Shown here: positions 1 through 64,000 of the stretch, piece by piece
Layout: the number at the start of each line of letters is the position of its first letter
Position numbering within the stretch: position 1 is the first letter of the stretch
Assembly (NCBI GenBank): GCA_017453205.1
Contig: JAFTKO010000021.1
Location: forward strand, 186,001-250,000
Direction: 5' to 3'
Length of the DNA: 64,000 nucleotides
From: Clostridia bacterium
Lineage (GTDB): Bacteria > Bacillota > Clostridia > Oscillospirales > CAG-272
Made by a program: the position numbers and the translations under genes
Notes under the pieces: generated by a model
What the model saw: the letters and a program-made list of their open reading frames with translations, nothing else
Database searches by the model: none
Told to the model about the DNA's origin: nothing

Positions 1-32
1 AATAAAAATCAGTAGAAAGGACGGTGATTCCC

Positions 33-461
33 ATGCAGTATGAAAAGTCCTGCGGCGCGTTGGTATTGCGCCGCGACGAAAACGGAAAATTGTATATTTT
101 GATGATCCGACACAAAGCGGGCGGTCACCGTTCCTTTCCCAAGGGACATATGGAGCGAGGCGAGACCGAGTACATGACCGCAGTGCGCGAGGTCTTTGAG
201 GAGACCGCGGTGCAGATCCGCATCGACAGCGACTTCCGCGAGACCGTGCACTATCATCCCCAACCGGGCGTTTCCAAAGAGGTGGTGTATTTCCTCACGG
301 AGACCGCGCAAAAGGATATTCGCCCGCGCCAAGGCGAGATCGCACAGGTCGAGTGGGTTCCCGTCGAGGAGGCGGAGGCTTCGCTGACACATGAGAACGA
401 TAAGACCGTGTTCCGCGCCGCGATGAAAAAGATCGAGCAGCGCCGCACGGTACGCACCTGA
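33..461 (+). CDS. Nudix hydrolase, MutT/Ap4A-hydrolase-like
   Basis: Predicted cytosolic Nudix-fold pyrophosphohydrolase of about 142 residues. The Nudix box is visible as GHMERGE, seven residues, then REVFEETAV. It carries the REx2EE metal-binding acidic residues, but the glycine that usually follows EE-x is alanine. The N-terminal strand SCGALVLRR resembles small Ap4A/MutT-like members, and the substrate cannot be told from sequence. I chose the ATG at 33 because AAAGGA at 16-21 is well spaced for it, whereas the in-frame GTG at 24 lies almost on top of that site. The gene stands alone, with about 240 bases to the next gene. Confidence 0.85.
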   Translation: MQYEKSCGALVLRRDENGKLYILMIRHKAGGHRSFPKGHMERGETEYMTAVREVFEETAVQIRIDSDFRETVHYHPQPGVSKEVVYFLTETAQKDIRPRQGEIAQVEWVPVEEAEASLTHENDKTVFRAAMKKIEQRRTVRT

Positions 462-699
462 CAGAAACGGGCATTTCAACCGTCAACAGCCGTCCTCTTT
501 CGGCATATACTTGGAACAAAGGCGTTCGCGCCTCCAGTACATATGAAAAGGAGCTGTGGCAATGAAAATGATCGTGTGGAAAGCGCCCCCGTTTCTCGCC
601 CCTTTGTTACGACGCCTGTTTTCACGGCGTGCAAAAAGATCAAAAAGCCGATAATCATTACAAAACAAAATTTTGAAATACGAAAGGAAGTAAAACACC

Positions 700-939
700 A
701 TGCGCTACAAAATCAGACTCGATACCATGGCAGACGTCAATCGCTTTGTCGGCATCGCCACCAAGTATTCCGGTAAGATCTCGCTTACCGATGGCGATAA
801 CTTTACCGTAAACGGCAAATCTCTTCTCGGTGCGATGTATACCTTTGAGTGGGATCAGATCTACTGTGAATCCGAAAACGAGATCTACCACCTCATCAAA
901 GACTTCATCGTCGGCGACTCCGTGCCCGTGGAGGATTGA
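700..939 (+). CDS. HPr-like small protein lacking the active-site histidine
   Basis: A 79-residue protein with the length and C-terminal pattern of the phosphotransferase carrier HPr. VNGKSLLGAM at residues 37-46 matches the regulatory-serine segment of HPr and Crh (serine 41 here corresponds to Ser46). The region where His15 should lie reads LDTMADVNRFV and has no histidine, so it cannot act as a phosphoenolpyruvate-dependent phosphocarrier. By analogy with Bacillus Crh it may be a purely regulatory HPr paralogue; that is inference. A strong ribosome site, GAAAGGAAG at 681-689, precedes the ATG. No PTS genes are nearby. A hairpin terminator follows at 1004. Confidence 0.7.
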   Translation: MRYKIRLDTMADVNRFVGIATKYSGKISLTDGDNFTVNGKSLLGAMYTFEWDQIYCESENEIYHLIKDFIVGDSVPVED

Positions 940-1003
940 CAGGGGATTTCATGTGGGGATGCTCCGGAAAGAACACCCCACACCCAAGAATTTTCAACAA
1001 GCA

Positions 1004-1050
1004 GAAAAAGGAAAACGCCCTTATTTCGAGGGACGTTTTCCTTTTTCTGT
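1004..1050. terminator. Bidirectional intrinsic terminator
   Basis: A perfect 14-bp stem (GAAAAAGGAAAACG with CGTTTTCCTTTTTC) has a smaller inner CCCT/AGGG pairing. It lies between the rightward HPr-like gene and the end of the leftward gene at 1111. Runs of T and A on the two sides allow termination in either direction. Confidence 0.75.
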
Positions 1051-1110
1051 TCAAATTGTTGCGGAGATTTCGTCATTTCATTTTAACATTACCGTTCCTC
1101 CACCCACGGC

Positions 1111-2763
1111 TTATTCCAATAATGTTCTCGCACGGTAGTCGGGAATGTTGAAGTTGAAAAAGCTGTCGGAGTCTTTGTTGAGCTCCAAAGAGATATTTTT
1201 CAGAGCACGGTCGATCTGACCGACGAGTGCTTCCTCCTCGGGGGCGGCAGTGGAGGAACGTGACGCAAGCTGCTCTTTCAGCTCGACCAGTGCGGGGACA
1301 GCGGAGGAACCGAGATCCTCGAGTGCGGCAATGTCGACTTCGTCCAGATTTCCCGATAGGTAAGCGTCCACATTATAGGAGGCGATCATACTGTCAAGGT
1401 TGGGCAGAGCGATCAGAGCGAAAAAGAGGACACAGGTGAGCGCCACGGCGGGGAAGAGCTTCTGCTTTTTTGTGATACTGCCCACCAATACTAAGACAAA
1501 GATTACCGCCAACAGGAGCATGAACCATGAGGCATAAACGCGTTTTTGTGTCAGCCCGTAGGAATCAATGTAAAGCACCATTTTGGAAAGCGCGGTGGCA
1601 ATGAGGATCAGTGTAAATGCCGAGATGATAACCGAATACAGCGTTTTCAGCGGTGAGCGGTTCTGTCCTTCTTTCCGCCGCATCAACAGGTTGAACAACA
1701 GGAGCATGACCGCGTTCAGCGCACTGACACCGCAAAGCTGGAAGAAACCCTCACGCGCATAGGCTGCGTAGGTCAGATCCCCGGGCAACGTGTGCGTAAA
1801 CGCCGAAATGTAGTAGTCCCACTGCGAGATGAAGAAGATGACATATACCGCCAAAATTGGCGTCACGGCTGTGTAAAGCAGAGCGCTCGGGAGGACATGA
1901 ACATTGGGTGTTGCGGGCTTTTGTGCCTCTCCGTTGCTCTTTTGGTGCGTCTGCTTGACACCCGAAAGGATAGCAAAAATGATGATGGCACACAAAAATC
2001 CAAGGATCAAGTCACCAATCAATTCCCAAAAGCCGTCCAGGGAGAACGAGAAGATTTTGGAGAGCAGATCCATAAATTGATCGTCATAAGAGAGCAGGAG
2101 AACAACTACGGCGGTGGGGATCACCGCAACGGCAAGTCCGAGCGCAATCCAGCCCAGCGTGCGCAGGAGCTTGCGGGAGTTCTCGCTCTTTTTGCCCTTG
2201 CCCGAGGCGGCAAAGGCGGGAAAGATGTGCCAAATTGAGGTGATCGGGAGCACCAAGATCGATTGATACAGATGTGCAATGGGATTTTCGGAAAACAGAC
2301 GCTTGCCCGAAAGCCCTGCGGAAATATAGCACCACCAAATAAAACCAAGCGTCAAAAACAGGAACAAAAAGCCGCGTAATGTGCGGTTCCCGTTGGTCAG
2401 CATACCAAGGGAAAACACGGCGGCAACCGCAAAAAACGGAACCGCAAAGCTCGTCAATTTCATTTTTGAGACACGCAAAAAGACCGCGCCAAAGGCAAAT
2501 AACAGCCACAAAAAGAGCATCCCGCCAAGCGGCGTTGCGGTAACTGGCATGGCACGCACAAACAAAAAGCCGACAAGGATCGACAGCCACGCAAAAAGCG
2601 CGTCTATGCCCGCAAATTTGGGCTGTTCGACAGGCGGTTGCGTATAGGGAGCACCGTACAGAAAGGGAAAAGACCGCGCCTCCCCCGTCGGATCTTGCGG
2701 ACGGTTTTGCGGCTGATTTTGCAATATGCTGTTGTTTTTCGGGTCATTTGGAATTTGATTCAT
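1111..2763 (-). CDS. Polytopic membrane protein, DUF4173/DUF4153-like
   Basis: A 550-residue integral membrane protein with a proline- and glutamine-rich cytosolic N-terminus of about 60 residues, then roughly a dozen hydrophobic segments. The phrase YAAYAREGFFQL in the second half is typical of DUF4173/DUF4153 proteins, whose function is unknown. The last 110 residues are soluble and contain ALVELKEQLASRSS, possibly helical. I start it at 2763 rather than at upstream in-frame codons because AAGAAAGGAG lies just before this ATG. It is the last gene of a leftward group with the small membrane protein and the HTH/DUF2975 pair, possibly a membrane-stress cluster. Confidence 0.7.
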   Translation of the reverse strand: MNQIPNDPKNNSILQNQPQNRPQDPTGEARSFPFLYGAPYTQPPVEQPKFAGIDALFAWLSILVGFLFVRAMPVTATPLGGMLFLWLLFAFGAVFLRVSKMKLTSFAVPFFAVAAVFSLGMLTNGNRTLRGFLFLFLTLGFIWWCYISAGLSGKRLFSENPIAHLYQSILVLPITSIWHIFPAFAASGKGKKSENSRKLLRTLGWIALGLAVAVIPTAVVVLLLSYDDQFMDLLSKIFSFSLDGFWELIGDLILGFLCAIIIFAILSGVKQTHQKSNGEAQKPATPNVHVLPSALLYTAVTPILAVYVIFFISQWDYYISAFTHTLPGDLTYAAYAREGFFQLCGVSALNAVMLLLFNLLMRRKEGQNRSPLKTLYSVIISAFTLILIATALSKMVLYIDSYGLTQKRVYASWFMLLLAVIFVLVLVGSITKKQKLFPAVALTCVLFFALIALPNLDSMIASYNVDAYLSGNLDEVDIAALEDLGSSAVPALVELKEQLASRSSTAAPEEEALVGQIDRALKNISLELNKDSDSFFNFNIPDYRARTLLE

Positions 2764-2809
2764 TGTAGAATACTCCTTTCTTGTTATAAATACTTTTTGA
2801 TAAGTAAAA

Positions 2810-3289
2810 TTAATTTTTAGGTAAAGAAAATGTCTTTTCATTCCAAATATTTCTCTCGTGAAGCCATCTTACGGTAATCGTATCGTTGCCGTGGTTAATG
2901 ATTTCGTAGTTGCCGTCTTTAAAGGAGCAAAAACCATCATCGCCGCTTCCCGTTTCTCCGAGAAATATTTCGTTTCCGTCTTGTAACACGTAGATCTCGG
3001 TTCCGCTACCAAGTAATAATGTCCACTCTTTGATTACCAAAGTCACGTTACTGTCGGGAACAATAACTACAAGATCATCTTGATATGATTTGCTGTTGTA
3101 ACTCCAATTCAATAGAGTGATCAGCGTAAAGAGAACGCAAAAAATGACGATCAAAATCGGTACGGTTGACAATATAATGAGCTTTTTACTTTTCTTTTTC
3201 CTGCCCCACACAGCCAAAGCGATTGAAGCACCAAACAATAGTACGATTAAAATACCAAAAAAGAACCAAAAGGGATTGGAGGGAGCCAT
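2810..3289 (-). CDS. Small two-helix membrane protein, unknown function
   Basis: A 159-residue protein I do not recognise. Two hydrophobic segments (about residues 7-28 and 38-62) are separated by a basic RKKKSKK loop. A roughly 95-residue extracytoplasmic domain follows, rich in beta strands and Gly/Asp turns. The ATG at 3289 follows CACAAGGAGG, an excellent ribosome site; the longer upstream reading frame crosses a hairpin repeat and is not credible. It sits between the HTH regulator and the DUF4173-like gene, both leftward, and may be co-transcribed with them. Confidence 0.65.
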   Translation of the reverse strand: MAPSNPFWFFFGILIVLLFGASIALAVWGRKKKSKKLIILSTVPILIVIFCVLFTLITLLNWSYNSKSYQDDLVVIVPDSNVTLVIKEWTLLLGSGTEIYVLQDGNEIFLGETGSGDDGFCSFKDGNYEIINHGNDTITVRWLHERNIWNEKTFSLPKN

Positions 3290-3409
3290 AAAATAACCTC
3301 CTTGTGAAAAGTTTTTTGCAGAACTTGAGGAAATGTTGGCTGCCAGTAGCGTGAGGAATATACTTTTTCGGTCACATTTAAAAATTCGGTAAAAGTTTTT
3401 GAAAGAGCT

Positions 3410-3439
3410 CGAGAAAACTTTTTTCAAAAAGTTTTCTCG
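3410..3439. repeat. Hairpin of a dispersed AAAACTTTTT...AAAAAGTTTT family
   Basis: A perfect 14-bp stem, CGAGAAAACTTTTT with AAAAAGTTTTCTCG, lies just after the HTH gene. Read on the minus strand, its sequence and the following CTCTTTCAAAAACTTT closely match the element at 24180-24235. It may end the DUF2975-HTH transcript. Confidence 0.6.
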
Positions 3440-3451
3440 AATAATTAAGTC

Positions 3452-3664
3452 TTATTCCTCCTCATCCGGGATAAATTCGAGGATATCCGAGGGTTGACAG
3501 TCAAGGGCACGGCAGATGGCATCGAGGGTAGAAAAACGGATGGCTTTTGCGCGGTTATTTTTGAGGATGGAGAGATTGGCAAGCGTAATGCCGACGCGGT
3601 CGGAAAGCTCGTTTAGGGATATTTTGCGGCGTGCCATCATAACATCAAGATTGACAAGGATCAT
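3452..3664 (-). CDS. YozG/HTH_26-type Cro/C1 family regulator
   Basis: A 70-residue DNA-binding protein consisting of one Xre-type helix-turn-helix: KISLNELSDRVGITLANLSILKN, then AIRFSTLDAICRALDCQPSDIL. This is the compact form usually encoded beside a DUF2975 membrane protein, and here that gene ends 10 bases upstream. The ATG at 3664 is preceded by GAGGTG; the in-frame GTG at 3673 overlaps that site and is less likely. In related pairs the small regulator and its membrane partner are thought to act together in a signal-response unit. The ligand is unknown. Confidence 0.85.
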   Translation of the reverse strand: MILVNLDVMMARRKISLNELSDRVGITLANLSILKNNRAKAIRFSTLDAICRALDCQPSDILEFIPDEEE

Positions 3665-3674
3665 AGCGGACACC

Positions 3675-4148
3675 TCAAATCGTAAAATCGTTTTCGGACT
3701 TGATGCGGGTGGCTTCTTCGATCACATTTTTGACCACTCGCAGACAAAGCCCGACAAAACAGGCGGCAACAGCGGCGGCAAAGGCGAGTTGGAACCAAAC
3801 ACCGATGGCGGCAAAGAGGACGCCTTCGGCAAAGCAACACAGCGAGACGGCACCGATCAGACGCGTCGCCGAGGCGGTAAAAATGCGTTCCATCAAGACG
3901 GCGCGGAGCACAAAGAACATCAAAATGACCGCAACCACAGCAACCGCAACCATGAGGTAGGCGTCAATCAAAACCCAGCGTCTGCCAGCCTCGGTGATCG
4001 AGATGCGGTTGCCGAGATTGTCGGCGGCGTTGATCAACGACTCGGTGACATCGGGGAGCCAGTAGACGAGAAAACCGAGCGCACCGAGCAATAAAAAGAT
4101 GAGAACAATGGAAATGACGGTAGAAGCTTTGTTGGATAAACGGAACAT
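3675..4148 (-). CDS. DUF2975 membrane protein (YoaS-like)
   Basis: A 157-residue membrane protein with four hydrophobic segments (approximately residues 10-32, 60-85, 95-118 and 122-142). The terminal helix has the pattern RVVKNVIEEATRIKSENDFTI. Length, topology and the immediately following HTH_26 gene identify it as a DUF2975 protein. It has a good sigma-A promoter (-10 at 4204-4209, -35 at 4227-4232, minus strand) and AAGGAGG upstream of the ATG, so it is the promoter-proximal gene of this cluster. No catalytic residues are evident; a partner or sensor role for the HTH protein is inference. Confidence 0.8.
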   Translation of the reverse strand: MFRLSNKASTVISIVLIFLLLGALGFLVYWLPDVTESLINAADNLGNRISITEAGRRWVLIDAYLMVAVAVVAVILMFFVLRAVLMERIFTASATRLIGAVSLCCFAEGVLFAAIGVWFQLAFAAAVAACFVGLCLRVVKNVIEEATRIKSENDFTI

Positions 4149-4203
4149 AAGGAACCTCCTTTAAAATTTTTTAACCGGAACAAAAGCCTTTCCTTTGTTT
4201 TCG

Positions 4204-4232
4204 ATTATATCACACTTATCACCGTTTGTCAA
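4204..4232 (-). promoter_or_regulatory. Sigma-A promoter of the DUF2975-HTH operon
   Basis: On the minus strand TTGACA (4232-4227) and TATAAT (4209-4204) are both perfect consensus boxes with a 17-bp spacer. The leader to the ATG at 4148 is about 50 bases. Confidence 0.85.
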
Positions 4233-4518
4233 TACAAATTTATCGAAAAACAATAATTTTTTCCAAAATTTAGAAATAGAATTAGAATTGTTATAATATG
4301 ACCTTTAAGCAAAACAACGGAAGCCGAGAGAATATTTATGAATAAAGACCAATCAAACTCATCACATAGGAGAAATTCCCGAGTGTGGCTTAGACAAGGT
4401 CCCGCTGTCATCAAAGCGAAAAAAGGATTTTTTGGGGGGATAGATGTCTGAAAAGGAAAAAAATAAGTAAAAAATGCAAAAAAATGCGGTTTTATTTAAA
4501 GAAAATGTTGATTTCCTA

Positions 4519-4547
4519 TTGACAAATCGGCTCGGAAATGGTATTAT
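4519..4547 (+). promoter_or_regulatory. Sigma-A promoter of the giant surface-protein gene
   Basis: TTGACA at 4519-4524, a 17-bp spacer, then TATTAT at 4542-4547. It lies inside the apparent N-terminal extension of the reading frame, so translation must begin further downstream at 4681. Confidence 0.85.
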
Positions 4548-4680
4548 ATTTATAAATATAGGTATCTTTGTACCTTTTGCACTTTTTCTCCTGTTTTTGG
4601 CGGAGGGGCAAAAGGACGCAAACCGAAACAAATCTTTCACCGCCGCAAGGCGGAATCTCAAACAGAAGCGAGGTTTTGTT

Positions 4681-7600
4681 ATGAAGATTTTCAACAAGGT
4701 TCTTGCCATGGTTTTGGCGCTTTTCACCGTGTTGGCGATGTTGCCCATCGGTGTACTTGCCGAGACATGGGCGGACGTGGACGTCAAGACAGAGGGTAAC
4801 AGCTCCAAGGTAACCCTAACCTTGGATGCCGGTACACTTGCCGATATCTTGCAGAAGGACGGTATCTCGTCAAGTCTGCTTGCCGACCTCAAGGACGGCG
4901 TATCGGTGGATGTCGACGAGCTCAAAGCGGCTTTCTCTTTGGAGGAGCTCTTTGAAATCGTTCCGCGCGACGAGTGGCTCAATGTTTTCGATGTCGAGGA
5001 GATCTTGCATGAGCTTGGCTCCGAGGAGTTGTTGGGTTACATCGACAGCGTTTCGGGCTTGCTGAACGACGTGATGTCGGATGCGGAAAAAGCCGCAAAG
5101 CTGGAAACCCTGCTGAAAAATACGAAAGGGATCGAGGACTGCATCGACGCGCTTGTGTTGATCCAAAGCGGATATCTGACCTCTAAGGATCCGAGTGTAT
5201 CGCAGGAAGAACTCATTCTTAACCGTATTTCCGAAGCCAACAGAACAGCTTTGATCAACTTGATCAGAAAAGATCCTGTCAAATTCGAGCAATTGATTTC
5301 CGATTTGGAGACCAAACTTGCAAACTTTGATTTGGAGGGCTTGAGAAAGTTGCTCGATGTTGACGGCATCCTCGAGGACGAGGTGATCTCCATCGGCTCC
5401 GTGGTCGACACCAATAAGGTGCAAGGATTGATCAATGACAAGAAAGTCAACCTTTCGGATATTGTTGATACTGCCAAAGTACAGACCTTAATCAACAATG
5501 GCTTGATCCAATATACGGATATCGTAGATACTGCAAAGGTGCAGACCTTGATTGACAAGGGCTTGATCCAATATACGGATATTGTAGACACCGCAAAGGT
5601 GCAGACCTTGATTGACAAAGGCTTGATCCAATATACGGATATCGTAGATACCGCAAAGGTACAGACCTTGGTCAAGAATGGCTCGATCAATGCAAGCGCA
5701 GTTGTAAAGATTGATGTGGCAGCTACCGAGCTTGGCAAGCTGGTCGCAACTTCGACAACTTTGGCTGATGAGATTGCTTCGTGTGTATATAAAGATAAGG
5801 TAGTTACTTATCTCGAGAACAACTCGACCGTATTAACCGACTTGATCGATAAAGGCTATGTTACTGTAGACGGAACCGAAATTACCGTTGCTGACATGGC
5901 GGGAGTTGTGAAAGCGCTGTCTGTGGAGACTTTGGTACAACAGCAGTTGGTGAATGAGTCCGCACTTGCAGAGATCGCTGTTAAAACTCTTACCTCTGTA
6001 GATGCTTACATTGATACCGAAAAGGCTTCAGAAGAGGTCGAGGCATTAATTGCCGCCAAAAAGATCACCATTGACGATGTGATTAACACGCAAAAAGCAG
6101 CTGATAAGGTCAATGCGCTGATTACCGAGAAAAAGATTACCATTGACGATGTGATCAACACCCAAAAGGCGGCTGATAAAGTCAATGCACTGATTACCGA
6201 GAAAAAGATTACCATCGACGATGTGATCAACGCCCAAAAGGCGGCTGACAAAGTCAATGCACTGATTACCGAGAAAAAGATTACCATCGACGATGTGATC
6301 AACACCCAAAAGGCGGCTAATAAAGTCAATGCACTGATTGCCGAGAAAAAGATTGCCATTGACGATGTGATCAACACCCAAAAGGCGGCTGATAAGGTCA
6401 ATGCACTAATTACCGAGAAAAAGATCACCATTGACGATGTGATCAACACCCAAAAGGCTACCGATAAGGTAAAGGAACTTATCGACAAGGACACGATTGA
6501 AATCGATGATATCATCAACACGGAAAAAGTAAAGGAAATGGTGGAGAAGGGTACCATCACCATTGAGTCCGTGATCGATATCGAGGCGGCAAAGAAAGCT
6601 TTGTTGGCGCTTGACAATGACAAGCTGATGGACTATGTAAATCCCATCGAGGCATTCCGTTTGATCGGTCTTGATAAGGCGGTTGCATTGGTCGGTGGAT
6701 ATGAGGTTGCCAAAAATTATATTGATATCTCCGGTTTGATCAGTGATATCGATTTGGTTGCAACTATCAAAAAGATCCCCACCGATCAGCTTGAGTCGGT
6801 TGTCAAAATGAATTTGCTGTTTGGCAAAGTGGATATCTACCAGTTGGTGGAGATCATCGGCGTTGATTTGATCTTTGCTCACATTGATGACAATGAGATC
6901 ATCGAGCTTGCACGGCATGCACATCTGCAGGATAAGTTGGTTCCCCTGTTGAGAATGGTCTTTGACCATGTGCTGGTCAATGTTGACGGCTTGGCAATCA
7001 ACGGTTACCAAGTTGCAACCGAGGATGCCGACGGCTATCTCGTGATCGATGCCGAGCAGTTGTTGAGCGCGTTTAAGGATGTTCTTCCTTCTTTGGAGGA
7101 TATTGCCACCATGGAGGATGGCAAGGTTCTTTCGTTTACGGTTGATCTTGATTACGCTGTGGACGGCACCGCACCGAACACCGTGAGAAAGAGCAAGAGC
7201 GTGACCTTTGAGTTGGTTCTCGCAGGCGACCTTACCCGTTTGCAGGAGGTTGCCGCAGAGCTGCAAGTACTGATCGATACTTATATTAATAAATTGGAAG
7301 TTTCCGCAGATGCGATTGTTTTGGATGTAAACATCCCCGGGGTATTTACTGAGATTTATGCCGAGGTGCTTGACTATGATCAGCTTGATGACGATCTGAA
7401 ACAGAAGATCATGAGCGTTACCAACATGAGTGGTGACGAAATGATCGCATTTGTGGAGAATGAACTCACTTACGGTGAGCTGTTGGAGATGCTTGGTGCG
7501 ATCGAGCCCTCCAAGCTCTATGATAAGGCAATCAATATAGGCTATGTTCATACTGTATTGACAAAGGTTGACAAAAAGCTTGGTACTACATACAGTGACA

Positions 7601-10600
7601 TGAGCTTGGACGACTTGCTTCATATCGCGGTCAAGAGTGATACCTCTATAGAAGGTATTTGCGATCAGTTGAGCAATATTCTTGGACGAGATATTATCTC
7701 GCTTGTAGATTCGCTTGCAATCAAAACTGATAACTTTGTTGACCGTGCCGAAAAGCGTTCGGCTCTGAAGGCTATTTTTGATGCAGTCGAAAGCAAAATG
7801 AATATCGACCTTTCTCAGGTGTCTTTGGAGGAGGTTCTTGACCGCGCTGAAAGTGTTGATTTGGTGGAAGCTGTAATTGAAAAGGTTTCCGAAAAGGTTG
7901 GTTACGATATCCACAGCGTTTTGATGGAGCATGGTGCGGATGAGCTTTACAACCTTGCTTTGGAGAAGGCTGCCGAATATGAACAGAAGTTTTATAAGAT
8001 CATCAATTACATTGAGGCAAAGCTTGCGCTGCTCCCCGATGAGTTGATGAACCGTACCCTTGCCGAGGCTTACCAAGGTAACGGTGTGATTTATGAAACC
8101 GCAAGTGTTACATATAGTCCCAAATCGATCATCCAAAAGGTGGTCAATAGGGTATTGGAACGTGTGGATATTTCTGCAGCGGAGACCGCGTTCAATGTAA
8201 TCATGGATCGTGTTTCTGCCGGAACACTGACAACCGAGGTGGATGTAACACTCCGCTTTAAGAACCTTTACCGCATCACTTACAGATCCCGCGATGATAT
8301 TAACAACGAGGGTGAGCCTCTGTTCACCGCGCTTGTTCCCGTGGGAACCGATCTGAACATCTTTAAGGAAGAGCCCGAACTGACCACAGGTTATGAGTTT
8401 ACCGGTTGGTCCACCATTGACGGTGAGGTCCTCACCGAAATGCCTGCCGCCGATACTACGGTTTATGCCGATTTCCATTCCGTAAAACTGACCTTTAAGG
8501 ATGAAAGCGGTAATATTATCGGTAACGTGATGGTTCCGAAGGGCGTGGCGCTGAATGCAGACGAAGAAGGCAAGTATCTTGCTTTGATCGCAGATGTGGA
8601 AAATGCGCTGACAAAGCCCGCCGCTACCAAGCTTTACGGTAGCTCCAGCCCTGTATGGACTTGGGCAAACGGCAAGTTGGATATGGAACGCGGGATCGGT
8701 CTTGACGCATCGTTTGAGAGCGATACCACGTTGGTTGTTTCTTGGAGACCCAACTATTACCTCTTCTTTAAGGATAAGACCATTGATTATACAGTGGAGG
8801 AAATGGACGGTGCTTACAAGCTCACCATTTTCGGTGACATGCCCGCATCGTTTGAGCTTGACCTCCACAACGCAGGTCTGTTGAAGGATGCTGCTACCGA
8901 TGAAAGCATTACCTTGACGGTTGCTATCGACGGTGATGTTGACTTTGACTTCTTGGTATTCTCTAACAAGAACCTCGCATCACTCTACACCGAGGGCGTA
9001 ACGGAAGTTCTGTTTATTTACAAACAGCTTGGTGCTTCGGTTCCCGAGTCCTTTAAAAACTCGATTTATGACGGTATTGACGGCGTGGAATTCTACGCAT
9101 TCGATATTACCGCCGACGGAGCCAAGAAAGACTTTGACAAAACTGCTCCCATTGAGATTACCGTTCCTTTTGCATCCGCAAAAACAAACAAGGTAACCAA
9201 TGTTTATACCATGGGGGCAAACGGCCGTGAGTACATGAACACCACGCCCGCAGAAGGTTTTGTTACCTTTGAGGCAGTACATTTCTCTGATTTCGTAATT
9301 GCAGACGAGTACAAACTGGATGCAAGCTTTGTCGATGAGGAAGGCATTGTAATCAACGGTACCATGGCAGGCTTTGCATGGGGTGAGGCTGTGTACTTCC
9401 CCGCAGGAGCTGTGATCGATTTGAAGTTTGACGGCATTGATTCCTATGTCATCATGGATGTTGCACTGAACGGTGCCTCCCTTAAGGACGCAGATAACAA
9501 GTTGCCCGAGACATTTACAATGCCCGCCGGTGATGCCAAACTCGATGTTACCCTGCAAGGTGCGACCTACTACATCTATTATATCTATAACGATAACGGC
9601 ACCATGAAGGTGGCTTACACCTACCAATACCGTTTGAGTGAGATCGACCGTAACACTTTCACACTTCCTGCAATTCCTACGGACAATGCGATCACTATGG
9701 CGATGATCGAAGCTGTTGCTCCCAAGGGTTACAGCAAGGCAGAGGGGTCGGTAAGCTGGAGTGCAATCAACAATAACGATCTCGGCACTGCCGATATCTA
9801 TGTGTTTGCACAATGGACGCCCATCAATTACACTGTGAAGTTTGTAGGTGAGGATGGCAAACAGATCGGTGATCTTCTGACCGATGTGACCATCGAGAAG
9901 TATCCGACGCAGAACGATCTCCCGCTTCCCGCACTTCTTGAAGGAATGTCCAAGTGGGTGATCAAGACGGTCGGTACCCCCGACAGCGAAAATGTGGTTA
10001 CTATCACGTTGACTGCAGAGTACACCGACGTCAAGTATCCCATCGTTGCCGATAAGGATGTAATCATCGGTGATAACAAGACCGAGGCATCTGTCGGAGA
10101 AGAAATCACGGTTTCCGTTCCCGCAGAGAATTTGGTTCACTACACGGTTGAGTTTGTGGTAACCAAGCCCAACGGCGAGACGGTTCTCGTAACCGACGGT
10201 AAGTTCACCATGCCCGCATCGGCCGTTACCGTGACCGCAGTTTACACGGCAAAGACCTACAACTACACCATCAACGGCGTTGCAGGTACAGGTACTTATG
10301 GTGATACCATTACCTTTACCGTTACCGTAGAGAACGGTTATAAGCTGAAATCTATTTCCGATTTCTGCACATTGGTTTCTACCACTGTGAAAGGAAATAC
10401 CAAAGAACTTGCTTATTCGTTCTACCTTGACGGTGAAAAGACCGTTACCTACACGTTGGAAGAGGTTGGCTTCTCGATCTTTAACATTTTCAACGGTAAG
10501 CTCTTTACCGGTTCCGGTGATCCTACCAGCGAAAATGAGAATGTCAAGTTTAACGGTTGGTCCGAGGCTTTGTTCGGTTCTCTCCGTTTCGCAACCTTCT

Positions 10601-11607
10601 CGCTGATCAATTCTGCCGCATCCCTGTTGTGGTTGTGGATCCTGTTGATCGTTCTGTTGCTGATTGCCATCATTGCACTCTTGTATGTCCTGCACATCAC
10701 AGGCAAGTGGAAGAAACCCATCTTCCTGGTTCGCTTTGTTGTATGGATCGTCAATCTCTTCTTCGGACTCTGCTTGCTGATTGCCGCACTTGGACTAAAG
10801 ATCGCGCACCTGTTTGGTAAGAGCGATGAGCCTGCGGATTATGGCTTTACCGAAGTAGAAAAAGAGGAAGAACTCCCCGCGGAAGAAATCGCCGAGGAAG
10901 TCACTGAGGAGTCTGTAACCGAGGAAACGACCGAGGCTGTTGAAGAAACAACCGAAGCCACCGATGGAACTGACGTAGGCGAGGATATTGCAACTGCCGC
11001 TATCATTGCGGACGAAGTTGTAGCCGAGGAAACTGTTGCCGAAGAGGCTACCGCCGAGGAAACAGTCGAAGAGACTGCAACCGAGGAAGTTGCCGAAGAG
11101 GCTACCGCCGAGGAAGTAGTCGAAGAGACCGCGACCGAGGAAGTTGTCGAAGAGGCTACCGCTGAGGAAACTGTGGAAGAACCCGCAACCGAGGAAGTTG
11201 CCGAAGAAGCTACCGCCGAGGAAGTAGTCGAAGAGACCGCGACCGAGGAAGTTGTCGAAGAGGCTACCGCTGAGGAAACTGTGGAAGAACCCGCAACCGA
11301 GGAAGTTGCCGAAGAGGCTACCGCTGAGGAAGTTGTGGAAGAACCCGCAACCGAGGAAGTTGCCGAAGAAGCTACCGCCGAGGAAGCAGTGGAAGAGACC
11401 GCAACCGAGGAAGTTGCTGAAGAGGCTACCGCCGAGGAAGTAGTGGAAGAGACTGCAACCGAGGAAGTTGCCGAAGAGGCTACCGCCGAGGAAGCAGTGG
11501 AAGAGACCGCAACCGAGGAAGTTGCCGAAGAGGCTGCCGCTGAGGAAGTAGTGGAAGAAACTGCAACCGAGGAAGCTTCCGATGAGGAAAACAAAAACAA
11601 CAAGTAA
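4681..11607 (+). CDS. Giant secreted, membrane-anchored repeat protein (2,308 aa)
   Basis: Starts MKIFNKVLAMVLALF, a signal peptide ending near VLA-ET. Residues about 260-338 hold four 20-residue repeats (DTAKVQTLIDKGLIQYTDIV type). Residues about 455-600 hold six 24-residue repeats (KKITIDDVINTQKAADKVNA type). Both repeats look like helical hairpins. From about 1195 there are InlB/Listeria-Bacteroides-like beta repeats (GYEFTGWS) and other beta-rich domains. Two hydrophobic helices (about 1979-2010 and 2014-2045) precede a 250-residue acidic tail built on an 18-residue unit such as TEEVAEEATAEEVVEE. An adhesin or stalk role is inference. The tail would be cytosolic or wall-embedded depending on topology. 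The start at 4681 follows GAAGCGAGG. Confidence 0.75.
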   Translation: MKIFNKVLAMVLALFTVLAMLPIGVLAETWADVDVKTEGNSSKVTLTLDAGTLADILQKDGISSSLLADLKDGVSVDVDELKAAFSLEELFEIVPRDEWLNVFDVEEILHELGSEELLGYIDSVSGLLNDVMSDAEKAAKLETLLKNTKGIEDCIDALVLIQSGYLTSKDPSVSQEELILNRISEANRTALINLIRKDPVKFEQLISDLETKLANFDLEGLRKLLDVDGILEDEVISIGSVVDTNKVQGLINDKKVNLSDIVDTAKVQTLINNGLIQYTDIVDTAKVQTLIDKGLIQYTDIVDTAKVQTLIDKGLIQYTDIVDTAKVQTLVKNGSINASAVVKIDVAATELGKLVATSTTLADEIASCVYKDKVVTYLENNSTVLTDLIDKGYVTVDGTEITVADMAGVVKALSVETLVQQQLVNESALAEIAVKTLTSVDAYIDTEKASEEVEALIAAKKITIDDVINTQKAADKVNALITEKKITIDDVINTQKAADKVNALITEKKITIDDVINAQKAADKVNALITEKKITIDDVINTQKAANKVNALIAEKKIAIDDVINTQKAADKVNALITEKKITIDDVINTQKATDKVKELIDKDTIEIDDIINTEKVKEMVEKGTITIESVIDIEAAKKALLALDNDKLMDYVNPIEAFRLIGLDKAVALVGGYEVAKNYIDISGLISDIDLVATIKKIPTDQLESVVKMNLLFGKVDIYQLVEIIGVDLIFAHIDDNEIIELARHAHLQDKLVPLLRMVFDHVLVNVDGLAINGYQVATEDADGYLVIDAEQLLSAFKDVLPSLEDIATMEDGKVLSFTVDLDYAVDGTAPNTVRKSKSVTFELVLAGDLTRLQEVAAELQVLIDTYINKLEVSADAIVLDVNIPGVFTEIYAEVLDYDQLDDDLKQKIMSVTNMSGDEMIAFVENELTYGELLEMLGAIEPSKLYDKAINIGYVHTVLTKVDKKLGTTYSDMSLDDLLHIAVKSDTSIEGICDQLSNILGRDIISLVDSLAIKTDNFVDRAEKRSALKAIFDAVESKMNIDLSQVSLEEVLDRAESVDLVEAVIEKVSEKVGYDIHSVLMEHGADELYNLALEKAAEYEQKFYKIINYIEAKLALLPDELMNRTLAEAYQGNGVIYETASVTYSPKSIIQKVVNRVLERVDISAAETAFNVIMDRVSAGTLTTEVDVTLRFKNLYRITYRSRDDINNEGEPLFTALVPVGTDLNIFKEEPELTTGYEFTGWSTIDGEVLTEMPAADTTVYADFHSVKLTFKDESGNIIGNVMVPKGVALNADEEGKYLALIADVENALTKPAATKLYGSSSPVWTWANGKLDMERGIGLDASFESDTTLVVSWRPNYYLFFKDKTIDYTVEEMDGAYKLTIFGDMPASFELDLHNAGLLKDAATDESITLTVAIDGDVDFDFLVFSNKNLASLYTEGVTEVLFIYKQLGASVPESFKNSIYDGIDGVEFYAFDITADGAKKDFDKTAPIEITVPFASAKTNKVTNVYTMGANGREYMNTTPAEGFVTFEAVHFSDFVIADEYKLDASFVDEEGIVINGTMAGFAWGEAVYFPAGAVIDLKFDGIDSYVIMDVALNGASLKDADNKLPETFTMPAGDAKLDVTLQGATYYIYYIYNDNGTMKVAYTYQYRLSEIDRNTFTLPAIPTDNAITMAMIEAVAPKGYSKAEGSVSWSAINNNDLGTADIYVFAQWTPINYTVKFVGEDGKQIGDLLTDVTIEKYPTQNDLPLPALLEGMSKWVIKTVGTPDSENVVTITLTAEYTDVKYPIVADKDVIIGDNKTEASVGEEITVSVPAENLVHYTVEFVVTKPNGETVLVTDGKFTMPASAVTVTAVYTAKTYNYTINGVAGTGTYGDTITFTVTVENGYKLKSISDFCTLVSTTVKGNTKELAYSFYLDGEKTVTYTLEEVGFSIFNIFNGKLFTGSGDPTSENENVKFNGWSEALFGSLRFATFSLINSAASLLWLWILLIVLLLIAIIALLYVLHITGKWKKPIFLVRFVVWIVNLFFGLCLLIAALGLKIAHLFGKSDEPADYGFTEVEKEEELPAEEIAEEVTEESVTEETTEAVEETTEATDGTDVGEDIATAAIIADEVVAEETVAEEATAEETVEETATEEVAEEATAEEVVEETATEEVVEEATAEETVEEPATEEVAEEATAEEVVEETATEEVVEEATAEETVEEPATEEVAEEATAEEVVEEPATEEVAEEATAEEAVEETATEEVAEEATAEEVVEETATEEVAEEATAEEAVEETATEEVAEEAAAEEVVEETATEEASDEENKNNK
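5458..5700 (+). repeat. 60-bp in-frame tandem repeat
   Basis: Four near-identical 60-base units encode a 20-residue repeat (DTAKVQTLIDKGLIQYTDIV type). Near-identity at the DNA level indicates recent expansion or gene conversion. Confidence 0.9.
6049..6480 (+). repeat. 72-bp in-frame tandem repeat
   Basis: Six units of 72 bases encode a 24-residue repeat (KKITIDDVINTQKAADKVNA type). Period checked from ATTACCGAGAAAAAG at 6121 and 6193. Synonymous differences are few, so copy number may vary between strains. Confidence 0.9.
11060..11590 (+). repeat. 54-bp in-frame repeats encoding the acidic tail
   Basis: About nine imperfect units of 54 bases encode 18 residues alternating TEEV(A/V)EE and TAEE(V/T/A)VEE. 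Slippage-prone and likely length-variable. Confidence 0.8.
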
Positions 11608-11622
11608 TTACAAATGAACAAT

Positions 11623-11700
11623 GAGCCGCATGTTGGGCATGCGGCTCGGCGTTCTACGGATGGTGAGGGGGATGCTTCGGATACGAGGTTTCCCCCTTTC
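11623..11700 (+). terminator. Hairpins after the giant gene
   Basis: A 10-bp stem (GAGCCGCATG/CATGCGGCTC, 11623-11647) is followed by a second pairing, AGGGGGA with TCCCCCT, ending near 11697 before pyrimidine-rich DNA. One or both probably end the 7-kb transcript; neither has a perfect T run. Confidence 0.5.
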
Positions 11701-11780
11701 CTGTTTTAAAATGGACAACATGGTATCAAAAAAATTTTCAAGGTTACAATACAAAGATAGAAAGAGGCTGTTTTCATTTT

Positions 11781-12518
11781 ATGAAACATATCGAGCATTA
11801 TACAATCAAATGGCATGATACCGATGCCAACCGTGTGGTTCAACCATCGCGCATACTTGCCTACATGCAGGAGACCGCCAATTTACATCTTCTTTCCAAT
11901 GGTATGAGCTTGGACGCATTGCGCGACGAAAAGGGGCTGGCGTTTATTCTCAGCCGTATTGCCATCCGTATTTACGAACAGCTACATGCCTATGAGGAGA
12001 TTGATGTGGAGACATGGATCTGCGAGAGCCGCGGGCTCAGTTTTCAGCGCTGTTTTCGTATTTTACGCGGTGACAGCGTGGTCGCCGAGGCATTCTCGAT
12101 TTGGGCGCTGTTGGATCTCCGCGACAAAAAGCTGTTGCCGGTAAGCACATTTCCGTATCCGATCGAGCCCGACTTGCCGCTGGGTCCCGAGGTATCGGCG
12201 CGGATAAGGGTTCCCGCCATGTCGCTGATGGAGTGCGTAGGCGAACGCAAGATCGTCTACTCGGATATCGATTACAATGGGCATATGAACAACACGCATT
12301 ACCCCAATATGCTTTGCGATTTTACCCCCGACATTCACCGCAAAAAGGTTGTGGGTATCACGCTGTCTTTCCTTCATGAGGCGGCTTACGGTCACACACT
12401 AAAGGTTTTTCGAGCAGAACGGGAAAACGGTTACTTTTTTCGTACCGTCAATGAGGAAGGTGTGACCTGTCTTGAGGGCGCGCTGATGACCGAGGAATTT
12501 GACGGACTTGACAAATAA
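11781..12518 (+). CDS. Acyl-ACP thioesterase (FatA/FatB family)
   Basis: A 245-residue cytosolic double hot-dog protein. The first half has WHDTDANRVVQPSRILAYMQETA, the usual opening of bacterial acyl-ACP thioesterases. The second half has YSDIDYNGHMNNTHYPNML, containing the Asn/His residues (NGHMNNTHY) expected at the active site. It would hydrolyse acyl-ACP to release free fatty acids; chain-length preference cannot be read. A rightward LRR protein gene follows after 37 bases, so the two may form an operon, although no functional link is obvious. Confidence 0.85.
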   Translation: MKHIEHYTIKWHDTDANRVVQPSRILAYMQETANLHLLSNGMSLDALRDEKGLAFILSRIAIRIYEQLHAYEEIDVETWICESRGLSFQRCFRILRGDSVVAEAFSIWALLDLRDKKLLPVSTFPYPIEPDLPLGPEVSARIRVPAMSLMECVGERKIVYSDIDYNGHMNNTHYPNMLCDFTPDIHRKKVVGITLSFLHEAAYGHTLKVFRAERENGYFFRTVNEEGVTCLEGALMTEEFDGLDK

Positions 12519-12555
12519 AAAAGCCCCGACGCGGGCGGGATAAAGAGGATGACCG

Positions 12556-13563
12556 ATGAAAAAAGATGTGATCAAAATCAAAAAATGGCAGTTGCTGCGC
12601 CGACGCTCGCGTGAGGAGCTTGCCGATCTTTCGACTGCGGACTTTGTTGCAGTGGGGAAACGCGCCTTTCACGGGCAAAAACGCCTCGAGGAAGTGATCC
12701 TGCCCCCCGCGGCGTCGGCAATCAAGACCGAAGCCTTTCGCGGATGCAAGCGATTGAAAAAAGTTGTTTTGCCTTGCAACAGCAACGTGGGGCTTGCCAA
12801 TGGGGCGTTTTGGGGGTGTACTCGATTGCAGACCGTGGAAAATACCGCGCTGATCTCGTCGGTCGGTGTGCGTACCTTTGCGGATTGCCGTATGCTGAGG
12901 GAGGTCGCGTTTGGCAGAGAACTGCGAAAGATCGGAGATGAAGCCTTTCGGGGCTGTCGATCGCTGCGCACTTTGTTTCTCCCCTCCTGCCTTACGACCG
13001 TTGGAAAAGCCGCGTTTGGCGATTGCACGGAATTGGAGCGCGTGGACATGGAGGACGCCCTGTCGGCAACCGCTCCCGAACTTTTCCGTGGATGCATTTC
13101 GCTTTCCGAGGTGACGTTTGCGACGGGATGGAGGGAGATACCCAAAGGAACCTTCCGCGATTGCTCTGCGTTGACAGAGATGACCGTACCGATGCAAATA
13201 CAAAAGATCGGACGCCGTGCCTTTTTCGGTTGTGCTCGTCTCACAGCGGTCACACTGGAGAACGGCGTGACACACATCGGTGCAAAAGCATTTGCAAAAA
13301 CGCCGCGGCTGAAAGAAGTTGTCGTTTCTAACTCGCTCAAACGCCTCGGCTCTGGTGCGTTCGGACTTGGTTTTTCCAAGGAAAAGATTACCGTATGCGT
13401 CGAAAACGAATATATGCTCCGCCGCCTAAAGCGGTTGCTTTTCCTCTGCGGTTCCTCCGGACGTGTCCGCGTCGAACAGATCGGCAAAACACTCGAAGAG
13501 CGCAAGCGCGAACGCCGCCGTACTACGGTCGAGCAAACACCTGTGCATTTGATTGATGAATGA
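12556..13563 (+). CDS. BspA-type leucine-rich repeat protein without signal peptide
   Basis: A 335-residue protein built almost entirely of about ten LRR_5 (BspA/TpLRR) repeats, each resembling IGDEAFRGCRSLRTLFLPSC. The N-terminus, MKKDVIKIKKWQLLRRR, is basic, with no signal peptide or membrane helix, so it should stay in the cytosol. Most BspA-type repeats are on secreted proteins, including the subtilase in this window. The last 45 residues are charged and probably helical. Function is unknown; a binding scaffold is the safest guess. A bidirectional terminator follows at 13572. Confidence 0.75.
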   Translation: MKKDVIKIKKWQLLRRRSREELADLSTADFVAVGKRAFHGQKRLEEVILPPAASAIKTEAFRGCKRLKKVVLPCNSNVGLANGAFWGCTRLQTVENTALISSVGVRTFADCRMLREVAFGRELRKIGDEAFRGCRSLRTLFLPSCLTTVGKAAFGDCTELERVDMEDALSATAPELFRGCISLSEVTFATGWREIPKGTFRDCSALTEMTVPMQIQKIGRRAFFGCARLTAVTLENGVTHIGAKAFAKTPRLKEVVVSNSLKRLGSGAFGLGFSKEKITVCVENEYMLRRLKRLLFLCGSSGRVRVEQIGKTLEERKRERRRTTVEQTPVHLIDE

Positions 13564-13571
13564 TCAATCAA

Positions 13572-13606
13572 AAAACCGAGCATCACATTACCGTGATGCT
13601 CGGTTT
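13572..13606. terminator. Bidirectional terminator between LRR and alcohol dehydrogenase genes
   Basis: A 15-bp stem, AAAACCGAGCATCAC with GTGATGCTCGGTTTT, loop ATTACC. T-rich flanks on each strand serve the two convergent genes. Confidence 0.9.
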
Positions 13607-13619
13607 TCTCTTTTATAGA

Positions 13620-14786
13620 TCACATACTCTCATTCAAAATTTTTATTACCTCGTCACGGGTGAGGATCTTATAGCCGCCCTCCATAATCAGCGTGGCGTC
13701 GGCAATCCTTTTAAGCATATCTTCGGTCACACCAAGATCTGTTAAGTTCATGACCAATCCGAGGTGCTTCATCCATGTCTCCATGGCACAAAGACCTTCG
13801 TTGGAAATCTCTTTGTCGCTCTTTCCGTTGGGCGTGACATTCCATACGTTGATTGCATAGCGTTTGAATTTTGCAAGTCCATAGGGTAAAATGTAGCGAA
13901 GATACGGTATTGTGACGGCAGAAAGTGTCATGCCGTGTGTCGCGTTGGTGTAAGCACCGATCGCTTGACCGATCATATGTGTTTGCCAATCGGTGGATTT
14001 GCCCTTTTCCACCAACTTGTTTAGTGCCCATGTGGCAGTCCACATGATATTACTTCTTGCTTCGTAATTGTACGGCTCCTTTACGGCGATCGCAACGCTG
14101 TGGATCAGAGATTTTAACAATCCCTCCATAATATAGTCGGAGGTGTTGTCATCCTCTCCGCAAAAATACTGCTCGAGGATATGGGACATAACGTCAAAAA
14201 ATCCGGCGACCATTTGATGTCTGGGCAAAGTATAAGTAAATTCGGGGTTAAGGATCGAAAATTTGGGAAAGATCTCTTCCTCAAAAACATGTCCGATCTT
14301 CCAATTCGTTTCGGTGTTGGTCAGTACTGCGGTGGTGTTCATTTCACTTCCTGTGCCCACCATGGTGAGCACGCAACCGACGGGAACGGTCTTGTTTTCC
14401 AGCTTGCCGCCGTTGAGGTAGTATTTCTCCCACGGATCCTCCGTGCAGTATGCCGATGCCGAAACCGCTTTTGCGTAGTCGCAAACACTGCCGCCGCCCA
14501 CCGCAAGAATGAGATCGATGCCGTTTTCTTTTACGGTGCGGCACCCTTCGTAAAGTTTTGCCACCGTGGGGTTGGGCATGACGCCCGGATCCTCAACCAC
14601 CGTTTTACCGTTAAATTTTAAAATTTCAATGATACGCTCGTAAATTCCGTTTTTCTTGATCGAACCCCCGCCGTAGGACAGCATCACGTTTTTGCCGTAT
14701 TTGGGGAGCTCCTCGTTCAGCCCTTGCAAGGCGTCCTTGCCAAAGTAGAGCTTGGTGGGGTTGCAATAAGTAAAATTTCCTAACAT
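13620..14786 (-). CDS. Iron-containing alcohol dehydrogenase (butanol dehydrogenase type)
   Basis: A 388-residue group III alcohol dehydrogenase. Visible features are the NAD(P)-binding GGGSIKKNGIY and AVGGGSVCDYAKAVS, the metal-ligand helix FFDVMSHILEQYF, and a later His in NATHGMTLS. The opening MLGNFTYCNPTKLYFGKDAL is typical of NADPH-type BDH/YqhD-like members. It is the last gene of the glycyl radical operon, 20 bases after the activase. This suggests it reduces an aldehyde made by the dehydratase, a common pairing in diol-dehydratase pathways; the actual substrate is unknown. Confidence 0.9.
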   Translation of the reverse strand: MLGNFTYCNPTKLYFGKDALQGLNEELPKYGKNVMLSYGGGSIKKNGIYERIIEILKFNGKTVVEDPGVMPNPTVAKLYEGCRTVKENGIDLILAVGGGSVCDYAKAVSASAYCTEDPWEKYYLNGGKLENKTVPVGCVLTMVGTGSEMNTTAVLTNTETNWKIGHVFEEEIFPKFSILNPEFTYTLPRHQMVAGFFDVMSHILEQYFCGEDDNTSDYIMEGLLKSLIHSVAIAVKEPYNYEARSNIMWTATWALNKLVEKGKSTDWQTHMIGQAIGAYTNATHGMTLSAVTIPYLRYILPYGLAKFKRYAINVWNVTPNGKSDKEISNEGLCAMETWMKHLGLVMNLTDLGVTEDMLKRIADATLIMEGGYKILTRDEVIKILNESM

Positions 14787-14806
14787 GGTCTCTCCTTTTC
14801 TGTTCG

Positions 14807-15712
14807 TTAAAATGTGCAGGGAAGCTTGGTTTTTGCATTAAGATATTCGCAATACGATCTCATGAACTCGTCGGTTTGCGGGGCGTCAAAAAATTTGGTA
14901 TAGGGTTGCTCCAATATTTGATATTTGGACTCGGAAAGATGATTGTATTTGAGCAATTCCACGCGCAGAGCGGTTTTATCAAGCGAGTTAAGGATCTCGG
15001 TAAATTGCTCGAGGTCCGTATCCGAGTCGTTAACGGTTGGAATGACAGGAATGCGAATAATGACGTTTTTTTGTGTCTGGGTAAGTCGGGTGATATTTTC
15101 AAGGATCCGCGTATTGTTCTGCCCCGTGTAGGTACGATGCTTTTCGGGATCGGGGATTTTGAGGTCGGCAAAAAAGAGATCTATATAAGGTAAAATCTTT
15201 TCAACACTTTCCCATGGCACAAAAAATGCGCTTTCAACCGCGGTGTGGATACCTTCCTGCTTGCATTTTTTTGCAAGCTGTGCTATAAAGTCGGGCTGCA
15301 GCAGACATTCCCCACCCGAAAAGGTAACTCCCCCGCCGCTTTTGTCGTAAAAATGCTTGTCTTTGACAATCACTTCCAGTAGCTCGTCAATGCTTTTTTC
15401 TTCGCCGATCAGCTTGAGTGCCCCCGTGGGACAAAGCTGACTGCAACGTCCGCAGGCGGTGCACCCCTCTCGCACAAGGTGCAATTTTCCGTCCTGCACG
15501 ACATGATGCACGGGACAAAGTGTGACACACCTGCCGCAACCGATACATTTGCTTGCGTAGTGGACCAATTGTTTGTTTTTTTGCAGTGTTTCGGGATTGT
15601 GGCACCACTTGCAACGGAGTCCGCATCCCTTGAAATAGATCACTGTTCGGATTCCCGGACCGTCATGCAGGGAGCATCGGGTAATGTCGGAGACGGTAGC
15701 CGTTAGAGACAT
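14807..15712 (-). CDS. Glycyl radical enzyme activating protein (radical SAM)
   Basis: A 301-residue radical SAM activase that would abstract a hydrogen from the glycine of its partner enzyme. The SAM-cluster motif reads CGLRCKWC near residue 30. It is followed by two ferredoxin-type 4Fe-4S motifs, CIGCGRCVTLCP and CTACGRCSQLCP, as in activases of glycerol-dehydratase and choline-lyase type enzymes rather than the shorter PflA. FSGGECLLQPDF and DLKIPD are further family marks. It overlaps the end of the upstream GRE gene by 10 bases, which strongly implies translational coupling and a dedicated enzyme-activase pair. Confidence 0.95.
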   Translation of the reverse strand: MSLTATVSDITRCSLHDGPGIRTVIYFKGCGLRCKWCHNPETLQKNKQLVHYASKCIGCGRCVTLCPVHHVVQDGKLHLVREGCTACGRCSQLCPTGALKLIGEEKSIDELLEVIVKDKHFYDKSGGGVTFSGGECLLQPDFIAQLAKKCKQEGIHTAVESAFFVPWESVEKILPYIDLFFADLKIPDPEKHRTYTGQNNTRILENITRLTQTQKNVIIRIPVIPTVNDSDTDLEQFTEILNSLDKTALRVELLKYNHLSESKYQILEQPYTKFFDAPQTDEFMRSYCEYLNAKTKLPCTF

Positions 15713-18312
15713 GAGTGCTTGGTCCTTCCAATGATGTGGTCTTGTAGCTCGGGGGTGAGCAGATTGAATTTTTGGCTAAATCCCGAAACGCGGACTGCGA
15801 GATTGTTATATTTTTCGGGGTGCTTTTTTGCGTCAATCAAGGTGTCGGCATCTACGGTGTTAAATTGCACGTTGCTCAACCCCTTTTCGGCGCTTGCAAG
15901 CAGGATGTCCACCAAAAAGGAGATATTGCGGTCGGAGAAGAGCTTGGGATCGATCTCGATAATCGCGGAGGTCGAGCCTGCAGTGCGCTTGGTGGGGAAT
16001 TTGGAAATCGAGTTGAAGAGCGCGGTCACACCGTTGAAGTCACGCCCTTGCATGGGAGAGACACTGTATGCAATGGGTTCTCCCTTGTGTCTGCCGTCAG
16101 GGGATGCTGCACTTTCTTTGCCAAATTCAATCATCCAAAGGTAAGTAAAGGGTTGTGCATGGAATGCCATGCCGTATTTTTCGGATAGTGCGTCAAGATA
16201 GTCGCAACATTTATTGGTAATATCCACGGCGATGTTGTCCACGCTGTCGATATCGTTGCCGAATTTTGCCGCCTTGTTGATAAATTCCTCACGCACGCTC
16301 TCATCGGGATAGTCATTGACCAGAATATCTCGGAGCTCGGCAAGTGTATATTTGTGTTCTTCATATATGAATTTACGTATGACCTCAAGAGAATCGGCAA
16401 GATTGGGAATCCCGCCCAGCATAATTTGATAATAGTCGTATTTTGCCCCCTTGTCGTTAAAATCTCTGCCGCTTTCGATGCATCCCGCAGTAAGGAGCGA
16501 TTTGACGGGCTTTGGGCGAATCGGCATTGCGTAATCGGTCATTTTTTTGGTGACGCTACAGGTCAGATCCAAAATATGCTCGACCTGTACCAGTACGGCA
16601 TCGTAGAATTTTTTGTAGGTATCAAAGCTGTCGAGCTCACCTGTTGCAACACCCGTCTCGTACTGCGGATACATCATGCTGTGTCCGTTGCAAAGCACGT
16701 ATTCAATCGCCTTGAGCAGGTTGGTGTTGCCTGTGGAGGCGTGCGGGTTGGATTGCCCCGGGATCACGGTCTCTACACAGCCGATCTGCGTATAGTCGCA
16801 GGCGTCCTTATGTGAGATGCCTTTTTCCTCCAGTGCGGGAATAAAGACATCGTCGTTAAAGAAGAAGGGGATCCCTTTTTGTACATGCCCCACGACCTCC
16901 AACGCACGTTTGAGGAAGTCATGTTCGGTGTTTTTGGAGAAACGGACCGAAAGACAGCGTACAAAGTCAAATTGCTCGGTGGCGTCAAGCATCATGTAGG
17001 AGAGCTCATTGACCTGTGAGGTACCTTCGGGAGATGTACCGCCTACGCAGGATTGTTGACAGTCGTAGTCGCGGTAGAGCTTGAGCCATAAGCAACAGAC
17101 CAGTTCAAACGCCTCGTCCTTGGTCAGTTTGCCCGCTTCAATGTCCTTTTGATAATAGGGATACAGAATTTGGTCGAGTCTACCAAGGGAGTTGGCATTG
17201 ATTTTGTCCTCCCAGGTGTTGACCACATGTGCAAACCAAAGTGCCTGTACCGCTTCGTGAAAGCTTGCGGCAGGATGCTCCGGCACACGGTTACAGACCG
17301 CAATCACACGCTCCAAATCCTTTTGCACATATGCGGAGTCATTGGCATCAAGCAAGCGTTGTGCTTCAAGTGCATATTTTTTACCCATTTCACAGGCGGC
17401 GGTGCAGATGTTGCGCATTGCCGTATAAAGCGCATTGGTGCCGTTTTGCCGCTCATAGCGTTCCACCTTTTCAAGCAAGCCTCGAAAGCCGAGCTTGAGC
17501 ACCTGCTCGTAACCGATGACCGTGTGATTACAGCTCATGCACTTTCCGATAGATGCCCACTCGGCGCGGGAGTCGGTTTCTTCCTGTGTCAGTATAGGTG
17601 ACTTGGGGGGCTCTCTGCGCAAGTCTCCCACCGCAAAATAGCGCTCGATATCCTCGTCGGTGATCCCGTTTTTTCGCATCAGTGCGATCTCTTCCTCGGA
17701 ATTTTTGGGGTTGTAAGATTCCCAATGACGGGTGTCGGGAAAGTTGAAGCCAACAATCAACTCACCGGGGGTGATGACGGGTATAAATTTATTGAGCGTG
17801 TTGGTAACACCCTCGCCGACGGCATCCATGTAGGAAAGACCGCGGGCACGTGCCTCACCGTAGCCGATCGCAAAATGCACATTGCGTTGAACGAGATATT
17901 TTTGTTCATACGGGTTCTGCTGGGCGACAATCATTTGCCGCATAATTTCGCATCTGTCATTTAATTGATACATGTTAAACTTTTTCCTTTCATGATATTG
18001 TAGCGCATCCTTGGTGTTTTGCTTGTATTTTTTGGGATAACAGCCAAATTCTGCCAAAAATGCTTTGTTAAAGCCGCTGATGTCATCGTAACCGTAGTCC
18101 ATAGCGACATCAGTGATCTTTTTACCGTCGAGAATATCGAGGCAGGCAAGTTGCAGACGAAAATGCCGCACATACTTGACAAAGGATTTTCCTGTGTAGG
18201 CATGGAATTTCGAGCAAAAATACCATTTGGAGTATCCGAATTTTGCGGCGGTTTCCACGGCGGTTAACGGTGTTTTGATATTTTCGTGGATATATTTGAG
18301 AACATTATACAT
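15703..18312 (-). CDS. AraC DNA-binding domain fused to a glycyl radical enzyme
   Basis: One uninterrupted 869-residue frame. Residues 1-100 are a complete AraC/XylS double helix-turn-helix (TAAKFGYSKWYFCSKF; ITDVAMDYGYDDISGFNKAF) with no sensor domain. From residue 114 it is a full pyruvate formate-lyase-family enzyme. The thiyl cysteine is in GCVE (Cys512, Glu514), a dehydratase or C-N/C-C lyase signature rather than the Cys-Cys of PFL; the glycyl radical loop is RVSGFS (Gly844). The start at 18312 follows GGGGAGG; the upstream ATG at 18330 overlaps that site. GAAAGGAAA also precedes the Met at residue 114 (17973), so a separate enzyme form could be made. Substrate unknown. With activase and Fe-alcohol dehydrogenase downstream, a dehydration-reduction pathway is likely. 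Confidence 0.85.
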   Translation of the reverse strand: MYNVLKYIHENIKTPLTAVETAAKFGYSKWYFCSKFHAYTGKSFVKYVRHFRLQLACLDILDGKKITDVAMDYGYDDISGFNKAFLAEFGCYPKKYKQNTKDALQYHERKKFNMYQLNDRCEIMRQMIVAQQNPYEQKYLVQRNVHFAIGYGEARARGLSYMDAVGEGVTNTLNKFIPVITPGELIVGFNFPDTRHWESYNPKNSEEEIALMRKNGITDEDIERYFAVGDLRREPPKSPILTQEETDSRAEWASIGKCMSCNHTVIGYEQVLKLGFRGLLEKVERYERQNGTNALYTAMRNICTAACEMGKKYALEAQRLLDANDSAYVQKDLERVIAVCNRVPEHPAASFHEAVQALWFAHVVNTWEDKINANSLGRLDQILYPYYQKDIEAGKLTKDEAFELVCCLWLKLYRDYDCQQSCVGGTSPEGTSQVNELSYMMLDATEQFDFVRCLSVRFSKNTEHDFLKRALEVVGHVQKGIPFFFNDDVFIPALEEKGISHKDACDYTQIGCVETVIPGQSNPHASTGNTNLLKAIEYVLCNGHSMMYPQYETGVATGELDSFDTYKKFYDAVLVQVEHILDLTCSVTKKMTDYAMPIRPKPVKSLLTAGCIESGRDFNDKGAKYDYYQIMLGGIPNLADSLEVIRKFIYEEHKYTLAELRDILVNDYPDESVREEFINKAAKFGNDIDSVDNIAVDITNKCCDYLDALSEKYGMAFHAQPFTYLWMIEFGKESAASPDGRHKGEPIAYSVSPMQGRDFNGVTALFNSISKFPTKRTAGSTSAIIEIDPKLFSDRNISFLVDILLASAEKGLSNVQFNTVDADTLIDAKKHPEKYNNLAVRVSGFSQKFNLLTPELQDHIIGRTKHSCL

Positions 18313-18335
18313 TCGGACACCTCCCCTCATATAAA

Positions 18336-18364
18336 AGTATAGCAGTTTTGAGAGCTGATTTCAA
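18336..18364 (-). promoter_or_regulatory. Promoter of the AraC-GRE operon
   Basis: Minus strand: TTGAAA (18364-18359), a 17-bp spacer, TATACT (18341-18336). Transcription would start about 17 bases before the ATG at 18312, giving a very short leader and supporting that start over 18330. Confidence 0.7.
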
Positions 18365-18422
18365 GTCCAAAGTTGCGATGTTTTTGATTTGGAAAAGTAT
18401 GAATGGATGTAAAATCAATTGT

Positions 18423-18453
18423 CCCCGCCGTATCCTTTCGGGATGCGGCGGGG
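18423..18453. terminator. GC-rich hairpin after spoIVB
   Basis: CCCCGCCGTATCC pairs with GGATGCGGCGGGG (one internal mismatch), loop TTTC. It lies 30 bases beyond the spoIVB stop; the minus-strand flank is only moderately T-rich. Confidence 0.55.
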
Positions 18454-18483
18454 AGGTAAGATCAGTGTTATAGAAGAGAATTT

Positions 18484-19644
18484 TTACCGCACCAACACCG
18501 GCATGTTGACCAGCATGTTCTCGATAAAGATGCCGTAGCCCACGGCGGGATCGTTGATCAGTACGTGCGTGACCGCGCCCACGATCTTGCCGTTTTGAAT
18601 GATGGGAGAGCCGCTCATCCCTTGCACGATCCCGCCCGAGACCGCAAGGAGATCGGGGTCGGTGACCGTAACCGAGAAGCACTTGGAGCCCGTGGCATCG
18701 CGGTTGATATTCGAGATTTTAATGTCGTAGCGCTCGATGCGATTGTTGTCAAGCGTGGAAAGAATATAGGCGTCGCCTTCCTCGATCTCATCGCGAAGTC
18801 CCAAGGGCATTGCCTCACAGGAGACCTCGGGGATCTCGGAAAAAACACCCCACACCCCGCAGGAGGAATTTCCGAGCAGTGCTCCCACCTTGCCCGCGTT
18901 GAAATATCCTTTCAGCTCACCCGGTGCTCCCGCGGCGCCGCGTACGACCGAGCTGATGGTCACGTCCGAGACCGTCCCGCGCTTCATCATCACAAGCTCG
19001 CCGCTGTCGGCGTCGCAAATCCCATGACCGAGACCGCCGAACGCGCCCGTATCGGGGATGATAAAGGTAACAGTGCCGATTCCCGCGCCGCTGTCACGTA
19101 CCCAAATGCCTGTTTTGTAACGTGCCTCGGCAGGACAGTAAATCGGCGTGAGCGTCACGTCAAACTCGGTCTTTCCGCGTTTGCAGTGCAGTTGCAATGC
19201 GTTTCCACCGCTGTTTTCGATCAACTCGGTCAGCTGTGATGCCCCCGAAAGCGTCTCGCCGTTCACCTTGAGAATGATATCCTTTGCATGCAATCCCGCG
19301 TTGGCGGCGGGGTTGACTGTGCCGTTCTTTCCCTCCACGTCACAAAAACCGACCACCGTGACGCCCTCGGTGAAAAACTTGACGCCAAACGGCATGCCGC
19401 CGGGGTAGAGCGTCAGTCCCTCCAGCTCCTCGGGGGAAAGCACCGTACCGTTGGTATCGGCGTCAAGAACGAGGGTTTGTGGGACAGTGGTGGTTTTTTT
19501 ACGCATGGCAAATGCCGCAACGCAAGGGACGTTGCTCTCCTTTTCGGGTGTGCTTTGCCCTGCCGCGGGAGCCGTAGCGGTAACAGCAACAGCCAGCATC
19601 AGCAAAAAGCAGCACAGGAGCTTCCAAATACGAATTTTCTTCAT
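18484..19644 (-). CDS. spoIVB: SpoIVB-type sporulation serine peptidase
   Basis: A 386-residue secreted PDZ-S55 peptidase. It has an N-terminal signal/anchor (residues about 7-28), a PDZ domain around residues 95-165 (NAGLHAKDIILKVNGE), and the SpoIVB peptidase domain with the catalytic His in GGLGHGICD and Ser in GMSGSPIIQ. In Bacillus, SpoIVB is secreted from the forespore and triggers pro-sigma-K processing, so its presence indicates endospore formation. The usual neighbour spo0A is not in this window. The SD (AGAAAGG) is rather far from the ATG, so translation may be modest. Confidence 0.92.
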   Translation of the reverse strand: MKKIRIWKLLCCFLLMLAVAVTATAPAAGQSTPEKESNVPCVAAFAMRKKTTTVPQTLVLDADTNGTVLSPEELEGLTLYPGGMPFGVKFFTEGVTVVGFCDVEGKNGTVNPAANAGLHAKDIILKVNGETLSGASQLTELIENSGGNALQLHCKRGKTEFDVTLTPIYCPAEARYKTGIWVRDSGAGIGTVTFIIPDTGAFGGLGHGICDADSGELVMMKRGTVSDVTISSVVRGAAGAPGELKGYFNAGKVGALLGNSSCGVWGVFSEIPEVSCEAMPLGLRDEIEEGDAYILSTLDNNRIERYDIKISNINRDATGSKCFSVTVTDPDLLAVSGGIVQGMSGSPIIQNGKIVGAVTHVLINDPAVGYGIFIENMLVNMPVLVR

Positions 19645-19671
19645 TGTTGTGTGCGAACCTTTCTATCGTGA

Positions 19672-19696
19672 GGGACTGTTGTTTTGCAACAGTCCC
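19672..19696. other. 10-bp hairpin upstream of spoIVB
   Basis: GGGACTGTTG pairs with CAACAGTCCC, loop TTTTG, in the spoIVB leader or promoter region. Role unknown; it could insulate spoIVB from the divergent MarR operon. Confidence 0.5.
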
Positions 19697-19828
19697 ATGT
19701 TTCATTTTTTGCAAAACGGAGGTTGCGATTGCTGTGCCGCCGTTGATTTGCTGATACTAATTTGCACCGATTGCGGGGCTTTCATAAGTAACAATTATGT
19801 CCATGTCAAGCAAATTCGCGGAAGAAGA

Positions 19829-19909
19829 TTAGTTTATAAACTAACAAATTGTTCATATTATGTTGTAGAAATATTTTATTTTTTGCGATATAATTTATTT
19901 GTAAACTAA
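19829..19909 (+). promoter_or_regulatory. MarR operon promoter with two operator-like sites
   Basis: A perfect 16-bp palindrome, TTAGTTTATAAACTAA (19829-19844), lies upstream. A near-copy, TTATTTGTAAACTAA (19895-19909), follows the -10 box TATAAT (19889-19894). The -35 is weak. Two sites bracketing the promoter fit autorepression by the MarR protein encoded at 19937. Confidence 0.7.
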
Positions 19910-19936
19910 TTAAATGAAGGAAAGGAGGAACGGGAT

Positions 19937-20425
19937 ATGAATAAAGATGAAAAAAATGCCGCCTGTGCGCACGGGGAAAAGCCGATGATGCTGACACCGC
20001 CGATGCTGGTCAATCAGATTGCGCGGCTCTTCAACGCTCGCATGAGGAACTACGATCTTGACGGTGTGATGTCACAGGACAGCGCGCGTCAGATCATGCG
20101 AACGCTCTCGCGGGAGGATGGGTGCAGTCAACTCGACTTGGTGCACAAGACACACCTCAAGGCACCCACCGTCAGCGTCACGCTGAAAAGAATGGAGGAA
20201 GAGGGCTTGGTACGCCGTGAGCAGGATCGGATGGATCTGCGGGTGATCCGTGTGTTTCTATCCGAAAAAGGGCAAGAGCACAACCGCACTGTGCAAAAAC
20301 GCTTAAACGGACTCGACTGTGAGCTGATGCAGGGCTTTACAGAGGAAGAAACCGAACAACTTTTGCATTTTTTGGAACGGATGCGTGACAATATTTTACC
20401 CGAGCATCACAAAAACAATACTTGA
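19937..20425 (+). CDS. MarR family transcriptional regulator
   Basis: A 162-residue winged-helix regulator. The recognition region reads GCSQLDLVHKTHLKAPTVSVTLKRMEEEG and the wing LVRREQDRMDLRVIRVFLSEKG, matching MarR proteins that repress drug-export operons. It is preceded by AAAGGAGG and by palindromic operator-like sites, and followed after 47 bases by two ABC exporter genes. It most likely represses this operon until a small-molecule ligand binds; the ligand is unknown. The N-terminus has an additional charged stretch of about 20 residues. Confidence 0.92.
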   Translation: MNKDEKNAACAHGEKPMMLTPPMLVNQIARLFNARMRNYDLDGVMSQDSARQIMRTLSREDGCSQLDLVHKTHLKAPTVSVTLKRMEEEGLVRREQDRMDLRVIRVFLSEKGQEHNRTVQKRLNGLDCELMQGFTEEETEQLLHFLERMRDNILPEHHKNNT

Positions 20426-20472
20426 TTGCAAAAGAGTAAATTTTTCCAATAATTAAAAAAGGAGTTTTGATT

Positions 20473-22299
20473 TTGAAAAAACTGTTTGGTTACATCAAGC
20501 CCTATCGACTGTTTGCCGTGATCTCACCGCTTTTGATGATGGGTGAGGTCTTGGCAGATCTTTGCTTGCCGTTTTTGATGTCCTATATCGTGGACTACGG
20601 CATTGAGGCAAACGGACTTGCCAAGCTTGCCGAGGACGGCGGCTTTGCGGCAACCGTAATGTCGCTTTTATGGGGCCCGTCTTATTCGCAATTGCAAATT
20701 ATTTTGACCTTTGGCGTGCTCATGCTGATGATCACCTTGGTGGGCGGATTTTTTGGCGTTTTTTGCGCCTACACCGCTGCACGCGCTGCACAGGGCTTTG
20801 GAAACGACCTGCGCTGTGACGCTTACAAGCGCGTGATGTCGCTCTCGATCGAGCAGACCGACCGCTTTACCACGGGCTCTCTCGTTACCCGTATGACCAA
20901 CGATATTTCGATGATGGTCGATTTTGTGGAGCAACTGTTGCGGATGTTCGTCCGCGCACCGATGTTCTTCCTTGGCGGCACGGTGATGTTGCTTTTGTTG
21001 GAGGTGCGCTTTGGCACGGTACTGCTTTTGTCGTTGCCAATCCTTTTGGTGACGCTCATCGTGGTGCTCAGCCGCGCCATTCCCATGTACTCGGAGCTCC
21101 AAAAAAAGCTGGACCGCGTCAACTCGGTAGTCCAGGAGAATGTCAGCGGTGCCCGTGTGGTCAAGGCATATGTTTGTGAGGATTACGAATACGATCGCTT
21201 TGCAGCGTCGAACAACGCGCTCTGCGACGTCAACTACAAGGTACTCAAGCTGATGTCGATCGTCACGCCTGTGCTGACCGTGATCCAAAACGGCGCGGTG
21301 ATTGCTTTGATTTGGATCGGCGGCGTGCAGATCGACGCGGCGGCAACCGGTATGACCACAGGTACTATCATGGCAGGCATTACCTATGTGACGCTGGTGG
21401 TGAACTCGATCATGATGGTGACCATGATGTTCCAATCGGTGTCCCGTGCAATGGCATCGGGAAAACGGATCGCCGAGGTGCTGGATACCGAGCCCGTGAT
21501 TGTCGGCAAAACGCAAACGGGGACCGAAAAACCGAGCGGCGCGCTTGCGGTGGAGATGAAGAATGTCTCTTTCCGTTATCCTACTGCCGCGGGACGTCCC
21601 GTGTTGCATGATATCAATTTGGAAATCAAAAAGGGCGAGACCTTTGCCATTATCGGTGCCACGGGATGCGGGAAGTCATCTTTGGTCAATCTCATCCCGC
21701 GCTTTTACGATGCCACCGAGGGCAGTGTCAAGATCAACGGTGTCCCTGTCAAGGATTACGACTTGACTGACCTGCGCAAAAAGATCGGTTACGTTATGCA
21801 AAAAAGCGAGCTGTTTTCCGATACGGTGGAGGGGAACATCCGATGGGGCGATCCCCAAGCCACACATGAGGATGTCAAGTCCGCCGCCGTTGCCGCCCAA
21901 GCCGATGGCTTTATCCAAGGCTTTGCCGATGGGTATGACACGATGATCGCCGAAAAGGGTGCGTCGCTCTCGGGCGGGCAAAAGCAACGTCTTTCGATTG
22001 CCCGTGCGCTGACGCGAAAGCCCGAGATTTTGATCTTGGACGACTCGACCTCGGCGCTTGACCTTGCCACCGAGGCAAAGTTGCAAAAAGCTTTGCGGGC
22101 GCGGTTGAAGGACACCACGGTCATTATGATCGCACAGCGCATTGCCAGTGTCAAGAATGCCGACCGCATTGCCGTGATCGAAAACGGCACGGTGACCGAC
22201 TGCGCTTCCCACGAGGAGCTGATGCGCACCAGCGCGACCTACCGTGATATTTATCATTCGCAAATGAAGCAGACCGAGGAAGGAGGTGCCGCGCAATGA
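20473..22299 (+). CDS. ABC exporter half-transporter, degenerate-site subunit
   Basis: A 608-residue fused transmembrane-ATPase subunit with six helices in the first 330 residues, then Walker A GATGCGKSS, ABC signature LSGGQKQR and Walker B ILILDDSTSALD. The residue after the Walker B aspartate is Asp, not the catalytic Glu. This is the pattern of the non-hydrolysing site in heterodimeric exporters such as BmrC/D and TM287/288. I place the start at the TTG at 20473, eight bases after AAAAAGGAG; another TTG at 20467 is too close. It overlaps the next subunit gene by four bases. Likely multidrug export under MarR control. Confidence 0.92.
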   Translation: MKKLFGYIKPYRLFAVISPLLMMGEVLADLCLPFLMSYIVDYGIEANGLAKLAEDGGFAATVMSLLWGPSYSQLQIILTFGVLMLMITLVGGFFGVFCAYTAARAAQGFGNDLRCDAYKRVMSLSIEQTDRFTTGSLVTRMTNDISMMVDFVEQLLRMFVRAPMFFLGGTVMLLLLEVRFGTVLLLSLPILLVTLIVVLSRAIPMYSELQKKLDRVNSVVQENVSGARVVKAYVCEDYEYDRFAASNNALCDVNYKVLKLMSIVTPVLTVIQNGAVIALIWIGGVQIDAAATGMTTGTIMAGITYVTLVVNSIMMVTMMFQSVSRAMASGKRIAEVLDTEPVIVGKTQTGTEKPSGALAVEMKNVSFRYPTAAGRPVLHDINLEIKKGETFAIIGATGCGKSSLVNLIPRFYDATEGSVKINGVPVKDYDLTDLRKKIGYVMQKSELFSDTVEGNIRWGDPQATHEDVKSAAVAAQADGFIQGFADGYDTMIAEKGASLSGGQKQRLSIARALTRKPEILILDDSTSALDLATEAKLQKALRARLKDTTVIMIAQRIASVKNADRIAVIENGTVTDCASHEELMRTSATYRDIYHSQMKQTEEGGAAQ

Positions 22300-24164
22300 A
22301 CAACGGTTCCAAGGGGAACAATCCTCCCGTGATACAAATGGATCCCGGACGCCGCGGGGGAGGTCCCATGTCGGCGCGTATGAATGCCGAAAAGCCCAAA
22401 AACACCCGCAAGACGGTGGGACGGCTGTTGCATTACATCGGACGGAGCGGCACTGTGCTGATCGCCTTGTTGGTCATTATGGTATTGGTGACGGTAGCCG
22501 AGCTGCTTGGTCCTTTCTTTCAAGCCAAAGCAATTGACACCATTGCCAAGGATGAGATCACAGGCAAGCTGACCGTGGACATGGCGGCTCTGCAGGGTTA
22601 TCTGATCGTGATGGCGGTCGTATTCATATGCAGTGCCGTGCTTTCCTATTTCCAAGGCATCCTTGCGGCACATCTTTCTCAACGTACCGTGCGCGCAATG
22701 AGAAACGACCTGTTCCGCAAGATCTCCCGCCTGCCCATCCGCTATACCGATACGCATCGCCACGGAGATATCATGTCGCGTATGACCAACGATGTGGAGA
22801 ACGTCTCTAACGCTGTTTCGCAGTCGATCACCTCACTCCTGTCCTGTGTCTTGACCTTGGTCGGCGCACTGGTCATGATGCTTTATTACAGCCCGTTGAT
22901 GACGCTGATCGCCATGGTGACCATTCCGATCTCGATCTTCGTTTCCTCCAAGCTGGGTAAATTTATGCGCAAGTATTTTGTCCGTCAGCAAAAGCTGTTG
23001 GGTCAGCTCAATGGACAGGTCGAGGAGACCGTGACCTCCTACAAGACCGTGGTCGCCTACGGCAAGGAGCCGGAATCGGTGGAAAAATTCGGTGAGCTCT
23101 CTTCTCAGCTTTGTACCTGTGCCGTCAGCGCCAAGGTGTGGGGCTCGATCATGGGACCCATCATGAACTTTATCGGAAATCTGCAATATGTGCTCATTGC
23201 CGCCACAGGCGGTTGGATGATGATCACGGGCAAGGGCGGTATCAGTATCGGCAGTATTCAGGCGATGCTCCAGTACTCCAAAAAGTTTACCCGTCCCATC
23301 AACCAGATTGCCAACCAGTATTCGAGCATTTTGACCGCTCTTGCGGGCGCCGAGCGTATCTTTGAGATCATGGACAGCCCCGAGGAAATTGACGAGGGGC
23401 CCCGTGACGTATCGATTGCCGATATGCGCGGTGAGATCGAGTTCAAGGACATTCATTTCGGTTATATGCCCGAGGAGCCTGTGCTCAAAGGGCTCAATTT
23501 GACGGTACATCCGGGGCAAAAGATCGCCATTGTGGGCGCCACGGGTTCGGGGAAGACCACCGTGGTCAATCTGCTGACGCGTTTCTATGAGGTGGACAGC
23601 GGCAGGATCACCATTGACGGTGTGGATATCACCGAGATCCCCAAATCCACGCTCCGCCATGCCATTTCAATCGTTTTGCAGGACACCGTGCTTTTTTCGG
23701 ACACAATCCGCAACAATATCAAGTACGGGCATCCCGAGGCGTCGGACGACAAGATGCGTGCCGCTACCGCAACCGCCAAAGCCGACACGTTTATCGACCG
23801 TCTCCCCGAGGGGTATGACACGTTGCTTGCCGAGTCGGGCTCCAACCTTTCGCAAGGGCAGAGACAGCTCCTTGCCATTGCCCGCGCCGTGCTTGCGGAT
23901 CCCAAAATTCTGATCCTCGATGAGGCGACCTCCAATGTCGACACTCGAACCGAAATGCACATTCAACAGGCAATGGTTGCGCTGATGAAGAACCGTACCT
24001 CGCTGATCATCGCGCACCGCCTTTCTACCATCCGTGACGCCGATGTTATTGTTGTGATCCGTGACGGCGTCGTTGCCGAAGCCGGCGACCACGATACCCT
24101 CCTCGCCCTCGGCGGCGAATATTCCAAGCTCTACCAAAACCAATTTGCGGGCTTGAGTACATAA
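22296..24164 (+). CDS. ABC exporter half-transporter, canonical-site subunit
   Basis: A 622-residue partner of the preceding gene, joined by an ATGA stop-start overlap. A glycine- and proline-rich N-terminus of about 40 residues precedes six membrane helices. The ATPase domain carries Walker A GATGSGKTT and Walker B ILILDEATSNVD with the catalytic Glu intact; its signature reads LSQGQRQ. Together with the degenerate partner it fits an asymmetric heterodimeric drug/lipid exporter. Substrate unknown. A hairpin repeat immediately downstream at 24180 probably ends the operon. Confidence 0.92.
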   Translation: MNNGSKGNNPPVIQMDPGRRGGGPMSARMNAEKPKNTRKTVGRLLHYIGRSGTVLIALLVIMVLVTVAELLGPFFQAKAIDTIAKDEITGKLTVDMAALQGYLIVMAVVFICSAVLSYFQGILAAHLSQRTVRAMRNDLFRKISRLPIRYTDTHRHGDIMSRMTNDVENVSNAVSQSITSLLSCVLTLVGALVMMLYYSPLMTLIAMVTIPISIFVSSKLGKFMRKYFVRQQKLLGQLNGQVEETVTSYKTVVAYGKEPESVEKFGELSSQLCTCAVSAKVWGSIMGPIMNFIGNLQYVLIAATGGWMMITGKGGISIGSIQAMLQYSKKFTRPINQIANQYSSILTALAGAERIFEIMDSPEEIDEGPRDVSIADMRGEIEFKDIHFGYMPEEPVLKGLNLTVHPGQKIAIVGATGSGKTTVVNLLTRFYEVDSGRITIDGVDITEIPKSTLRHAISIVLQDTVLFSDTIRNNIKYGHPEASDDKMRAATATAKADTFIDRLPEGYDTLLAESGSNLSQGQRQLLAIARAVLADPKILILDEATSNVDTRTEMHIQQAMVALMKNRTSLIIAHRLSTIRDADVIVVIRDGVVAEAGDHDTLLALGGEYSKLYQNQFAGLST

Positions 24165-24179
24165 TAAGGTTTTGTTTTC

Positions 24180-24235
24180 TCGGGGAAAACTTTTTGAAAA
24201 AAGGTTTCCCCGAACCCCTTTCAAAAACTTTAAAC
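24180..24235 (+). repeat. Dispersed hairpin, likely terminator of the ABC operon
   Basis: TCGGGGAAAACTTTTT pairs with AAAAAGGTTTCCCCGA (24180-24213), followed by CCCCTTTCAAAAACTTT. It is the same family as the hairpin at 3410-3439, here with C/G changes on both arms that keep the stem paired. Confidence 0.65.
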
Positions 24236-24566
24236 GCATTTCTATTTTGCTATCATGGGAATGCTTGTGCCTCTTTCGGTAGTTCTTTGGCGGTATGAGA
24301 ATGTTTATGCGAAATTACAAACAATAGCTCCCGCACTCCATTACACTTTCTCCCACGGAGAAAGTGTAATGGTCATCGGGAGTACCTGAGGAATATCGTA
24401 CAGCCTTTCCCAATGTCGCCCTAAATTACGGAACGGCGTACAGACATCCCCATTTTTATCAAATATTCCTTTTTGTGAAAGTTTTGGGAGGTGTCGGAAC
24501 CTTTTTGAAAAAAGGTTCTGACAAAAAATCTTTCTCATTTCTCTGCCGAAAACTTTTGATAAAATA

Positions 24567-24595
24567 TTGCAAATCAAGCGGTTTTGTGGTATGAT
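24567..24595 (+). promoter_or_regulatory. Promoter of fumC
   Basis: TTGCAA (24567-24572), a 17-bp spacer, TATGAT (24590-24595). The leader to the ATG at 24662 is about 60 bases. Confidence 0.75.
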
Positions 24596-24661
24596 ATAGG
24601 AAGTACAAAAAAGCACCGTGTTATCGATCACGGCGGTGCCTTGCAAAGTAAGGAGCGGCAA

Positions 24662-26038
24662 ATGGAATACAGAACAGAGCACGATTCGATGGGGGAGGTT
24701 CAAGTCCCCGCCGAGGCATATTGGGGGGCGCAGACCGAGCGCAGCCGCAACAATTTTCAAATCGGGCAGGGATGTGAGCCGATGCCTGCGGAGATCATCC
24801 GCGCCTTTGGTATCCTCAAAAAAGCCGCGGCGTGCGCAAATCATACGTTGCGACCCGAAAAAATGACCGAGGAAAAATATCGGGCGATCTGTGCGGCATG
24901 TGACGAGGTCATCGCGGGGGAGCTGGCGGCGCATTTTCCGTTGGTCGTATGGCAGACGGGCTCCGGGACGCAATCCAATATGAACGCCAACGAGGTCATT
25001 GCCAACCGCGGCAATGAGCTCCTCGGCAAAAAGCTCCTGCATCCCAATGATGATGTCAATATGTCCCAGTCCTCCAACGATACCTTTCCCACCGCCATGC
25101 ATATCGCGGCGGTGCTGTCAGTGCGCAACGGTGTTCTTCCCGCGCTTGAGGCTTTGATCGAGGAATTTTGCCGATTGGAAGCCGAGAACGACGGTGTGGT
25201 CAAAAGCGGGCGCACACATTTGCAGGATGCCACACCCATCAAATTTTCACAGGAGATCTCGGGCTGGCGTTCCTCCTTGGAAAAGGACAAAAAAATGCTC
25301 CTGCTTGCCATACAGGAGCTTTCCGAGCTGGCGCTCGGCGGTACTGCCGTCGGCACGGGACTGAACGCGCCCAAGGGCTTTGACAGGACGGTGGCGGCGC
25401 AGATCTCGGCACTGACCGAGGTCAATTTCCGCACAGCGGACAACAAATTCCATGCGCTGACCTCCAAGGATGAGCTGGTGTTTGCACACGGCGCGCTCAA
25501 GGCACTGGCGGCGGATCTGTGGAAGATCGCAAACGATATCCGTTGGCTTGCCTCGGGACCGCGTTGCGGTCTTGGGGAGATCAAGATCCCCGAGAACGAG
25601 CCGGGCTCTTCGATCATGCCGGGTAAGGTCAACCCCACGCAGTGTGAGGCGGTGACCATGGTCGCCGTGCAGGTCATGGGCAATGACACGGCGGTGGGCT
25701 TGGCGGCGTCGCAGGGGAACTTTGAGCTCAACGTGTTCATGCCCGTGTGCGCATATAACTTTTTGCAGTCGGCGCGTCTGCTTGCCGAGGTCATGGTCTC
25801 GTTCCGCAAGCATTGTGTTTCGGGCATTGTTGCCGACCGCCAAAGGATGCACCGCAATCTGCATGAGTCGCTCATGCTGGTCACGGCGCTCAATCCTTAC
25901 ATCGGCTACGAAAACGCCGCAAAGACCGCAAAGCTTGCCCATGCCGAGAATATCTCGTTGCGCGAGGCTTGCATCCGTCTCGGATTTTTGACACCCGAGC
26001 GGTTTGACGAGGTTTTCCATCCGGAAGAAATGGTGTAA
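24662..26038 (+). CDS. fumC: Class II fumarate hydratase
   Basis: A 458-residue member of the fumarase/aspartase superfamily that interconverts fumarate and malate. The signature GSSIMPGKVNP is intact, and GSGTQSNMNANEVIANR fits fumarase C rather than aspartase. Other marks are NMSQSSNDTFPTAMHI and SGRTHLQDATPI. The ATG at 24662 follows TAAGGAGCGG; the longer frame beginning at 24584 overlaps the -10 box and is rejected. It has its own promoter. The MATE gene follows after 30 bases and may be read from the same transcript. Class II fumarase is oxygen-stable and iron-independent. Confidence 0.93.
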   Translation: MEYRTEHDSMGEVQVPAEAYWGAQTERSRNNFQIGQGCEPMPAEIIRAFGILKKAAACANHTLRPEKMTEEKYRAICAACDEVIAGELAAHFPLVVWQTGSGTQSNMNANEVIANRGNELLGKKLLHPNDDVNMSQSSNDTFPTAMHIAAVLSVRNGVLPALEALIEEFCRLEAENDGVVKSGRTHLQDATPIKFSQEISGWRSSLEKDKKMLLLAIQELSELALGGTAVGTGLNAPKGFDRTVAAQISALTEVNFRTADNKFHALTSKDELVFAHGALKALAADLWKIANDIRWLASGPRCGLGEIKIPENEPGSSIMPGKVNPTQCEAVTMVAVQVMGNDTAVGLAASQGNFELNVFMPVCAYNFLQSARLLAEVMVSFRKHCVSGIVADRQRMHRNLHESLMLVTALNPYIGYENAAKTAKLAHAENISLREACIRLGFLTPERFDEVFHPEEMV

Positions 26039-26068
26039 TTTTTGTATCAAAAGTGAGGTGAAAACCGA

Positions 26069-27466
26069 ATGACAAAAACCAAGGAGCGGCAAGGAAAACA
26101 GAGAAGCGGGAACTTTACCGAGGGCCCTTTGCTTTCCAAAATTATTCTGTTTACGTTGCCTCTGATCGCCACAGCGGTTCTGCAATTGCTTTTTAATACT
26201 GCGGACACGGTGGTAGTCGGTCGGTGGGGAGGAAATACCCTTGAGGAATGCGAGACCGCTTTGGCGGCGGTGGGGTCTTGCGGGTCTCTGACCAGCTTGA
26301 TCATCAATTTGTTTTTCGGACTTTCGGTAGGCGCGGGCGTATGTGTGGCGCATGACATCGGCGCCAAGCAGTACGAGGATGTCAGCCGTGTGGTGCATAC
26401 CTCGGTCATGGCGTCACTCATCTGCGGTGTTGTCGTGACCGTGTTCGGACTGTGTATGGCAAAACCGTTGCTTGAGCTGATGGGAACCGATCCCGCCGTT
26501 TTGGATAAAGCAGTCCCCTATATGTGCGCTTACTTTTGCGGCATGCCCGCCAATATGCTTTACAATTACTGTGCCGCAATGCTCCGCTCGTCGGGCGATA
26601 CCACGCGCCCCTTGGTGTTCTTGTCGGTGGCAGGTGTGGTCAATGTGGTCCTCAATCTCGTTATGGTTATTGTTTTTCACTTGGGTGCACTCGGTGTCGG
26701 TATTGCCACGGCGGTCTCGCAATGGATCTCCTGTATCTTGATCGTCGCTTTTATGATGCGTATGGACGGTCCTTGCCGTATTGAGCTGAAAAAGCTCCGT
26801 ATCGATCCCGCAAAGCTGCGTAAAATCGTGTTTATCGGACTTCCGGCGGGGATCCAAGGCACCCTGTTTTCTTTCTCCAATGTGCTCATCCAATCCTCCA
26901 TCAACTCCTTTGGCAAGGTTGTGGTCGCGGGTAACACTGCGGGCTCCAATCTGGATAGTTACATCTACGCCACGCAAAACGCGCTCTATCATACCGCGCT
27001 GACCTTTGTGGGGCAGAACGTGGGGGCACACAAGCTTGACCGCGTAAAGCAAAGCATTTTCCGCTGTGTTGCGGTGGTGATGGTGGTCGGCGTCGGCGTG
27101 GGCGGCGTGGTTGTACTGTTTGGAAAACCCTTGCTCGGACTTTTTGCCCCCGGAAACGACGCGGCCATTGCCGCGGGTATGGTCAGACTGAGCATTATGG
27201 GCGCGACCTACTTCCTGTGCGGCTTGATGGAGGTGGGATGCGGCGTGATGCGCGGCCTTGGAAAATCCGTTACCCCCATGATTGTTTCTCTGTTAGGCTC
27301 CTGTGCGCTTCGTGTTGGATGGATTTACACCGTTTTCACGATATTTCCGACATTGGAGGTGCTCTATATCTCCTATCCCGTCTCGTGGTTCCTTACCGCG
27401 CTGACACATTTTATTTTCTGCTATGTGACATTGAAAAAGATGAAAAAACAAGAAGTGATGGCATAA
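26069..27466 (+). CDS. MATE family efflux transporter
   Basis: A 465-residue membrane protein with 12 predicted helices in two related halves. MATE-like features are PLLSKIILFTLPLIATAVLQ at the start, FNTADTVVVGRWGG in helix 1-2 and GNTAGSNLDSYIYATQ in the second half. It would export cationic drugs or metabolites using a Na+ or H+ gradient; the substrate is not predictable. The ATG at 26069 follows AGTGAGGTG. It lies 30 bases after fumC, and repeat-rich DNA follows. Confidence 0.9.
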   Translation: MTKTKERQGKQRSGNFTEGPLLSKIILFTLPLIATAVLQLLFNTADTVVVGRWGGNTLEECETALAAVGSCGSLTSLIINLFFGLSVGAGVCVAHDIGAKQYEDVSRVVHTSVMASLICGVVVTVFGLCMAKPLLELMGTDPAVLDKAVPYMCAYFCGMPANMLYNYCAAMLRSSGDTTRPLVFLSVAGVVNVVLNLVMVIVFHLGALGVGIATAVSQWISCILIVAFMMRMDGPCRIELKKLRIDPAKLRKIVFIGLPAGIQGTLFSFSNVLIQSSINSFGKVVVAGNTAGSNLDSYIYATQNALYHTALTFVGQNVGAHKLDRVKQSIFRCVAVVMVVGVGVGGVVVLFGKPLLGLFAPGNDAAIAAGMVRLSIMGATYFLCGLMEVGCGVMRGLGKSVTPMIVSLLGSCALRVGWIYTVFTIFPTLEVLYISYPVSWFLTALTHFIFCYVTLKKMKKQEVMA

Positions 27467-27480
27467 GCAAAGGATAAAAA

Positions 27481-27790
27481 GTAACTTTCCTTAAATCTCT
27501 CCCTCCACCGCAAAAGGGAGCTTTAAAGTTGTTTGGCGTAAAAACGACTGTGGCGCTTGCGCCTTTCCTCGTCGGAGGGAGGCAAAAAGTTGTTTTGCCG
27601 TAAAAGCGACGGTGGCACTATTTACCATGCGATTGTAACCTTAGGCTCCATCTGATGAGGGAGCTGTCGCGAAGCGACTGAGGGAGAGACCTCATGCAAG
27701 TAACTTTCCTTAAATTCTCTCCCTCCGTATCTCAAGTGACTAAGGAAGTCCACCAATGCAAAGTCACTTTTTCATCATTTTTAAATCCGA
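27481..27790. repeat. Cluster of clostridial intergenic palindromic repeats (copy A)
   Basis: No credible gene here. GTAACTTTCCTTAAAT-CTCTCCCTCC occurs at 27481 and 27700. GGCTCCATCTGATGAGGGAG and the adjoining GCGAAGCGACTGAGGGAGAG (about 27643-27690) form a REP-like pair. These blocks recur in opposite orientation at 31850-32033. Similar CTCCCTCA-type repeats are known from Faecalibacterium-like genomes. Confidence 0.75.
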
Positions 27791-27825
27791 TTTTCAAAAA
27801 AAATCGTACAATTTTTTTAAAAAGA

Positions 27826-27898
27826 CCACAAAATCGCGCATGTTTCCCAAAACATGACCGATTTTGTGGTTGTTTTTTATTCGCAAAAAATATATAAT
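27826..27898 (+). promoter_or_regulatory. Palindrome-promoter, copy 1
   Basis: A long inverted repeat, with arms beginning CCACAAAATCG and ending CGATTTTGTGG (27826-27869), abuts the -35 box TTGTTT (27870-27875). A 17-bp spacer leads to TATAAT (27893-27898). The left arm and loop are identical to copy 2 at 32237; the right arm has changes that break two pairs. Likely an operator or activator site for the GLUG1 transcript. Confidence 0.75.
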
Positions 27899-27966
27899 AA
27901 TAGGACAAGGAGTGTTTTTAGCCTTTTGCGCTTGTATTTGCAATGCTTGCAATTGCCAACACTCCG

Positions 27967-28030
27967 CAGGAAATACCGAGGAAGAAAGCTTCCGATTGCC
28001 AAAGTGAACCGACCGCCTTGGTATTTCCTG
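27967..28030 (+). ncRNA. Candidate structured leader of the GLUG1 transcript
   Basis: CAGGAAATACCGAGG (27967-27981) pairs with CCTTGGTATTTCCTG (28016-28030), 14 of 15 positions counting G-U. Inside is a small hairpin, GGAAG-AAAG-CTTCC (27980-27993). It could be a leader regulatory RNA; I cannot match it to a known riboswitch class. Confidence 0.4.
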
Positions 28031-28123
28031 TATGCTCCGAAATTTTGATCGGGAGGTGAAACGGCTACGAATTTTCTTTGCGCGCGACTCCAAATCTATT
28101 TTTATATGAAAGGAAACAAAAAA

Positions 28124-29905
28124 ATGAAACTCAAGAAACTTTTAGCGCTTCTCTTGACCGTTGTGCTCTTGGTTGCCTCGAGTGTTGCGGTTTTCCCGGT
28201 GAATGCCGCAGAGGGGGATGCTGATGCTTCGGTTTGGGACGGCACTTTACCAAGTAGAGACTTAAACACTGCCTATGCCGGTGGTGACGGTTCCGAGGCG
28301 AACCCTTATCAAATCGAGACCGCTGCACAATTGGCACTGTTTGCAATTAATGTAAACAATGCAAACGGTGCATATGCGAGCAAGTATTTCCAACTGACTG
28401 CAGATATTGATTTAAATAACTGCGCTTGGACTCCTATTGGCAGTTCCGCTTCTAATTCAAAGTATCATTTCACCGGTCATTTTGACGGAAATGGTCATGT
28501 GATTAAAAATCTTTATGTCAATTCCACAGCTCAATCCCAAGGTTTGTTTGGCACGATTGGTAGCAATGCAACTGTTTCTAATCTTGGAATTGTCAATGCA
28601 AACGTGGCTACTGCGGATCAAAGCAATGCAACTTATATCGGAACTCTTGTAGGCTATATCAACAATGGTGCCGAAATTACCAATTGTTATTGCTCCGGCA
28701 AGGTTGCTGTTAGTATTTCTAATCAATACGGCTATGTAGGCGGCTTGATTGGTTTTAGTAGTTCAAGTACCCTTACCAACTGCTACAGCGTTTCCGATGT
28801 TTCGGTTACAGGCTCTGCCTCCACCACAATCTGCTATGTAGGCGGTTTGATTGGTCATAGTTCATCAACTCTTACCCTTACCAACTGCTACAGCTTGGGC
28901 GATGTTGCGGTAAGCACTTCATATGAGCCCACAGCCAACAATGGCAATGTGCCCCTTCGTGTTGGTGGTTTGCTTGGCTCGAATGGCGCAGCGACCGTCA
29001 CTTTAAATAACTGCTTTTATAATGGTTCCGTTGGCTTGAATGGTTCTAACAACGCTGCATTATGGCAAGGTACCGTTGGCGGAATTGTCGGTATGACTAC
29101 CGGTGTATATACCTTGAAGTTGGAGAGTGTTACCGCCATTGCGGATATTACGCTTGATAAGGTTAATAGTGGTTCCAGAGGAGCTATTTTGATCGGTACC
29201 ACCGAAAATGCTTCGTCTACGGTAACCCTCTCGGCTTGTTATGCAAAAGGTACCATTGCTGCTACGAATGTAACCGATTTTTATCGCAGAGGTGTGATTG
29301 GTTACAACTATCAGACTCCTATTAACAGAACCGGTTCCGGTACCGAAGAGGATCCTTATGCATGGACTTCCAACGGTAGTTTATGGAATATTACCAGCTG
29401 TACAAAAAATGGAAACACTTTATCTGCCGTTGTTGTGGGACAGGACAATGGCGGAGTAAATACGGTTGGTAATCTTGGCTTTGCAAGCGGCACCAAAAAT
29501 GTCGATGTCTCCGCACTCAATCTTCTCTCGGGTGTCGGTGCACAACAGAGAACCGTGAACGATACTTTCGCTGTTCGTTTTGTTGGTGAGCTCCTTGTCA
29601 AGGATTACTCCAACTTTGCAAGCGTTGGCGTATTGGTAAGCATTACTTACGGTGAGAGCAAAATTACCGATCATAAGCTCTCAAGCACCTCTTTGTACGT
29701 ATCTTTGAACGCCGAGGGCGGTGACATCACCCCCGAAAAGGGATATTTGATTGCCGGCGGTATCTATGATGTCCCGAACGGCGCGAATGATGAAGTGACC
29801 TTTACCTTTAAGCCCTATGTGGAGCTTGCCGATGGTACCGTTTGCTACGGCGAAACGTCTGCAACCTACACGGCTACTGCGGGCGCATTGGCAGTAGCAC
29901 AATAA
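28124..29905 (+). CDS. Secreted GLUG-repeat protein with C-terminal VRF/KPY domain (GLUG1)
   Basis: A 593-residue secreted protein with signal peptide MKLKKLLALLLTVVLLVASS. Residues about 30-130 hold the common GDGSEANPYQIETAAQLALF opening, followed by GLUG-type beta-helix repeats (YVGGLIGFSSSSTLTNCYS and relatives). From about residue 465 there is a separate beta-rich domain (FAVRFVGEL, KLSSTSLYVSL, FTFKPYVEL, YGETSATY) also present at the end of the sialidase at 38920. No membrane anchor is visible. The start at 28124 follows GAAAGGAAA; the ATG at 28106 overlaps that site. A 46-residue peptide gene follows after 17 bases. Probable surface adhesin or polysaccharide-binding role, inferred. 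Confidence 0.8.
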   Translation: MKLKKLLALLLTVVLLVASSVAVFPVNAAEGDADASVWDGTLPSRDLNTAYAGGDGSEANPYQIETAAQLALFAINVNNANGAYASKYFQLTADIDLNNCAWTPIGSSASNSKYHFTGHFDGNGHVIKNLYVNSTAQSQGLFGTIGSNATVSNLGIVNANVATADQSNATYIGTLVGYINNGAEITNCYCSGKVAVSISNQYGYVGGLIGFSSSSTLTNCYSVSDVSVTGSASTTICYVGGLIGHSSSTLTLTNCYSLGDVAVSTSYEPTANNGNVPLRVGGLLGSNGAATVTLNNCFYNGSVGLNGSNNAALWQGTVGGIVGMTTGVYTLKLESVTAIADITLDKVNSGSRGAILIGTTENASSTVTLSACYAKGTIAATNVTDFYRRGVIGYNYQTPINRTGSGTEEDPYAWTSNGSLWNITSCTKNGNTLSAVVVGQDNGGVNTVGNLGFASGTKNVDVSALNLLSGVGAQQRTVNDTFAVRFVGELLVKDYSNFASVGVLVSITYGESKITDHKLSSTSLYVSLNAEGGDITPEKGYLIAGGIYDVPNGANDEVTFTFKPYVELADGTVCYGETSATYTATAGALAVAQ

Positions 29906-29922
29906 AAAAGGAGGTATATAAA

Positions 29923-30063
29923 ATGAAAGCTTATACAACTCCCGTTTTTACGGTTTTGTCGGTTGACGCCTGTGATCTTTTGACTGCCTCCCCCATGAGC
30001 CTAAGCAATGAAAATGATTGCGGCTACACCAAGTGGGGCGATATAGTGGGTTCCGGCTTATAA
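29923..30063 (+). CDS. 46-residue peptide, unknown function
   Basis: A complete short gene with an excellent ribosome site (AAAAAAGGAGG, 29904-29914) and the same strand as GLUG1, 17 bases downstream of it. The peptide begins MKAYTTPVFTVLSVDACDLL, continues TASPMSLSNENDCGY and ends TKWGDIVGSGL. Short proteins with a K-x-Y-x-x-P-x-hydrophobic start and a D-(V/L)-(I/L)-T-x-S turn are common in gut anaerobes, and their role is not established. It has two cysteines and no signal peptide. It could be a modified-peptide precursor or a regulator of its neighbour; both are speculation. Confidence 0.65.
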   Translation: MKAYTTPVFTVLSVDACDLLTASPMSLSNENDCGYTKWGDIVGSGL

Positions 30064-30077
30064 TCGGTAGCTCTGAT

Positions 30078-30107
30078 CGGGAACGGGAACAACGTTTCCC
30101 GTTCCCG
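30078..30107 (+). terminator. Strong hairpin after the peptide gene
   Basis: CGGGAACGGGAA pairs with TTCCCGTTCCCG (12 bp), loop CAACGT. There is no T run, so it may act as an RNA-stability or weak-termination element. Confidence 0.5.
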
Positions 30108-30229
30108 TAAATAGCACTCCCGATCAATCATCCACAAAAATCTTTAAAAAACTTTTGACAAAAAAACAATACGGAGCCGCGCGCAAAAAGGATGCCGTGA
30201 TTTTTCATCAAAGGTTCGGAAAAAAAGCG

Positions 30230-30270
30230 AAACACCGATAGACCTTTGGTTTGTCGGTGTTTTTGCACTT
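30230..30270 (+). terminator. Intrinsic terminator upstream of the first lipoprotein gene
   Basis: AAACACCGA pairs with TCGGTGTTT, with inner GACC/GGTT, followed by TTTTT. It would separate the GLUG1-peptide transcript from the lipoprotein gene at 30370. The whole 306-base gap (30064-30369) holds only this and the preceding hairpin; no clear promoter is seen. Confidence 0.7.
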
Positions 30271-30369
30271 GTGGGGGATAGAATACTTGTTTTGGCAAAG
30301 TTACTCTTAGCCTCCCTTGTATAGGATGTCGGCTTTTTGGATAAAAACAAATAAGAAAGGAAACTTGTT

Positions 30370-31821
30370 ATGAAAAAAATACTTTCTATCATCCTGCTCC
30401 TCTGCATGCTCCTTACCGTTGTTGCCTGCAACAATGATAAGGGGAAAAACGAGGAGACCACGGTTGAGGAGGAAAGCAATGTCGGGACCTCGTATCTCGA
30501 TACCATTCCTTCGCTCGATCTCGAATATGCCAACTTTAACATTCTCGTTACCAGCCAACTGGTAGACTTTTACGATCAAGACAATGAGTCGGGCGACATT
30601 GTTGACAACGCCTGCTATATGCGTAACCTCGACGTGGAGGAACGCTATAAAATTGACATTACCTACTCTGATCTCGACGGTAATGCAAGCGGCTCCGCTC
30701 AATTTGCGTCTGCCATAACCAACTCTTTACAGGCAGACGCACAAAGCAGATATGATCTGGTACTGGGTCAAAACTACTATTGTCTGCCTTTGGTTACTTC
30801 CAACGCATGGCACAATCTGCGCACCTCCGAGGTCATCAATTGGGATGCCGAGTGGTATCACCAAACCATCAACAACAACGGTACCGTCAACGGCAACCTT
30901 TACGGCGCGTCGGGCAGCTTTGTCATCGCTCAGCTTGCTTATGCAACGGCGCTGTTCTATAACAAGGACATTTACACCGACTACGGTTTTGCCGACAAAT
31001 ACGACATTTATCAGCTTGTCCGCGACAAACAGTGGACTTGGGATATCTTTTACGAAATGGCAACAACATTTGACTCCATGACCTTTGACAATCCCGCCAA
31101 TGCGGTATGGGGATACGAGGTCAGCACGCATGCGGCTCACGGTCTTGCAATAGGACTTGGCATCAATTTTGCCGAGCAGGACGGTGACGGAAATTGGACA
31201 CTCGATAATTTTTATAATGATCATTTGGAGACCGTCTACGGCAAGCTTCGTGACTTCCTCAACGACCATGCAAGCTGTGTTACAAAAGAAACAATCGAAA
31301 AGAGCGGCATTGCATCTGCGGATTTTACAAGCCATGTGCTGTTTTGCCAGACCTATGTTCACGGATTGCGGGAGAGTGAGGCATTGGCTGCGCGCGAAGG
31401 CTTGACCATTGGAGTGGTTGTTTCTCCCATGTTGAATCAAGAGCAAGGCGAGTACCGTACCCGCGTTATGCGTGACGAGCTCTTCTACATCCCGACCAAT
31501 GCGGATCTCTACAACTCTTCGATCATTGTGGAGGCGCTCAATTATGAAACCTTGCGACAGGTTTATCCCGAATATTGGGATAAGGTTATTGAGCTTCGCT
31601 CCGCAGATACCTCCGAGGATCGCGAAATGCTCCAGTTGCTTGCTTCTACCGTTTATTTCAGCTTTGCCGACTATTTTTCAACCGATTTGAAATCCATTGA
31701 TGATCAAGTCAGTCAGCAGGCATTGAATAATGCGGACTCCTTTAACAATTGGTGGAAAACCAACGGTAAGATCGTAAAAAATCGTTTGACGGATGTCATT
31801 GAAACATACGGCAAAAAATAG
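30370..31821 (+). CDS. Solute-binding lipoprotein, sugar-ABC type, paralogue 1
   Basis: A 483-residue lipoprotein with signal peptide and lipobox LTVVAC (Cys at residue 20), then an acidic linker (GKNEETTVEEESN). The body resembles clostridial family 1 extracellular solute-binding proteins, with segments such as LVLGQNYYCLPLV, YNKDIYTDYG and YRTRVMRDELFYIPTN. It is very like the protein at 32502 over its full length (by eye roughly four in five residues). No ABC permease or ATPase gene is adjacent, so it may serve a permease elsewhere or act as a surface binding protein. Ribosome site AAGAAAGGAAAC. Confidence 0.8.
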   Translation: MKKILSIILLLCMLLTVVACNNDKGKNEETTVEEESNVGTSYLDTIPSLDLEYANFNILVTSQLVDFYDQDNESGDIVDNACYMRNLDVEERYKIDITYSDLDGNASGSAQFASAITNSLQADAQSRYDLVLGQNYYCLPLVTSNAWHNLRTSEVINWDAEWYHQTINNNGTVNGNLYGASGSFVIAQLAYATALFYNKDIYTDYGFADKYDIYQLVRDKQWTWDIFYEMATTFDSMTFDNPANAVWGYEVSTHAAHGLAIGLGINFAEQDGDGNWTLDNFYNDHLETVYGKLRDFLNDHASCVTKETIEKSGIASADFTSHVLFCQTYVHGLRESEALAAREGLTIGVVVSPMLNQEQGEYRTRVMRDELFYIPTNADLYNSSIIVEALNYETLRQVYPEYWDKVIELRSADTSEDREMLQLLASTVYFSFADYFSTDLKSIDDQVSQQALNNADSFNNWWKTNGKIVKNRLTDVIETYGKK

Positions 31822-31830
31822 AGTTGCTTG

Positions 31831-32130
31831 CGCCTGCCCTCTAAGGAAAAACCTAAAGTTACAATCGCATGGCAGTAGTACCACTGACGCTTTTGCGGTA
31901 AACAACTTTTTGCCTCCATCTGATGAGGGAGGGGGACCGCTTGCGGTGGAGGGAGAGAATTTAAGAGAAGTTACCTACATGAGGTCTCTCCCTCAGTCGC
32001 TTCGCGCCAGCTCCCTCATCAGAGGGAGCCAAGGTTACAACGCTCAAAAAGGTATTCTTGTTGTAGCAAAGTAGCTTTTCGCCTCCTCCTTTGGGGGCTG
32101 CGAGACGGAGGGAGTCCTTTCAAAAATGCC
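31831..32130. repeat. Cluster of clostridial intergenic palindromic repeats (copy B)
   Basis: CTCCATCTGATGAGGGAG at 31914, GGAGGGAGAGAATTTAAG at 31948 and TCTCTCCCTCAGTCGCTTCG onward at 31985 recur, mostly in reverse orientation, in copy A at 27481-27790. TTACAATCGCATGG (31859) is the reverse of sequence near 27626. The clusters flank GLUG1, the peptide and lipoprotein 1. Confidence 0.75.
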
Positions 32131-32236
32131 CCTTTTTATTCTCCCCCATGCTTGCCAATCAATATGAAAAGAATACAAAAAATCTTCCTATGATAGTAAT
32201 TTTTTTCAAAAAAACCAATTATTTTTTTCAAAAAGA

Positions 32237-32309
32237 CCACAAAATCGCGCATGTTTCCCAAAAGATGCGCGATTTTGTGGTTGATTTTTATTTTGAAAAA
32301 ATATATAAT
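32237..32309 (+). promoter_or_regulatory. Palindrome-promoter, copy 2
   Basis: A perfect 16-bp inverted repeat, CCACAAAATCGCGCAT (32237-32252) with ATGCGCGATTTTGTGG (32265-32280), abuts the -35 box TTGATT (32281-32286). A 17-bp spacer leads to TATAAT (32304-32309). Same architecture as 27826-27898. It drives lipoprotein 2 and GLUG2. Confidence 0.8.
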
Positions 32310-32501
32310 AAACACAAGCCCGCAAAGTATCACAAAAGCCGCGCGGGTAAAACTGCCTGTACGTTAGTACATCATTCAAAAGTAGGCACAGGTGCAAGGG
32401 GTGCGATCGTTCGATCGGGAAAGGAGGATATGCTCGGCGCGCTTTGTATCGGATGTCGGCTTTTGACCGAAAAAAAGAAACACAAGAAAGGAAAAACGGT
32501 T

Positions 32502-33965
32502 ATGAAAAAGATTCTTTCTATCATCCTGCTCCTTTGTATGCTCCTTACCGTTGTTGCCTGCAACAATGATAAGGGGAAAAACGAGGAGACCACGGTCGGG
32601 GAGGAGGAGACCAATGTTGAGACCTCCTACCTTGACACTCTGCCGGAGTTGGATCTTCAGTATGCCAACTTCAACATTCTCGTTACCACGCAGCTGGTAG
32701 GCTTCTACGATCAGGAAAACGAATCGGGCGACATTGTTGACAACGCCTGTTATATGCGTAACCTCGACGTGGAGGAGCGTTACAAGATCGACATTACTTA
32801 CTCCAATCTCGACGGTAACGCAAGCGGCGCCAATCAATTTGCGTCTGCCATTACCAACTCTTTGCAAGCAGACGCGCAAAGCAGATATGACTTGATCCTG
32901 GGTCAAAACTACTACTGCCTGCCCCTGGTCGCTTCCAATGCATGGCACAATCTGCGCACCTCCGAGATCATCAATTGGGACGCCGAGTGGTATCACCAAT
33001 CCATCAACAACAACGGTACCGTCAACGGCAACCTCTACGGCGCGTCGGGCAGCTTTGTCATCGCTCAGCTCGCTTACGCAACCGCATTGATCTACAACAA
33101 GGACATTTACACCAACTATGGTCTTGCCGACAAATATGACGTCTATCAGCTTGTCCGTGACAAGAAATGGACATGGGATGTCTTTTACGAAATGGCAACC
33201 TCCTTTGACTCCATGACCTTTGACAATCCCGCCGACTCGGTTTGGGGCTACAATGTCTACGACCATGCGGCTGTCGGACTTTCCACCGGTCTTGGCATCA
33301 ACTTTGCCGAGCAGGACGGTGACGGCAACTGGACGTTTGACAACTTCTACAACGACAAACTCGAAACCATCTACGGCAAGATCCGCGAGTTCCTCAACGA
33401 TCACGCAAGCTGTGCAACGACGCAAGAAATTCTGGACGCAGGTATCGCTTATAAGGACTTTATGAGCCATGTGCTGTTCTGCCAAGGCTATATTCACGGC
33501 TTACAGGAGAATGAGGCTCAGACCCCGAGAGAGGGCTTAACGCTCGGTGTCCTTGTTTCTCCCATGTACACCGAGGAACAAGGCGAATACCGTACCCGCG
33601 TCATGCGTGACGAGCTCTTCTACATCCCCACCAATGCCAACCTTTACAATTCCTCTCTGATCGTCGAGGCTTTGAACTACGAGACCAGACAGCAGGTTTA
33701 TCCCGAATATTGGGAAAAGGTTATGGAGCTGCGTTCCGCGGATACCTCCGAGGATAAGGAGATGCTTGAAATTTTGGAGTCTACCGTATACTTCAGCTTT
33801 GCCGACTACTTCTCACAGGATCTGCAAACTGTGGACAATCAGGTTGGTCTGCAAGCGATGAACAATGCGGCTTCCTTTAACAACTGGTGGAAGACCAACG
33901 GTAAGATCGTCTCGAATCGTTTGATCGATCTGATCGAGACCTACGGCGCACAGCCCAAGGCGTAA
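32502..33965 (+). CDS. Solute-binding lipoprotein, sugar-ABC type, paralogue 2
   Basis: A 487-residue paralogue of the lipoprotein at 30370, with an identical signal peptide and lipobox (LTVVAC) and a linker rich in Glu and Thr. The body differs by scattered substitutions, concentrated around the presumed cleft (for example YDHAAVGLSTGLG versus STHAAHGLAIGLG), so the ligand may differ. The ATG at 32502 follows AAGAAAGG and starts the signal peptide; a far upstream in-frame ATG is rejected. GLUG2 follows after 46 bases with its own ribosome site, so both are probably on one transcript from the promoter at 32281-32309. Confidence 0.8.
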   Translation: MKKILSIILLLCMLLTVVACNNDKGKNEETTVGEEETNVETSYLDTLPELDLQYANFNILVTTQLVGFYDQENESGDIVDNACYMRNLDVEERYKIDITYSNLDGNASGANQFASAITNSLQADAQSRYDLILGQNYYCLPLVASNAWHNLRTSEIINWDAEWYHQSINNNGTVNGNLYGASGSFVIAQLAYATALIYNKDIYTNYGLADKYDVYQLVRDKKWTWDVFYEMATSFDSMTFDNPADSVWGYNVYDHAAVGLSTGLGINFAEQDGDGNWTFDNFYNDKLETIYGKIREFLNDHASCATTQEILDAGIAYKDFMSHVLFCQGYIHGLQENEAQTPREGLTLGVLVSPMYTEEQGEYRTRVMRDELFYIPTNANLYNSSLIVEALNYETRQQVYPEYWEKVMELRSADTSEDKEMLEILESTVYFSFADYFSQDLQTVDNQVGLQAMNNAASFNNWWKTNGKIVSNRLIDLIETYGAQPKA

Positions 33966-34011
33966 TCATTTTTGTATCCCCAAAAATTTAAATAAAAAAG
34001 GAGAAAACATC

Positions 34012-36642
34012 ATGAAAAAACTGTTAGCGATCCTGTTAGCGCTCTGTCTGACGCTCTCCTGCTTTGCCATCGGCGCATTTGCGGACGGCGAGGCCGAGCC
34101 TACCCGCGAGTCTCAAGCCTCCAAATGGGACGGCACCGTGTACACCGAGGGTAACTACACCTTGACGGGTGAGGGCACCGAGGCATCCCCCTACTTGCTG
34201 AACAGCGCAGACGACGTGGCAAAATTTGCCTCCAACGTCACTGCGGGCAACAAGTACGAGGGCAAGTACATCAAGCTGACCTGCGACCTTGATTTTGACA
34301 ACAAGGAGTGGCAGGGCATCGGCTTTGGCAACACCAACTATTTTGCAGGTCACTTTGACGGCGACTACCATGTAGTCTACAACTTTGCACTCAAAAATGC
34401 CGGCTACAACGGCTTCTTCGGCTATGCGGGCTATGGTGCAAGCATCAAAAACTTTGGTATTGCAAGCGGAACCATTACTCTCAAAAACACCCGCAGCGGT
34501 CCTCTGGTAGGCTTTAGCAAAATGAGCATTGAGATCGACAACTGCTTCAACAAGGCAGACATCGTTTACAACCATCAGGGCTACATCGGCGGTCTGATCG
34601 GCACTGTGATGAACGATGGAACTGCAGTCCGCATTATCAGCAATTGCTACTCCGACTGTGACATTACCGTAACCTCGCCCACAGAAAATGCGAACGGCGA
34701 TGCCATTGCCAACCCCAACTATGCAATCGGCGGCTTGGCTGCAATCGTCAACGACGGTACCACGATGTTTGAAGATTGCTATTCCATGGCAAACATCACC
34801 GTCAACACCCACAACACCTCCATTGCCAACGCATACGATTATTCTATCGGTGGTTTTGTAGGTGCACACGCTTGGCCTGCAACCGTAATCTATGACAGTT
34901 GCTCCTTCGGCGGCAGCATCACCTACAACAACAGCGCGGTGACCGATTCCGCAACTGCGGCCAACATCGGTAACCTTGTAGGCTACATCCATGCTTCTGC
35001 TACCACTTCTATCGACGATACCAACGTCTATGTAACCAATCTTGCCAACAATGTCGGCAGCGGTAAGACCGACAACACCGCAAAAAAGGTTGACAGTGTA
35101 ACGCTTCCTCTCGAGGACGAGTTCTTCCTCTCGGACGGCCAAGAGGAAAGCGGCGGTGAGGATGTCGGCGGCGAGGGCACCTACGTTCCCGCAACCGATG
35201 CCGAAAAGACGCGCTACGAGGCAGCCTCCAAATGGGATGGCACCGTGTACACCGTGACCTCCGCAGATGGGCTTTACACATTTGAGGGTAAGGGTACCGA
35301 GGCAGAGCCTTATCTGCTCAAGAGCGCCGACGATGTTGCAAAGCTTGCGGCAAATGTACGCTTTAGCAACGAGGAATCCAACTACATCGGCGAATACTTT
35401 AAGCTGACCTGTGACCTTGACCTGCAAAACTACGAGTGGTGGGGCATTGGCGGTTGCTTTGACGCTGTCAAGTGGGGCGCCGACGCAAGCGCACCGAACC
35501 TGGAAATGTTCTCGGGTATCTTCCTCGGTGATAACCACGTCATTTACAACTTCAACCTCGCGGACTCCAACGCCGACGGCAAGGCTCTGACGGCAAACGG
35601 CTTCTTCGGTTATGTCGGCTACGGTGAAATCTACGATCTCGGTATCGTAAACGGTGATATTACGTTGGACGGTGCAAGCCGTTGTGCGGCTCTCATCGGT
35701 GCTTCGAGATATGAGCTGACCGTTTCCAACTGCTTTAACCGTGCAAATCTGACCTTTAATTACAACGGCACCGGAGAGGTTCGCGTCGGCGGCTTGATGG
35801 GTGCTGTAATGAATGACGGAAGTACCCACCGTCTCATTGAGAACTGCTACAACAGCGGTGACATTACCGTAAACCTTTCCAAGGATATGGCGGCGCATGA
35901 CGTCGGCGGTATCGCAGGCTACCTTGCAGACGGTAGCAAAAACCAAATTATCAACTGTTACAATACGGGCGACATCACAGTCAACGCCGACCATGGCGCG
36001 GTGGTAGCCGGAAACTACTATACGATCGGCATCGGTTCTCTCATCGGTTCTTTCGCATGGAAGGGTACCGTTTCCATCGTGAACTGCGGTGCGGGCGGAA
36101 CCATCACTTTCAACTGCGAAAATGCAGAGGGCAATGCGGTAATCGGTACCTTTGTCGGTTTTGTACGCGATGGCAGCAACTTTACTTTTGGCGATGGCAA
36201 CACCTATTCTGTGGCAGTTGAACCCGATCAGGCGGTTGGAGATTGGGTCAACGGAACTCAGCCCGACAATCTGACCAAGGTTGACAGCGTGAGCGTACCT
36301 CTCAAGGACGGCGATATCTACTTTATCGGCGCCGAGGAAGAGGATGACAACGGCGGCAACACAGGCGGCACCACAGGTGGCAATACCACAGGCGGTAATA
36401 CCACAGGCGGTAATACCACAGGCGGTAACACCACGGGCGGTAACACGAGCGGAGGCAACACCGCAGGTGATAAGGAGACCACTCCCGTCACCGAGGCGCC
36501 CACCACCCAAGATACCACTCCCGCAGATGAGGATGAGGGCGGTTGTGCATCGGCACTCAGCTCCGCAACCCTTGTTATGCTCCTTGTAATTGGTTTTGCA
36601 GCTGTTCTTTGCGTTGCGAAAAACAAGAAACAAAGCATCTGA
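34012..36642 (+). CDS. Surface GLUG-type protein with duplicated domain and C-terminal anchor (GLUG2)
   Basis: An 876-residue protein. The signal peptide ends near GAFA-DGE. Two related halves of about 370 residues each open with SKWDGTVYT and GxGTEAxPYLLxSADDVAK and continue with GLUG-like beta-helix repeats such as IGGLIGTVMNDGT and VGGLMGAVMNDGS. Then come a (TGGN)n linker, a Thr/Pro-rich spacer and the C-terminus GGCASALSS, a hydrophobic helix and KNKKQSI. The anchor has no LPxTG. The same GCAS-helix-basic layout ends the sialidase at 40555. Probable surface protein; co-transcribed with lipoprotein 2. Ribosome site AAAAAGGAG. Confidence 0.82.
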   Translation: MKKLLAILLALCLTLSCFAIGAFADGEAEPTRESQASKWDGTVYTEGNYTLTGEGTEASPYLLNSADDVAKFASNVTAGNKYEGKYIKLTCDLDFDNKEWQGIGFGNTNYFAGHFDGDYHVVYNFALKNAGYNGFFGYAGYGASIKNFGIASGTITLKNTRSGPLVGFSKMSIEIDNCFNKADIVYNHQGYIGGLIGTVMNDGTAVRIISNCYSDCDITVTSPTENANGDAIANPNYAIGGLAAIVNDGTTMFEDCYSMANITVNTHNTSIANAYDYSIGGFVGAHAWPATVIYDSCSFGGSITYNNSAVTDSATAANIGNLVGYIHASATTSIDDTNVYVTNLANNVGSGKTDNTAKKVDSVTLPLEDEFFLSDGQEESGGEDVGGEGTYVPATDAEKTRYEAASKWDGTVYTVTSADGLYTFEGKGTEAEPYLLKSADDVAKLAANVRFSNEESNYIGEYFKLTCDLDLQNYEWWGIGGCFDAVKWGADASAPNLEMFSGIFLGDNHVIYNFNLADSNADGKALTANGFFGYVGYGEIYDLGIVNGDITLDGASRCAALIGASRYELTVSNCFNRANLTFNYNGTGEVRVGGLMGAVMNDGSTHRLIENCYNSGDITVNLSKDMAAHDVGGIAGYLADGSKNQIINCYNTGDITVNADHGAVVAGNYYTIGIGSLIGSFAWKGTVSIVNCGAGGTITFNCENAEGNAVIGTFVGFVRDGSNFTFGDGNTYSVAVEPDQAVGDWVNGTQPDNLTKVDSVSVPLKDGDIYFIGAEEEDDNGGNTGGTTGGNTTGGNTTGGNTTGGNTTGGNTSGGNTAGDKETTPVTEAPTTQDTTPADEDEGGCASALSSATLVMLLVIGFAAVLCVAKNKKQSI

Positions 36643-36653
36643 ATTTTTTCACA

Positions 36654-36757
36654 TTTCCCACCGACGCCCACAGGCGTCGGTGGGAAAGCCCCCGAGCAAG
36701 CGCATGAGTCGTGTAGGGAATGCTCTTGAGTGACACGTGCCTTCAAGAATGTTCCCT
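36654..36757. terminator. 15-bp hairpin and second inverted repeat after GLUG2
   Basis: TTTCCCACCGACGCC pairs with GGCGTCGGTGGGAAA (36654-36687), loop CACA. Downstream, AGGGAA and TCTTGA pair with TCAAGA and TTCCCT around CACGTG (36715-36757). The first probably ends the GLUG2 transcript; the second could be an operator for the nan operon. Confidence 0.5.
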
Positions 36758-36828
36758 GCAAGATTCACGCGGTCTTGCACTGTAAAATAAAGAATACATA
36801 AAAAATCATTTTAAAGAGGATCATGAAC

Positions 36829-37716
36829 ATGAATTACAATATTGTAAAAGAACTGGGCGGTGTATATCCCGCATTGTTAACTCCCTTTACCAAGGAAAAC
36901 ACCATCAACCGTAAGGCGCTTGAGGATTTGGTAGAGTACAACATTCAAAAAGGCGTGACCGGCTTTTACGTCGGCGGCAGCACTGCGGAGGCGTTTTTGC
37001 TGACCGAAGAGGAGAGAAATGAGGTATACGAGATTGTTGCCGAAAAGGCGGCGGGCAGAGTCAAGCTCATCGCGCACATCGGCAGTATCTCCACCGATCA
37101 AGCGGTCCGCTTCGGTCTGCGCGCAAAGGCGCTCAACTATGATGCGATCTCTGCGGTAGCACCCTTTTACTATGGTTTTACCTTCCCCGAGATCAAGCAG
37201 TACTATTTCGATATCGTAGCACGTACCGAAATGCCCATGGTCATGTACAACATTCCCGGCACCTCGGGTGTCAAGCTTTCCACTGCGCAGATCGCGGAGA
37301 TTCTCAGCGGTGACGGAATCATCGGTCTCAAGCACACCTCCAATGACTATTTTGCCATGGAGCAGGTCAAGACCAAGTTCCAAGATAAGGTGATCTTCAA
37401 CGGCTTTGACGAGATGTTCCTCTGCGGACTTTCGATGGGTGCCGACGGCGGTATCGGAAGCACCTACAACTATATGGCGGAAAAGTTTATCAAGATCCGT
37501 AGGCTTTTTGCCGAGAATAAGATGGCAGAGGCTTTGGAGGTTCAGCGCGAGGCAAACCGCATTATCAAGATTTTGATCGACCTTGGCGGCATGCAGATGA
37601 ACAAGGAAGTGCTTTGCCAAATGGGCTTTGACTTTGGCAATGCGCGCGCTCCCTTTATCGAGCTGACCGCAGAGCAAAAGGAATTGATCCGCAGAGAAGT
37701 GACAAGCAAGCTTTAA
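36829..37716 (+). CDS. nanA: N-acetylneuraminate lyase
   Basis: A 295-residue DapA/NanA-family aldolase that cleaves sialic acid to N-acetylmannosamine and pyruvate. The Schiff-base Lys168 lies in IIGLKHTS, the catalytic Tyr140 in MVMYNIPGTSG, and GGSTAEAFLL corresponds to the NanA carboxylate-binding loop (usually GSTGE; here Ala for Gly). I start at 36829, eight bases after AGAGGA; the ATG at 36823 is too close. Three sialidase genes follow directly, giving a clear sialic-acid context. No nanE, nanK or nagA/B is in the window, so the later steps must be encoded elsewhere. Confidence 0.92.
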   Translation: MNYNIVKELGGVYPALLTPFTKENTINRKALEDLVEYNIQKGVTGFYVGGSTAEAFLLTEEERNEVYEIVAEKAAGRVKLIAHIGSISTDQAVRFGLRAKALNYDAISAVAPFYYGFTFPEIKQYYFDIVARTEMPMVMYNIPGTSGVKLSTAQIAEILSGDGIIGLKHTSNDYFAMEQVKTKFQDKVIFNGFDEMFLCGLSMGADGGIGSTYNYMAEKFIKIRRLFAENKMAEALEVQREANRIIKILIDLGGMQMNKEVLCQMGFDFGNARAPFIELTAEQKELIRREVTSKL

Positions 37717-37747
37717 TTTACATATCCCCAAAAGGAGGGCTGTTATC

Positions 37748-38917
37748 ATGACGAAGTATTATCGCAGTGAGGAGATCACCTCGTTGGTGCTTGGAAATCC
37801 CGAGACGGAGGGAACCGACTACAGCGCATACCGTGTTCCCGGTATCGTGGTGTCAAAAAAAGGCACCGTGCTTGCCTATTGGGAAAACCGCAATTACGAC
37901 AAAAACCGCAAGGGCTCCAACGGTGACGAGTGCCTAATGGACATCACCGTACGCCGTTCGGTAGACAGTGGCAAGAGCTTCTCCGAGCCGATCTATATCG
38001 CGCGCGGTGAGGAATATTATCAAAACGGTCGCGGAGAGACGCTGAACAATCCCGTGATGATCGTGGGAGACGACGGCAGACTGCACTTTTTGTTCTGCTG
38101 TGATGTTGGCAGACAGGGCGCGTTTTATACGTACAGCGACGACGACGGTGTGACATGGAGCAACCCGCGCGATATCAAGGCATCGCTAAACCGCCTTGCG
38201 TGGGATTCGCTGGGCTTTGGACCGGGACATGGCATCTGCATCCAAAACGGTGCACATAAGGGGCGTTTGATCGTCTCCGCGTGGATTCACAGAGAGAACG
38301 AAGCGATTCCGGGCGGGCATGTGTCGCTGTACTGTACCGCTACCCACAACACCACCGTTTACAGTGATGACAACGGAGAAACGTGGCAGATGGGTGAGGA
38401 AGCATCGGAGAACCGTGATGAGACCTCCATTGTGGAGCTTTCTGACGGTTCGGTGATGATCAACTCCCGTCAGCATACTTTTCCGTTTTGCGAGTCGATC
38501 CCGAAGTACATCGAGGCAGAGGCGCGCCGTGCGGTTACGGTCAGTGCAAACGGTGTGGATCATTGGTCGAAAACGAGATACGATGATACTTTGATCGATC
38601 CTGCCTGCGAGGGGAATATCTGCGCGGCAAACGTCGAGGGACTTCCGCGTGCGATCCTGTTTTCCAACTGCGCCAGCACTACCAAGAGATTTGATCTGAC
38701 CGTGCGTTGCAGCTTTGATGATGCCAAAACATGGCTTGAAAAAACAGTGTATTTGGGGCACATCGGATGGTATTCCGATATTGCTGTGGATCAAAACGGC
38801 AAGGTCTATGTGATTCACGAGAATGCGCAGATCACAGGCGGCAAAAAAATGTGTACGGAGCTCTTCACTTTCAGTTTTTACGATCAATTCGTAAAGAACT
38901 ATATTGAGGAGAAATGA
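37748..38917 (+). CDS. Sialidase, predicted cytosolic
   Basis: A 389-residue six-bladed exo-sialidase (GH33-like) with no signal peptide. Asp boxes are SVDSGKSF, SDDDGVTW, SDDNGETW and SFDDAKTW. The arginine triad is probably Arg29 (YRVPG), Arg241 (INSRQ) and Arg320 (LTVRCSFD). Asp65 is the likely acid/base, and Glu230 (VELSDG) with Tyr342 (GWYSDIAV) the nucleophile pair; I assigned these by motif and spacing. Without a signal it would act on imported sialylated oligosaccharides. It overlaps nothing, and the next sialidase begins two bases after its stop. Ribosome site AAAAGGAGGG. Confidence 0.88.
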   Translation: MTKYYRSEEITSLVLGNPETEGTDYSAYRVPGIVVSKKGTVLAYWENRNYDKNRKGSNGDECLMDITVRRSVDSGKSFSEPIYIARGEEYYQNGRGETLNNPVMIVGDDGRLHFLFCCDVGRQGAFYTYSDDDGVTWSNPRDIKASLNRLAWDSLGFGPGHGICIQNGAHKGRLIVSAWIHRENEAIPGGHVSLYCTATHNTTVYSDDNGETWQMGEEASENRDETSIVELSDGSVMINSRQHTFPFCESIPKYIEAEARRAVTVSANGVDHWSKTRYDDTLIDPACEGNICAANVEGLPRAILFSNCASTTKRFDLTVRCSFDDAKTWLEKTVYLGHIGWYSDIAVDQNGKVYVIHENAQITGGKKMCTELFTFSFYDQFVKNYIEEK

Positions 38918-38919
38918 GA

Positions 38920-40533
38920 ATGAAAAAAATCTCTTTATTCTTGGCAATGGCGCTTTGCTTCGTTTCATTGCTCGGCCTACATGTTACTGCCGCTACGAGT
39001 GAAGCGGAGACCACTTTGGTTATTGGTAACCCCACAAGTGAGGGAACCGCTTATTCCGGCGGATATCGTATCCCGGGAATCGTGGTGACAGATAACGGTA
39101 CCGTTCTTACCTATTGGGAGGCTCGTTATGCTACCGGGACCGATACGGGGAGTACCGACATTATCGTGCGCCGTTCCACGGACGGGGGAACAAGCTTTAG
39201 CGACTGCCTTTCGGTCAAGGGAGCAGAGTATACCGAAAATGGATACGGAAATACGCTGACCAACCCGATCATGATTGCGGGGGAGAATGGCAGAGTTCAT
39301 TTTCTGTTTGCCTGTGAGACCGGAAATGCGGGCGTTTGGTACATGTACAGCGATGATAACGGTGCCAATTGGTCGGAGGCGGTCAACATCGTTTCGGCAT
39401 TGAACAAGAGCGAGATCGGTTGGTCAATGTGCAATCTCGGACCCGGTCACGGTATTTGCTTGAAAAACGGTGAAAATGCGGGGCGCTTGGTCGTTCCGGT
39501 GTGGTGCTATACGGGAACCTATGATGTTTACACGCTTTACAGTGATGACAACGGTGCAACATGGGAGATGGGTTCACGAGTAGGGCAAAACTTGGACGAG
39601 AGCTGTATCGTCGAGCTTTCCGACGGCAGCGTGATGGTCAATTCCAGACAGTACGGACTGCCTTATGACGAGGCAAACCCAAACCGTACCGAGGAGGAGG
39701 CTTACCGCGCGGTATCGATCAGTCCTACGGGAATTGACGGTTGGTCGGACACCTATTTTGATACGACGCTGATCGACCCTGCCTGTGAGGGCAATATCTG
39801 TTCGACCACCATCAACGGCAAGCGCGCGCTTTTGTTCGTCAACTGCGCAAGCAAGACCGATCGATGGGATCTGACAGTGCGCTGCAGCTTTGATGACGGC
39901 AGATCGTGGGTATCAAAAACCGTTTATCTGGACCGCGTCGGTTGGTATTCCGATATCGCGGTGGACTCGGACGGAACGGTCTACGTGATCCACGAGGATT
40001 CCTCGGTGACGAATTCCGGCGGAAAGCTTTGCATGGAGCTTTTCACCTTTAACGCTGCTGAGGCGTTCGGGGCGTACGTGAATGAAGTAGTTGCGCATTT
40101 TGCCGAGGGCACGAATGCTTATCAGACCAAGACCACCGCAGACGGCTTTTGCGTCCGCTTTGTGACGGAACTGAATTGCGAACCCGCGTATTACAGCAAA
40201 GCGGGATTTGACGTAACCGTTACCTATAACGGCGGCATTCTCGCGGAAAATTACAAGCTGGAAAGCACTTGCGTTTATTCGCAATTGCAGAGCGGCAACG
40301 ATCTGATCACGCCGACGTCGGGGCAATATTTTGTTGCGCAGGGGATTTCGGGCGTTCCCACCGATGGGGCGGTGACCTTTACGGTCAAGCCTTATGCGGT
40401 GACGATCACGGGAGCCGTTGTTTACGGAGAGGTGTCAACGGTAAACTTTTATAACGGAGCGCCCACTCCGATCGGCGTGATGGGCGGCGACAGCAGCTAT
40501 ATTGCGTGGGATCAGATTCTTCCCGCGGCTTAA
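38920..40533 (+). CDS. Secreted sialidase with C-terminal VRF/KPY domain
   Basis: A 537-residue protein. A signal peptide (MKKISLFLAMALCF to about VTA-AT) precedes a GH33-like catalytic domain with YRIPGIVV, Asp boxes STDGGTSF, SDDNGANW, SDDNGATW and SFDDGRSW, and GWYSDIAVD. After about residue 385 it has the same beta-rich domain as GLUG1: FCVRFVTEL, KLESTCVYSQL, ITPTSGQYF, FTVKPYAVT, VYGEVSTV. No anchor is visible. The ATG at 38920 is well spaced from GAGGAG; the ATG at 38914 overlaps the upstream stop and is too close. It probably releases sialic acid outside the cell. Confidence 0.87.
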   Translation: MKKISLFLAMALCFVSLLGLHVTAATSEAETTLVIGNPTSEGTAYSGGYRIPGIVVTDNGTVLTYWEARYATGTDTGSTDIIVRRSTDGGTSFSDCLSVKGAEYTENGYGNTLTNPIMIAGENGRVHFLFACETGNAGVWYMYSDDNGANWSEAVNIVSALNKSEIGWSMCNLGPGHGICLKNGENAGRLVVPVWCYTGTYDVYTLYSDDNGATWEMGSRVGQNLDESCIVELSDGSVMVNSRQYGLPYDEANPNRTEEEAYRAVSISPTGIDGWSDTYFDTTLIDPACEGNICSTTINGKRALLFVNCASKTDRWDLTVRCSFDDGRSWVSKTVYLDRVGWYSDIAVDSDGTVYVIHEDSSVTNSGGKLCMELFTFNAAEAFGAYVNEVVAHFAEGTNAYQTKTTADGFCVRFVTELNCEPAYYSKAGFDVTVTYNGGILAENYKLESTCVYSQLQSGNDLITPTSGQYFVAQGISGVPTDGAVTFTVKPYAVTITGAVVYGEVSTVNFYNGAPTPIGVMGGDSSYIAWDQILPAA

Positions 40534-40554
40534 TCTGCAAATGAAAGGAGCGGA

Positions 40555-42390
40555 ATGATGAAAAAAATTTGTATGCTTATGACGGTGATCCTATTGCTTG
40601 GAGCCGTAGGCTTGGTATTCCCCGTGTCGGCGGACACTGCCTCGGACGGCTATTATCACGGCGAAATGACGAGTGATACCTATTGGTTGCCCATTTACGA
40701 CAAACTGGACTATGATCTGTACCGTCTGCCGGGTGTGGTGGTGACAAAGGCGGGAACGGTCATTGCTTACGGCGAGGCACGCCGTTTGGATGTCAATCGC
40801 GACAACTTCGGCTCCGGCACCAACGGGGATCTTTGCGAAATGGATCTTTATTTGCGCCGCTCCACCGACGGCGGTGAGAGCTTTGGTGACCGTATTTGGA
40901 TCGCCAAGGGCGCCGAATATTACGAAAACGGATACGGTGAGACCATCAACAATCCCGTAATGATCGTCGGCAATGACGGCAGGCTGCATCTGCTTTACAC
41001 CTGCAATTTGGCAAACGGCGGTCTTTGGTACACCTACAGCGATGATGACGGTGTCACTTGGAGCACTCCTCGCAATACCGTGAGTACACTGCAAAAAAAT
41101 GTTGCGTGGACGCAGATCGCCTGCGGTGTCGGACACGGTGTCTGTCTTTCGGACGGGACACTGATGACCTCCGCGTGGGTGTACGAGGGCAGCTACAAGG
41201 TGCGTACCCTTTACAGTAAGGACAACGGCGCTACCTGGCAGTTTGGCGAGCTTGCCTCGAGTAACCGTGACGAAACTGCCATCGTCGAGCTATCGGACGG
41301 CAGTGTTATGCTCAATTCCAGACAGTATTCCTATCCCTATGACGAGGCAACTCCCAACCGTTCTCCCGAGGAGGCGTATCGTGCCGTTACGGTCAGCCCC
41401 AACGGCATTGACAATTGGTCGACCACCGAGTTTCACAAGACGCTGATCGACCCTGCCTGCGAGGGCAATATGTGTGCGGTTGATTTGGAGGGACTCCCTT
41501 ATGCCGTGCTGTTCGTCAACAATGCGTCAAAGACCGACCGCAATCACTTAACGGTGCGTTGCAGCTTTGATGACGGCAGAACCTGGGAAAAATCGATTTT
41601 GATTGATGAGAATTACGGCGGTTACTCGGATATCGCGGTAGACGAAAACGGAAAGGTCTATGTGCTTTACGAAATCGCCTTAGGCTCGCGCGTTCAGCTT
41701 GTGACTTTCAGCTTTTACGATGTTTTTTGCGCGGGTGATGATCGCTTGACAAACAATACCACAAGCTTTACCGATCCACACGCGCTTGTCTCCGGAAGTG
41801 AAGGCGTGACGTTGGAAAAGAGTGGTAACGGTGCTCTTAAGGTGACGCTTACCGACAATGAGGTTGCTACCGCAGTGATCGATGCGACCAAGGTCACAAA
41901 CCTCCTCAATGCCGATGAAATGCCGATCTTTGCGATGCGCGTCAAGGCGAACGCACAGGCAGATGTTGACGAGGTCAAATGCGGCGTGTATTTTCGGTGC
42001 GGATATACCAATACGTCCCAAACAACACTTTACAGCTCCTTTACGGTTGCCAATGACGGCGAATATCACACCGTGCAGTTGGATCTGAGCTCCCGTGACG
42101 CTTACGGTGGCAATCTTTATGGCTTTGAGATTGTATTTTGTCCGCCCGGAGGCTCTTACACAGTGGGGGACACCTATGAGATCGCAGAGTTTGGCTTCTT
42201 TGCAACCAAAGCCGATGCCGACGCCGCGTATCCCGCAAGTGATCCTGCCGAGAGCGAGACCAACGCCAAGGGCGGTGATGACCAAGGCACCGGTTGTGCA
42301 TCGTCTGTGGAGATCGGTACGACCGTATTTGCCGCATTGACCCTTGGCAGTGTCGCATTTGCCGTGGGCAAAAAGAGAAGAAACAAGTAA
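40555..42390 (+). CDS. Membrane-anchored sialidase with C-terminal beta domain
   Basis: A 611-residue protein with a signal peptide ending near VSA-DT. The GH33-like catalytic domain has YRLPGVVV, Asp boxes STDGGESF, SDDDGVTW, SKDNGATW and SFDDGRTW, and GGYSDIAVD. Residues about 395-570 form another beta-rich, possibly carbohydrate-binding domain unlike that of the preceding sialidase. The C-terminus is GTGCASSVEIG, a hydrophobic helix and KKRRNK, matching the end of GLUG2. Start is 40555 or 40558 (ATGATG after AAAGGAG). It completes a set of three sialidases with three predicted locations. Confidence 0.87.
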   Translation: MMKKICMLMTVILLLGAVGLVFPVSADTASDGYYHGEMTSDTYWLPIYDKLDYDLYRLPGVVVTKAGTVIAYGEARRLDVNRDNFGSGTNGDLCEMDLYLRRSTDGGESFGDRIWIAKGAEYYENGYGETINNPVMIVGNDGRLHLLYTCNLANGGLWYTYSDDDGVTWSTPRNTVSTLQKNVAWTQIACGVGHGVCLSDGTLMTSAWVYEGSYKVRTLYSKDNGATWQFGELASSNRDETAIVELSDGSVMLNSRQYSYPYDEATPNRSPEEAYRAVTVSPNGIDNWSTTEFHKTLIDPACEGNMCAVDLEGLPYAVLFVNNASKTDRNHLTVRCSFDDGRTWEKSILIDENYGGYSDIAVDENGKVYVLYEIALGSRVQLVTFSFYDVFCAGDDRLTNNTTSFTDPHALVSGSEGVTLEKSGNGALKVTLTDNEVATAVIDATKVTNLLNADEMPIFAMRVKANAQADVDEVKCGVYFRCGYTNTSQTTLYSSFTVANDGEYHTVQLDLSSRDAYGGNLYGFEIVFCPPGGSYTVGDTYEIAEFGFFATKADADAAYPASDPAESETNAKGGDDQGTGCASSVEIGTTVFAALTLGSVAFAVGKKRRNK

Positions 42391-42495
42391 AAATCATTGA
42401 CATGCACCAAAGCAATATCTGTGCGTTTTTTGAATGCATGGATATTGCTTTCGGTTCCTATAACTTTATGGAAAGGAAAGAAACGAGGTACAAAA

Positions 42496-44718
42496 ATGAA
42501 TAAACATTTTATCTGTGCAACACGGGAGTGCAATTCCTACCAAAAGCATATTCCGGCTCCCTATTTGCGACGTTCGTTTGTACTTGCTTCAACACCGCAA
42601 AAAGCAGAGCTTTCGATCTGCGGCTTAGGCTTTTATGTGCTTTATGTCAATGGCAAGGATATTACAAAGGGGCTTTTGGCACCTTACATGAGTGCCCCCG
42701 ATGATTACTGTTATTATGACACCTACGATGTCGCACCGTACTTGCAAGAGGGTGAGAATGTCATCGGTGTTCTGCTCGGAAACGGATATATGAACCCGTT
42801 TGGTGGAGAGGTGTGGGATTTTCAATATTCCCCTTGGCTGGGATCCCCCAGAATGGCGCTCGACTTTTGTGCCGAGACCGACGGGGGCGAGGTGCGCTTT
42901 GTTGCCGACGAACAGTTTCGCACACATCCCTCGCCGATCCTCTTTGATGAAATGCGGAGCGGCGAGATCTACGACGCGACGCGCGAGCTTGCGGGATGGA
43001 ATATGCCCGGCTTTGATGACGGTGATTGGCAGGCGGCGATCCCCGTGGAGGCACCGCGCGGAGAGCTGCGTCGTTGCACCGCCGAACCCATCCGTTCCTT
43101 TGAGGAAAAGCATGCCATAAAGATCTGGCGTGACGGCGACGCGTATATCTATGATTTCGGTATTAACACGGCGGGATTTTGCCGTCTGTCCTTGCGCGGG
43201 ACACGAGGGCAGACCGTGACCATGCGGCATTTTGAGATGTTGCGCGACGGTAAGCTTCAAGAGCGCAACATCATCTTCCCGCCCGAAAAATATCCCCGAT
43301 ACAAGGAGTTCGCTCAAAAGGCGGTCTACACCGCAAAGGGAGAGGATGTCGAGGAATGGGCACCTGTGTTTACCTATTCGGGCTTTCGTTATGTGCAGGT
43401 CGAGGGTATTTCGGCTCAACAGGCAACCGAGTCGTTGCTTACCATGTGCGTGTGTCATTCCGACCTCGAACGCCGCGGCGGGTTTTCCTGCTCCGACGAA
43501 CGCGCAAATACCTTATTCTCGATGGCGGTGAACTCGGATCTTTCCAATTTCTATTATTTTCCCACCGATTGCCCGCACCGTGAAAAGCACGGTTGGACGG
43601 GGGACGCGTCAATGTCCTCGGATCATATGGTGCTATTGTACGGTGTGGAAAAGAGTTACCGCGAGTGGCTTGCCAACATCCGCAAGAGTCAAAATGACGT
43701 GGGAGCGCTCCCCGGGATCATTCCCACGGGCGGTTGGGGCTTTGCGTGGGGGAACGGTCCCGTATTTGACAGTGTGATTTTCAATTTGCCGTATGCGCTT
43801 TACCGTTTCCGCGGAGATACCGATGCGGTTCGGGAGAATGCCCACGCAATGGTACGCTATCTTGAATACATCATGACGCAACGCAGTGCCGACGGAACGG
43901 TTGAGATCGGGCTTGGCGACTGGGTGCCCGTGGGACGCGCGGCGCACGAGTATACGATCCCGCTTGGGCTTTGCAACTGCATGATGGTCATGGATGTTGC
44001 GGGAAAGGCGGCGGAAATGTTCCGTGCCATAGGGCTTGCACATCAAGCAAAATTTGCCGCGGGGATCCGCCGTGATATGCGCCAAACCATTCGCCGTGTT
44101 TATCTGGATCGAGAGACCTGTACACTGGTTCCAAACAGCCAAAGCGGACAAGCGATGGGACTTTATTACGGTGTATTCGAGAACGAGGAGCGGGAAGCCG
44201 CGTTTGCCAGTTTGATGGAGTGTATTCGTGCCAACGGCAACAATTTTGACAGCGGTTTTGTGGGTATGCACTGTATTTTCCATGTACTGTCGGATTTCGG
44301 GCAAGCCGAGCTTGCATGGCAAATGATCACAAAGTCCGAATATCCTTCCTACGGTCATTTGATTGAGCGGGGAGAGACCTCCATTCCCGAAAAATTCCAG
44401 CCCGACGGTGATGAGCAGTATCGGTTCTCCCACAATCATCATTTTCTTTGTGATTTTACACGATGGTTCATGTTTGCCGTAGCGGGATTGAAAGTGATCG
44501 ATCATAAAACCGTCGAGCTCCGACCGAACTTTATTTCAACGCTCGATCATGCCGAGGCATATCACGAGCTTCCCGCAGGACGTGTTTCGGTTCATTGGCA
44601 GCGGACGGAGGAAGGTCTTTTTGTAGAAGCCGAGATTCCCTACGGCGTGGTCTGTAAAACCGATCTTCCCGATGGTGTTCGGTATCGCGTCAGACGCTTC
44701 AAAGGGAGGCAAGTATGA
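42496..44718 (+). CDS. Alpha-L-rhamnosidase (GH78 family)
   Basis: A 740-residue glycosidase. It opens with a beta-sandwich domain (LGFYVLYVNGKDI, APYLQEGENVIGVLLGNG), then the (alpha/alpha)6 catalytic domain whose hallmark here is TDCPHREKHGWTGDA, near 43565, and DWVPVG in the acid region. No signal peptide, so cytosolic. The start at 42496 follows AAACGAGG; the longer frame from 42397 is rejected. It overlaps the next gene by four bases. Its presence among sialidases suggests the operon handles a glycan containing rhamnose or a similar sugar; GH78-like proteins with other specificities are possible. Confidence 0.88.
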   Translation: MNKHFICATRECNSYQKHIPAPYLRRSFVLASTPQKAELSICGLGFYVLYVNGKDITKGLLAPYMSAPDDYCYYDTYDVAPYLQEGENVIGVLLGNGYMNPFGGEVWDFQYSPWLGSPRMALDFCAETDGGEVRFVADEQFRTHPSPILFDEMRSGEIYDATRELAGWNMPGFDDGDWQAAIPVEAPRGELRRCTAEPIRSFEEKHAIKIWRDGDAYIYDFGINTAGFCRLSLRGTRGQTVTMRHFEMLRDGKLQERNIIFPPEKYPRYKEFAQKAVYTAKGEDVEEWAPVFTYSGFRYVQVEGISAQQATESLLTMCVCHSDLERRGGFSCSDERANTLFSMAVNSDLSNFYYFPTDCPHREKHGWTGDASMSSDHMVLLYGVEKSYREWLANIRKSQNDVGALPGIIPTGGWGFAWGNGPVFDSVIFNLPYALYRFRGDTDAVRENAHAMVRYLEYIMTQRSADGTVEIGLGDWVPVGRAAHEYTIPLGLCNCMMVMDVAGKAAEMFRAIGLAHQAKFAAGIRRDMRQTIRRVYLDRETCTLVPNSQSGQAMGLYYGVFENEEREAAFASLMECIRANGNNFDSGFVGMHCIFHVLSDFGQAELAWQMITKSEYPSYGHLIERGETSIPEKFQPDGDEQYRFSHNHHFLCDFTRWFMFAVAGLKVIDHKTVELRPNFISTLDHAEAYHELPAGRVSVHWQRTEEGLFVEAEIPYGVVCKTDLPDGVRYRVRRFKGRQV

Positions 44719-45440
44719 TGCGCTTTTTGAAAAAGCTTGCCGCGCGACAAAAGGATCTTTACGGCGGCGACGGGGTAACGGTTGCATTTTTGGGTGACAG
44801 TGTGACACAAGGGTGCTTTGAGTGTTATGTTGACGGCGGCAGAATCGAGACCGTATTTGACACCGAAGAATCGTACAGTGCAAAATTTAAGCACCTTTTG
44901 CAAACGCTGTATCCGCGCGCACAAATCAATATTGTCAACAGCGGTATCAGCGGGGACAGTGCCCCGCGAGGGCTGGAACGGCTGGAAAAGGATATCCTAC
45001 GCTATCACCCCGACCTAACCGTTGTCTCCTTTGGATTGAATGATTGCGGAAAGGGACTTGACGGATTGCCGCTGTATTTGGAGGCGTTGCGAAAGATATT
45101 TACGCGTCTTGCCGAAAGCGGAAGTGAGGTGGTTTTTCTATCGCCTTGCATGACCGATACATTCGTCAGCGGAAGTATTGTCGAAACGGAGCTTCGGGAG
45201 ATCGCAAAAGCGCAGGCGGAGCGTGAAAACAACGGCACCGTGGAGCGTTATTTTGCGGCGGCGTCAGCGCTGGCAGGTTCTTTGGGTGTCCGTGTTTGCG
45301 ATTGTTATTCTCAGTGGAAACGTATGAACACTTGCGGTGTTGACACCACGGCATTGCTTGCCAACGGCATCAATCACCCGATACGGGAGTTGCATTGGCT
45401 TATTGCATATTTACTGATACAAACGGTATTTTCGGAATGA
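44715..45440 (+). CDS. SGNH/GDSL-type esterase
   Basis: A 241-residue hydrolase with the block I motif FLGDSVTQG (nucleophile Ser29), block II glycine in NSGISGDSA, block III GLNDCG and a C-terminal NGINHP that supplies the histidine. No signal peptide. The start overlaps the rhamnosidase stop (ATGA). In this operon a carbohydrate or sialate O-acetylesterase role is the natural guess: removing acetyl groups so that sialidase or NanA can act. Lipase-like alternatives cannot be excluded. Confidence 0.85.
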   Translation: MMRFLKKLAARQKDLYGGDGVTVAFLGDSVTQGCFECYVDGGRIETVFDTEESYSAKFKHLLQTLYPRAQINIVNSGISGDSAPRGLERLEKDILRYHPDLTVVSFGLNDCGKGLDGLPLYLEALRKIFTRLAESGSEVVFLSPCMTDTFVSGSIVETELREIAKAQAERENNGTVERYFAAASALAGSLGVRVCDCYSQWKRMNTCGVDTTALLANGINHPIRELHWLIAYLLIQTVFSE

Positions 45441-45468
45441 TCATTAAATGAAAAGAGAGGAAGAACAC

Positions 45469-46041
45469 ATGAAAACCGTAAAAGACAAATATTTGGTAGT
45501 GGGAGCCGATTTTGCAGGCTATCCGTTAAAAGAAGCTGTTGTTGCACATCTGAAGGCAAAGGGATGGAAGATCACCGACCTCGGTGTTACCGACCCGACC
45601 GTGGAGGACAGCGAAAATATGTTTCACCGTGTGGGACTTCGCGTGGGCGCACAGATCTCCGAGGGGAATTTTGAAAGAGCGCTCCTGTTTTGCGGCACGG
45701 GTATGGGGATTCACATCGCCGCCTCCAAGTGTCCGCATGTACACGCGGGTGTTGTGGAGAGCGTTCCCGCCGCCCTCCGTGCCATCACGGGCAACGGTGT
45801 CAACGTGCTTGCTATGGGCGCGTTCTATGTTGCACCGCAAATGGGGTGTGACATTGCCGATGCGTATCTCGGAGCCGAGCTCGGCAGTGGCTATGAATGG
45901 TGGTACAATTTTTATGAATTTCACAAGCTTGCCATTGACGAGCTGGAGGCGTTTGACTACGAAGAATATAAGAAAAACGGTTTCCGTACAGAGCACCTTG
46001 GCGACTATCCTTTAAAGCTGGAAACCAAGCCCGAAATTTAG
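45469..46041 (+). CDS. Divergent RpiB/LacAB-family protein
   Basis: A 190-residue member of the sugar-phosphate isomerase RpiB/LacAB family, longer than the usual 145-150. The active-site Cys75 loop is present (LLFCGTGMGIHIAA). However, the HN pair that holds the catalytic histidine (normally xHNxxNVL) reads TGNGVNVL, with Gly108 in place of His, and the N-terminal DHAG motif is DFAG. A C-terminal extension of about 45 residues is rich in aromatic and acidic residues. It may catalyse a different isomerisation or act on a different sugar. The ATG at 45469 follows AGAGAGGAAG; the frame opening at 45448 overlaps that site. Confidence 0.8.
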   Translation: MKTVKDKYLVVGADFAGYPLKEAVVAHLKAKGWKITDLGVTDPTVEDSENMFHRVGLRVGAQISEGNFERALLFCGTGMGIHIAASKCPHVHAGVVESVPAALRAITGNGVNVLAMGAFYVAPQMGCDIADAYLGAELGSGYEWWYNFYEFHKLAIDELEAFDYEEYKKNGFRTEHLGDYPLKLETKPEI

Positions 46042-46080
46042 GACAACACCAAACAAGTTAGCATCTGCTTAAATCACACG

Positions 46081-46118
46081 ATACAACCGTAAGCTGCAAA
46101 TGCTTGCGGTTGTATTTA
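46081..46118 (+). terminator. Terminator after the sialic-acid/glycan operon
   Basis: ATACAACCGTAAGC pairs with GCTTGCGGTTGTAT (one mismatch), followed by TTATAAAAAA. It separates the operon from the AraC gene. Confidence 0.65.
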
Positions 46119-46137
46119 TAAAAAATATAAAAAAATC

Positions 46138-46166
46138 TTGCAAAATCCTTTGATATATGATAAAAT
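46138..46166 (+). promoter_or_regulatory. Promoter of the AraC regulator gene
   Basis: TTGCAA (46138-46143), a 17-bp spacer, TAAAAT (46161-46166); leader about 50 bases. Confidence 0.7.
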
Positions 46167-46224
46167 ATAACTATTAGCATATCTTATTTACAGGTGCTCG
46201 GAAATTCAAAAAAGGAGAAAATAA

Positions 46225-47103
46225 ATGCATTATTTTGAACATTATAATACTTTTAGTTTTCATCTTTTTAATATGAATTTCAATATGATTTTTAACGAGA
46301 ATTTTATGAAAGAGCAATGGCTCAAACCCTATCCGACACCACACTATCATAAAACATGGGAGATTTATTTTATAAAAAGCGGTGCGATCGATGTGGATTG
46401 CAACAACGAGATTCGCAGATATTCCGCACAGGAGTTTGTTTTTATACCTCCGTATACGGAGCATTGCATTGTCAAGGCGACCGAGGATGTCGACTGTTCC
46501 AATATTCGATTTTCCTATTCCACCGTACAAAATGATATCATCAGTGAGTCGGTGGACCAGTTGTTGCATAAGCGTGCTTTTTGTGCGGTGGGAACGTCGG
46601 AGGAAATCGTTGACACCTTGAAAAAGCTGAAACAGCTGTGTCGGCAATATGTGGAGATGACACAGCCGAAAATGTGGATGTATCAAAAGGTCACGTCAAT
46701 GTGTCTTTATTTGATGTCCTCTCTTTTGGAGGTGATTTTTGCCGAGGAAAACGCTTATCAAGAAAACTTTACTGCCGAAAACGATTCGCTTGCCATGATC
46801 ATCGAGTTTTTTATGATGTATGATTCGGAAAGCAATGTTACCGTTGCACATCTTGCGGAGGCACTTAATTACAGTGTATCACAAACCAATCGCATCCTGC
46901 GTCAAAACTTTGGGCAGTCCTTCAAGCAACTGGCACAGGACATCCGTGTCAAAAAAGCAAAGTATTTTCTCCGTAAAACCGATTTTTCCATCAAATATAT
47001 TGCGGAAATTTTGGGGTTTCATGAGACAAAGACCTTCAATCGCTTCTTTAAAGCCGCCGAGGGCATTACTCCCACGCAGTATCGAAAAGAGAATGGCGAT
47101 TAA
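46225..47103 (+). CDS. AraC family transcriptional regulator
   Basis: A 292-residue regulator with an N-terminal cupin sensor (YHKTWEIYFIKSGAIDV, QEFVFIPPYTEHCIV) and a C-terminal AraC double helix-turn-helix (VTVAHLAEALNYSVSQTNRIL; SIKYIAEILGFHETKTFNRFF, ending TPTQYRKE). It has its own promoter and lies directly after the sialidase/rhamnosidase operon, on the same strand, so it is the natural candidate to control that operon in response to a sugar. A central linker of about 60 residues is helical. Ribosome site AAAAAAGGAG. A bidirectional terminator follows at 47227. Confidence 0.9.
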   Translation: MHYFEHYNTFSFHLFNMNFNMIFNENFMKEQWLKPYPTPHYHKTWEIYFIKSGAIDVDCNNEIRRYSAQEFVFIPPYTEHCIVKATEDVDCSNIRFSYSTVQNDIISESVDQLLHKRAFCAVGTSEEIVDTLKKLKQLCRQYVEMTQPKMWMYQKVTSMCLYLMSSLLEVIFAEENAYQENFTAENDSLAMIIEFFMMYDSESNVTVAHLAEALNYSVSQTNRILRQNFGQSFKQLAQDIRVKKAKYFLRKTDFSIKYIAEILGFHETKTFNRFFKAAEGITPTQYRKENGD

Positions 47104-47226
47104 ACTATATGGCTTATTCCGGAATTTCCCCTTGTTGGAACATGATTACTATGGTTCCATATGTAAAAATGACTTCCTCAGCTGTATCGGAGCCGGAAAG
47201 CCTTTTCATCAATACTTTCACATCAA

Positions 47227-47262
47227 AAAAGACGGGAATTTTACTTCCCGTCTTTTGTTGTG
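47227..47262. terminator. Bidirectional terminator between araC-type gene and opp operon
   Basis: AAAAGACGGGAA pairs with TTCCCGTCTTTT, loop TTTTAC. T runs on each strand serve the converging transcripts. A smaller GCCTC/GAGGC hairpin follows at about 47268. Confidence 0.85.
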
Positions 47263-47341
47263 TTTTTTGCCTCTCGGGGAGGCGTTTTATCTTTTGAATG
47301 GGATCACCGTTTCAAAAAGTTTTCCGCGAAACATCCTTCTG

Positions 47342-47644
47342 TCAAACGGTTTTTAAATAAAAGGCAAGCCAAAGGAGGAAAAAGGCGACGGTAATGATGC
47401 CGATAAAAACGAGCATGGGGAGGAGCATCATTTTGACGCTGTCGAAGTAGGTGCGGACAATGGATCTCCACCGTGAGGGGGATTTTTGGCGCTTTTTGGG
47501 GGCGCTGTTGTAGCCGTGAACATCGGGCATAAAGGGTTTTTTGGTTTGCCGCAGACCCGACATATCAAACACGGTGGAGCCATCGTCGATATAAATGATC
47601 TTATCCTTCTTCTTTTTGTCCTTTTTCTCTTTGCCGTTACGCAT
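47342..47644 (-). CDS. Small single-pass membrane protein at the end of the opp operon
   Basis: A 100-residue protein I do not recognise. The N-terminus is very basic (MRNGKEKKDKKKKDK), followed by IIYIDDGSTVFDMSGL, a basic middle and one long hydrophobic segment near residues 70-95. This suggests a cytosolic N-terminal domain with a C-terminal membrane anchor. It begins six bases after oppF stops, so it is very likely the last gene of the operon. Similar lysine-rich IDDGSTxxDMS proteins may occur in relatives, but I cannot name a family. Its role in peptide transport is unknown. Confidence 0.65.
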   Translation of the reverse strand: MRNGKEKKDKKKKDKIIYIDDGSTVFDMSGLRQTKKPFMPDVHGYNSAPKKRQKSPSRWRSIVRTYFDSVKMMLLPMLVFIGIITVAFFLLWLAFYLKTV

Positions 47645-47650
47645 AGCCGA

Positions 47651-48739
47651 TCAATCCTGCGGGTACAGGTGGCAAGCGCAGTAGTGTCCCGGCTCGTACT
47701 CGCGGTAGGCGGGGGTGACATGCTTGCAGACCTCGGTCGCGTGCGGACAGCGCGTGTGGAAACGGCAACCCTTGGGCGGATTTGCGGGCGAGGGAATATC
47801 GCCCTTGAGGACGATGCGGTTCATCTTGACATCGGGGTTGGGGTTGGGGATCGCCGAGAAGAGTGCCTTGGTGTAGGGATGGAGCGGGTTGGAGAAGATC
47901 TCCTTTTTGTTGCCAAACTCCACCATGGAGCCAAGGTACATGACGCCGATCTTGTCCGAGATGAATTTAACCACCGAGAGGTCATGCGAGATGAACAGGT
48001 AGGTCAGGTTCATGGAGCGTTGCAGATCCTTGAGCAGATTGATGATCTGTGCCTGGATCGACACGTCGAGCGCCGACACGGGCTCGTCGCAGACCACCAA
48101 TTGCGGGTTGACCGAAAGCGCACGCGCGATGCAAATTCTTTGCCGCTGACCGCCCGAAAACTCGTGGGGGTAGCGCTCGTAGTAGTAGTCACGCAACCCG
48201 CACTTTTCCATCAGATCCATGACATAGTCCTTGACCTCTGCCTTGGGCACGATATTGTGCACACGCACGGGCTCGGAGAGGATGTCTCCGACGGTGCTTC
48301 TGGGCGGCAGGGAGGAATAGGGGTCTTGGAAGATGATCTGCATTTTGGTGCGGATGTCGCGCATCTGCTTGGTTTTGTAATTGGTAATGTCTTTGCCGCC
48401 AAACAGGATCTGACCGCCGTTGGGCTGATAGAGCTTGAGGATGGTTCTTCCCATCGTGGTTTTGCCGCAGCCCGACTCGCCCACGATGCCGAGGGTCTCA
48501 CCGGGATGGAGCTTAAACGAAACATCGTCCACGGCAATCAGCTCTTGCAGCACCTTGCCCGTGATCGATTTTTTGATGGGAAAGCACTTGCGCAGATGTC
48601 TGACCTCCAGGAGCGCCTCGGGGTCGATGGGGAGGGCTTTGTCGGCTTCGACCTGTGCCTTGCGCGCTTCCGCCTCCGCCTTGGCGATGGCTTCGTCATC
48701 GTAAGCTACAGTCGTTTGTTTGATCTCATTTTCAGCCAT
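47651..48739 (-). CDS. oppF: Oligopeptide ABC transporter ATP-binding protein OppF
   Basis: A 362-residue ATPase with Walker A GESGCGKTT, signature FSGGQRQR, Walker B LVVCDEPVSALD and the Opp/Dpp C-terminal domain (GDIPSPANPPKGCRFHTRCP), whose cysteines may bind a 4Fe-4S cluster in this family. A charged N-terminal extension of about 40 residues (AKAEAEARKAQVEADK) precedes the fold. The ATG at 48739 follows GAGGAGGAG and lies eight bases inside the end of oppD. It energises import with OppD. Confidence 0.95.
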   Translation of the reverse strand: MAENEIKQTTVAYDDEAIAKAEAEARKAQVEADKALPIDPEALLEVRHLRKCFPIKKSITGKVLQELIAVDDVSFKLHPGETLGIVGESGCGKTTMGRTILKLYQPNGGQILFGGKDITNYKTKQMRDIRTKMQIIFQDPYSSLPPRSTVGDILSEPVRVHNIVPKAEVKDYVMDLMEKCGLRDYYYERYPHEFSGGQRQRICIARALSVNPQLVVCDEPVSALDVSIQAQIINLLKDLQRSMNLTYLFISHDLSVVKFISDKIGVMYLGSMVEFGNKKEIFSNPLHPYTKALFSAIPNPNPDVKMNRIVLKGDIPSPANPPKGCRFHTRCPHATEVCKHVTPAYREYEPGHYCACHLYPQD

Positions 48740-49961
48740 GGTTCTCCTCCTCTCCGTACAAGTGGCAAGCAACGTAGTGCGTGGGGCTCACCTGCACCAT
48801 GCCGGGGTAATCGCCCGAACACTTGTGGATGCATTGGGAGCATCTTTCTTTAAAATAACAGTAGTTCGGCATGTTCACGGGGTTGGGAACATTGCCGGGG
48901 ATGTTAAAGAGCGTATCGGAGTCGGAATCCATGGTCGGCTTGGATTTTTGAAGTCCGATGGTGTAGGGGTGCATGGGGTTGTGGAAGATCTCGGACACCG
49001 TTCCTTGCTCGATCACGCGTCCCGCATACATGACCACCACATAGTCCGCCATCTCGGCGATGATGCCGAGGTCGTGGGTGATGAGCAGGATCGAACCGTT
49101 GATCTTGTCCTTGAGGTCACGCAACAGGTCAAGAATTTGTGCTTGAATGGTCACGTCAAGTGCTGTGGTCGGCTCGTCTGCAATGATCAAACGCGGGTTA
49201 CATGCCAGCGCCATCGAAATCATCACACGCTGTCTCATACCGCCCGAGAGCTCGTGCGGATAGGAGTTGTAGACGCGCTCCGGCATGGCGATGCCAACAA
49301 GGTTCAGCATTTCCAAGGAGCGCTTTTTTGCGTCCTCCTTGGTTGCTCCCGGCGTGTGGATAAAGGTGACTTCATCCAACTGATTACCGATGGTAAACAC
49401 GGGGTTGAGCGAGGTCATGGGCTCTTGGAAGATCATGGAGATCTGTCTGCCGCGGATGCGGTGGATCTCGTTGATCGGCATATTGGCAATGTCATATACC
49501 TTTTCTTCCATTTCGTAGTGATCCTTGCCGTCTTTCTCTCCCGTGGCAATCGGGTTGCCCTTGGCGTCACGGCGGTAGTCGTAGGCTTTAAAACGAATGT
49601 GTCCCGAGTAGATCTGACCTTGCGGGCCCTGTAAGAGCTGCATGATCGACATACTGGTTACGGATTTTCCGCACCCCGACTCGCCGACCACGCCGACGAC
49701 CGAGTTTTGCGGAACGTTAAAGGAAACACCGTTGACCGCTTTGACCACACCCTGGTCGGTAAAGAAGTAGGTGTGCAGGTCCTCGATTTCGAGGATGTTT
49801 TTCTCGTCCTTCATTTGGGAGAGAAATTCGCTTTCCTCGGCTTGGCGGTGCTTGCGCTTTTCCAGTGCTTTCATCACCTTGGAGTTTTCCTTGGCAATGG
49901 CGCGGATCTCCTTACCCGAGAGGTAATGGCTGTTTCTGGTTTTTTCCGGATTCTTTTTCAT
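48732..49961 (-). CDS. oppD: Oligopeptide ABC transporter ATP-binding protein OppD
   Basis: A 409-residue ATPase with Walker A GESGCGKS, signature LSGGMRQR, Walker [13 protein letters not shown] and the Opp-type tail ([22 protein letters not shown]) containing several cysteines. About 55 extra basic and charged residues precede the usual start ([22 protein letters not shown]). An insertion around residues 125-160 (KAYDRRDAKG-type) is longer than in E. coli OppD. The ATG at 49961 follows GAGGAGGT. Pairs with OppF to drive import. Confidence 0.95.
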
Positions 49962-49967
49962 CACAGG

Positions 49968-51050
49968 TTACCTCCTCATCTTGGGATCGAGCGCGTCGCG
50001 CAGACCGTCACCGATAAAGTTGAATGCCAACACGGCAACGATGATGCACAGTCCGGGAGGGCCCCATACGTTAAAGAAGTTTTGCAAAATGTTTTGGTCC
50101 TCGGCAACGATGTTGATCATGGTACCCCACGCGGCGTAAGGTGCACGTACACCCATGTTTAGGTAAGAGAGCGATGCCTCGTACAGGATCATGCTTCCAA
50201 GGCTGAGCGTCATGGAGACGATGAGCTGAGGCATGACATTGGGGACAAGATGCTTGAAGATCTTGCGCTTGGTGGAGTATCCCATTGCCTCGGCGGCAAC
50301 CATGTATTCCTGCTCACGCAGAGAGAGGATCTGACCTCTGACAAGGCGTGCGGTGCCGGGCCATGAGAAGAGCGTGAGGAACGCCATCAAGAAGTAGATA
50401 CGCGACGATGACTCGACGTTTGCCGCGTCAAGTAAGGTACTGATAATCAGTAGGATCGGGAACCCCGGCAGACACATCAGCACGTCACAAATACGCATGA
50501 TAATGTTGTCAATGGCTCCGCCAAAGTAGCCCGCAATTCCGCCGAACACAATACCGAAAATCGTGATGGCAAACACGGCGATAAAGCTGACCGCCAGCGA
50601 AATGCGTCCGCCGTACATCAAGCGGGTAAACACGTCTCTGCCGTCCTTGTCGGTGCCCAAAAGGTGCTCGGAGCTCGGCTTTGCAAGCGAGTTGATGCGC
50701 TTGCCGGTCTCCACCACTTGATAAAAGGTGACTTCCTCGCCGTTTTCATCGGTGTAGGTCACGGGCGCCATGGTATAGTCGATCTTACCCGACATATCCT
50801 GTTCGGTCTCGCCCCATTTCGGGTAGACCACGGGACCGAGCCAGCAAAACAGGAAGAGCGCCACAATCATCACAAGTCCGACAATACTGAGCTTGGAGCG
50901 GAAGAAACGGCGCATGACCATACGCATAGGGGACATCAAACGCACGTTTTTTTCCAGCGGTTCGTCCTCGGCGGGATTGGTCACGGTCTTGTTTTCGGAG
51001 GCTTCGAGGGCGGAGGTTTCCGCTTGGTTCAATTTTTCGTTTTGATCCAT
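49968..51050 (-). CDS. oppC: Oligopeptide ABC transporter permease OppC
   Basis: A 360-residue permease with an N-terminal cytosolic stretch of about 45 residues, one helix, an extracytoplasmic loop with LLGTDKDGRDVFTRLMYGGRIS, then five more helices. The EAA loop reads EQEYMVAAEAMGYSTKRKIFKHLVPN, contacting the ATPases. An insertion after helix 1 (YTDENGEEVTFYQVV) enlarges the outer loop. The ATG at 51050 follows AGGAGG; a TTG six bases upstream is in frame but less well placed. It lies 15 bases after oppB. Confidence 0.95.
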   Translation of the reverse strand: MDQNEKLNQAETSALEASENKTVTNPAEDEPLEKNVRLMSPMRMVMRRFFRSKLSIVGLVMIVALFLFCWLGPVVYPKWGETEQDMSGKIDYTMAPVTYTDENGEEVTFYQVVETGKRINSLAKPSSEHLLGTDKDGRDVFTRLMYGGRISLAVSFIAVFAITIFGIVFGGIAGYFGGAIDNIIMRICDVLMCLPGFPILLIISTLLDAANVESSSRIYFLMAFLTLFSWPGTARLVRGQILSLREQEYMVAAEAMGYSTKRKIFKHLVPNVMPQLIVSMTLSLGSMILYEASLSYLNMGVRAPYAAWGTMINIVAEDQNILQNFFNVWGPPGLCIIVAVLAFNFIGDGLRDALDPKMRR

Positions 51051-51065
51051 TGTCAAGACCTCCTA

Positions 51066-52058
51066 TCAGTTCAATTTGACGCGCGGGTCAACCACGGCGT
51101 ACATGAGGTCGGCAAGCAAAACGCCAATGACGCTGAGCAGTGCGAGGAACATGTTGTAGCCCATGATAAAGGGGATGTCCGCCTGCATCATCGCCTTAAA
51201 CGCGATGTTACCGATACCGGGCAGGTCAAAGACCTGCTCGGTAATGATCGCGCCCGAGAAAAGGGAGGGGAGAAGCCCTGCCAGTGTCGTGACGAGCGGG
51301 ATCAGCGTGTTACGGAATGCGTGCTTGTAGATGACGACCTTCTCTTTCAGACCCTTGGCGCGTGCGGTACGGATATAGTCGGAGGAAAGCACCTCCAGCA
51401 TATTGGTACGCGTCATTCTCATACGTCCGCCGATGCTCAGGATAACCACCGTGAGGATCGGAATGAACATATGCCGCAGGTAATCGAGAAGCAGAGAGAA
51501 CACGTTGGAAAAGTCCTTCGTGGCGTCCACAAGCCCCGAGGGCGGGAACCAACCAAGCTTCATGGCAAACAGGTCCTTGAGGATCTGTCCGAAGAAGAAG
51601 GTGGGCAGCGAGATACCGACCATAACGAGGATGGTGACGATATAGTCGCGCAAAGAGTATTGATGCGTCGCCGCGGTGATACCGAGCGGGATGGCGATCA
51701 AAAACTCGAAAAAGGTTGCGATGAGAGCCACGGCAAACGAAACGCCCATGTGGTCAACGATGACGTTGAGCACCGAGTCGCCGTACACAAAGCTTTTACC
51801 GAAATCGAATCTGCACAGCGCCGCCAGCCAGTTTCCGTAGCCTTTGAGGATGCCGAGAAAGCTGTTGTCGGTCAAGCCGTACATTTCGTACATTTTTTCC
51901 ACTGCTGTCGCATCCAGCGAGGTGTTGCTTTGCAGAGCGCTGATCTTGTTGGTTACGTAGTCATACGGCATACAGCGCACAAGCACGTAGATGATCAAAG
52001 ACACGCCGAGCAGGATGAAGATCGACAGCAAAAGTCTTTTCAGAATGTATTTTAACAT
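51066..52058 (-). CDS. oppB: Oligopeptide ABC transporter permease OppB
   Basis: A 330-residue permease with the usual OppB start (YILKRLLLSIFILLGVSLIIYVLVR), a roughly 75-residue outer loop, then five helices. The EAA loop reads DYIRTARAKGLKEKVVIYKHAFRN. GAIITEQVFDLPGIGN is a strong OppB/DppB mark. Forms the membrane channel with OppC. It starts 21 bases after the oppA stop, in a continuous leftward operon. Confidence 0.95.
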   Translation of the reverse strand: MLKYILKRLLLSIFILLGVSLIIYVLVRCMPYDYVTNKISALQSNTSLDATAVEKMYEMYGLTDNSFLGILKGYGNWLAALCRFDFGKSFVYGDSVLNVIVDHMGVSFAVALIATFFEFLIAIPLGITAATHQYSLRDYIVTILVMVGISLPTFFFGQILKDLFAMKLGWFPPSGLVDATKDFSNVFSLLLDYLRHMFIPILTVVILSIGGRMRMTRTNMLEVLSSDYIRTARAKGLKEKVVIYKHAFRNTLIPLVTTLAGLLPSLFSGAIITEQVFDLPGIGNIAFKAMMQADIPFIMGYNMFLALLSVIGVLLADLMYAVVDPRVKLN

Positions 52059-52079
52059 AAGTCACCCCGAAAATTGCAA

Positions 52080-54689
52080 TCAATCGGCAAATTCGATTTC
52101 CCAAATGTGATCCAAGGGCGAGGAGTAGGGGTTGATCTCGGAGGGAAGTGTGGAGGCATCGATGACATCGGCGTTGTAGGCATACAAAACCTTACGCTGA
52201 TATACGGGAAGCTCAACGGCAAGGTCAAGAACCTTGCTCATTGCCTGTTTGTACAGTGCGGAACGGGTACTTTGATCCTCGGTCTCACGCGCTTGGTCGA
52301 TTAGGTCGCTGAGCTCGTTGAGGATGCCGATTTCCACGGGATACTGCGTTTCGTTTGCAAGGATCTCACGGTAGCCCCAAGCCAGTGTGCTGGTTGCGGT
52401 GGAGTTCTTGTGGTAGACCTGATACATATCGGGATCCACGGTGGTACCCCAAGCGGCTGCCCAAACGGCGAGAGAGCCGGAGCTGAGCTTGGTAAGCGCC
52501 TGTGTGTCGGGAACGACCTCAATGTCCCAACCGCACTCATTGAGCAGGTCGGCGGCACTTTGGAAGGTCTGGTAGGTCGGGTGGTCGGTCAAGTTTGCAC
52601 CTGCAATGGTAAACTTGATGGAGAGTGCGGAGTCACCCTCGGAAACATTGGCGGCTTCCATATAATCAAGGATCTTTTCCTTGGCTGCTGCTCTGTCAAA
52701 CTTGACTGCGGGATAGTCATGACCGTTGTCACGGTCTGCTTTGCCGTCGTCTGCCTTGGGGTATGCCCAGCTGACGGTGGACATGGGCCAGTAGATGGTC
52801 TCTGCCATACCCGTGCTGTAATAGCTGAGGGCAAGGCTGGTGTCCATTGCGGTCATGATGGCTTTGCGGATGTTGATGTCCGGAACCTTACCTGCGTTGA
52901 TACCGATGTAACCGTAACCGAGCTGATCGGTGTAGGTGGTCTCAATGCCGTCGGCTTTCAGAGAATTGAGCTTATCAATGTTGTTTTGCGTGAACTGAGG
53001 AGTTACAAAATGAACCGAGCCGGTTTCCAGTGCGTTAATGGCGTTGGAGGCGCTGACGACCTGATAGCGGACCTTTTCGATCTTGGGTGTGCCAAGCAGG
53101 AAGTTTTCGTTTGCCTTGAAGTAAACGACGTTGTTGCTGAAGAATGCGTTGCCGTCGGGGTTATCGTCGTTGTTGCTGTTGGTTGCTTTGTAAGCACCGG
53201 CACCCATGGGGACCTTGACGTTTCTGGAGGACTGGATGACATTCTTCATAAAGTCAAAGGAGCCGTATTCCACGCCAAACTTATTGGCGGCGATGTCCAC
53301 GGTGTAGCCCTCGGCATAGTAGTGCTGGGGAGCCACGGAGAACGCAAAGTTCCAAATTGCCTTGGGGTCCACGCCGTTGATGGTGATCTGCAGGACGTCG
53401 TACTCGGAGTCGGGATTGGTAACGGTACCGTCGGTGTTATGGCTGTGCGCCACGGTATAGGTGCCGTTGTTGGCGGTTACGGTTGCCACGTCGGTGGTGT
53501 GACCGAGGGAAACGATACCGGTAATGTTCGGGACGGCAAGCTGACCGTCTACCATGTTCTCACGCAGGAGGACTTCCTTTGCCTTTGCGGCATATTCGGT
53601 CTGCAGCTCCTGTGCGGTTGCCCAATATTGCAGAATGACATGGAGCTCGGTGGAGATCTTGGAGTTGTAAACGTAGTCGATTGCGGACTGCTGATCTACC
53701 GCAACTGCGGTGTTGTATTCGGGGGTTACCGTAGCGATCTTGTTCTTGATGGGCTTGTTGGTAACGGGATCCTTTTCGTACTCGATGGTCACAAATCCCT
53801 CGGCATACATAAAGGAAAGAACATCGTAGTTAAGACCTTTTTCGTTGCAGAGGTTGGTGAACGCGGTCTTGTAGGGCTCTTCGAGGTAGGCTTCCTTGGC
53901 GCTGACATAGTCGGTGTTCAGCTCTTCCTTAAAGAGGCGGAGCGCCTGCTCGTAGTCGGCTTTGAGCTGGTCGTTGGTTACCGAGCTTGTGTCGTTGGAA
54001 AGCGCTTCCTTGTAACCGCTCGAAAGATTGTGTGCGGCGATGGCTGCGATCATCTCCTCGTAGGTGGCTTCATAAGAACCCGCGGTGGGAGTTGCACCGA
54101 CCTGCTTAAAGAGGTTGATCAGCTCATTGATACGGTTCTTTGCGCGGGTATTTGCAAGACCGGAGATATTGTCATCCGCACCCGTATCATCGGAGAGGAT
54201 CTGTTGGGTTCTGTATGCTTGCAGACCGACGATGTCGGTGGAGTACATGGTGGAAGAACCGGTGTACACGGGATCGAGGTAAACATAGAGGTTGAACAGG
54301 ACATCGTTCATGGTCAGCGGCTTGCCGTCCGAGAACTTGATGCCGTTTTTGATGACAAAGGTATAGGTGGTTTGGTCCTTGGCGCTGTCGTAGTTGATGC
54401 TGTAATCCTTGACGACAACGGCTTCACCATCCCCGCAGGCAACGGTGACATTTCCGTTTTCGTAGCCGGTGGTCAGCATGCCCAGCTGTGTCATGGACAC
54501 GATGGTGGCGTCGGGAGCGGTGGTGGAGTAGAACGGGTTGAACAAGCCGTCCAAATCCTCTGTCATAACAACGAGGGCGTCGGTGTTTTTGTTGCTGTTT
54601 TTACAGCTGCTGCATGCCGAGAGCGATGCGAGTGCACCGATACACATGGCAATGCAAAGCAAAATCGAGATAAGTCTTCTTGTTTTCAT
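52080..54689 (-). CDS. oppA: Peptide-binding lipoprotein OppA-like, enlarged
   Basis: An 869-residue family 5 solute-binding lipoprotein with lipobox SLSAC (Cys26), about 300 residues longer than ordinary OppA. The N-lobe start (DLDGLFNPFYST, FVIKNGIKFSDGKPLTMNDVLF) and the C-terminal lobe (IRKAIMTAMDTSLAL, DPDMYQVYHKNS) are recognisable. A largely helical insertion of some 280 residues lies between YVYLDPVYTG and GVDPKAIWNF. It captures peptides for OppBC. Placed between the secreted protease/lipoprotein genes and the permease genes, it may bind products of that protease; that is inference. Confidence 0.92.
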   Translation of the reverse strand: MKTRRLISILLCIAMCIGALASLSACSSCKNSNKNTDALVVMTEDLDGLFNPFYSTTAPDATIVSMTQLGMLTTGYENGNVTVACGDGEAVVVKDYSINYDSAKDQTTYTFVIKNGIKFSDGKPLTMNDVLFNLYVYLDPVYTGSSTMYSTDIVGLQAYRTQQILSDDTGADDNISGLANTRAKNRINELINLFKQVGATPTAGSYEATYEEMIAAIAAHNLSSGYKEALSNDTSSVTNDQLKADYEQALRLFKEELNTDYVSAKEAYLEEPYKTAFTNLCNEKGLNYDVLSFMYAEGFVTIEYEKDPVTNKPIKNKIATVTPEYNTAVAVDQQSAIDYVYNSKISTELHVILQYWATAQELQTEYAAKAKEVLLRENMVDGQLAVPNITGIVSLGHTTDVATVTANNGTYTVAHSHNTDGTVTNPDSEYDVLQITINGVDPKAIWNFAFSVAPQHYYAEGYTVDIAANKFGVEYGSFDFMKNVIQSSRNVKVPMGAGAYKATNSNNDDNPDGNAFFSNNVVYFKANENFLLGTPKIEKVRYQVVSASNAINALETGSVHFVTPQFTQNNIDKLNSLKADGIETTYTDQLGYGYIGINAGKVPDINIRKAIMTAMDTSLALSYYSTGMAETIYWPMSTVSWAYPKADDGKADRDNGHDYPAVKFDRAAAKEKILDYMEAANVSEGDSALSIKFTIAGANLTDHPTYQTFQSAADLLNECGWDIEVVPDTQALTKLSSGSLAVWAAAWGTTVDPDMYQVYHKNSTATSTLAWGYREILANETQYPVEIGILNELSDLIDQARETEDQSTRSALYKQAMSKVLDLAVELPVYQRKVLYAYNADVIDASTLPSEINPYSSPLDHIWEIEFAD

Positions 54690-54715
54690 TTTTTCCTCCT
54701 TAGAATTTATGTTTT

Positions 54716-56098
54716 TTAATTGGTTCCGTTGTTGGTAGAGAGCGTCACGACCTTGTCCTCACCGATCGACAGCGAGAGCGTGTTCTCGCCGTTGTTGATC
54801 AGCGTGCAGGTGATCCCCTCGGTGGAGATACCGCCGTAGGTACCGTCCGCACAAAGCAAGCCGATCTGATACGTGTCTAATCCGTATTCGGTGATCAAGC
54901 TCGACGCGTCGATTTGCAGCTTGCCGCCAACATTCACGTCGGTCAGCGTTGTGCCTTCGGCAATTACGCCCGCAAGCAAGCCAAAGTAGGCGCCGTTGGG
55001 ACGGATCGATCCGGTTTGAATCGTATAGGTTAGGTTCTCGATTGTCAAGTCATCGATCACAGCGTCGGCGTGCAGCTTTCCAAAGAGACCGCCTGCCTCC
55101 TGCTTGGTGTCACCCTGTGTGATCGAGATGTTGGAGAATTTGTAGCCGTTACCGAGGATCGTGCCCTTGAACTCACCCTTGGTAAGCGTGGGGGACCAAA
55201 CCTGGTTGGAAAAGTCAAGATCGGCGCAAATGATGTAATTGCCGCCAAGCTTGCTGTTTTCATAGAACTGCTTTGCGGTGTAGATCTTGTACCAGTCACC
55301 CTCGAGCCACGTGGTGTAGATCTTGATGGTCTCGACGTCGGCAATGCCCTTTTCGTAGTCGACCGAGCCGCCGATCTTGCCGGTGATCTCTTCGGTCATG
55401 TCGGCGCTCAGATATGCCTTGTCAAAGGTCTTGCCGTCAATGGTTGGGAAGCGCTTCATGTCAAGCTTACCCGTGTTGACATTCCATTCGGGAACCGTCA
55501 GTTCCATCATCTGTTGGGTCTCGAGCAGTGTAAATTGGTTGGTTTCGGAATCCAATGCGTAAAATTCGTAGGTGTAATAGGGGATCCATGCCGCGTAGAG
55601 CGTCATCACGCTTTCCGTGGAGGTGTAGGTGCCGTTGGGATCGACCTCCAAACGGTCGTTTTCAAAATCCCATTTGCCGCCGTAAACATAGCCTTGCTCC
55701 TTTCCGGAGACGGAGCAAAGGTTGCCGTCCGCGTCCAGCGCATTGCCGTTTTCGTCGGTGCGGAGCGTGCGCTCGCGGTACCAGCCGGCAAGGAAGTAAC
55801 CGCTGTTGGAGACCTCAAAGGCGTTGCTCTCGCGACGGCTGTCATCGGGGGCGATCAAGGCGATTTCGACTTTGCCCGCGGCATTGGTCTTGGCGTTTGC
55901 GGGGTGAAAGACATCTACCACGTAAACGTCGTTGGTGCCCGCAAACATACCGCCGTTTGCGTCATAGCGGACGCTGACGGTATAGCCCTCGGCATCGGCG
56001 TCGGTGTAGGGCAGCTCCCATTGGGAGCATGCCGCCAACGACACGACCGCCAAGCCCAAAAGGGCGGTGATCAAAAGTAGCTTTAATGTTTTTTTCAT
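54716..56098 (-). CDS. Lipoprotein with InlB-like and GLUG-like regions
   Basis: A 460-residue lipoprotein: signal peptide MKKTLKLLLITALLG with lipobox SLAAC. Residues about 30-190 resemble InlB/Listeria-Bacteroides beta repeats (YDANGGMF, SGYFLAGWYRERTLRTDE, VMTLYAAW). After a YKIYTAKQF segment, a GLUG-type beta-helix region runs from about residue 285 (NYIICADLDFSNQVWSP, GGLFGKLHADAVIDDL). The ATG at 56098 follows GGAG, and the longer frame upstream is rejected because it would overlap the subtilase gene. It lies between protease and oppA genes, 19 and 26 bases from its neighbours; a surface partner of either is possible. Confidence 0.8.
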   Translation of the reverse strand: MKKTLKLLLITALLGLAVVSLAACSQWELPYTDADAEGYTVSVRYDANGGMFAGTNDVYVVDVFHPANAKTNAAGKVEIALIAPDDSRRESNAFEVSNSGYFLAGWYRERTLRTDENGNALDADGNLCSVSGKEQGYVYGGKWDFENDRLEVDPNGTYTSTESVMTLYAAWIPYYTYEFYALDSETNQFTLLETQQMMELTVPEWNVNTGKLDMKRFPTIDGKTFDKAYLSADMTEEITGKIGGSVDYEKGIADVETIKIYTTWLEGDWYKIYTAKQFYENSKLGGNYIICADLDFSNQVWSPTLTKGEFKGTILGNGYKFSNISITQGDTKQEAGGLFGKLHADAVIDDLTIENLTYTIQTGSIRPNGAYFGLLAGVIAEGTTLTDVNVGGKLQIDASSLITEYGLDTYQIGLLCADGTYGGISTEGITCTLINNGENTLSLSIGEDKVVTLSTNNGTN

Positions 56099-56117
56099 CT
56101 GTCTGTTCTCCGAAAGC

Positions 56118-59100
56118 TTACGCTCTCTCCGACATGTCGTCGGATTTCTTTTCGGAATTTTCGTCGGAGCTTTCCTCCGCCTCCCCCGCGTCTGCGGGAG
56201 AGGCTTCGTCTGTGCCGTCGGTGTCGGCTTCATTTGCCGATGCTTCTTCGCTGTTTTCGGGCTCGGAAGCGTCTCCACCGCCGTCGGACGCGGGAGGTGT
56301 GCCGTCTCCGTCCTCGGGAGAGGTGGGAGGCGTGTTGGGTTTGTTCTTTTTGCGGTAAAGGATCAAGAGTACAACGACCGCCGCGACGCTCAAGATGAAG
56401 AGTCCGCCGAATACGATGCAGAGGATCTCTGCCGTTGTCATCGGCTCTTTTTCCACGGGAGGCTCGGGCTCGGGTGCGGGTTCTCCGTTCTCGAGGTACT
56501 CGAGGTTGGCGATACGCTTTTCCGCCTCTTGGAGCTTGGAGTAGTTGGTGACCAGTGCGCGCTGTTCGAGGGAAGCGATCTTGTCGTATGCCGCGCGTGC
56601 CGCCTCGACCAATGCTTTGTCGGAGAGGCTGACCTGATCGGGCAGGGCGTTGATCGCCGCAATGGCAGCCAGCGTGATCTCGTCGGGTGCCGCCGCACCG
56701 TCCACGGTGACGTTGAAGTAGTTGGAGAAGATAAAGGAATCGTAGTTTTGACCGTTTACGGGGCGGCTCATAACGATCGCTTGATCGATGTGACCGATGT
56801 AATCCGCAAAGTTTGCGCCGTAATAGACGTTGTAGGGGTTGCTGACCACGTTCCACATAAAGTAAGGAACAATGCCAAGTCCGTCGCGGTCCTCGGAGGT
56901 CACGCCGTCGGCTTTGACGATGGTGTAATCGCCGCTGGCGGGGATGTTTTCACCCGAAGCGTAATAGTCGTAGTCGTACTCCTCCTCGAGGATGGGCGCA
57001 TCGTAGCTGCTGAATACCACCAAGGTCAGCTTTTCACAGCCGTAGAATGCCTTGTGTCCGATGGAGATCAGCGACTGCGGCAGAATCGCCTTGACGATGT
57101 CACTGCCCGCAAACGCCATGGCGCTGATGCGTACCGTGCCGTCGGCAACGGTGACGCTGTCCTCGCCCATGGAGGCGTAGGTGATCAGCTCAAGCCCCTT
57201 GGGAACCACGCGGTAGAGCGAGCCGTCGATCACGCGGATGGCGGAATTGAGGTCAAAGGTGTAAACCGTGGTAAAGTATTCTTTGTTGTGGAAAGTCTCG
57301 GAAACCGTGCTTGTAAAGGGAGCAACGATACAGAAAGCAAAGGGGTTGTCTCCGATGTCGGTGAGCTGATCGCCAAGCTTGACCGTAAAGGCGGTGGGGG
57401 TGTCCTTGAGGAACGCCGTGTCGCCGATGTAGGTCGCCGCCGAGAGGTCAGCCTCGGTGAGCGCTGTCAGAGCAAACGCGTAGTCGCCGACATAGGTGAC
57501 ATTCTGCATTCCGCTGACGGTTGCAAGCGCGGTACAGTAAGCAAACGCGCTGTCACCCACGGTGATGTTGCTTGCCGCAAGGAGCACGGTGGTCAGCCGA
57601 TCGCTGTAAATAAAGGCGCTGCTGTCAAGCTTTTCCACGCTCGAAAGATCTATGGAGATCAAAGCCGATTCGGCAAACGCCGCCTCGCCCACGCGCTTGA
57701 CGCCCGAGAGGTTGATGCTCGTCAGTGCGATACAGCTCTCAAATGCGGAGGCGGGGATCTCGGTAATGCCCGTGCCCAGCTTCACATTGATCAGCGAGCG
57801 GCAGTTTCCAAAGGCTCTTTCGCCGATCGAGGTCGCAGATGAGAGATCGACCGTTTCCAATACGGGTGTGTAGTAGGAGCAGAGATACGTGTTGTCCTCG
57901 GTCAGTGCGGGGATCGTAAAGCTTGCATCGGTAAAGCGCATACGCACGTCGCCCGAAAATGCCGCGTTGCCGATCGAGACAGCTTTGGACAGGTCAATGC
58001 TCTTGAGCGCTACATTGTTGTAGAATGCCTCGTCGCCGATGACCGCGCCGTCGCCGAGTGTCACACTTTCGAGCGCGGCGGCTCCGTAGAACGCCGCATT
58101 GCCGATTTCGACATTCTTACCGACGGTAAGAGAGGTGAGCGGAGACTTATAAATATAATGATAGATTCTGACGCCGTCCTCGTCGAGGTAGGAGGCGGTT
58201 CCCCAGTTCTCGCTGTTGGTCACATCGAGGCGGAATGCGTTGGCGCCAAGCTTGACGCCGTCGCCCACCGTGACACTGCGCAAGGAGGTACATTCTCTAA
58301 ACGCGCTGTTACCCACGGTGAGCCCTGCGGGGATGTTGACCTCGGTCAGCTTGGAGTAGGCGAATGCCCAGTCACCGATGCTGTCGAGCGCGGAGAGGCT
58401 CGGGGTAGCGGTGAGACGCGTACCGTAAAAGGCGTAAGCGCCGATCTTTTTGAGACTTCCGAACGAAACATTGCTCAGCCTTGTGCACTGTGCAAAGGCA
58501 TAGTCGCCGATCGAGGTGACGTTCGGGAGATTGACGGAGGTGAGGTTGGAGTTGCCCGAGAATGCGCCGTTGGCAATCGACGTTACGGTCGACTCGCTGA
58601 CGGTAAACGCACCCGAGACTGCGGGAGCGACCAGCAGGAGCTCGGTTTTATCCGCGTTGAGCAGATAGGGCTTGGAGCTGACGGGATAGAAAGTGGTGTT
58701 GCCCGCGGCAACGGTAAAGGCTTCGATCGCCGTGTTGCGGAAGGCGTATTCGCCGATGACGGCAACGTCCTTGCCGATCGTTACGTTTTTGAGGGAGGTA
58801 CAGCCGTCAAACAGACCGGTGGGGAGCACTGCGGCGTTGATCGAGATCTCGGTCATGGCACAATCCGCAAATGCGTATTGTCCAAGCTTGAGCTTTTCGG
58901 CGTTGACGGTGATGGATTGAAGCGAGGTGTTCCCCGCAAAGGCGTAGGCGCCGATCGATTGCGTGCTTGCGGGCAGGACCACTGCCTTGAGGTTGTCATT
59001 GAGTGCGAACGCGTAGTTCGAGATGGCAATGGCATTGCCAAAGGTCAGTGTGCCAAGCAGGTTACAATCGTAAAATGCGTCCTCGTTGATGAGCTTGACA

Positions 59101-62100
59101 TGCTCAATGCCCTTGACGGTGGTCAGCGAGGTACATCCGTAGAACGCGCCGTAGTCGATGCGTTCGAGCGTGGAGGGTAGGGTGACCTTTTTGAGCGCGG
59201 TCAGATTTGCAAACGCATACGGACCGATCGACTTGACACCCTCGGGAATGATGACTTCTTCAATGGTATTGTCGCCGAGGTACCAGATTTTGGTGGTCTC
59301 GGGCATTTCCTCCGAGATCTCATCGTTCTCGTCCTTGGCAATGTAATCGAAGTTGGAGAAAGCGAACTGTCCGATCTCGGTAATGGCAAGGTCTTTCGGA
59401 ATGTCGACCAAGCCGCCGTTACCGAAGTAGTGCGTCAGTGAGGGACCTGTGGTGATGTAGGGGTCCTTGACCGTGATGCTGATGGATTGCGAGTAGTAGG
59501 TGCTCTTTCCGTCCATCATGACACGTGCCGAAATGGTGGCATAACCCTCCGCCACAGCGGTGATGGTACCGTTTTGATCCACGGTCACAATGCTTGCGTT
59601 ACTCGAGTCAAATACCACCTCGGTGCTGTTGGGGAAGTAGGCGTCAAGCGTCCACCGCAGGGTGACCTGTTCGGAGGGATACATGGATAGCGCGTAATTG
59701 GAAGAGGATGCAAATTTTGCCTCATCTCCCGTCGAGCCGATTTCTCGGTCCTCGGTAGAGAGCTGGTAGTACGCCTTGTTGACATAAAAGCCTGTCAAAG
59801 TAAAGGTGTCGGCAACCGGCTTGTCATAACGGACATAGCCTTCGTCGCCCTCCCCAAGTACCGTCAGCGAAAAGCTTCGTATTTCTTTGGTGATGGGATC
59901 CTGTGCGTAGACCTTGGATTTACCGGGGGCAACCGCCACCAGCTTGTTGTTGACCACTGCCGCAACCTTGGTATTGGAAACGGTGTAGTCCAAAAGCTCG
60001 GTCCAAGCGGTGTCGGGATAGCAGAGGGGCGTGAGGGTATAGACCTCGTTGGGGCTGAGAGTGAGCCCGTTCTCTTCCTCGGCAAAGTAGAAGTCGGTAA
60101 ATTCCGAGGGGAGTTGAATCTCGTAGGTCGCTTCGTTGAGCGCATAGTCGTAAACAGCTACGGTAAAGCAGTTTTTGTTGTATGCGTTCTTGCGGATCAG
60201 ATCGACGTAGTCGGTCAGTTCATATGTAACATAAGAGGTAGAGTTAAAGGAGGAATAAACTGGAGTCAGATACTTTTCAAACGAGTTGAGGAGGAAGCCC
60301 TCGGTATCGGTGCCGACATAACCGATCATCGCGGACATCGCGTAGTGGTTATCGTAAATGGCGACCTTGGCGTAAAGGCGTGTGGTCTTTGCGGTTTTGT
60401 CATACTCGGTGTAGAACTCACAGCCCGTAACTGCAGGGGCTTGGAAGTCGGTGACCAGAGGGAAGGTAAAGGTGTTGGAGAGGTTGGTACTCTCGCCGCC
60501 ATCCCCGTAATCGAGATAGCTCTTGACGGTGACGGTGTAGCTGGAGTTGTTCTTCAAATTTTGCTCTGCGGCGTCAAACCCGACATCGATGTTTGCGGGG
60601 TAGATCGAGCCGCCGTCGCCGTAGGATTTGCGGATGTCGGTTTCCACCTTTTCAAACACGACCTCGCCCGTGGCGTCGTCGGTGATGGTAATGGTCACCG
60701 AGGCGCAGTTGCGCAAGAGTCCCGCCCAAATGTATTCGAGCGAGTGCACGGTTCCGTCGAGGTTAGAGATCGAAATGTAATCGCGGCTTGCCGCAATCTG
60801 CTTCGCGGACGGATTTTGTTCAAAGTAGTAGGCGCCGAGATAGCTGACGTAGTCCTCGGACACGCTGCCGATCGGGCGCGTTGCGTAAGCATCGGGGAGT
60901 GTTTTGTCAAGGAGGTCGATCGAGTCGTCCAGCTCGTCGGCGTTGGTCGCGTAGTAATCAAGGTCAAAAATGGGAGCTACGGTCCAGTCGCCGTAAAAGG
61001 CAAGGTAGGGGACGCTCAAGCTCACGCCGTTGGCGTCGGCGTTGTTCAGTTGCACAAAGCCTTCCACGTACATACCGTTCTCAAAGGAGCTGTCAAGGTA
61101 GGCTTTGTCTGTGTCACCCAAAGTCAAGGTTACGGTCAAGTCGGCGGTTTGTCCCGCGGCAACGGTAATTGCTTTCTTATCTTCGGAGAGCGTACAGTTG
61201 GTTGCCGAGGTGATATCCATCACGGCGCCCGAAAGGATGTAGCCAAGCTCGTCAACGGTGGTTTCACCGTCATTGGTCTTGGTGTCGCTCACGCCCTCGG
61301 TCATCACATAGTAAGAAAGGCTGTAGGAAAGATCGGACGAGCCAAAGTTCTTAACCGAGAATTTGAGGGTATAAACACCGGTCTTGTTGGGGTCATCGCC
61401 AAGCTCGATCTTGGATTTGTCCATCAGCGAGCCGTCCTCGCGGTCGTAGGTGAGGATGCAAGCGGCGGTTGCGGCGGCGTTGTCGAGGTTGGCAAGTCCC
61501 GCGCCCTGTTTACGGACGGCGTAGGGGAGACCGTTGGTATTGTACAGGATATCGGCGGTGGACATCAAGAGACGGTTGACGAACGCCGCAATCTCTACGG
61601 GTTGATCGGCAATTTCGGTAAAGTTCTCTTTCACGTACTGACGGAGCAGTGCGGTAATGCCGGCGACGTTGGGGCAAGCCATCGAGGTACCCGAAATGGT
61701 GTCATAGGACTGACCGGGCACTGCGGAGTAGATCGAGCCGCCGTGTGCGGTGATCTCGGGCTTGATGCCAAGGTCGGGTGTCGGTCCCCAAGAGGAGAAG
61801 TCCGACATGAAAGGACCCGAGGTCTGCGAGCGCGCGATATCGATGACACCGGTGCCCGCGGCGGCGAGGAGCTCTCCCTCGTCCTGTCCGATCGAGCAGA
61901 CCGGAATGGCGGTATCGCCGACATTCATTTTGATGTCACCCGAGACGTTGTTGTAAATGATGACCGCGGCGGCACCCATCTTTTCCGCCACGTTTGCCTT
62001 TTCCTCAAAGGTGGTGGAGCCGCGGCGGACCAGAGCAACCTTGCCTGTAACATCGATGCCCGTGTAGTCGGCGGTGCGTCCCACACCGGGGATCGTTACG

Positions 62101-63506
62101 TATTCCAACTGCAAGGAGTCTACGCCCTCGGGAAAGATCTCGTCAAAAAAGTTCTTTTCCTCGGAAACGCGGTCGGTGGATTCGGTAAAGTAGATGATAG
62201 AACCGTTGTAAAGGAGGTAAGGCGTTTTCTTGCCGCTGATCGAGGCGACCGAAAGTGCGCCCTCATAGGTTCCGGGGGAGCCGACGGTGCCGTTGTCGGG
62301 ATTGGAGGTCAAACCGAGGTTACCGTTCTTTTCGGAGCCGTAGGTCGAAGTGTAGCTGTTGGAGGCGGCAACGACCAAGCTGATGCCTGCGGCGCGGATC
62401 TTGTCATACACGCCCGACACGGCTTCTTTGTCGGTTTCGCGGCTGAAGCCGCAGCTGGTACCCAGCGACATGTTGATGACATCCACGCCAAGCACCACGC
62501 AGTCCTCGAGTGCCGCGAGGATCCAAGAGGTACGCGCCGAGGTGGCAAGGTCGGAGAAGGTCTTCATGATCACGAGCTGTGCGTTGGGCGCAACGCCGGT
62601 GATCTCATCGTCCTTACCTGCGATGATACCCGCAACGTGGGTACCGTGGTCATTCAGCAAAGGATAGACCTCGGAGTCGTGGTCGGCATAGTCAAACGCA
62701 AAGGGAACCTTTTCGTTGACATACACATCGGAGGCGGTCAGACCGCTCTGCTGACCTGCGGCAACGGTGTTGCCCACAAGTGCGGAGACCTCCTCAAAGG
62801 TCATGCCCAGCTTGCTTCTGTCAGCGGTAAAGTTTGCGGTCGAGAAGGCGGTGTGGTAGTAATCGAGACCGGTGTCAAGCACTGCGACCACCACGCCGGT
62901 ACCGTCGTATGCAAAATCGGAGCTGTCAAAGATACCTGTTTCGTAAACGTCGACTTTGTTTTCAACCAATTGTGTTTCGGCGGCGTTGTAGACCTCGCCC
63001 ACAATCGCGGTGGCGCGGTTGCCAAACACCTCGCAAACGCTTTCAAAGTCGCCTGCGAGAATGTTAATTTCAAAGCCGCCCAAGACCGTGTCGTAATCGT
63101 TGCCGAGCGCAAAATCGATCTTTGCCGCGCTTAGGTCGGCGACGATCTCCGCCTTTTTTGCGGCGATGTCGGCTTTGATGGCCGCCGCCTCATCGGTTTG
63201 CACAAACTCGGCAAAGCTCATGTCGGTATCCATGCTTTGGTACGCGTCGAGCAGTGCCTCCTGCGTCGTTTGCACGATGACCGAGATCTCGTCGGTGTCT
63301 TTGACGTTATCGGGCAACTTTTGTACCACCGAGCTGTCCAGGTAGTCGGACATGTTGGTGTTAATGTCACCGTCAAACAGCCTAATGATCGAGCCGGCAG
63401 ACGTGTCATTGCCCGACAGCAACAGCGACGCCAACACGGTGGATAGCACCGTGACGATGGCGATGACCGATACGATCAAGCGGGTGAGGAGTTTTTTGTT
63501 CTTCAT
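56118..63506 (-). CDS. Giant membrane-anchored subtilisin-family protease with leucine-rich repeats
   Basis: A 2,462-residue protein. An N-terminal export helix (residues about 8-30) precedes a propeptide-like region. The S8 domain has catalytic Asp211 (VAVLDTGLDYYH), His287 (DHGTHVAGIIAG), Asn383 (AASNS) and Ser608 (SGTSMACPNVAG), with a PA domain inserted around residues 425-565 (lactocepin/C5a-peptidase layout). Beta domains, a BIG2-like Ig fold near residue 1300 and a long array of BspA-type leucine-rich repeats follow. The C-terminus has one membrane helix (EILCIVFGGLFILSVAAVVV) and an acidic Ser/Glu/Asp tail of about 75 residues. The ATG at 63506 follows AAGGAAAC. First gene of the leftward protease-lipoprotein-Opp operon; probably degrades host or dietary proteins at the cell surface. 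Confidence 0.9.
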   Translation of the reverse strand: MKNKKLLTRLIVSVIAIVTVLSTVLASLLLSGNDTSAGSIIRLFDGDINTNMSDYLDSSVVQKLPDNVKDTDEISVIVQTTQEALLDAYQSMDTDMSFAEFVQTDEAAAIKADIAAKKAEIVADLSAAKIDFALGNDYDTVLGGFEINILAGDFESVCEVFGNRATAIVGEVYNAAETQLVENKVDVYETGIFDSSDFAYDGTGVVVAVLDTGLDYYHTAFSTANFTADRSKLGMTFEEVSALVGNTVAAGQQSGLTASDVYVNEKVPFAFDYADHDSEVYPLLNDHGTHVAGIIAGKDDEITGVAPNAQLVIMKTFSDLATSARTSWILAALEDCVVLGVDVINMSLGTSCGFSRETDKEAVSGVYDKIRAAGISLVVAASNSYTSTYGSEKNGNLGLTSNPDNGTVGSPGTYEGALSVASISGKKTPYLLYNGSIIYFTESTDRVSEEKNFFDEIFPEGVDSLQLEYVTIPGVGRTADYTGIDVTGKVALVRRGSTTFEEKANVAEKMGAAAVIIYNNVSGDIKMNVGDTAIPVCSIGQDEGELLAAAGTGVIDIARSQTSGPFMSDFSSWGPTPDLGIKPEITAHGGSIYSAVPGQSYDTISGTSMACPNVAGITALLRQYVKENFTEIADQPVEIAAFVNRLLMSTADILYNTNGLPYAVRKQGAGLANLDNAAATAACILTYDREDGSLMDKSKIELGDDPNKTGVYTLKFSVKNFGSSDLSYSLSYYVMTEGVSDTKTNDGETTVDELGYILSGAVMDITSATNCTLSEDKKAITVAAGQTADLTVTLTLGDTDKAYLDSSFENGMYVEGFVQLNNADANGVSLSVPYLAFYGDWTVAPIFDLDYYATNADELDDSIDLLDKTLPDAYATRPIGSVSEDYVSYLGAYYFEQNPSAKQIAASRDYISISNLDGTVHSLEYIWAGLLRNCASVTITITDDATGEVVFEKVETDIRKSYGDGGSIYPANIDVGFDAAEQNLKNNSSYTVTVKSYLDYGDGGESTNLSNTFTFPLVTDFQAPAVTGCEFYTEYDKTAKTTRLYAKVAIYDNHYAMSAMIGYVGTDTEGFLLNSFEKYLTPVYSSFNSTSYVTYELTDYVDLIRKNAYNKNCFTVAVYDYALNEATYEIQLPSEFTDFYFAEEENGLTLSPNEVYTLTPLCYPDTAWTELLDYTVSNTKVAAVVNNKLVAVAPGKSKVYAQDPITKEIRSFSLTVLGEGDEGYVRYDKPVADTFTLTGFYVNKAYYQLSTEDREIGSTGDEAKFASSSNYALSMYPSEQVTLRWTLDAYFPNSTEVVFDSSNASIVTVDQNGTITAVAEGYATISARVMMDGKSTYYSQSISITVKDPYITTGPSLTHYFGNGGLVDIPKDLAITEIGQFAFSNFDYIAKDENDEISEEMPETTKIWYLGDNTIEEVIIPEGVKSIGPYAFANLTALKKVTLPSTLERIDYGAFYGCTSLTTVKGIEHVKLINEDAFYDCNLLGTLTFGNAIAISNYAFALNDNLKAVVLPASTQSIGAYAFAGNTSLQSITVNAEKLKLGQYAFADCAMTEISINAAVLPTGLFDGCTSLKNVTIGKDVAVIGEYAFRNTAIEAFTVAAGNTTFYPVSSKPYLLNADKTELLLVAPAVSGAFTVSESTVTSIANGAFSGNSNLTSVNLPNVTSIGDYAFAQCTRLSNVSFGSLKKIGAYAFYGTRLTATPSLSALDSIGDWAFAYSKLTEVNIPAGLTVGNSAFRECTSLRSVTVGDGVKLGANAFRLDVTNSENWGTASYLDEDGVRIYHYIYKSPLTSLTVGKNVEIGNAAFYGAAALESVTLGDGAVIGDEAFYNNVALKSIDLSKAVSIGNAAFSGDVRMRFTDASFTIPALTEDNTYLCSYYTPVLETVDLSSATSIGERAFGNCRSLINVKLGTGITEIPASAFESCIALTSINLSGVKRVGEAAFAESALISIDLSSVEKLDSSAFIYSDRLTTVLLAASNITVGDSAFAYCTALATVSGMQNVTYVGDYAFALTALTEADLSAATYIGDTAFLKDTPTAFTVKLGDQLTDIGDNPFAFCIVAPFTSTVSETFHNKEYFTTVYTFDLNSAIRVIDGSLYRVVPKGLELITYASMGEDSVTVADGTVRISAMAFAGSDIVKAILPQSLISIGHKAFYGCEKLTLVVFSSYDAPILEEEYDYDYYASGENIPASGDYTIVKADGVTSEDRDGLGIVPYFMWNVVSNPYNVYYGANFADYIGHIDQAIVMSRPVNGQNYDSFIFSNYFNVTVDGAAAPDEITLAAIAAINALPDQVSLSDKALVEAARAAYDKIASLEQRALVTNYSKLQEAEKRIANLEYLENGEPAPEPEPPVEKEPMTTAEILCIVFGGLFILSVAAVVVLLILYRKKNKPNTPPTSPEDGDGTPPASDGGGDASEPENSEEASANEADTDGTDEASPADAGEAEESSDENSEKKSDDMSERA

Positions 63507-63577
63507 CTGTTTCCTTGCCTTTCCAAGATTTGTATTTTTTTGAAGTATATAATAAAAATGTCGGACACACATCTTTT

Positions 63578-63606
63578 ATTGTACCATACAAAAGTCGAAA
63601 TTGCAA
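63578..63606 (-). promoter_or_regulatory. Promoter of the subtilase-opp operon
   Basis: Minus strand: TTGCAA (63606-63601), a 17-bp spacer, TACAAT (63583-63578); leader of about 65 bases to the ATG at 63506. I see no comparable promoter between the eight genes, supporting one long transcript. Confidence 0.75.
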
Positions 63607-63677
63607 GGTTTTTTTTCAAATATATATGAACAATTGAAAAATTTTTCTATTTTCAGCAGATTTTTTTGGATAAAGTA

Positions 63678-63706
63678 TTGATTTTCATTTTTTTTTGTGG
63701 TATCCT
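63678..63706 (+). promoter_or_regulatory. Promoter of the lipoprotein gene at 63785
   Basis: TTGATT (63678-63683), a 17-bp spacer, TATCCT (63701-63706). Divergent from the subtilase promoter, about 70 bases away; the gap between them is AT-rich. Confidence 0.55.
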
Positions 63707-63784
63707 ATATGTTGGTGTTTCATATTTTTTCAACATTGGCGAGTCTTTACGAGCGCAAGAAAATAAAAAAGAAGGAGATTTTTC

Positions 63785-64000
63785 ATGAAACAGATCAAAA
63801 AACTGTCGGTGAGCTTGCTGGCGCTGCTTTTGGTTGCCTGTACGTTGCTGACGATGGTGGGCTGTCCGAGTAAAGACGGCGAGGGTGACGGTACCACCGA
63901 CACCACAGCGCCGGCCGGTACGACCAACCCCTCCGGCAATGACGGAAAGGTCAATTACACCGTACAGCTTAAAACGCTTGGCGGCATGGCAATGTCCGGC
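63785..64000 (+). CDS. Lipoprotein, N-terminal part only (cut by window end)
   Basis: The first 72 codons of a gene that continues past the right edge. MKQIKKLSVSLLALLLVACT is a signal peptide, and the lipobox appears to be TMVGC (Cys27). A Thr/Gly/Asp-rich linker (TTDTTAPAGTTNPSG) typical of surface lipoproteins and a segment beginning VNYTVQLKTLGGMAM follow. Too little is present to name the protein; a solute-binding lipoprotein is one possibility. Ribosome site AAGAAGGAGA. The gene is divergent from the subtilase operon and may be controlled with it. Confidence 0.75.
   Translation, partial: MKQIKKLSVSLLALLLVACTLLTMVGCPSKDGEGDGTTDTTAPAGTTNPSGNDGKVNYTVQLKTLGGMAMSG

What the first reader, a model, noticed from the sequence alone, without database searches (positions are those of the whole stretch)
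15703..18312. AraC-type DNA-binding domain fused in frame to a glycyl radical enzyme
A single reading frame joins a complete double helix-turn-helix to a full glycyl radical enzyme with Cys512/Glu514 and Gly844. A catalytic, oxygen-sensitive radical enzyme that also carries a sequence-specific DNA-binding module could autoregulate its operon, sense its own substrate, or localise to DNA. Activase and Fe-alcohol dehydrogenase are translationally linked downstream. I know of no characterised enzyme with this architecture.
Basis: partly seen in the sequence, partly recalled or inferred. Interest (0 to 1): 0.8.

Follow-up and report, generated by a model that had tools for sequence, protein, structure and literature searches.

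The report
Radical enzyme fused to its activator
One bacterial gene joins an AraC-type DNA-binding domain to a glycyl radical enzyme with intact catalytic residues, an architecture shared by about two hundred related proteins, and it likely lets the enzyme switch on its own operon through a conserved promoter site while a second, internal start is predicted to make the enzyme alone.

Summary
Window 15703-18312 (-) is one 869-aa frame: an AraC double helix-turn-helix (HTH), then a glycyl radical enzyme (GRE) with Cys512, Glu514 and Gly844. It is no frameshift or join: 219 of 308 aligned sequences carry the fusion, 213 of them with all three catalytic residues.

Three further findings. (1) A 20-bp element (RCAAnnnTGGAGTwG) lies 18 nt upstream of the -10, overlapping the -35. 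It is the best site in 12 of 13 fused loci, including the whole 64-kb window. It tracks the recognition-helix Trp: canonical at 12 of 12 loci with it, 0 of 7 without. (2) At the joint sits a Shine-Dalgarno plus in-frame ATG, exactly where unfused orthologues start, with codon-level selection. (3) Catalysis and DNA binding come apart: three fused lineages lost catalytic residues but keep the HTH (one with its operator); two DNA-verified unfused members lack HTH and operator but keep catalysis.

Likely mechanism: the enzyme domain is the sensor of a self-activating AraC activator, and the internal start supplies free enzyme. Binding, activation, ligand and two products are inferred. The pocket matches no GRE subfamily I tested. 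Literature searches listed no description.

The parts
15703..18312 (-). AraC HTH - glycyl radical enzyme fusion, 869 aa
18016..18309 (-). AraC-type double helix-turn-helix (about residues 2-99 of 869)
   Evidence: HTH_18 E 2.1e-18, HTH_AraC E 2.5e-8; one search matches to SoxS, RamA, MarA, Rob
15703..17973 (-). glycyl radical enzyme domain and predicted free-enzyme product from the internal ATG 17971-17973
   Evidence: PF02901 E 3.1e-119, PF01228 E 7.1e-23; catalytic codons Cys 16777-16779, Glu 16771-16773, Gly 15781-15783 (computed from the frame)
17985..17991 (-). internal Shine-Dalgarno GAAAGGA before the in-frame ATG 17971-17973
18320..18326 (-). Shine-Dalgarno GGGGAGG of the full-length start
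18336..18341 (-). predicted -10 (TATACT, preceded by TGC)
18360..18379 (-). operator-like 20-bp element ATCGCAACTTTGGACTTGAA, overlapping the -35; predicted binding site of the fused HTH
   Evidence: leave-one-out rank 1 in 64 kb (17.4 bits, next 12.4)
18423..18453 (.). G+C-rich hairpin between spoIVB and the fusion promoter, probable end of the neighbouring unit
   Evidence: read from the sequence
14807..15712 (-). radical SAM GRE-activating enzyme, overlaps the GRE by 10 nt
   Evidence: TIGR02494 341 bits over its cut-off 174.35; next to the GRE in 12 of 20 other loci
13620..14786 (-). iron-containing alcohol dehydrogenase, same strand, not conserved in relatives
   Evidence: in 0 of 20 other loci

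Best explanation
The fused gene encodes a glycyl radical enzyme that likely acts as the ligand-sensing half of a self-activating AraC-type transcription activator, and a conserved internal ribosome-binding site at the joint is predicted to supply the same enzyme without its DNA-binding domain. Steps: (a) shown: one frame, intact catalytic residues, HTH and activase next door; (b) shown: a 20-bp element overlapping the -35 at fixed distance from the -10, covarying with the HTH; inferred: the fused HTH binds it and recruits polymerase as MarA/SoxS do at overlapping sites; (c) inferred: the GRE domain dimerises and senses substrate, or its own radical state, and thereby controls binding; (d) shown: Shine-Dalgarno plus ATG with codon-level selection at the joint; inferred: two products, a scarce regulator-enzyme and abundant free enzyme; (e) inferred: the enzyme is a dehydratase-like GRE in carbohydrate breakdown; substrate unknown.
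For: Fusion conserved: 120 of 120 listed hits, 219 of 308 aligned sequences, 209 after collapsing those over 97% identical. Triad intact in 213 of 219 fused. Operator: unbiased 20-bp motif search on 9 upstream regions, 23.3 bits against 16.4 +/- 0.5 in 12 shuffled sets; 13 of 14 main-clade upstream regions, near-copy L002 counted, score above every one of 100 shuffles; leave-one-out rank 1 in 12 of 13 loci; 18 nt to the -10 in 12 of 13, 19 in L070. Covariation: Trp36 present in the 12 loci with the canonical site; L067 (Trp36 to Cys) has a divergent site in the same place; L074-L076 (no Trp) have none in the promoter and unfused L064, L071, L073 none at all. A second site in L069 precedes a neighbouring lipoprotein gene. 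Internal start: SD energy <= -5.5 kcal/mol at 13 of 14 junctions against 29 of 244 other in-frame Mets; Arg codons AGA/AGG 22 of 24 at the junction against 185 of 489 elsewhere; synonymous-shuffle Fisher p 7e-5; Met near the junction in 203 of 219 fused; unfused L005 and L007 start there. Dissociation: L048 lost Glu, internal SD and adjacent activase but keeps HTH and operator; {L060, P0197, P0198} and P0231 also lost catalytic residues; HTH more conserved than the enzyme core in pairs with these (L060/P0198 0.95 against 0.86; P0231/P0190 0.50 against 0.32).
Against: No DNA binding, transcript or protein was measured. The operator could belong to another regulator: free AraC genes lie near the fusion in L001, L003, L067 and L068. 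Part of the motif (T15, G17) may simply be the -35. L048 has almost no internal SD (-1.1), L067 breaks the operator consensus, and the codon test is weak locus by locus (4 of 14 with p under 0.05). Loci share ancestry, so tests across loci overstate independence. The clade with L059, L060, L062 has neither internal Met nor this operator, so those features are not universal. HTH leading over core is not limited to dead members: active P0190/P0128 also shows it (0.54, 0.47), while dead L048 does not stand out (0.73/0.72, 0.61/0.61, 0.67/0.63 against three active relatives). Seven of 16 fused loci lack an adjacent activase, most of them with intact catalytic residues, so its absence beside L048 says little.
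Confidence: 0.58

Rival explanations
1. The fused HTH autoregulates its operon constitutively or by simple feedback; the enzyme domain is carried along and senses nothing. The fusion only ties regulator dose to enzyme dose.
For: Operator and HTH covary and that says nothing about the enzyme domain. Most members are catalytically intact (213 of 219), so a role for the enzyme domain beyond catalysis is not required in them.
Against: Three fused lineages kept a large, probably dead GRE domain with the HTH; a domain that senses nothing should be trimmed away, as in MarA or SoxS.
Confidence: 0.2
2. It is a repressor-type trigger enzyme like PutA: the fusion sits on the -35 without substrate and leaves when substrate is bound.
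For: The element overlaps the -35, where a bound protein could also block polymerase.
Against: The -35 is weak (TTGTTT, TAGATT, TTGAAA), the spacing to the -10 is fixed, the -10 is often extended: the pattern of activator-dependent promoters. AraC-family HTHs are mostly activators (recalled).
Confidence: 0.13
3. Translation in practice starts mostly at the internal ATG; the HTH region is a rarely translated relic and the unit is an ordinary GRE operon controlled by an unlinked AraC protein.
For: Strong internal SD; free AraC genes near some loci; unfused members with the same pocket.
Against: The HTH frame is intact in 219 sequences, its identity between relatives is close to that of the enzyme core, and its recognition residue covaries with the operator. 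The clade with L059 has no internal start, so there the fusion is the only product.
Confidence: 0.08

Closest known systems
Glycyl radical dehydratases: Clostridium butyricum glycerol dehydratase (1r8w/1r9d) and Roseburia inulinivorans propanediol dehydratase (5i2g)
   Same: Best fold matches (TM by target 0.84 and 0.82) and best profile match (1r8w); Cys, Glu and the His equivalent to glycerol dehydratase His164 kept in all 214 fused members that have Glu; GRE-activase-FeADH order in the window resembles dhaB1-dhaB2-dhaT (recalled)
   Different: Positions equivalent to His281, Ser282 and Asp447 (numbers recalled) are Asn, Ala and Val/Ser in 213, 212 and 209 of 214; about 27% identity; none of the 25 NCBIfam models listed reaches its cut-off; HTH fused in front
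MarA/SoxS/Rob, AraC-family regulators with an N-terminal or sole double HTH
   Same: HTH matches SoxS, RamA, MarA, Rob chains; GCAA-type box, site overlapping the -35, and a recognition-helix Trp as in SoxS/MarA (box and Trp recalled)
   Different: C-terminal domain is a full radical enzyme instead of nothing or the Rob ligand domain
Other AraC-enzyme chains: 'Beta-xylosidase/AraC-like DNA-binding protein' of Bacillus coagulans (PMC11575207, one table row seen) and Ada (recalled)
   Same: AraC-type HTH and an enzyme domain in one annotated protein
   Different: Different enzyme class; whether the xylosidase protein has an internal start or a self-operator was not looked at
Trigger enzymes (PutA, BirA, NadR; recalled) and BzdR (PMC3602430, abstract start seen in the listing)
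   Same: Enzyme or enzyme-like domain and DNA-binding domain in one chain
   Different: None known to me joins an AraC HTH to a glycyl radical enzyme or carries a conserved internal start at the joint

Membership tests
Glycyl radical enzyme superfamily | PFL-like and Gly_radical domains over Pfam cut-offs | tested here: met
Glycyl radical enzyme superfamily | Catalytic Cys, Glu (GCVE) and radical Gly | tested here: met
   Window has all three; 213 of 219 fused sequences
Glycyl radical enzyme superfamily | Fold of solved GREs | tested here: met
   AlphaFold2 pLDDT 93.7; Foldseek to 5i2g and 1r8w E about 2e-47
Glycyl radical enzyme superfamily | Radical installed by a cognate activase | not testable with these tools
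   Activase overlaps the gene; installation untested
Pyruvate formate-lyase in the strict sense | Two adjacent active-site cysteines (recalled); TIGR01255 cut-off | tested here: not met
   GCVE motif; TIGR01255 114.8 bits against 994.2
Glycerol/propanediol GRE dehydratase subfamily | His281, Ser282, Asp447 of glycerol dehydratase (positions recalled) | tested here: not met
   Asn378, Ala379, Ser532 in the window, 875-aa numbering
Hydroxyproline dehydratase, CutC, sulfopropanediol dehydratase | NCBIfam equivalog cut-offs | tested here: not met
   347, 323 and 340 bits against 1100, 1050 and 1000
AraC/XylS DNA-binding family | Two HTH motifs over Pfam cut-offs | tested here: met
   model helices 2-89
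AraC/XylS DNA-binding family | Binds a specific DNA site | tested here: inconclusive
   Conserved covarying operator, no binding assay
Trigger enzyme | Metabolic state of the enzyme controls gene expression | not testable with these tools
   Needs ligand and reporter assays

The most novel reading that the evidence does not exclude
A radical enzyme is itself the metabolite sensor of a transcription activator: substrate binding or the glycyl radical state of the barrel sets the pose of two AraC heads at one promoter, while an internal start makes the free enzyme from the same gene. Evolution then split the two jobs, giving dead-enzyme regulators on one side and regulator-free enzymes on the other. 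Oxygen, which cleaves GREs near the radical Gly, would leave the DNA-binding head attached and could be read as a second signal.
Probability: 0.4. Interest if true: 0.88.

Novelty: new variant of a known kind. Interest (0 to 1): 0.74.

Why it matters
If right, this is a one-gene metabolic switch in anaerobes: sensor, activator and oxygen-sensitive catalyst in one chain, with the free enzyme made from the same frame. It would add glycyl radical enzymes to the enzymes that act as transcription factors, make radical state a possible regulatory signal, and give natural mutants (dead-enzyme regulators, regulator-free enzymes) that separate the two functions. It also warns that gene callers may place starts at the internal site and hide the fusion.

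Tried and rejected
Assembly join or frameshift: rejected, the fusion is in many independent assemblies.

GRE-activase-FeADH as a conserved dehydratase-reductase unit: rejected, Fe-ADH in 0 of 20 other loci (some loci end soon after the GRE).

Glycerol or propanediol dehydratase: rejected on pocket residues (positions recalled). Neighbours do not name a substrate: glycoside hydrolase and polysaccharide lyase genes near several loci (GH127, GH88, GH29 twice, GH106, GH123, GH38, GH3, heparinase; 39 neighbour proteins scanned) but no shared partner was seen except the activase.

Own-genome regulon: loose pattern RCAANNNNGGANTNG gave 62 places, 9 for the reversed control. Besides the window's own site I fetched DNA around 35 of the other 61 and scored the best site of each stretch; none scored 16 or more with a -10 at 18 nt (L104 and L110 pass 16 but lie inside open frames). 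So no second target was found in this 73%-complete genome, but 26 places were not read.

Distribution, at E <= 1e-110, fused or not, own genome counted: 5 of 394 genomes of the order (one of the five, G148, unfused), 11 of 391 of the class (G655 and G518 unfused), 1 of 398 of the phylum; among 34 other genomes of the genus the best match is only E 2.4e-86, about 32% identity. Patchy, possibly transferred.

Rows left out: the SD test used 14 of 17 fused loci (L059 and L062 lack the Met; L060 was dropped by the script filter and also lacks the Met). Near-copies L001/L002 both stayed in that test; L002 was left out of the operator leave-one-out. In the motif discovery 9 of 16 upstream regions were used (L004, L067, L069, L070 not located by the script, L074-L076 left out on purpose) and one of the 9, L003, had a wrong start, corrected. 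One search also showed that L067 (32 of 100 shuffles reach its score), L074 (85), L075 (81) and L076 (29) have no significant site; L075 holds a 15.1-bit match inside another frame. Unfused proteins in the tree may partly be gene-caller starts at the internal site; only L005, L007 and L058 were checked in DNA, and L061/L077 is cut by a contig end. The junction table used a wrong column and is replaced.

Papers: searches gave listings; I opened two papers by passage search only (PMC4207490; PMC11575207). Neither passage set describes an AraC-GRE fusion.
Full report
WHAT IS THERE. Window 15703-18312 on the minus strand is a single frame of 869 codons. Its first about 100 residues are an AraC-type double helix-turn-helix and residues from about 114 on are a complete glycyl radical enzyme: PF12833, PF00165, PF02901 and PF01228 all exceed their Pfam cut-offs. 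An AlphaFold2 model on an 88-sequence alignment has mean pLDDT 93.7 with both parts well predicted and a long helix (93-113) between them; its best solved matches are propanediol and glycerol dehydratase GREs. An activating enzyme overlaps the stop by 10 nt; an iron alcohol dehydrogenase follows after 20 nt.

IT IS A FAMILY. All 120 listed database hits carry both domains, at 62-69% identity apart from the window's own 100% entry. Searches from two distant members brought in fused relatives down to 29% identity to the query used. In an alignment of 308 sequences (290 database proteins, the window, 17 loci) 219 are fused and 89 not; 209 fused remain after collapsing those over 97% identical. 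Genome searches at E <= 1e-110 found relatives, fused or not and the own genome counted, in 5 of 394 genomes of the order, 11 of 391 of the class and 1 of 398 of the phylum; none of the 34 other genomes of the genus has a close one. Named records are MAGs of Clostridia, Oscillospiraceae and Clostridiaceae, four of seven from goat or water deer gut. In a tree of the enzyme part all 38 fused rows fall in one node (100*) that also holds 13 unfused rows; other unfused rows lie outside. This is best read as one old fusion with later losses of the HTH, with the caution that some unfused database proteins may be gene-caller starts at the internal site, and that multiple gains are not excluded.

A CONSERVED OPERATOR. 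A motif search with no prior on upstream DNA of 9 fused loci gave a 20-bp element, 23.3 bits against 16.4 +/- 0.5 (maximum 17.3) in 12 dinucleotide-shuffled sets. Of 17 fused upstream regions, 13 hold it at a score no shuffle of 100 reached; the four without are L067, L074, L075 and L076. Aligned on the element, the -10 follows after 18 nt in 12 of 13 loci and 19 in L070, G precedes the -10 by two bases in 10 of 13, and there is no good -35: the 3' end of the element occupies it. Leave-one-out, it ranks first in 12 of 13 loci (203 kb in all), the window included; L067 ranks ninth in its locus. In L069 a second copy stands before the next gene, a predicted lipoprotein that looks to me like a solute-binding protein, though Pfam finds no family over its cut-off.

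IT COVARIES WITH THE HTH. The loci with the canonical element all have Trp at position 36 (875-aa numbering) in the first recognition helix: 12 of 12. L067, Trp to Cys there and Lys to Arg in the second helix, has a divergent element at the same place. L074, L075 and L076, with Ala or Tyr, have none in the promoter; unfused L064, L071 and L073 have none in 11.3, 5.9 and 10.1 kb (best 5.0, 10.9 and 8.4 bits). So 12 of 12 against 0 of 7; by my arithmetic the chance of that split under random labels is 1 in 50,388, too small a figure because the loci share descent. In SoxS and MarA the Trp of this helix contacts the GCAC box (recalled); here the box is GCAA.

AN INTERNAL START. In most of the main clade the joint reads Tyr-Tyr-Glu-Arg-Arg/Lys-(x3)-Met, which in DNA is GAAAGGAGA or close to it, then ATG. 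The Met is where unfused L005 and L007 begin. Predicted pairing with the 16S tail is -5.5 kcal/mol or better at 13 of 14 junctions against 29 of 244 other in-frame Mets. Arg codons in the eight upstream codons are AGA or AGG in 22 of 24 cases, against 185 of 489 elsewhere in the same genes; with the peptide held constant and codons redrawn, the combined p is 7e-5, though only 4 of 14 loci are under 0.05 alone. Where the peptide shifts, the DNA follows: EKRR in L046 and L054 keeps the ribosome site one codon later. A Met lies within four residues of the joint in 203 of 219 fused sequences. The exceptions include L048 (Met but weak ribosome site) and the clade of L059, L060 and L062, which has no Met there and would make only the fusion.

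TWO JOBS THAT COME APART. Of 219 fused sequences 213 have Cys, Glu and Gly. L060, P0197 and P0198 have Glu to Gly; L048 has Glu to Gly with neighbouring changes (GCAGS), so not a single misread base; P0231 has Ser, Asp, Ser; P0042 has Gly to Ser alone. In L060 and P0231 the radical domain falls below the Pfam cut-off. Three of these cases lie on separate branches (the place of P0231 is unsure, its branch is long). All keep the HTH. L048 also keeps the operator but has lost the internal ribosome site, and no activase lies in the 10 kb held, of which only 2.1 kb are downstream of the gene. In L060/P0198, L060/P0199 and P0231/P0190 the HTH is more conserved than the enzyme core (0.95/0.86, 0.70/0.55, 0.50/0.32); in active pairs of the window the core leads (0.70/0.75, 0.68/0.75). 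It is not a clean rule: L048/L054 is even (0.73/0.72), and active P0190/P0128 (0.54/0.47) and the fusion-only pair P0121/P0123 (0.72/0.60) also favour the HTH. The mirror image: L005 and L007 lack HTH and operator but keep the triad. This double dissociation is the main reason to think the enzyme domain is a sensor as well as a catalyst.

WHAT THE ENZYME DOES. The pocket signature His269, Glu374-Asp375, Asn378-Ala379-Asn380-Ser381, Asn528 and His530 (875 numbering) is kept in 212-214 of 214 fused members with Glu, and the positions compared in 29 unfused sisters (269, 378, 379, 528, 530) are kept in 26 to 29 of them, gaps counted as missing. It keeps the His of glycerol dehydratase but not His281, Ser282 or Asp447 (positions recalled; alignment). 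None of the 25 NCBIfam models listed is passed (TIGR01774 408 bits against 678). Surroundings are rich in glycoside hydrolases. I infer a dehydratase-like reaction on a sugar-derived compound; the substrate is open.

MECHANISM. Most likely the fusion binds its own promoter over the -35 and activates it when the barrel holds substrate, and the internal start then supplies free enzyme in excess. The binding, the sign of regulation, the ligand and the two products are all inferred.

NOVELTY. Searches of the paper library for this fusion and for AraC trigger enzymes listed no description of it; I read listings, plus passages of two papers. The library lacks most subscription journals. One source names a relative 'pyruvate-formate lyase/AraC-like DNA-binding protein' (P0132), so the architecture has been seen by annotation; and an AraC-xylosidase chain is annotated in Bacillus coagulans, so AraC-enzyme fusions exist. 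This is a new variant of a known kind.

Noticed in passing
G000 (own genome): Ten PF02901 matches, nine glycyl radical enzyme genes by open frame, in a 2.3-Mb genome that is 73% complete; of the eight laid out as loci, only the window's shows the HTH.
   Followed up: partly
G000 contigs C29 and C37: Pattern matches recur in mirrored order on both contigs and the fetched stretches L108 and L109 show the same site: probably a duplicated region in the draft genome.
   Followed up: no
L072:6689-7861 and L058 beside the GRE: A URO-D family protein lies beside the GRE in L072; a frame beside the unfused GRE of L058 looks like the same family by eye.
   Followed up: no
L068:11234-12037, L067:3953-4852, L001:1992-2789, L003:7592-8626: Stand-alone AraC regulators sit beside or near the fusion in these loci; they could compete for the operator.
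   Followed up: partly
P0057 and unfused database proteins such as P0209, P0212: Starts inside the HTH (P0057) or near the joint may be gene-caller choices, which would hide fusions in databases; no DNA at hand to check.
   Followed up: no
window 12556-13563: BspA-type leucine-rich repeat protein (PF13306, E 7.4e-71) beside the operon, no link to the GRE seen.
   Followed up: no
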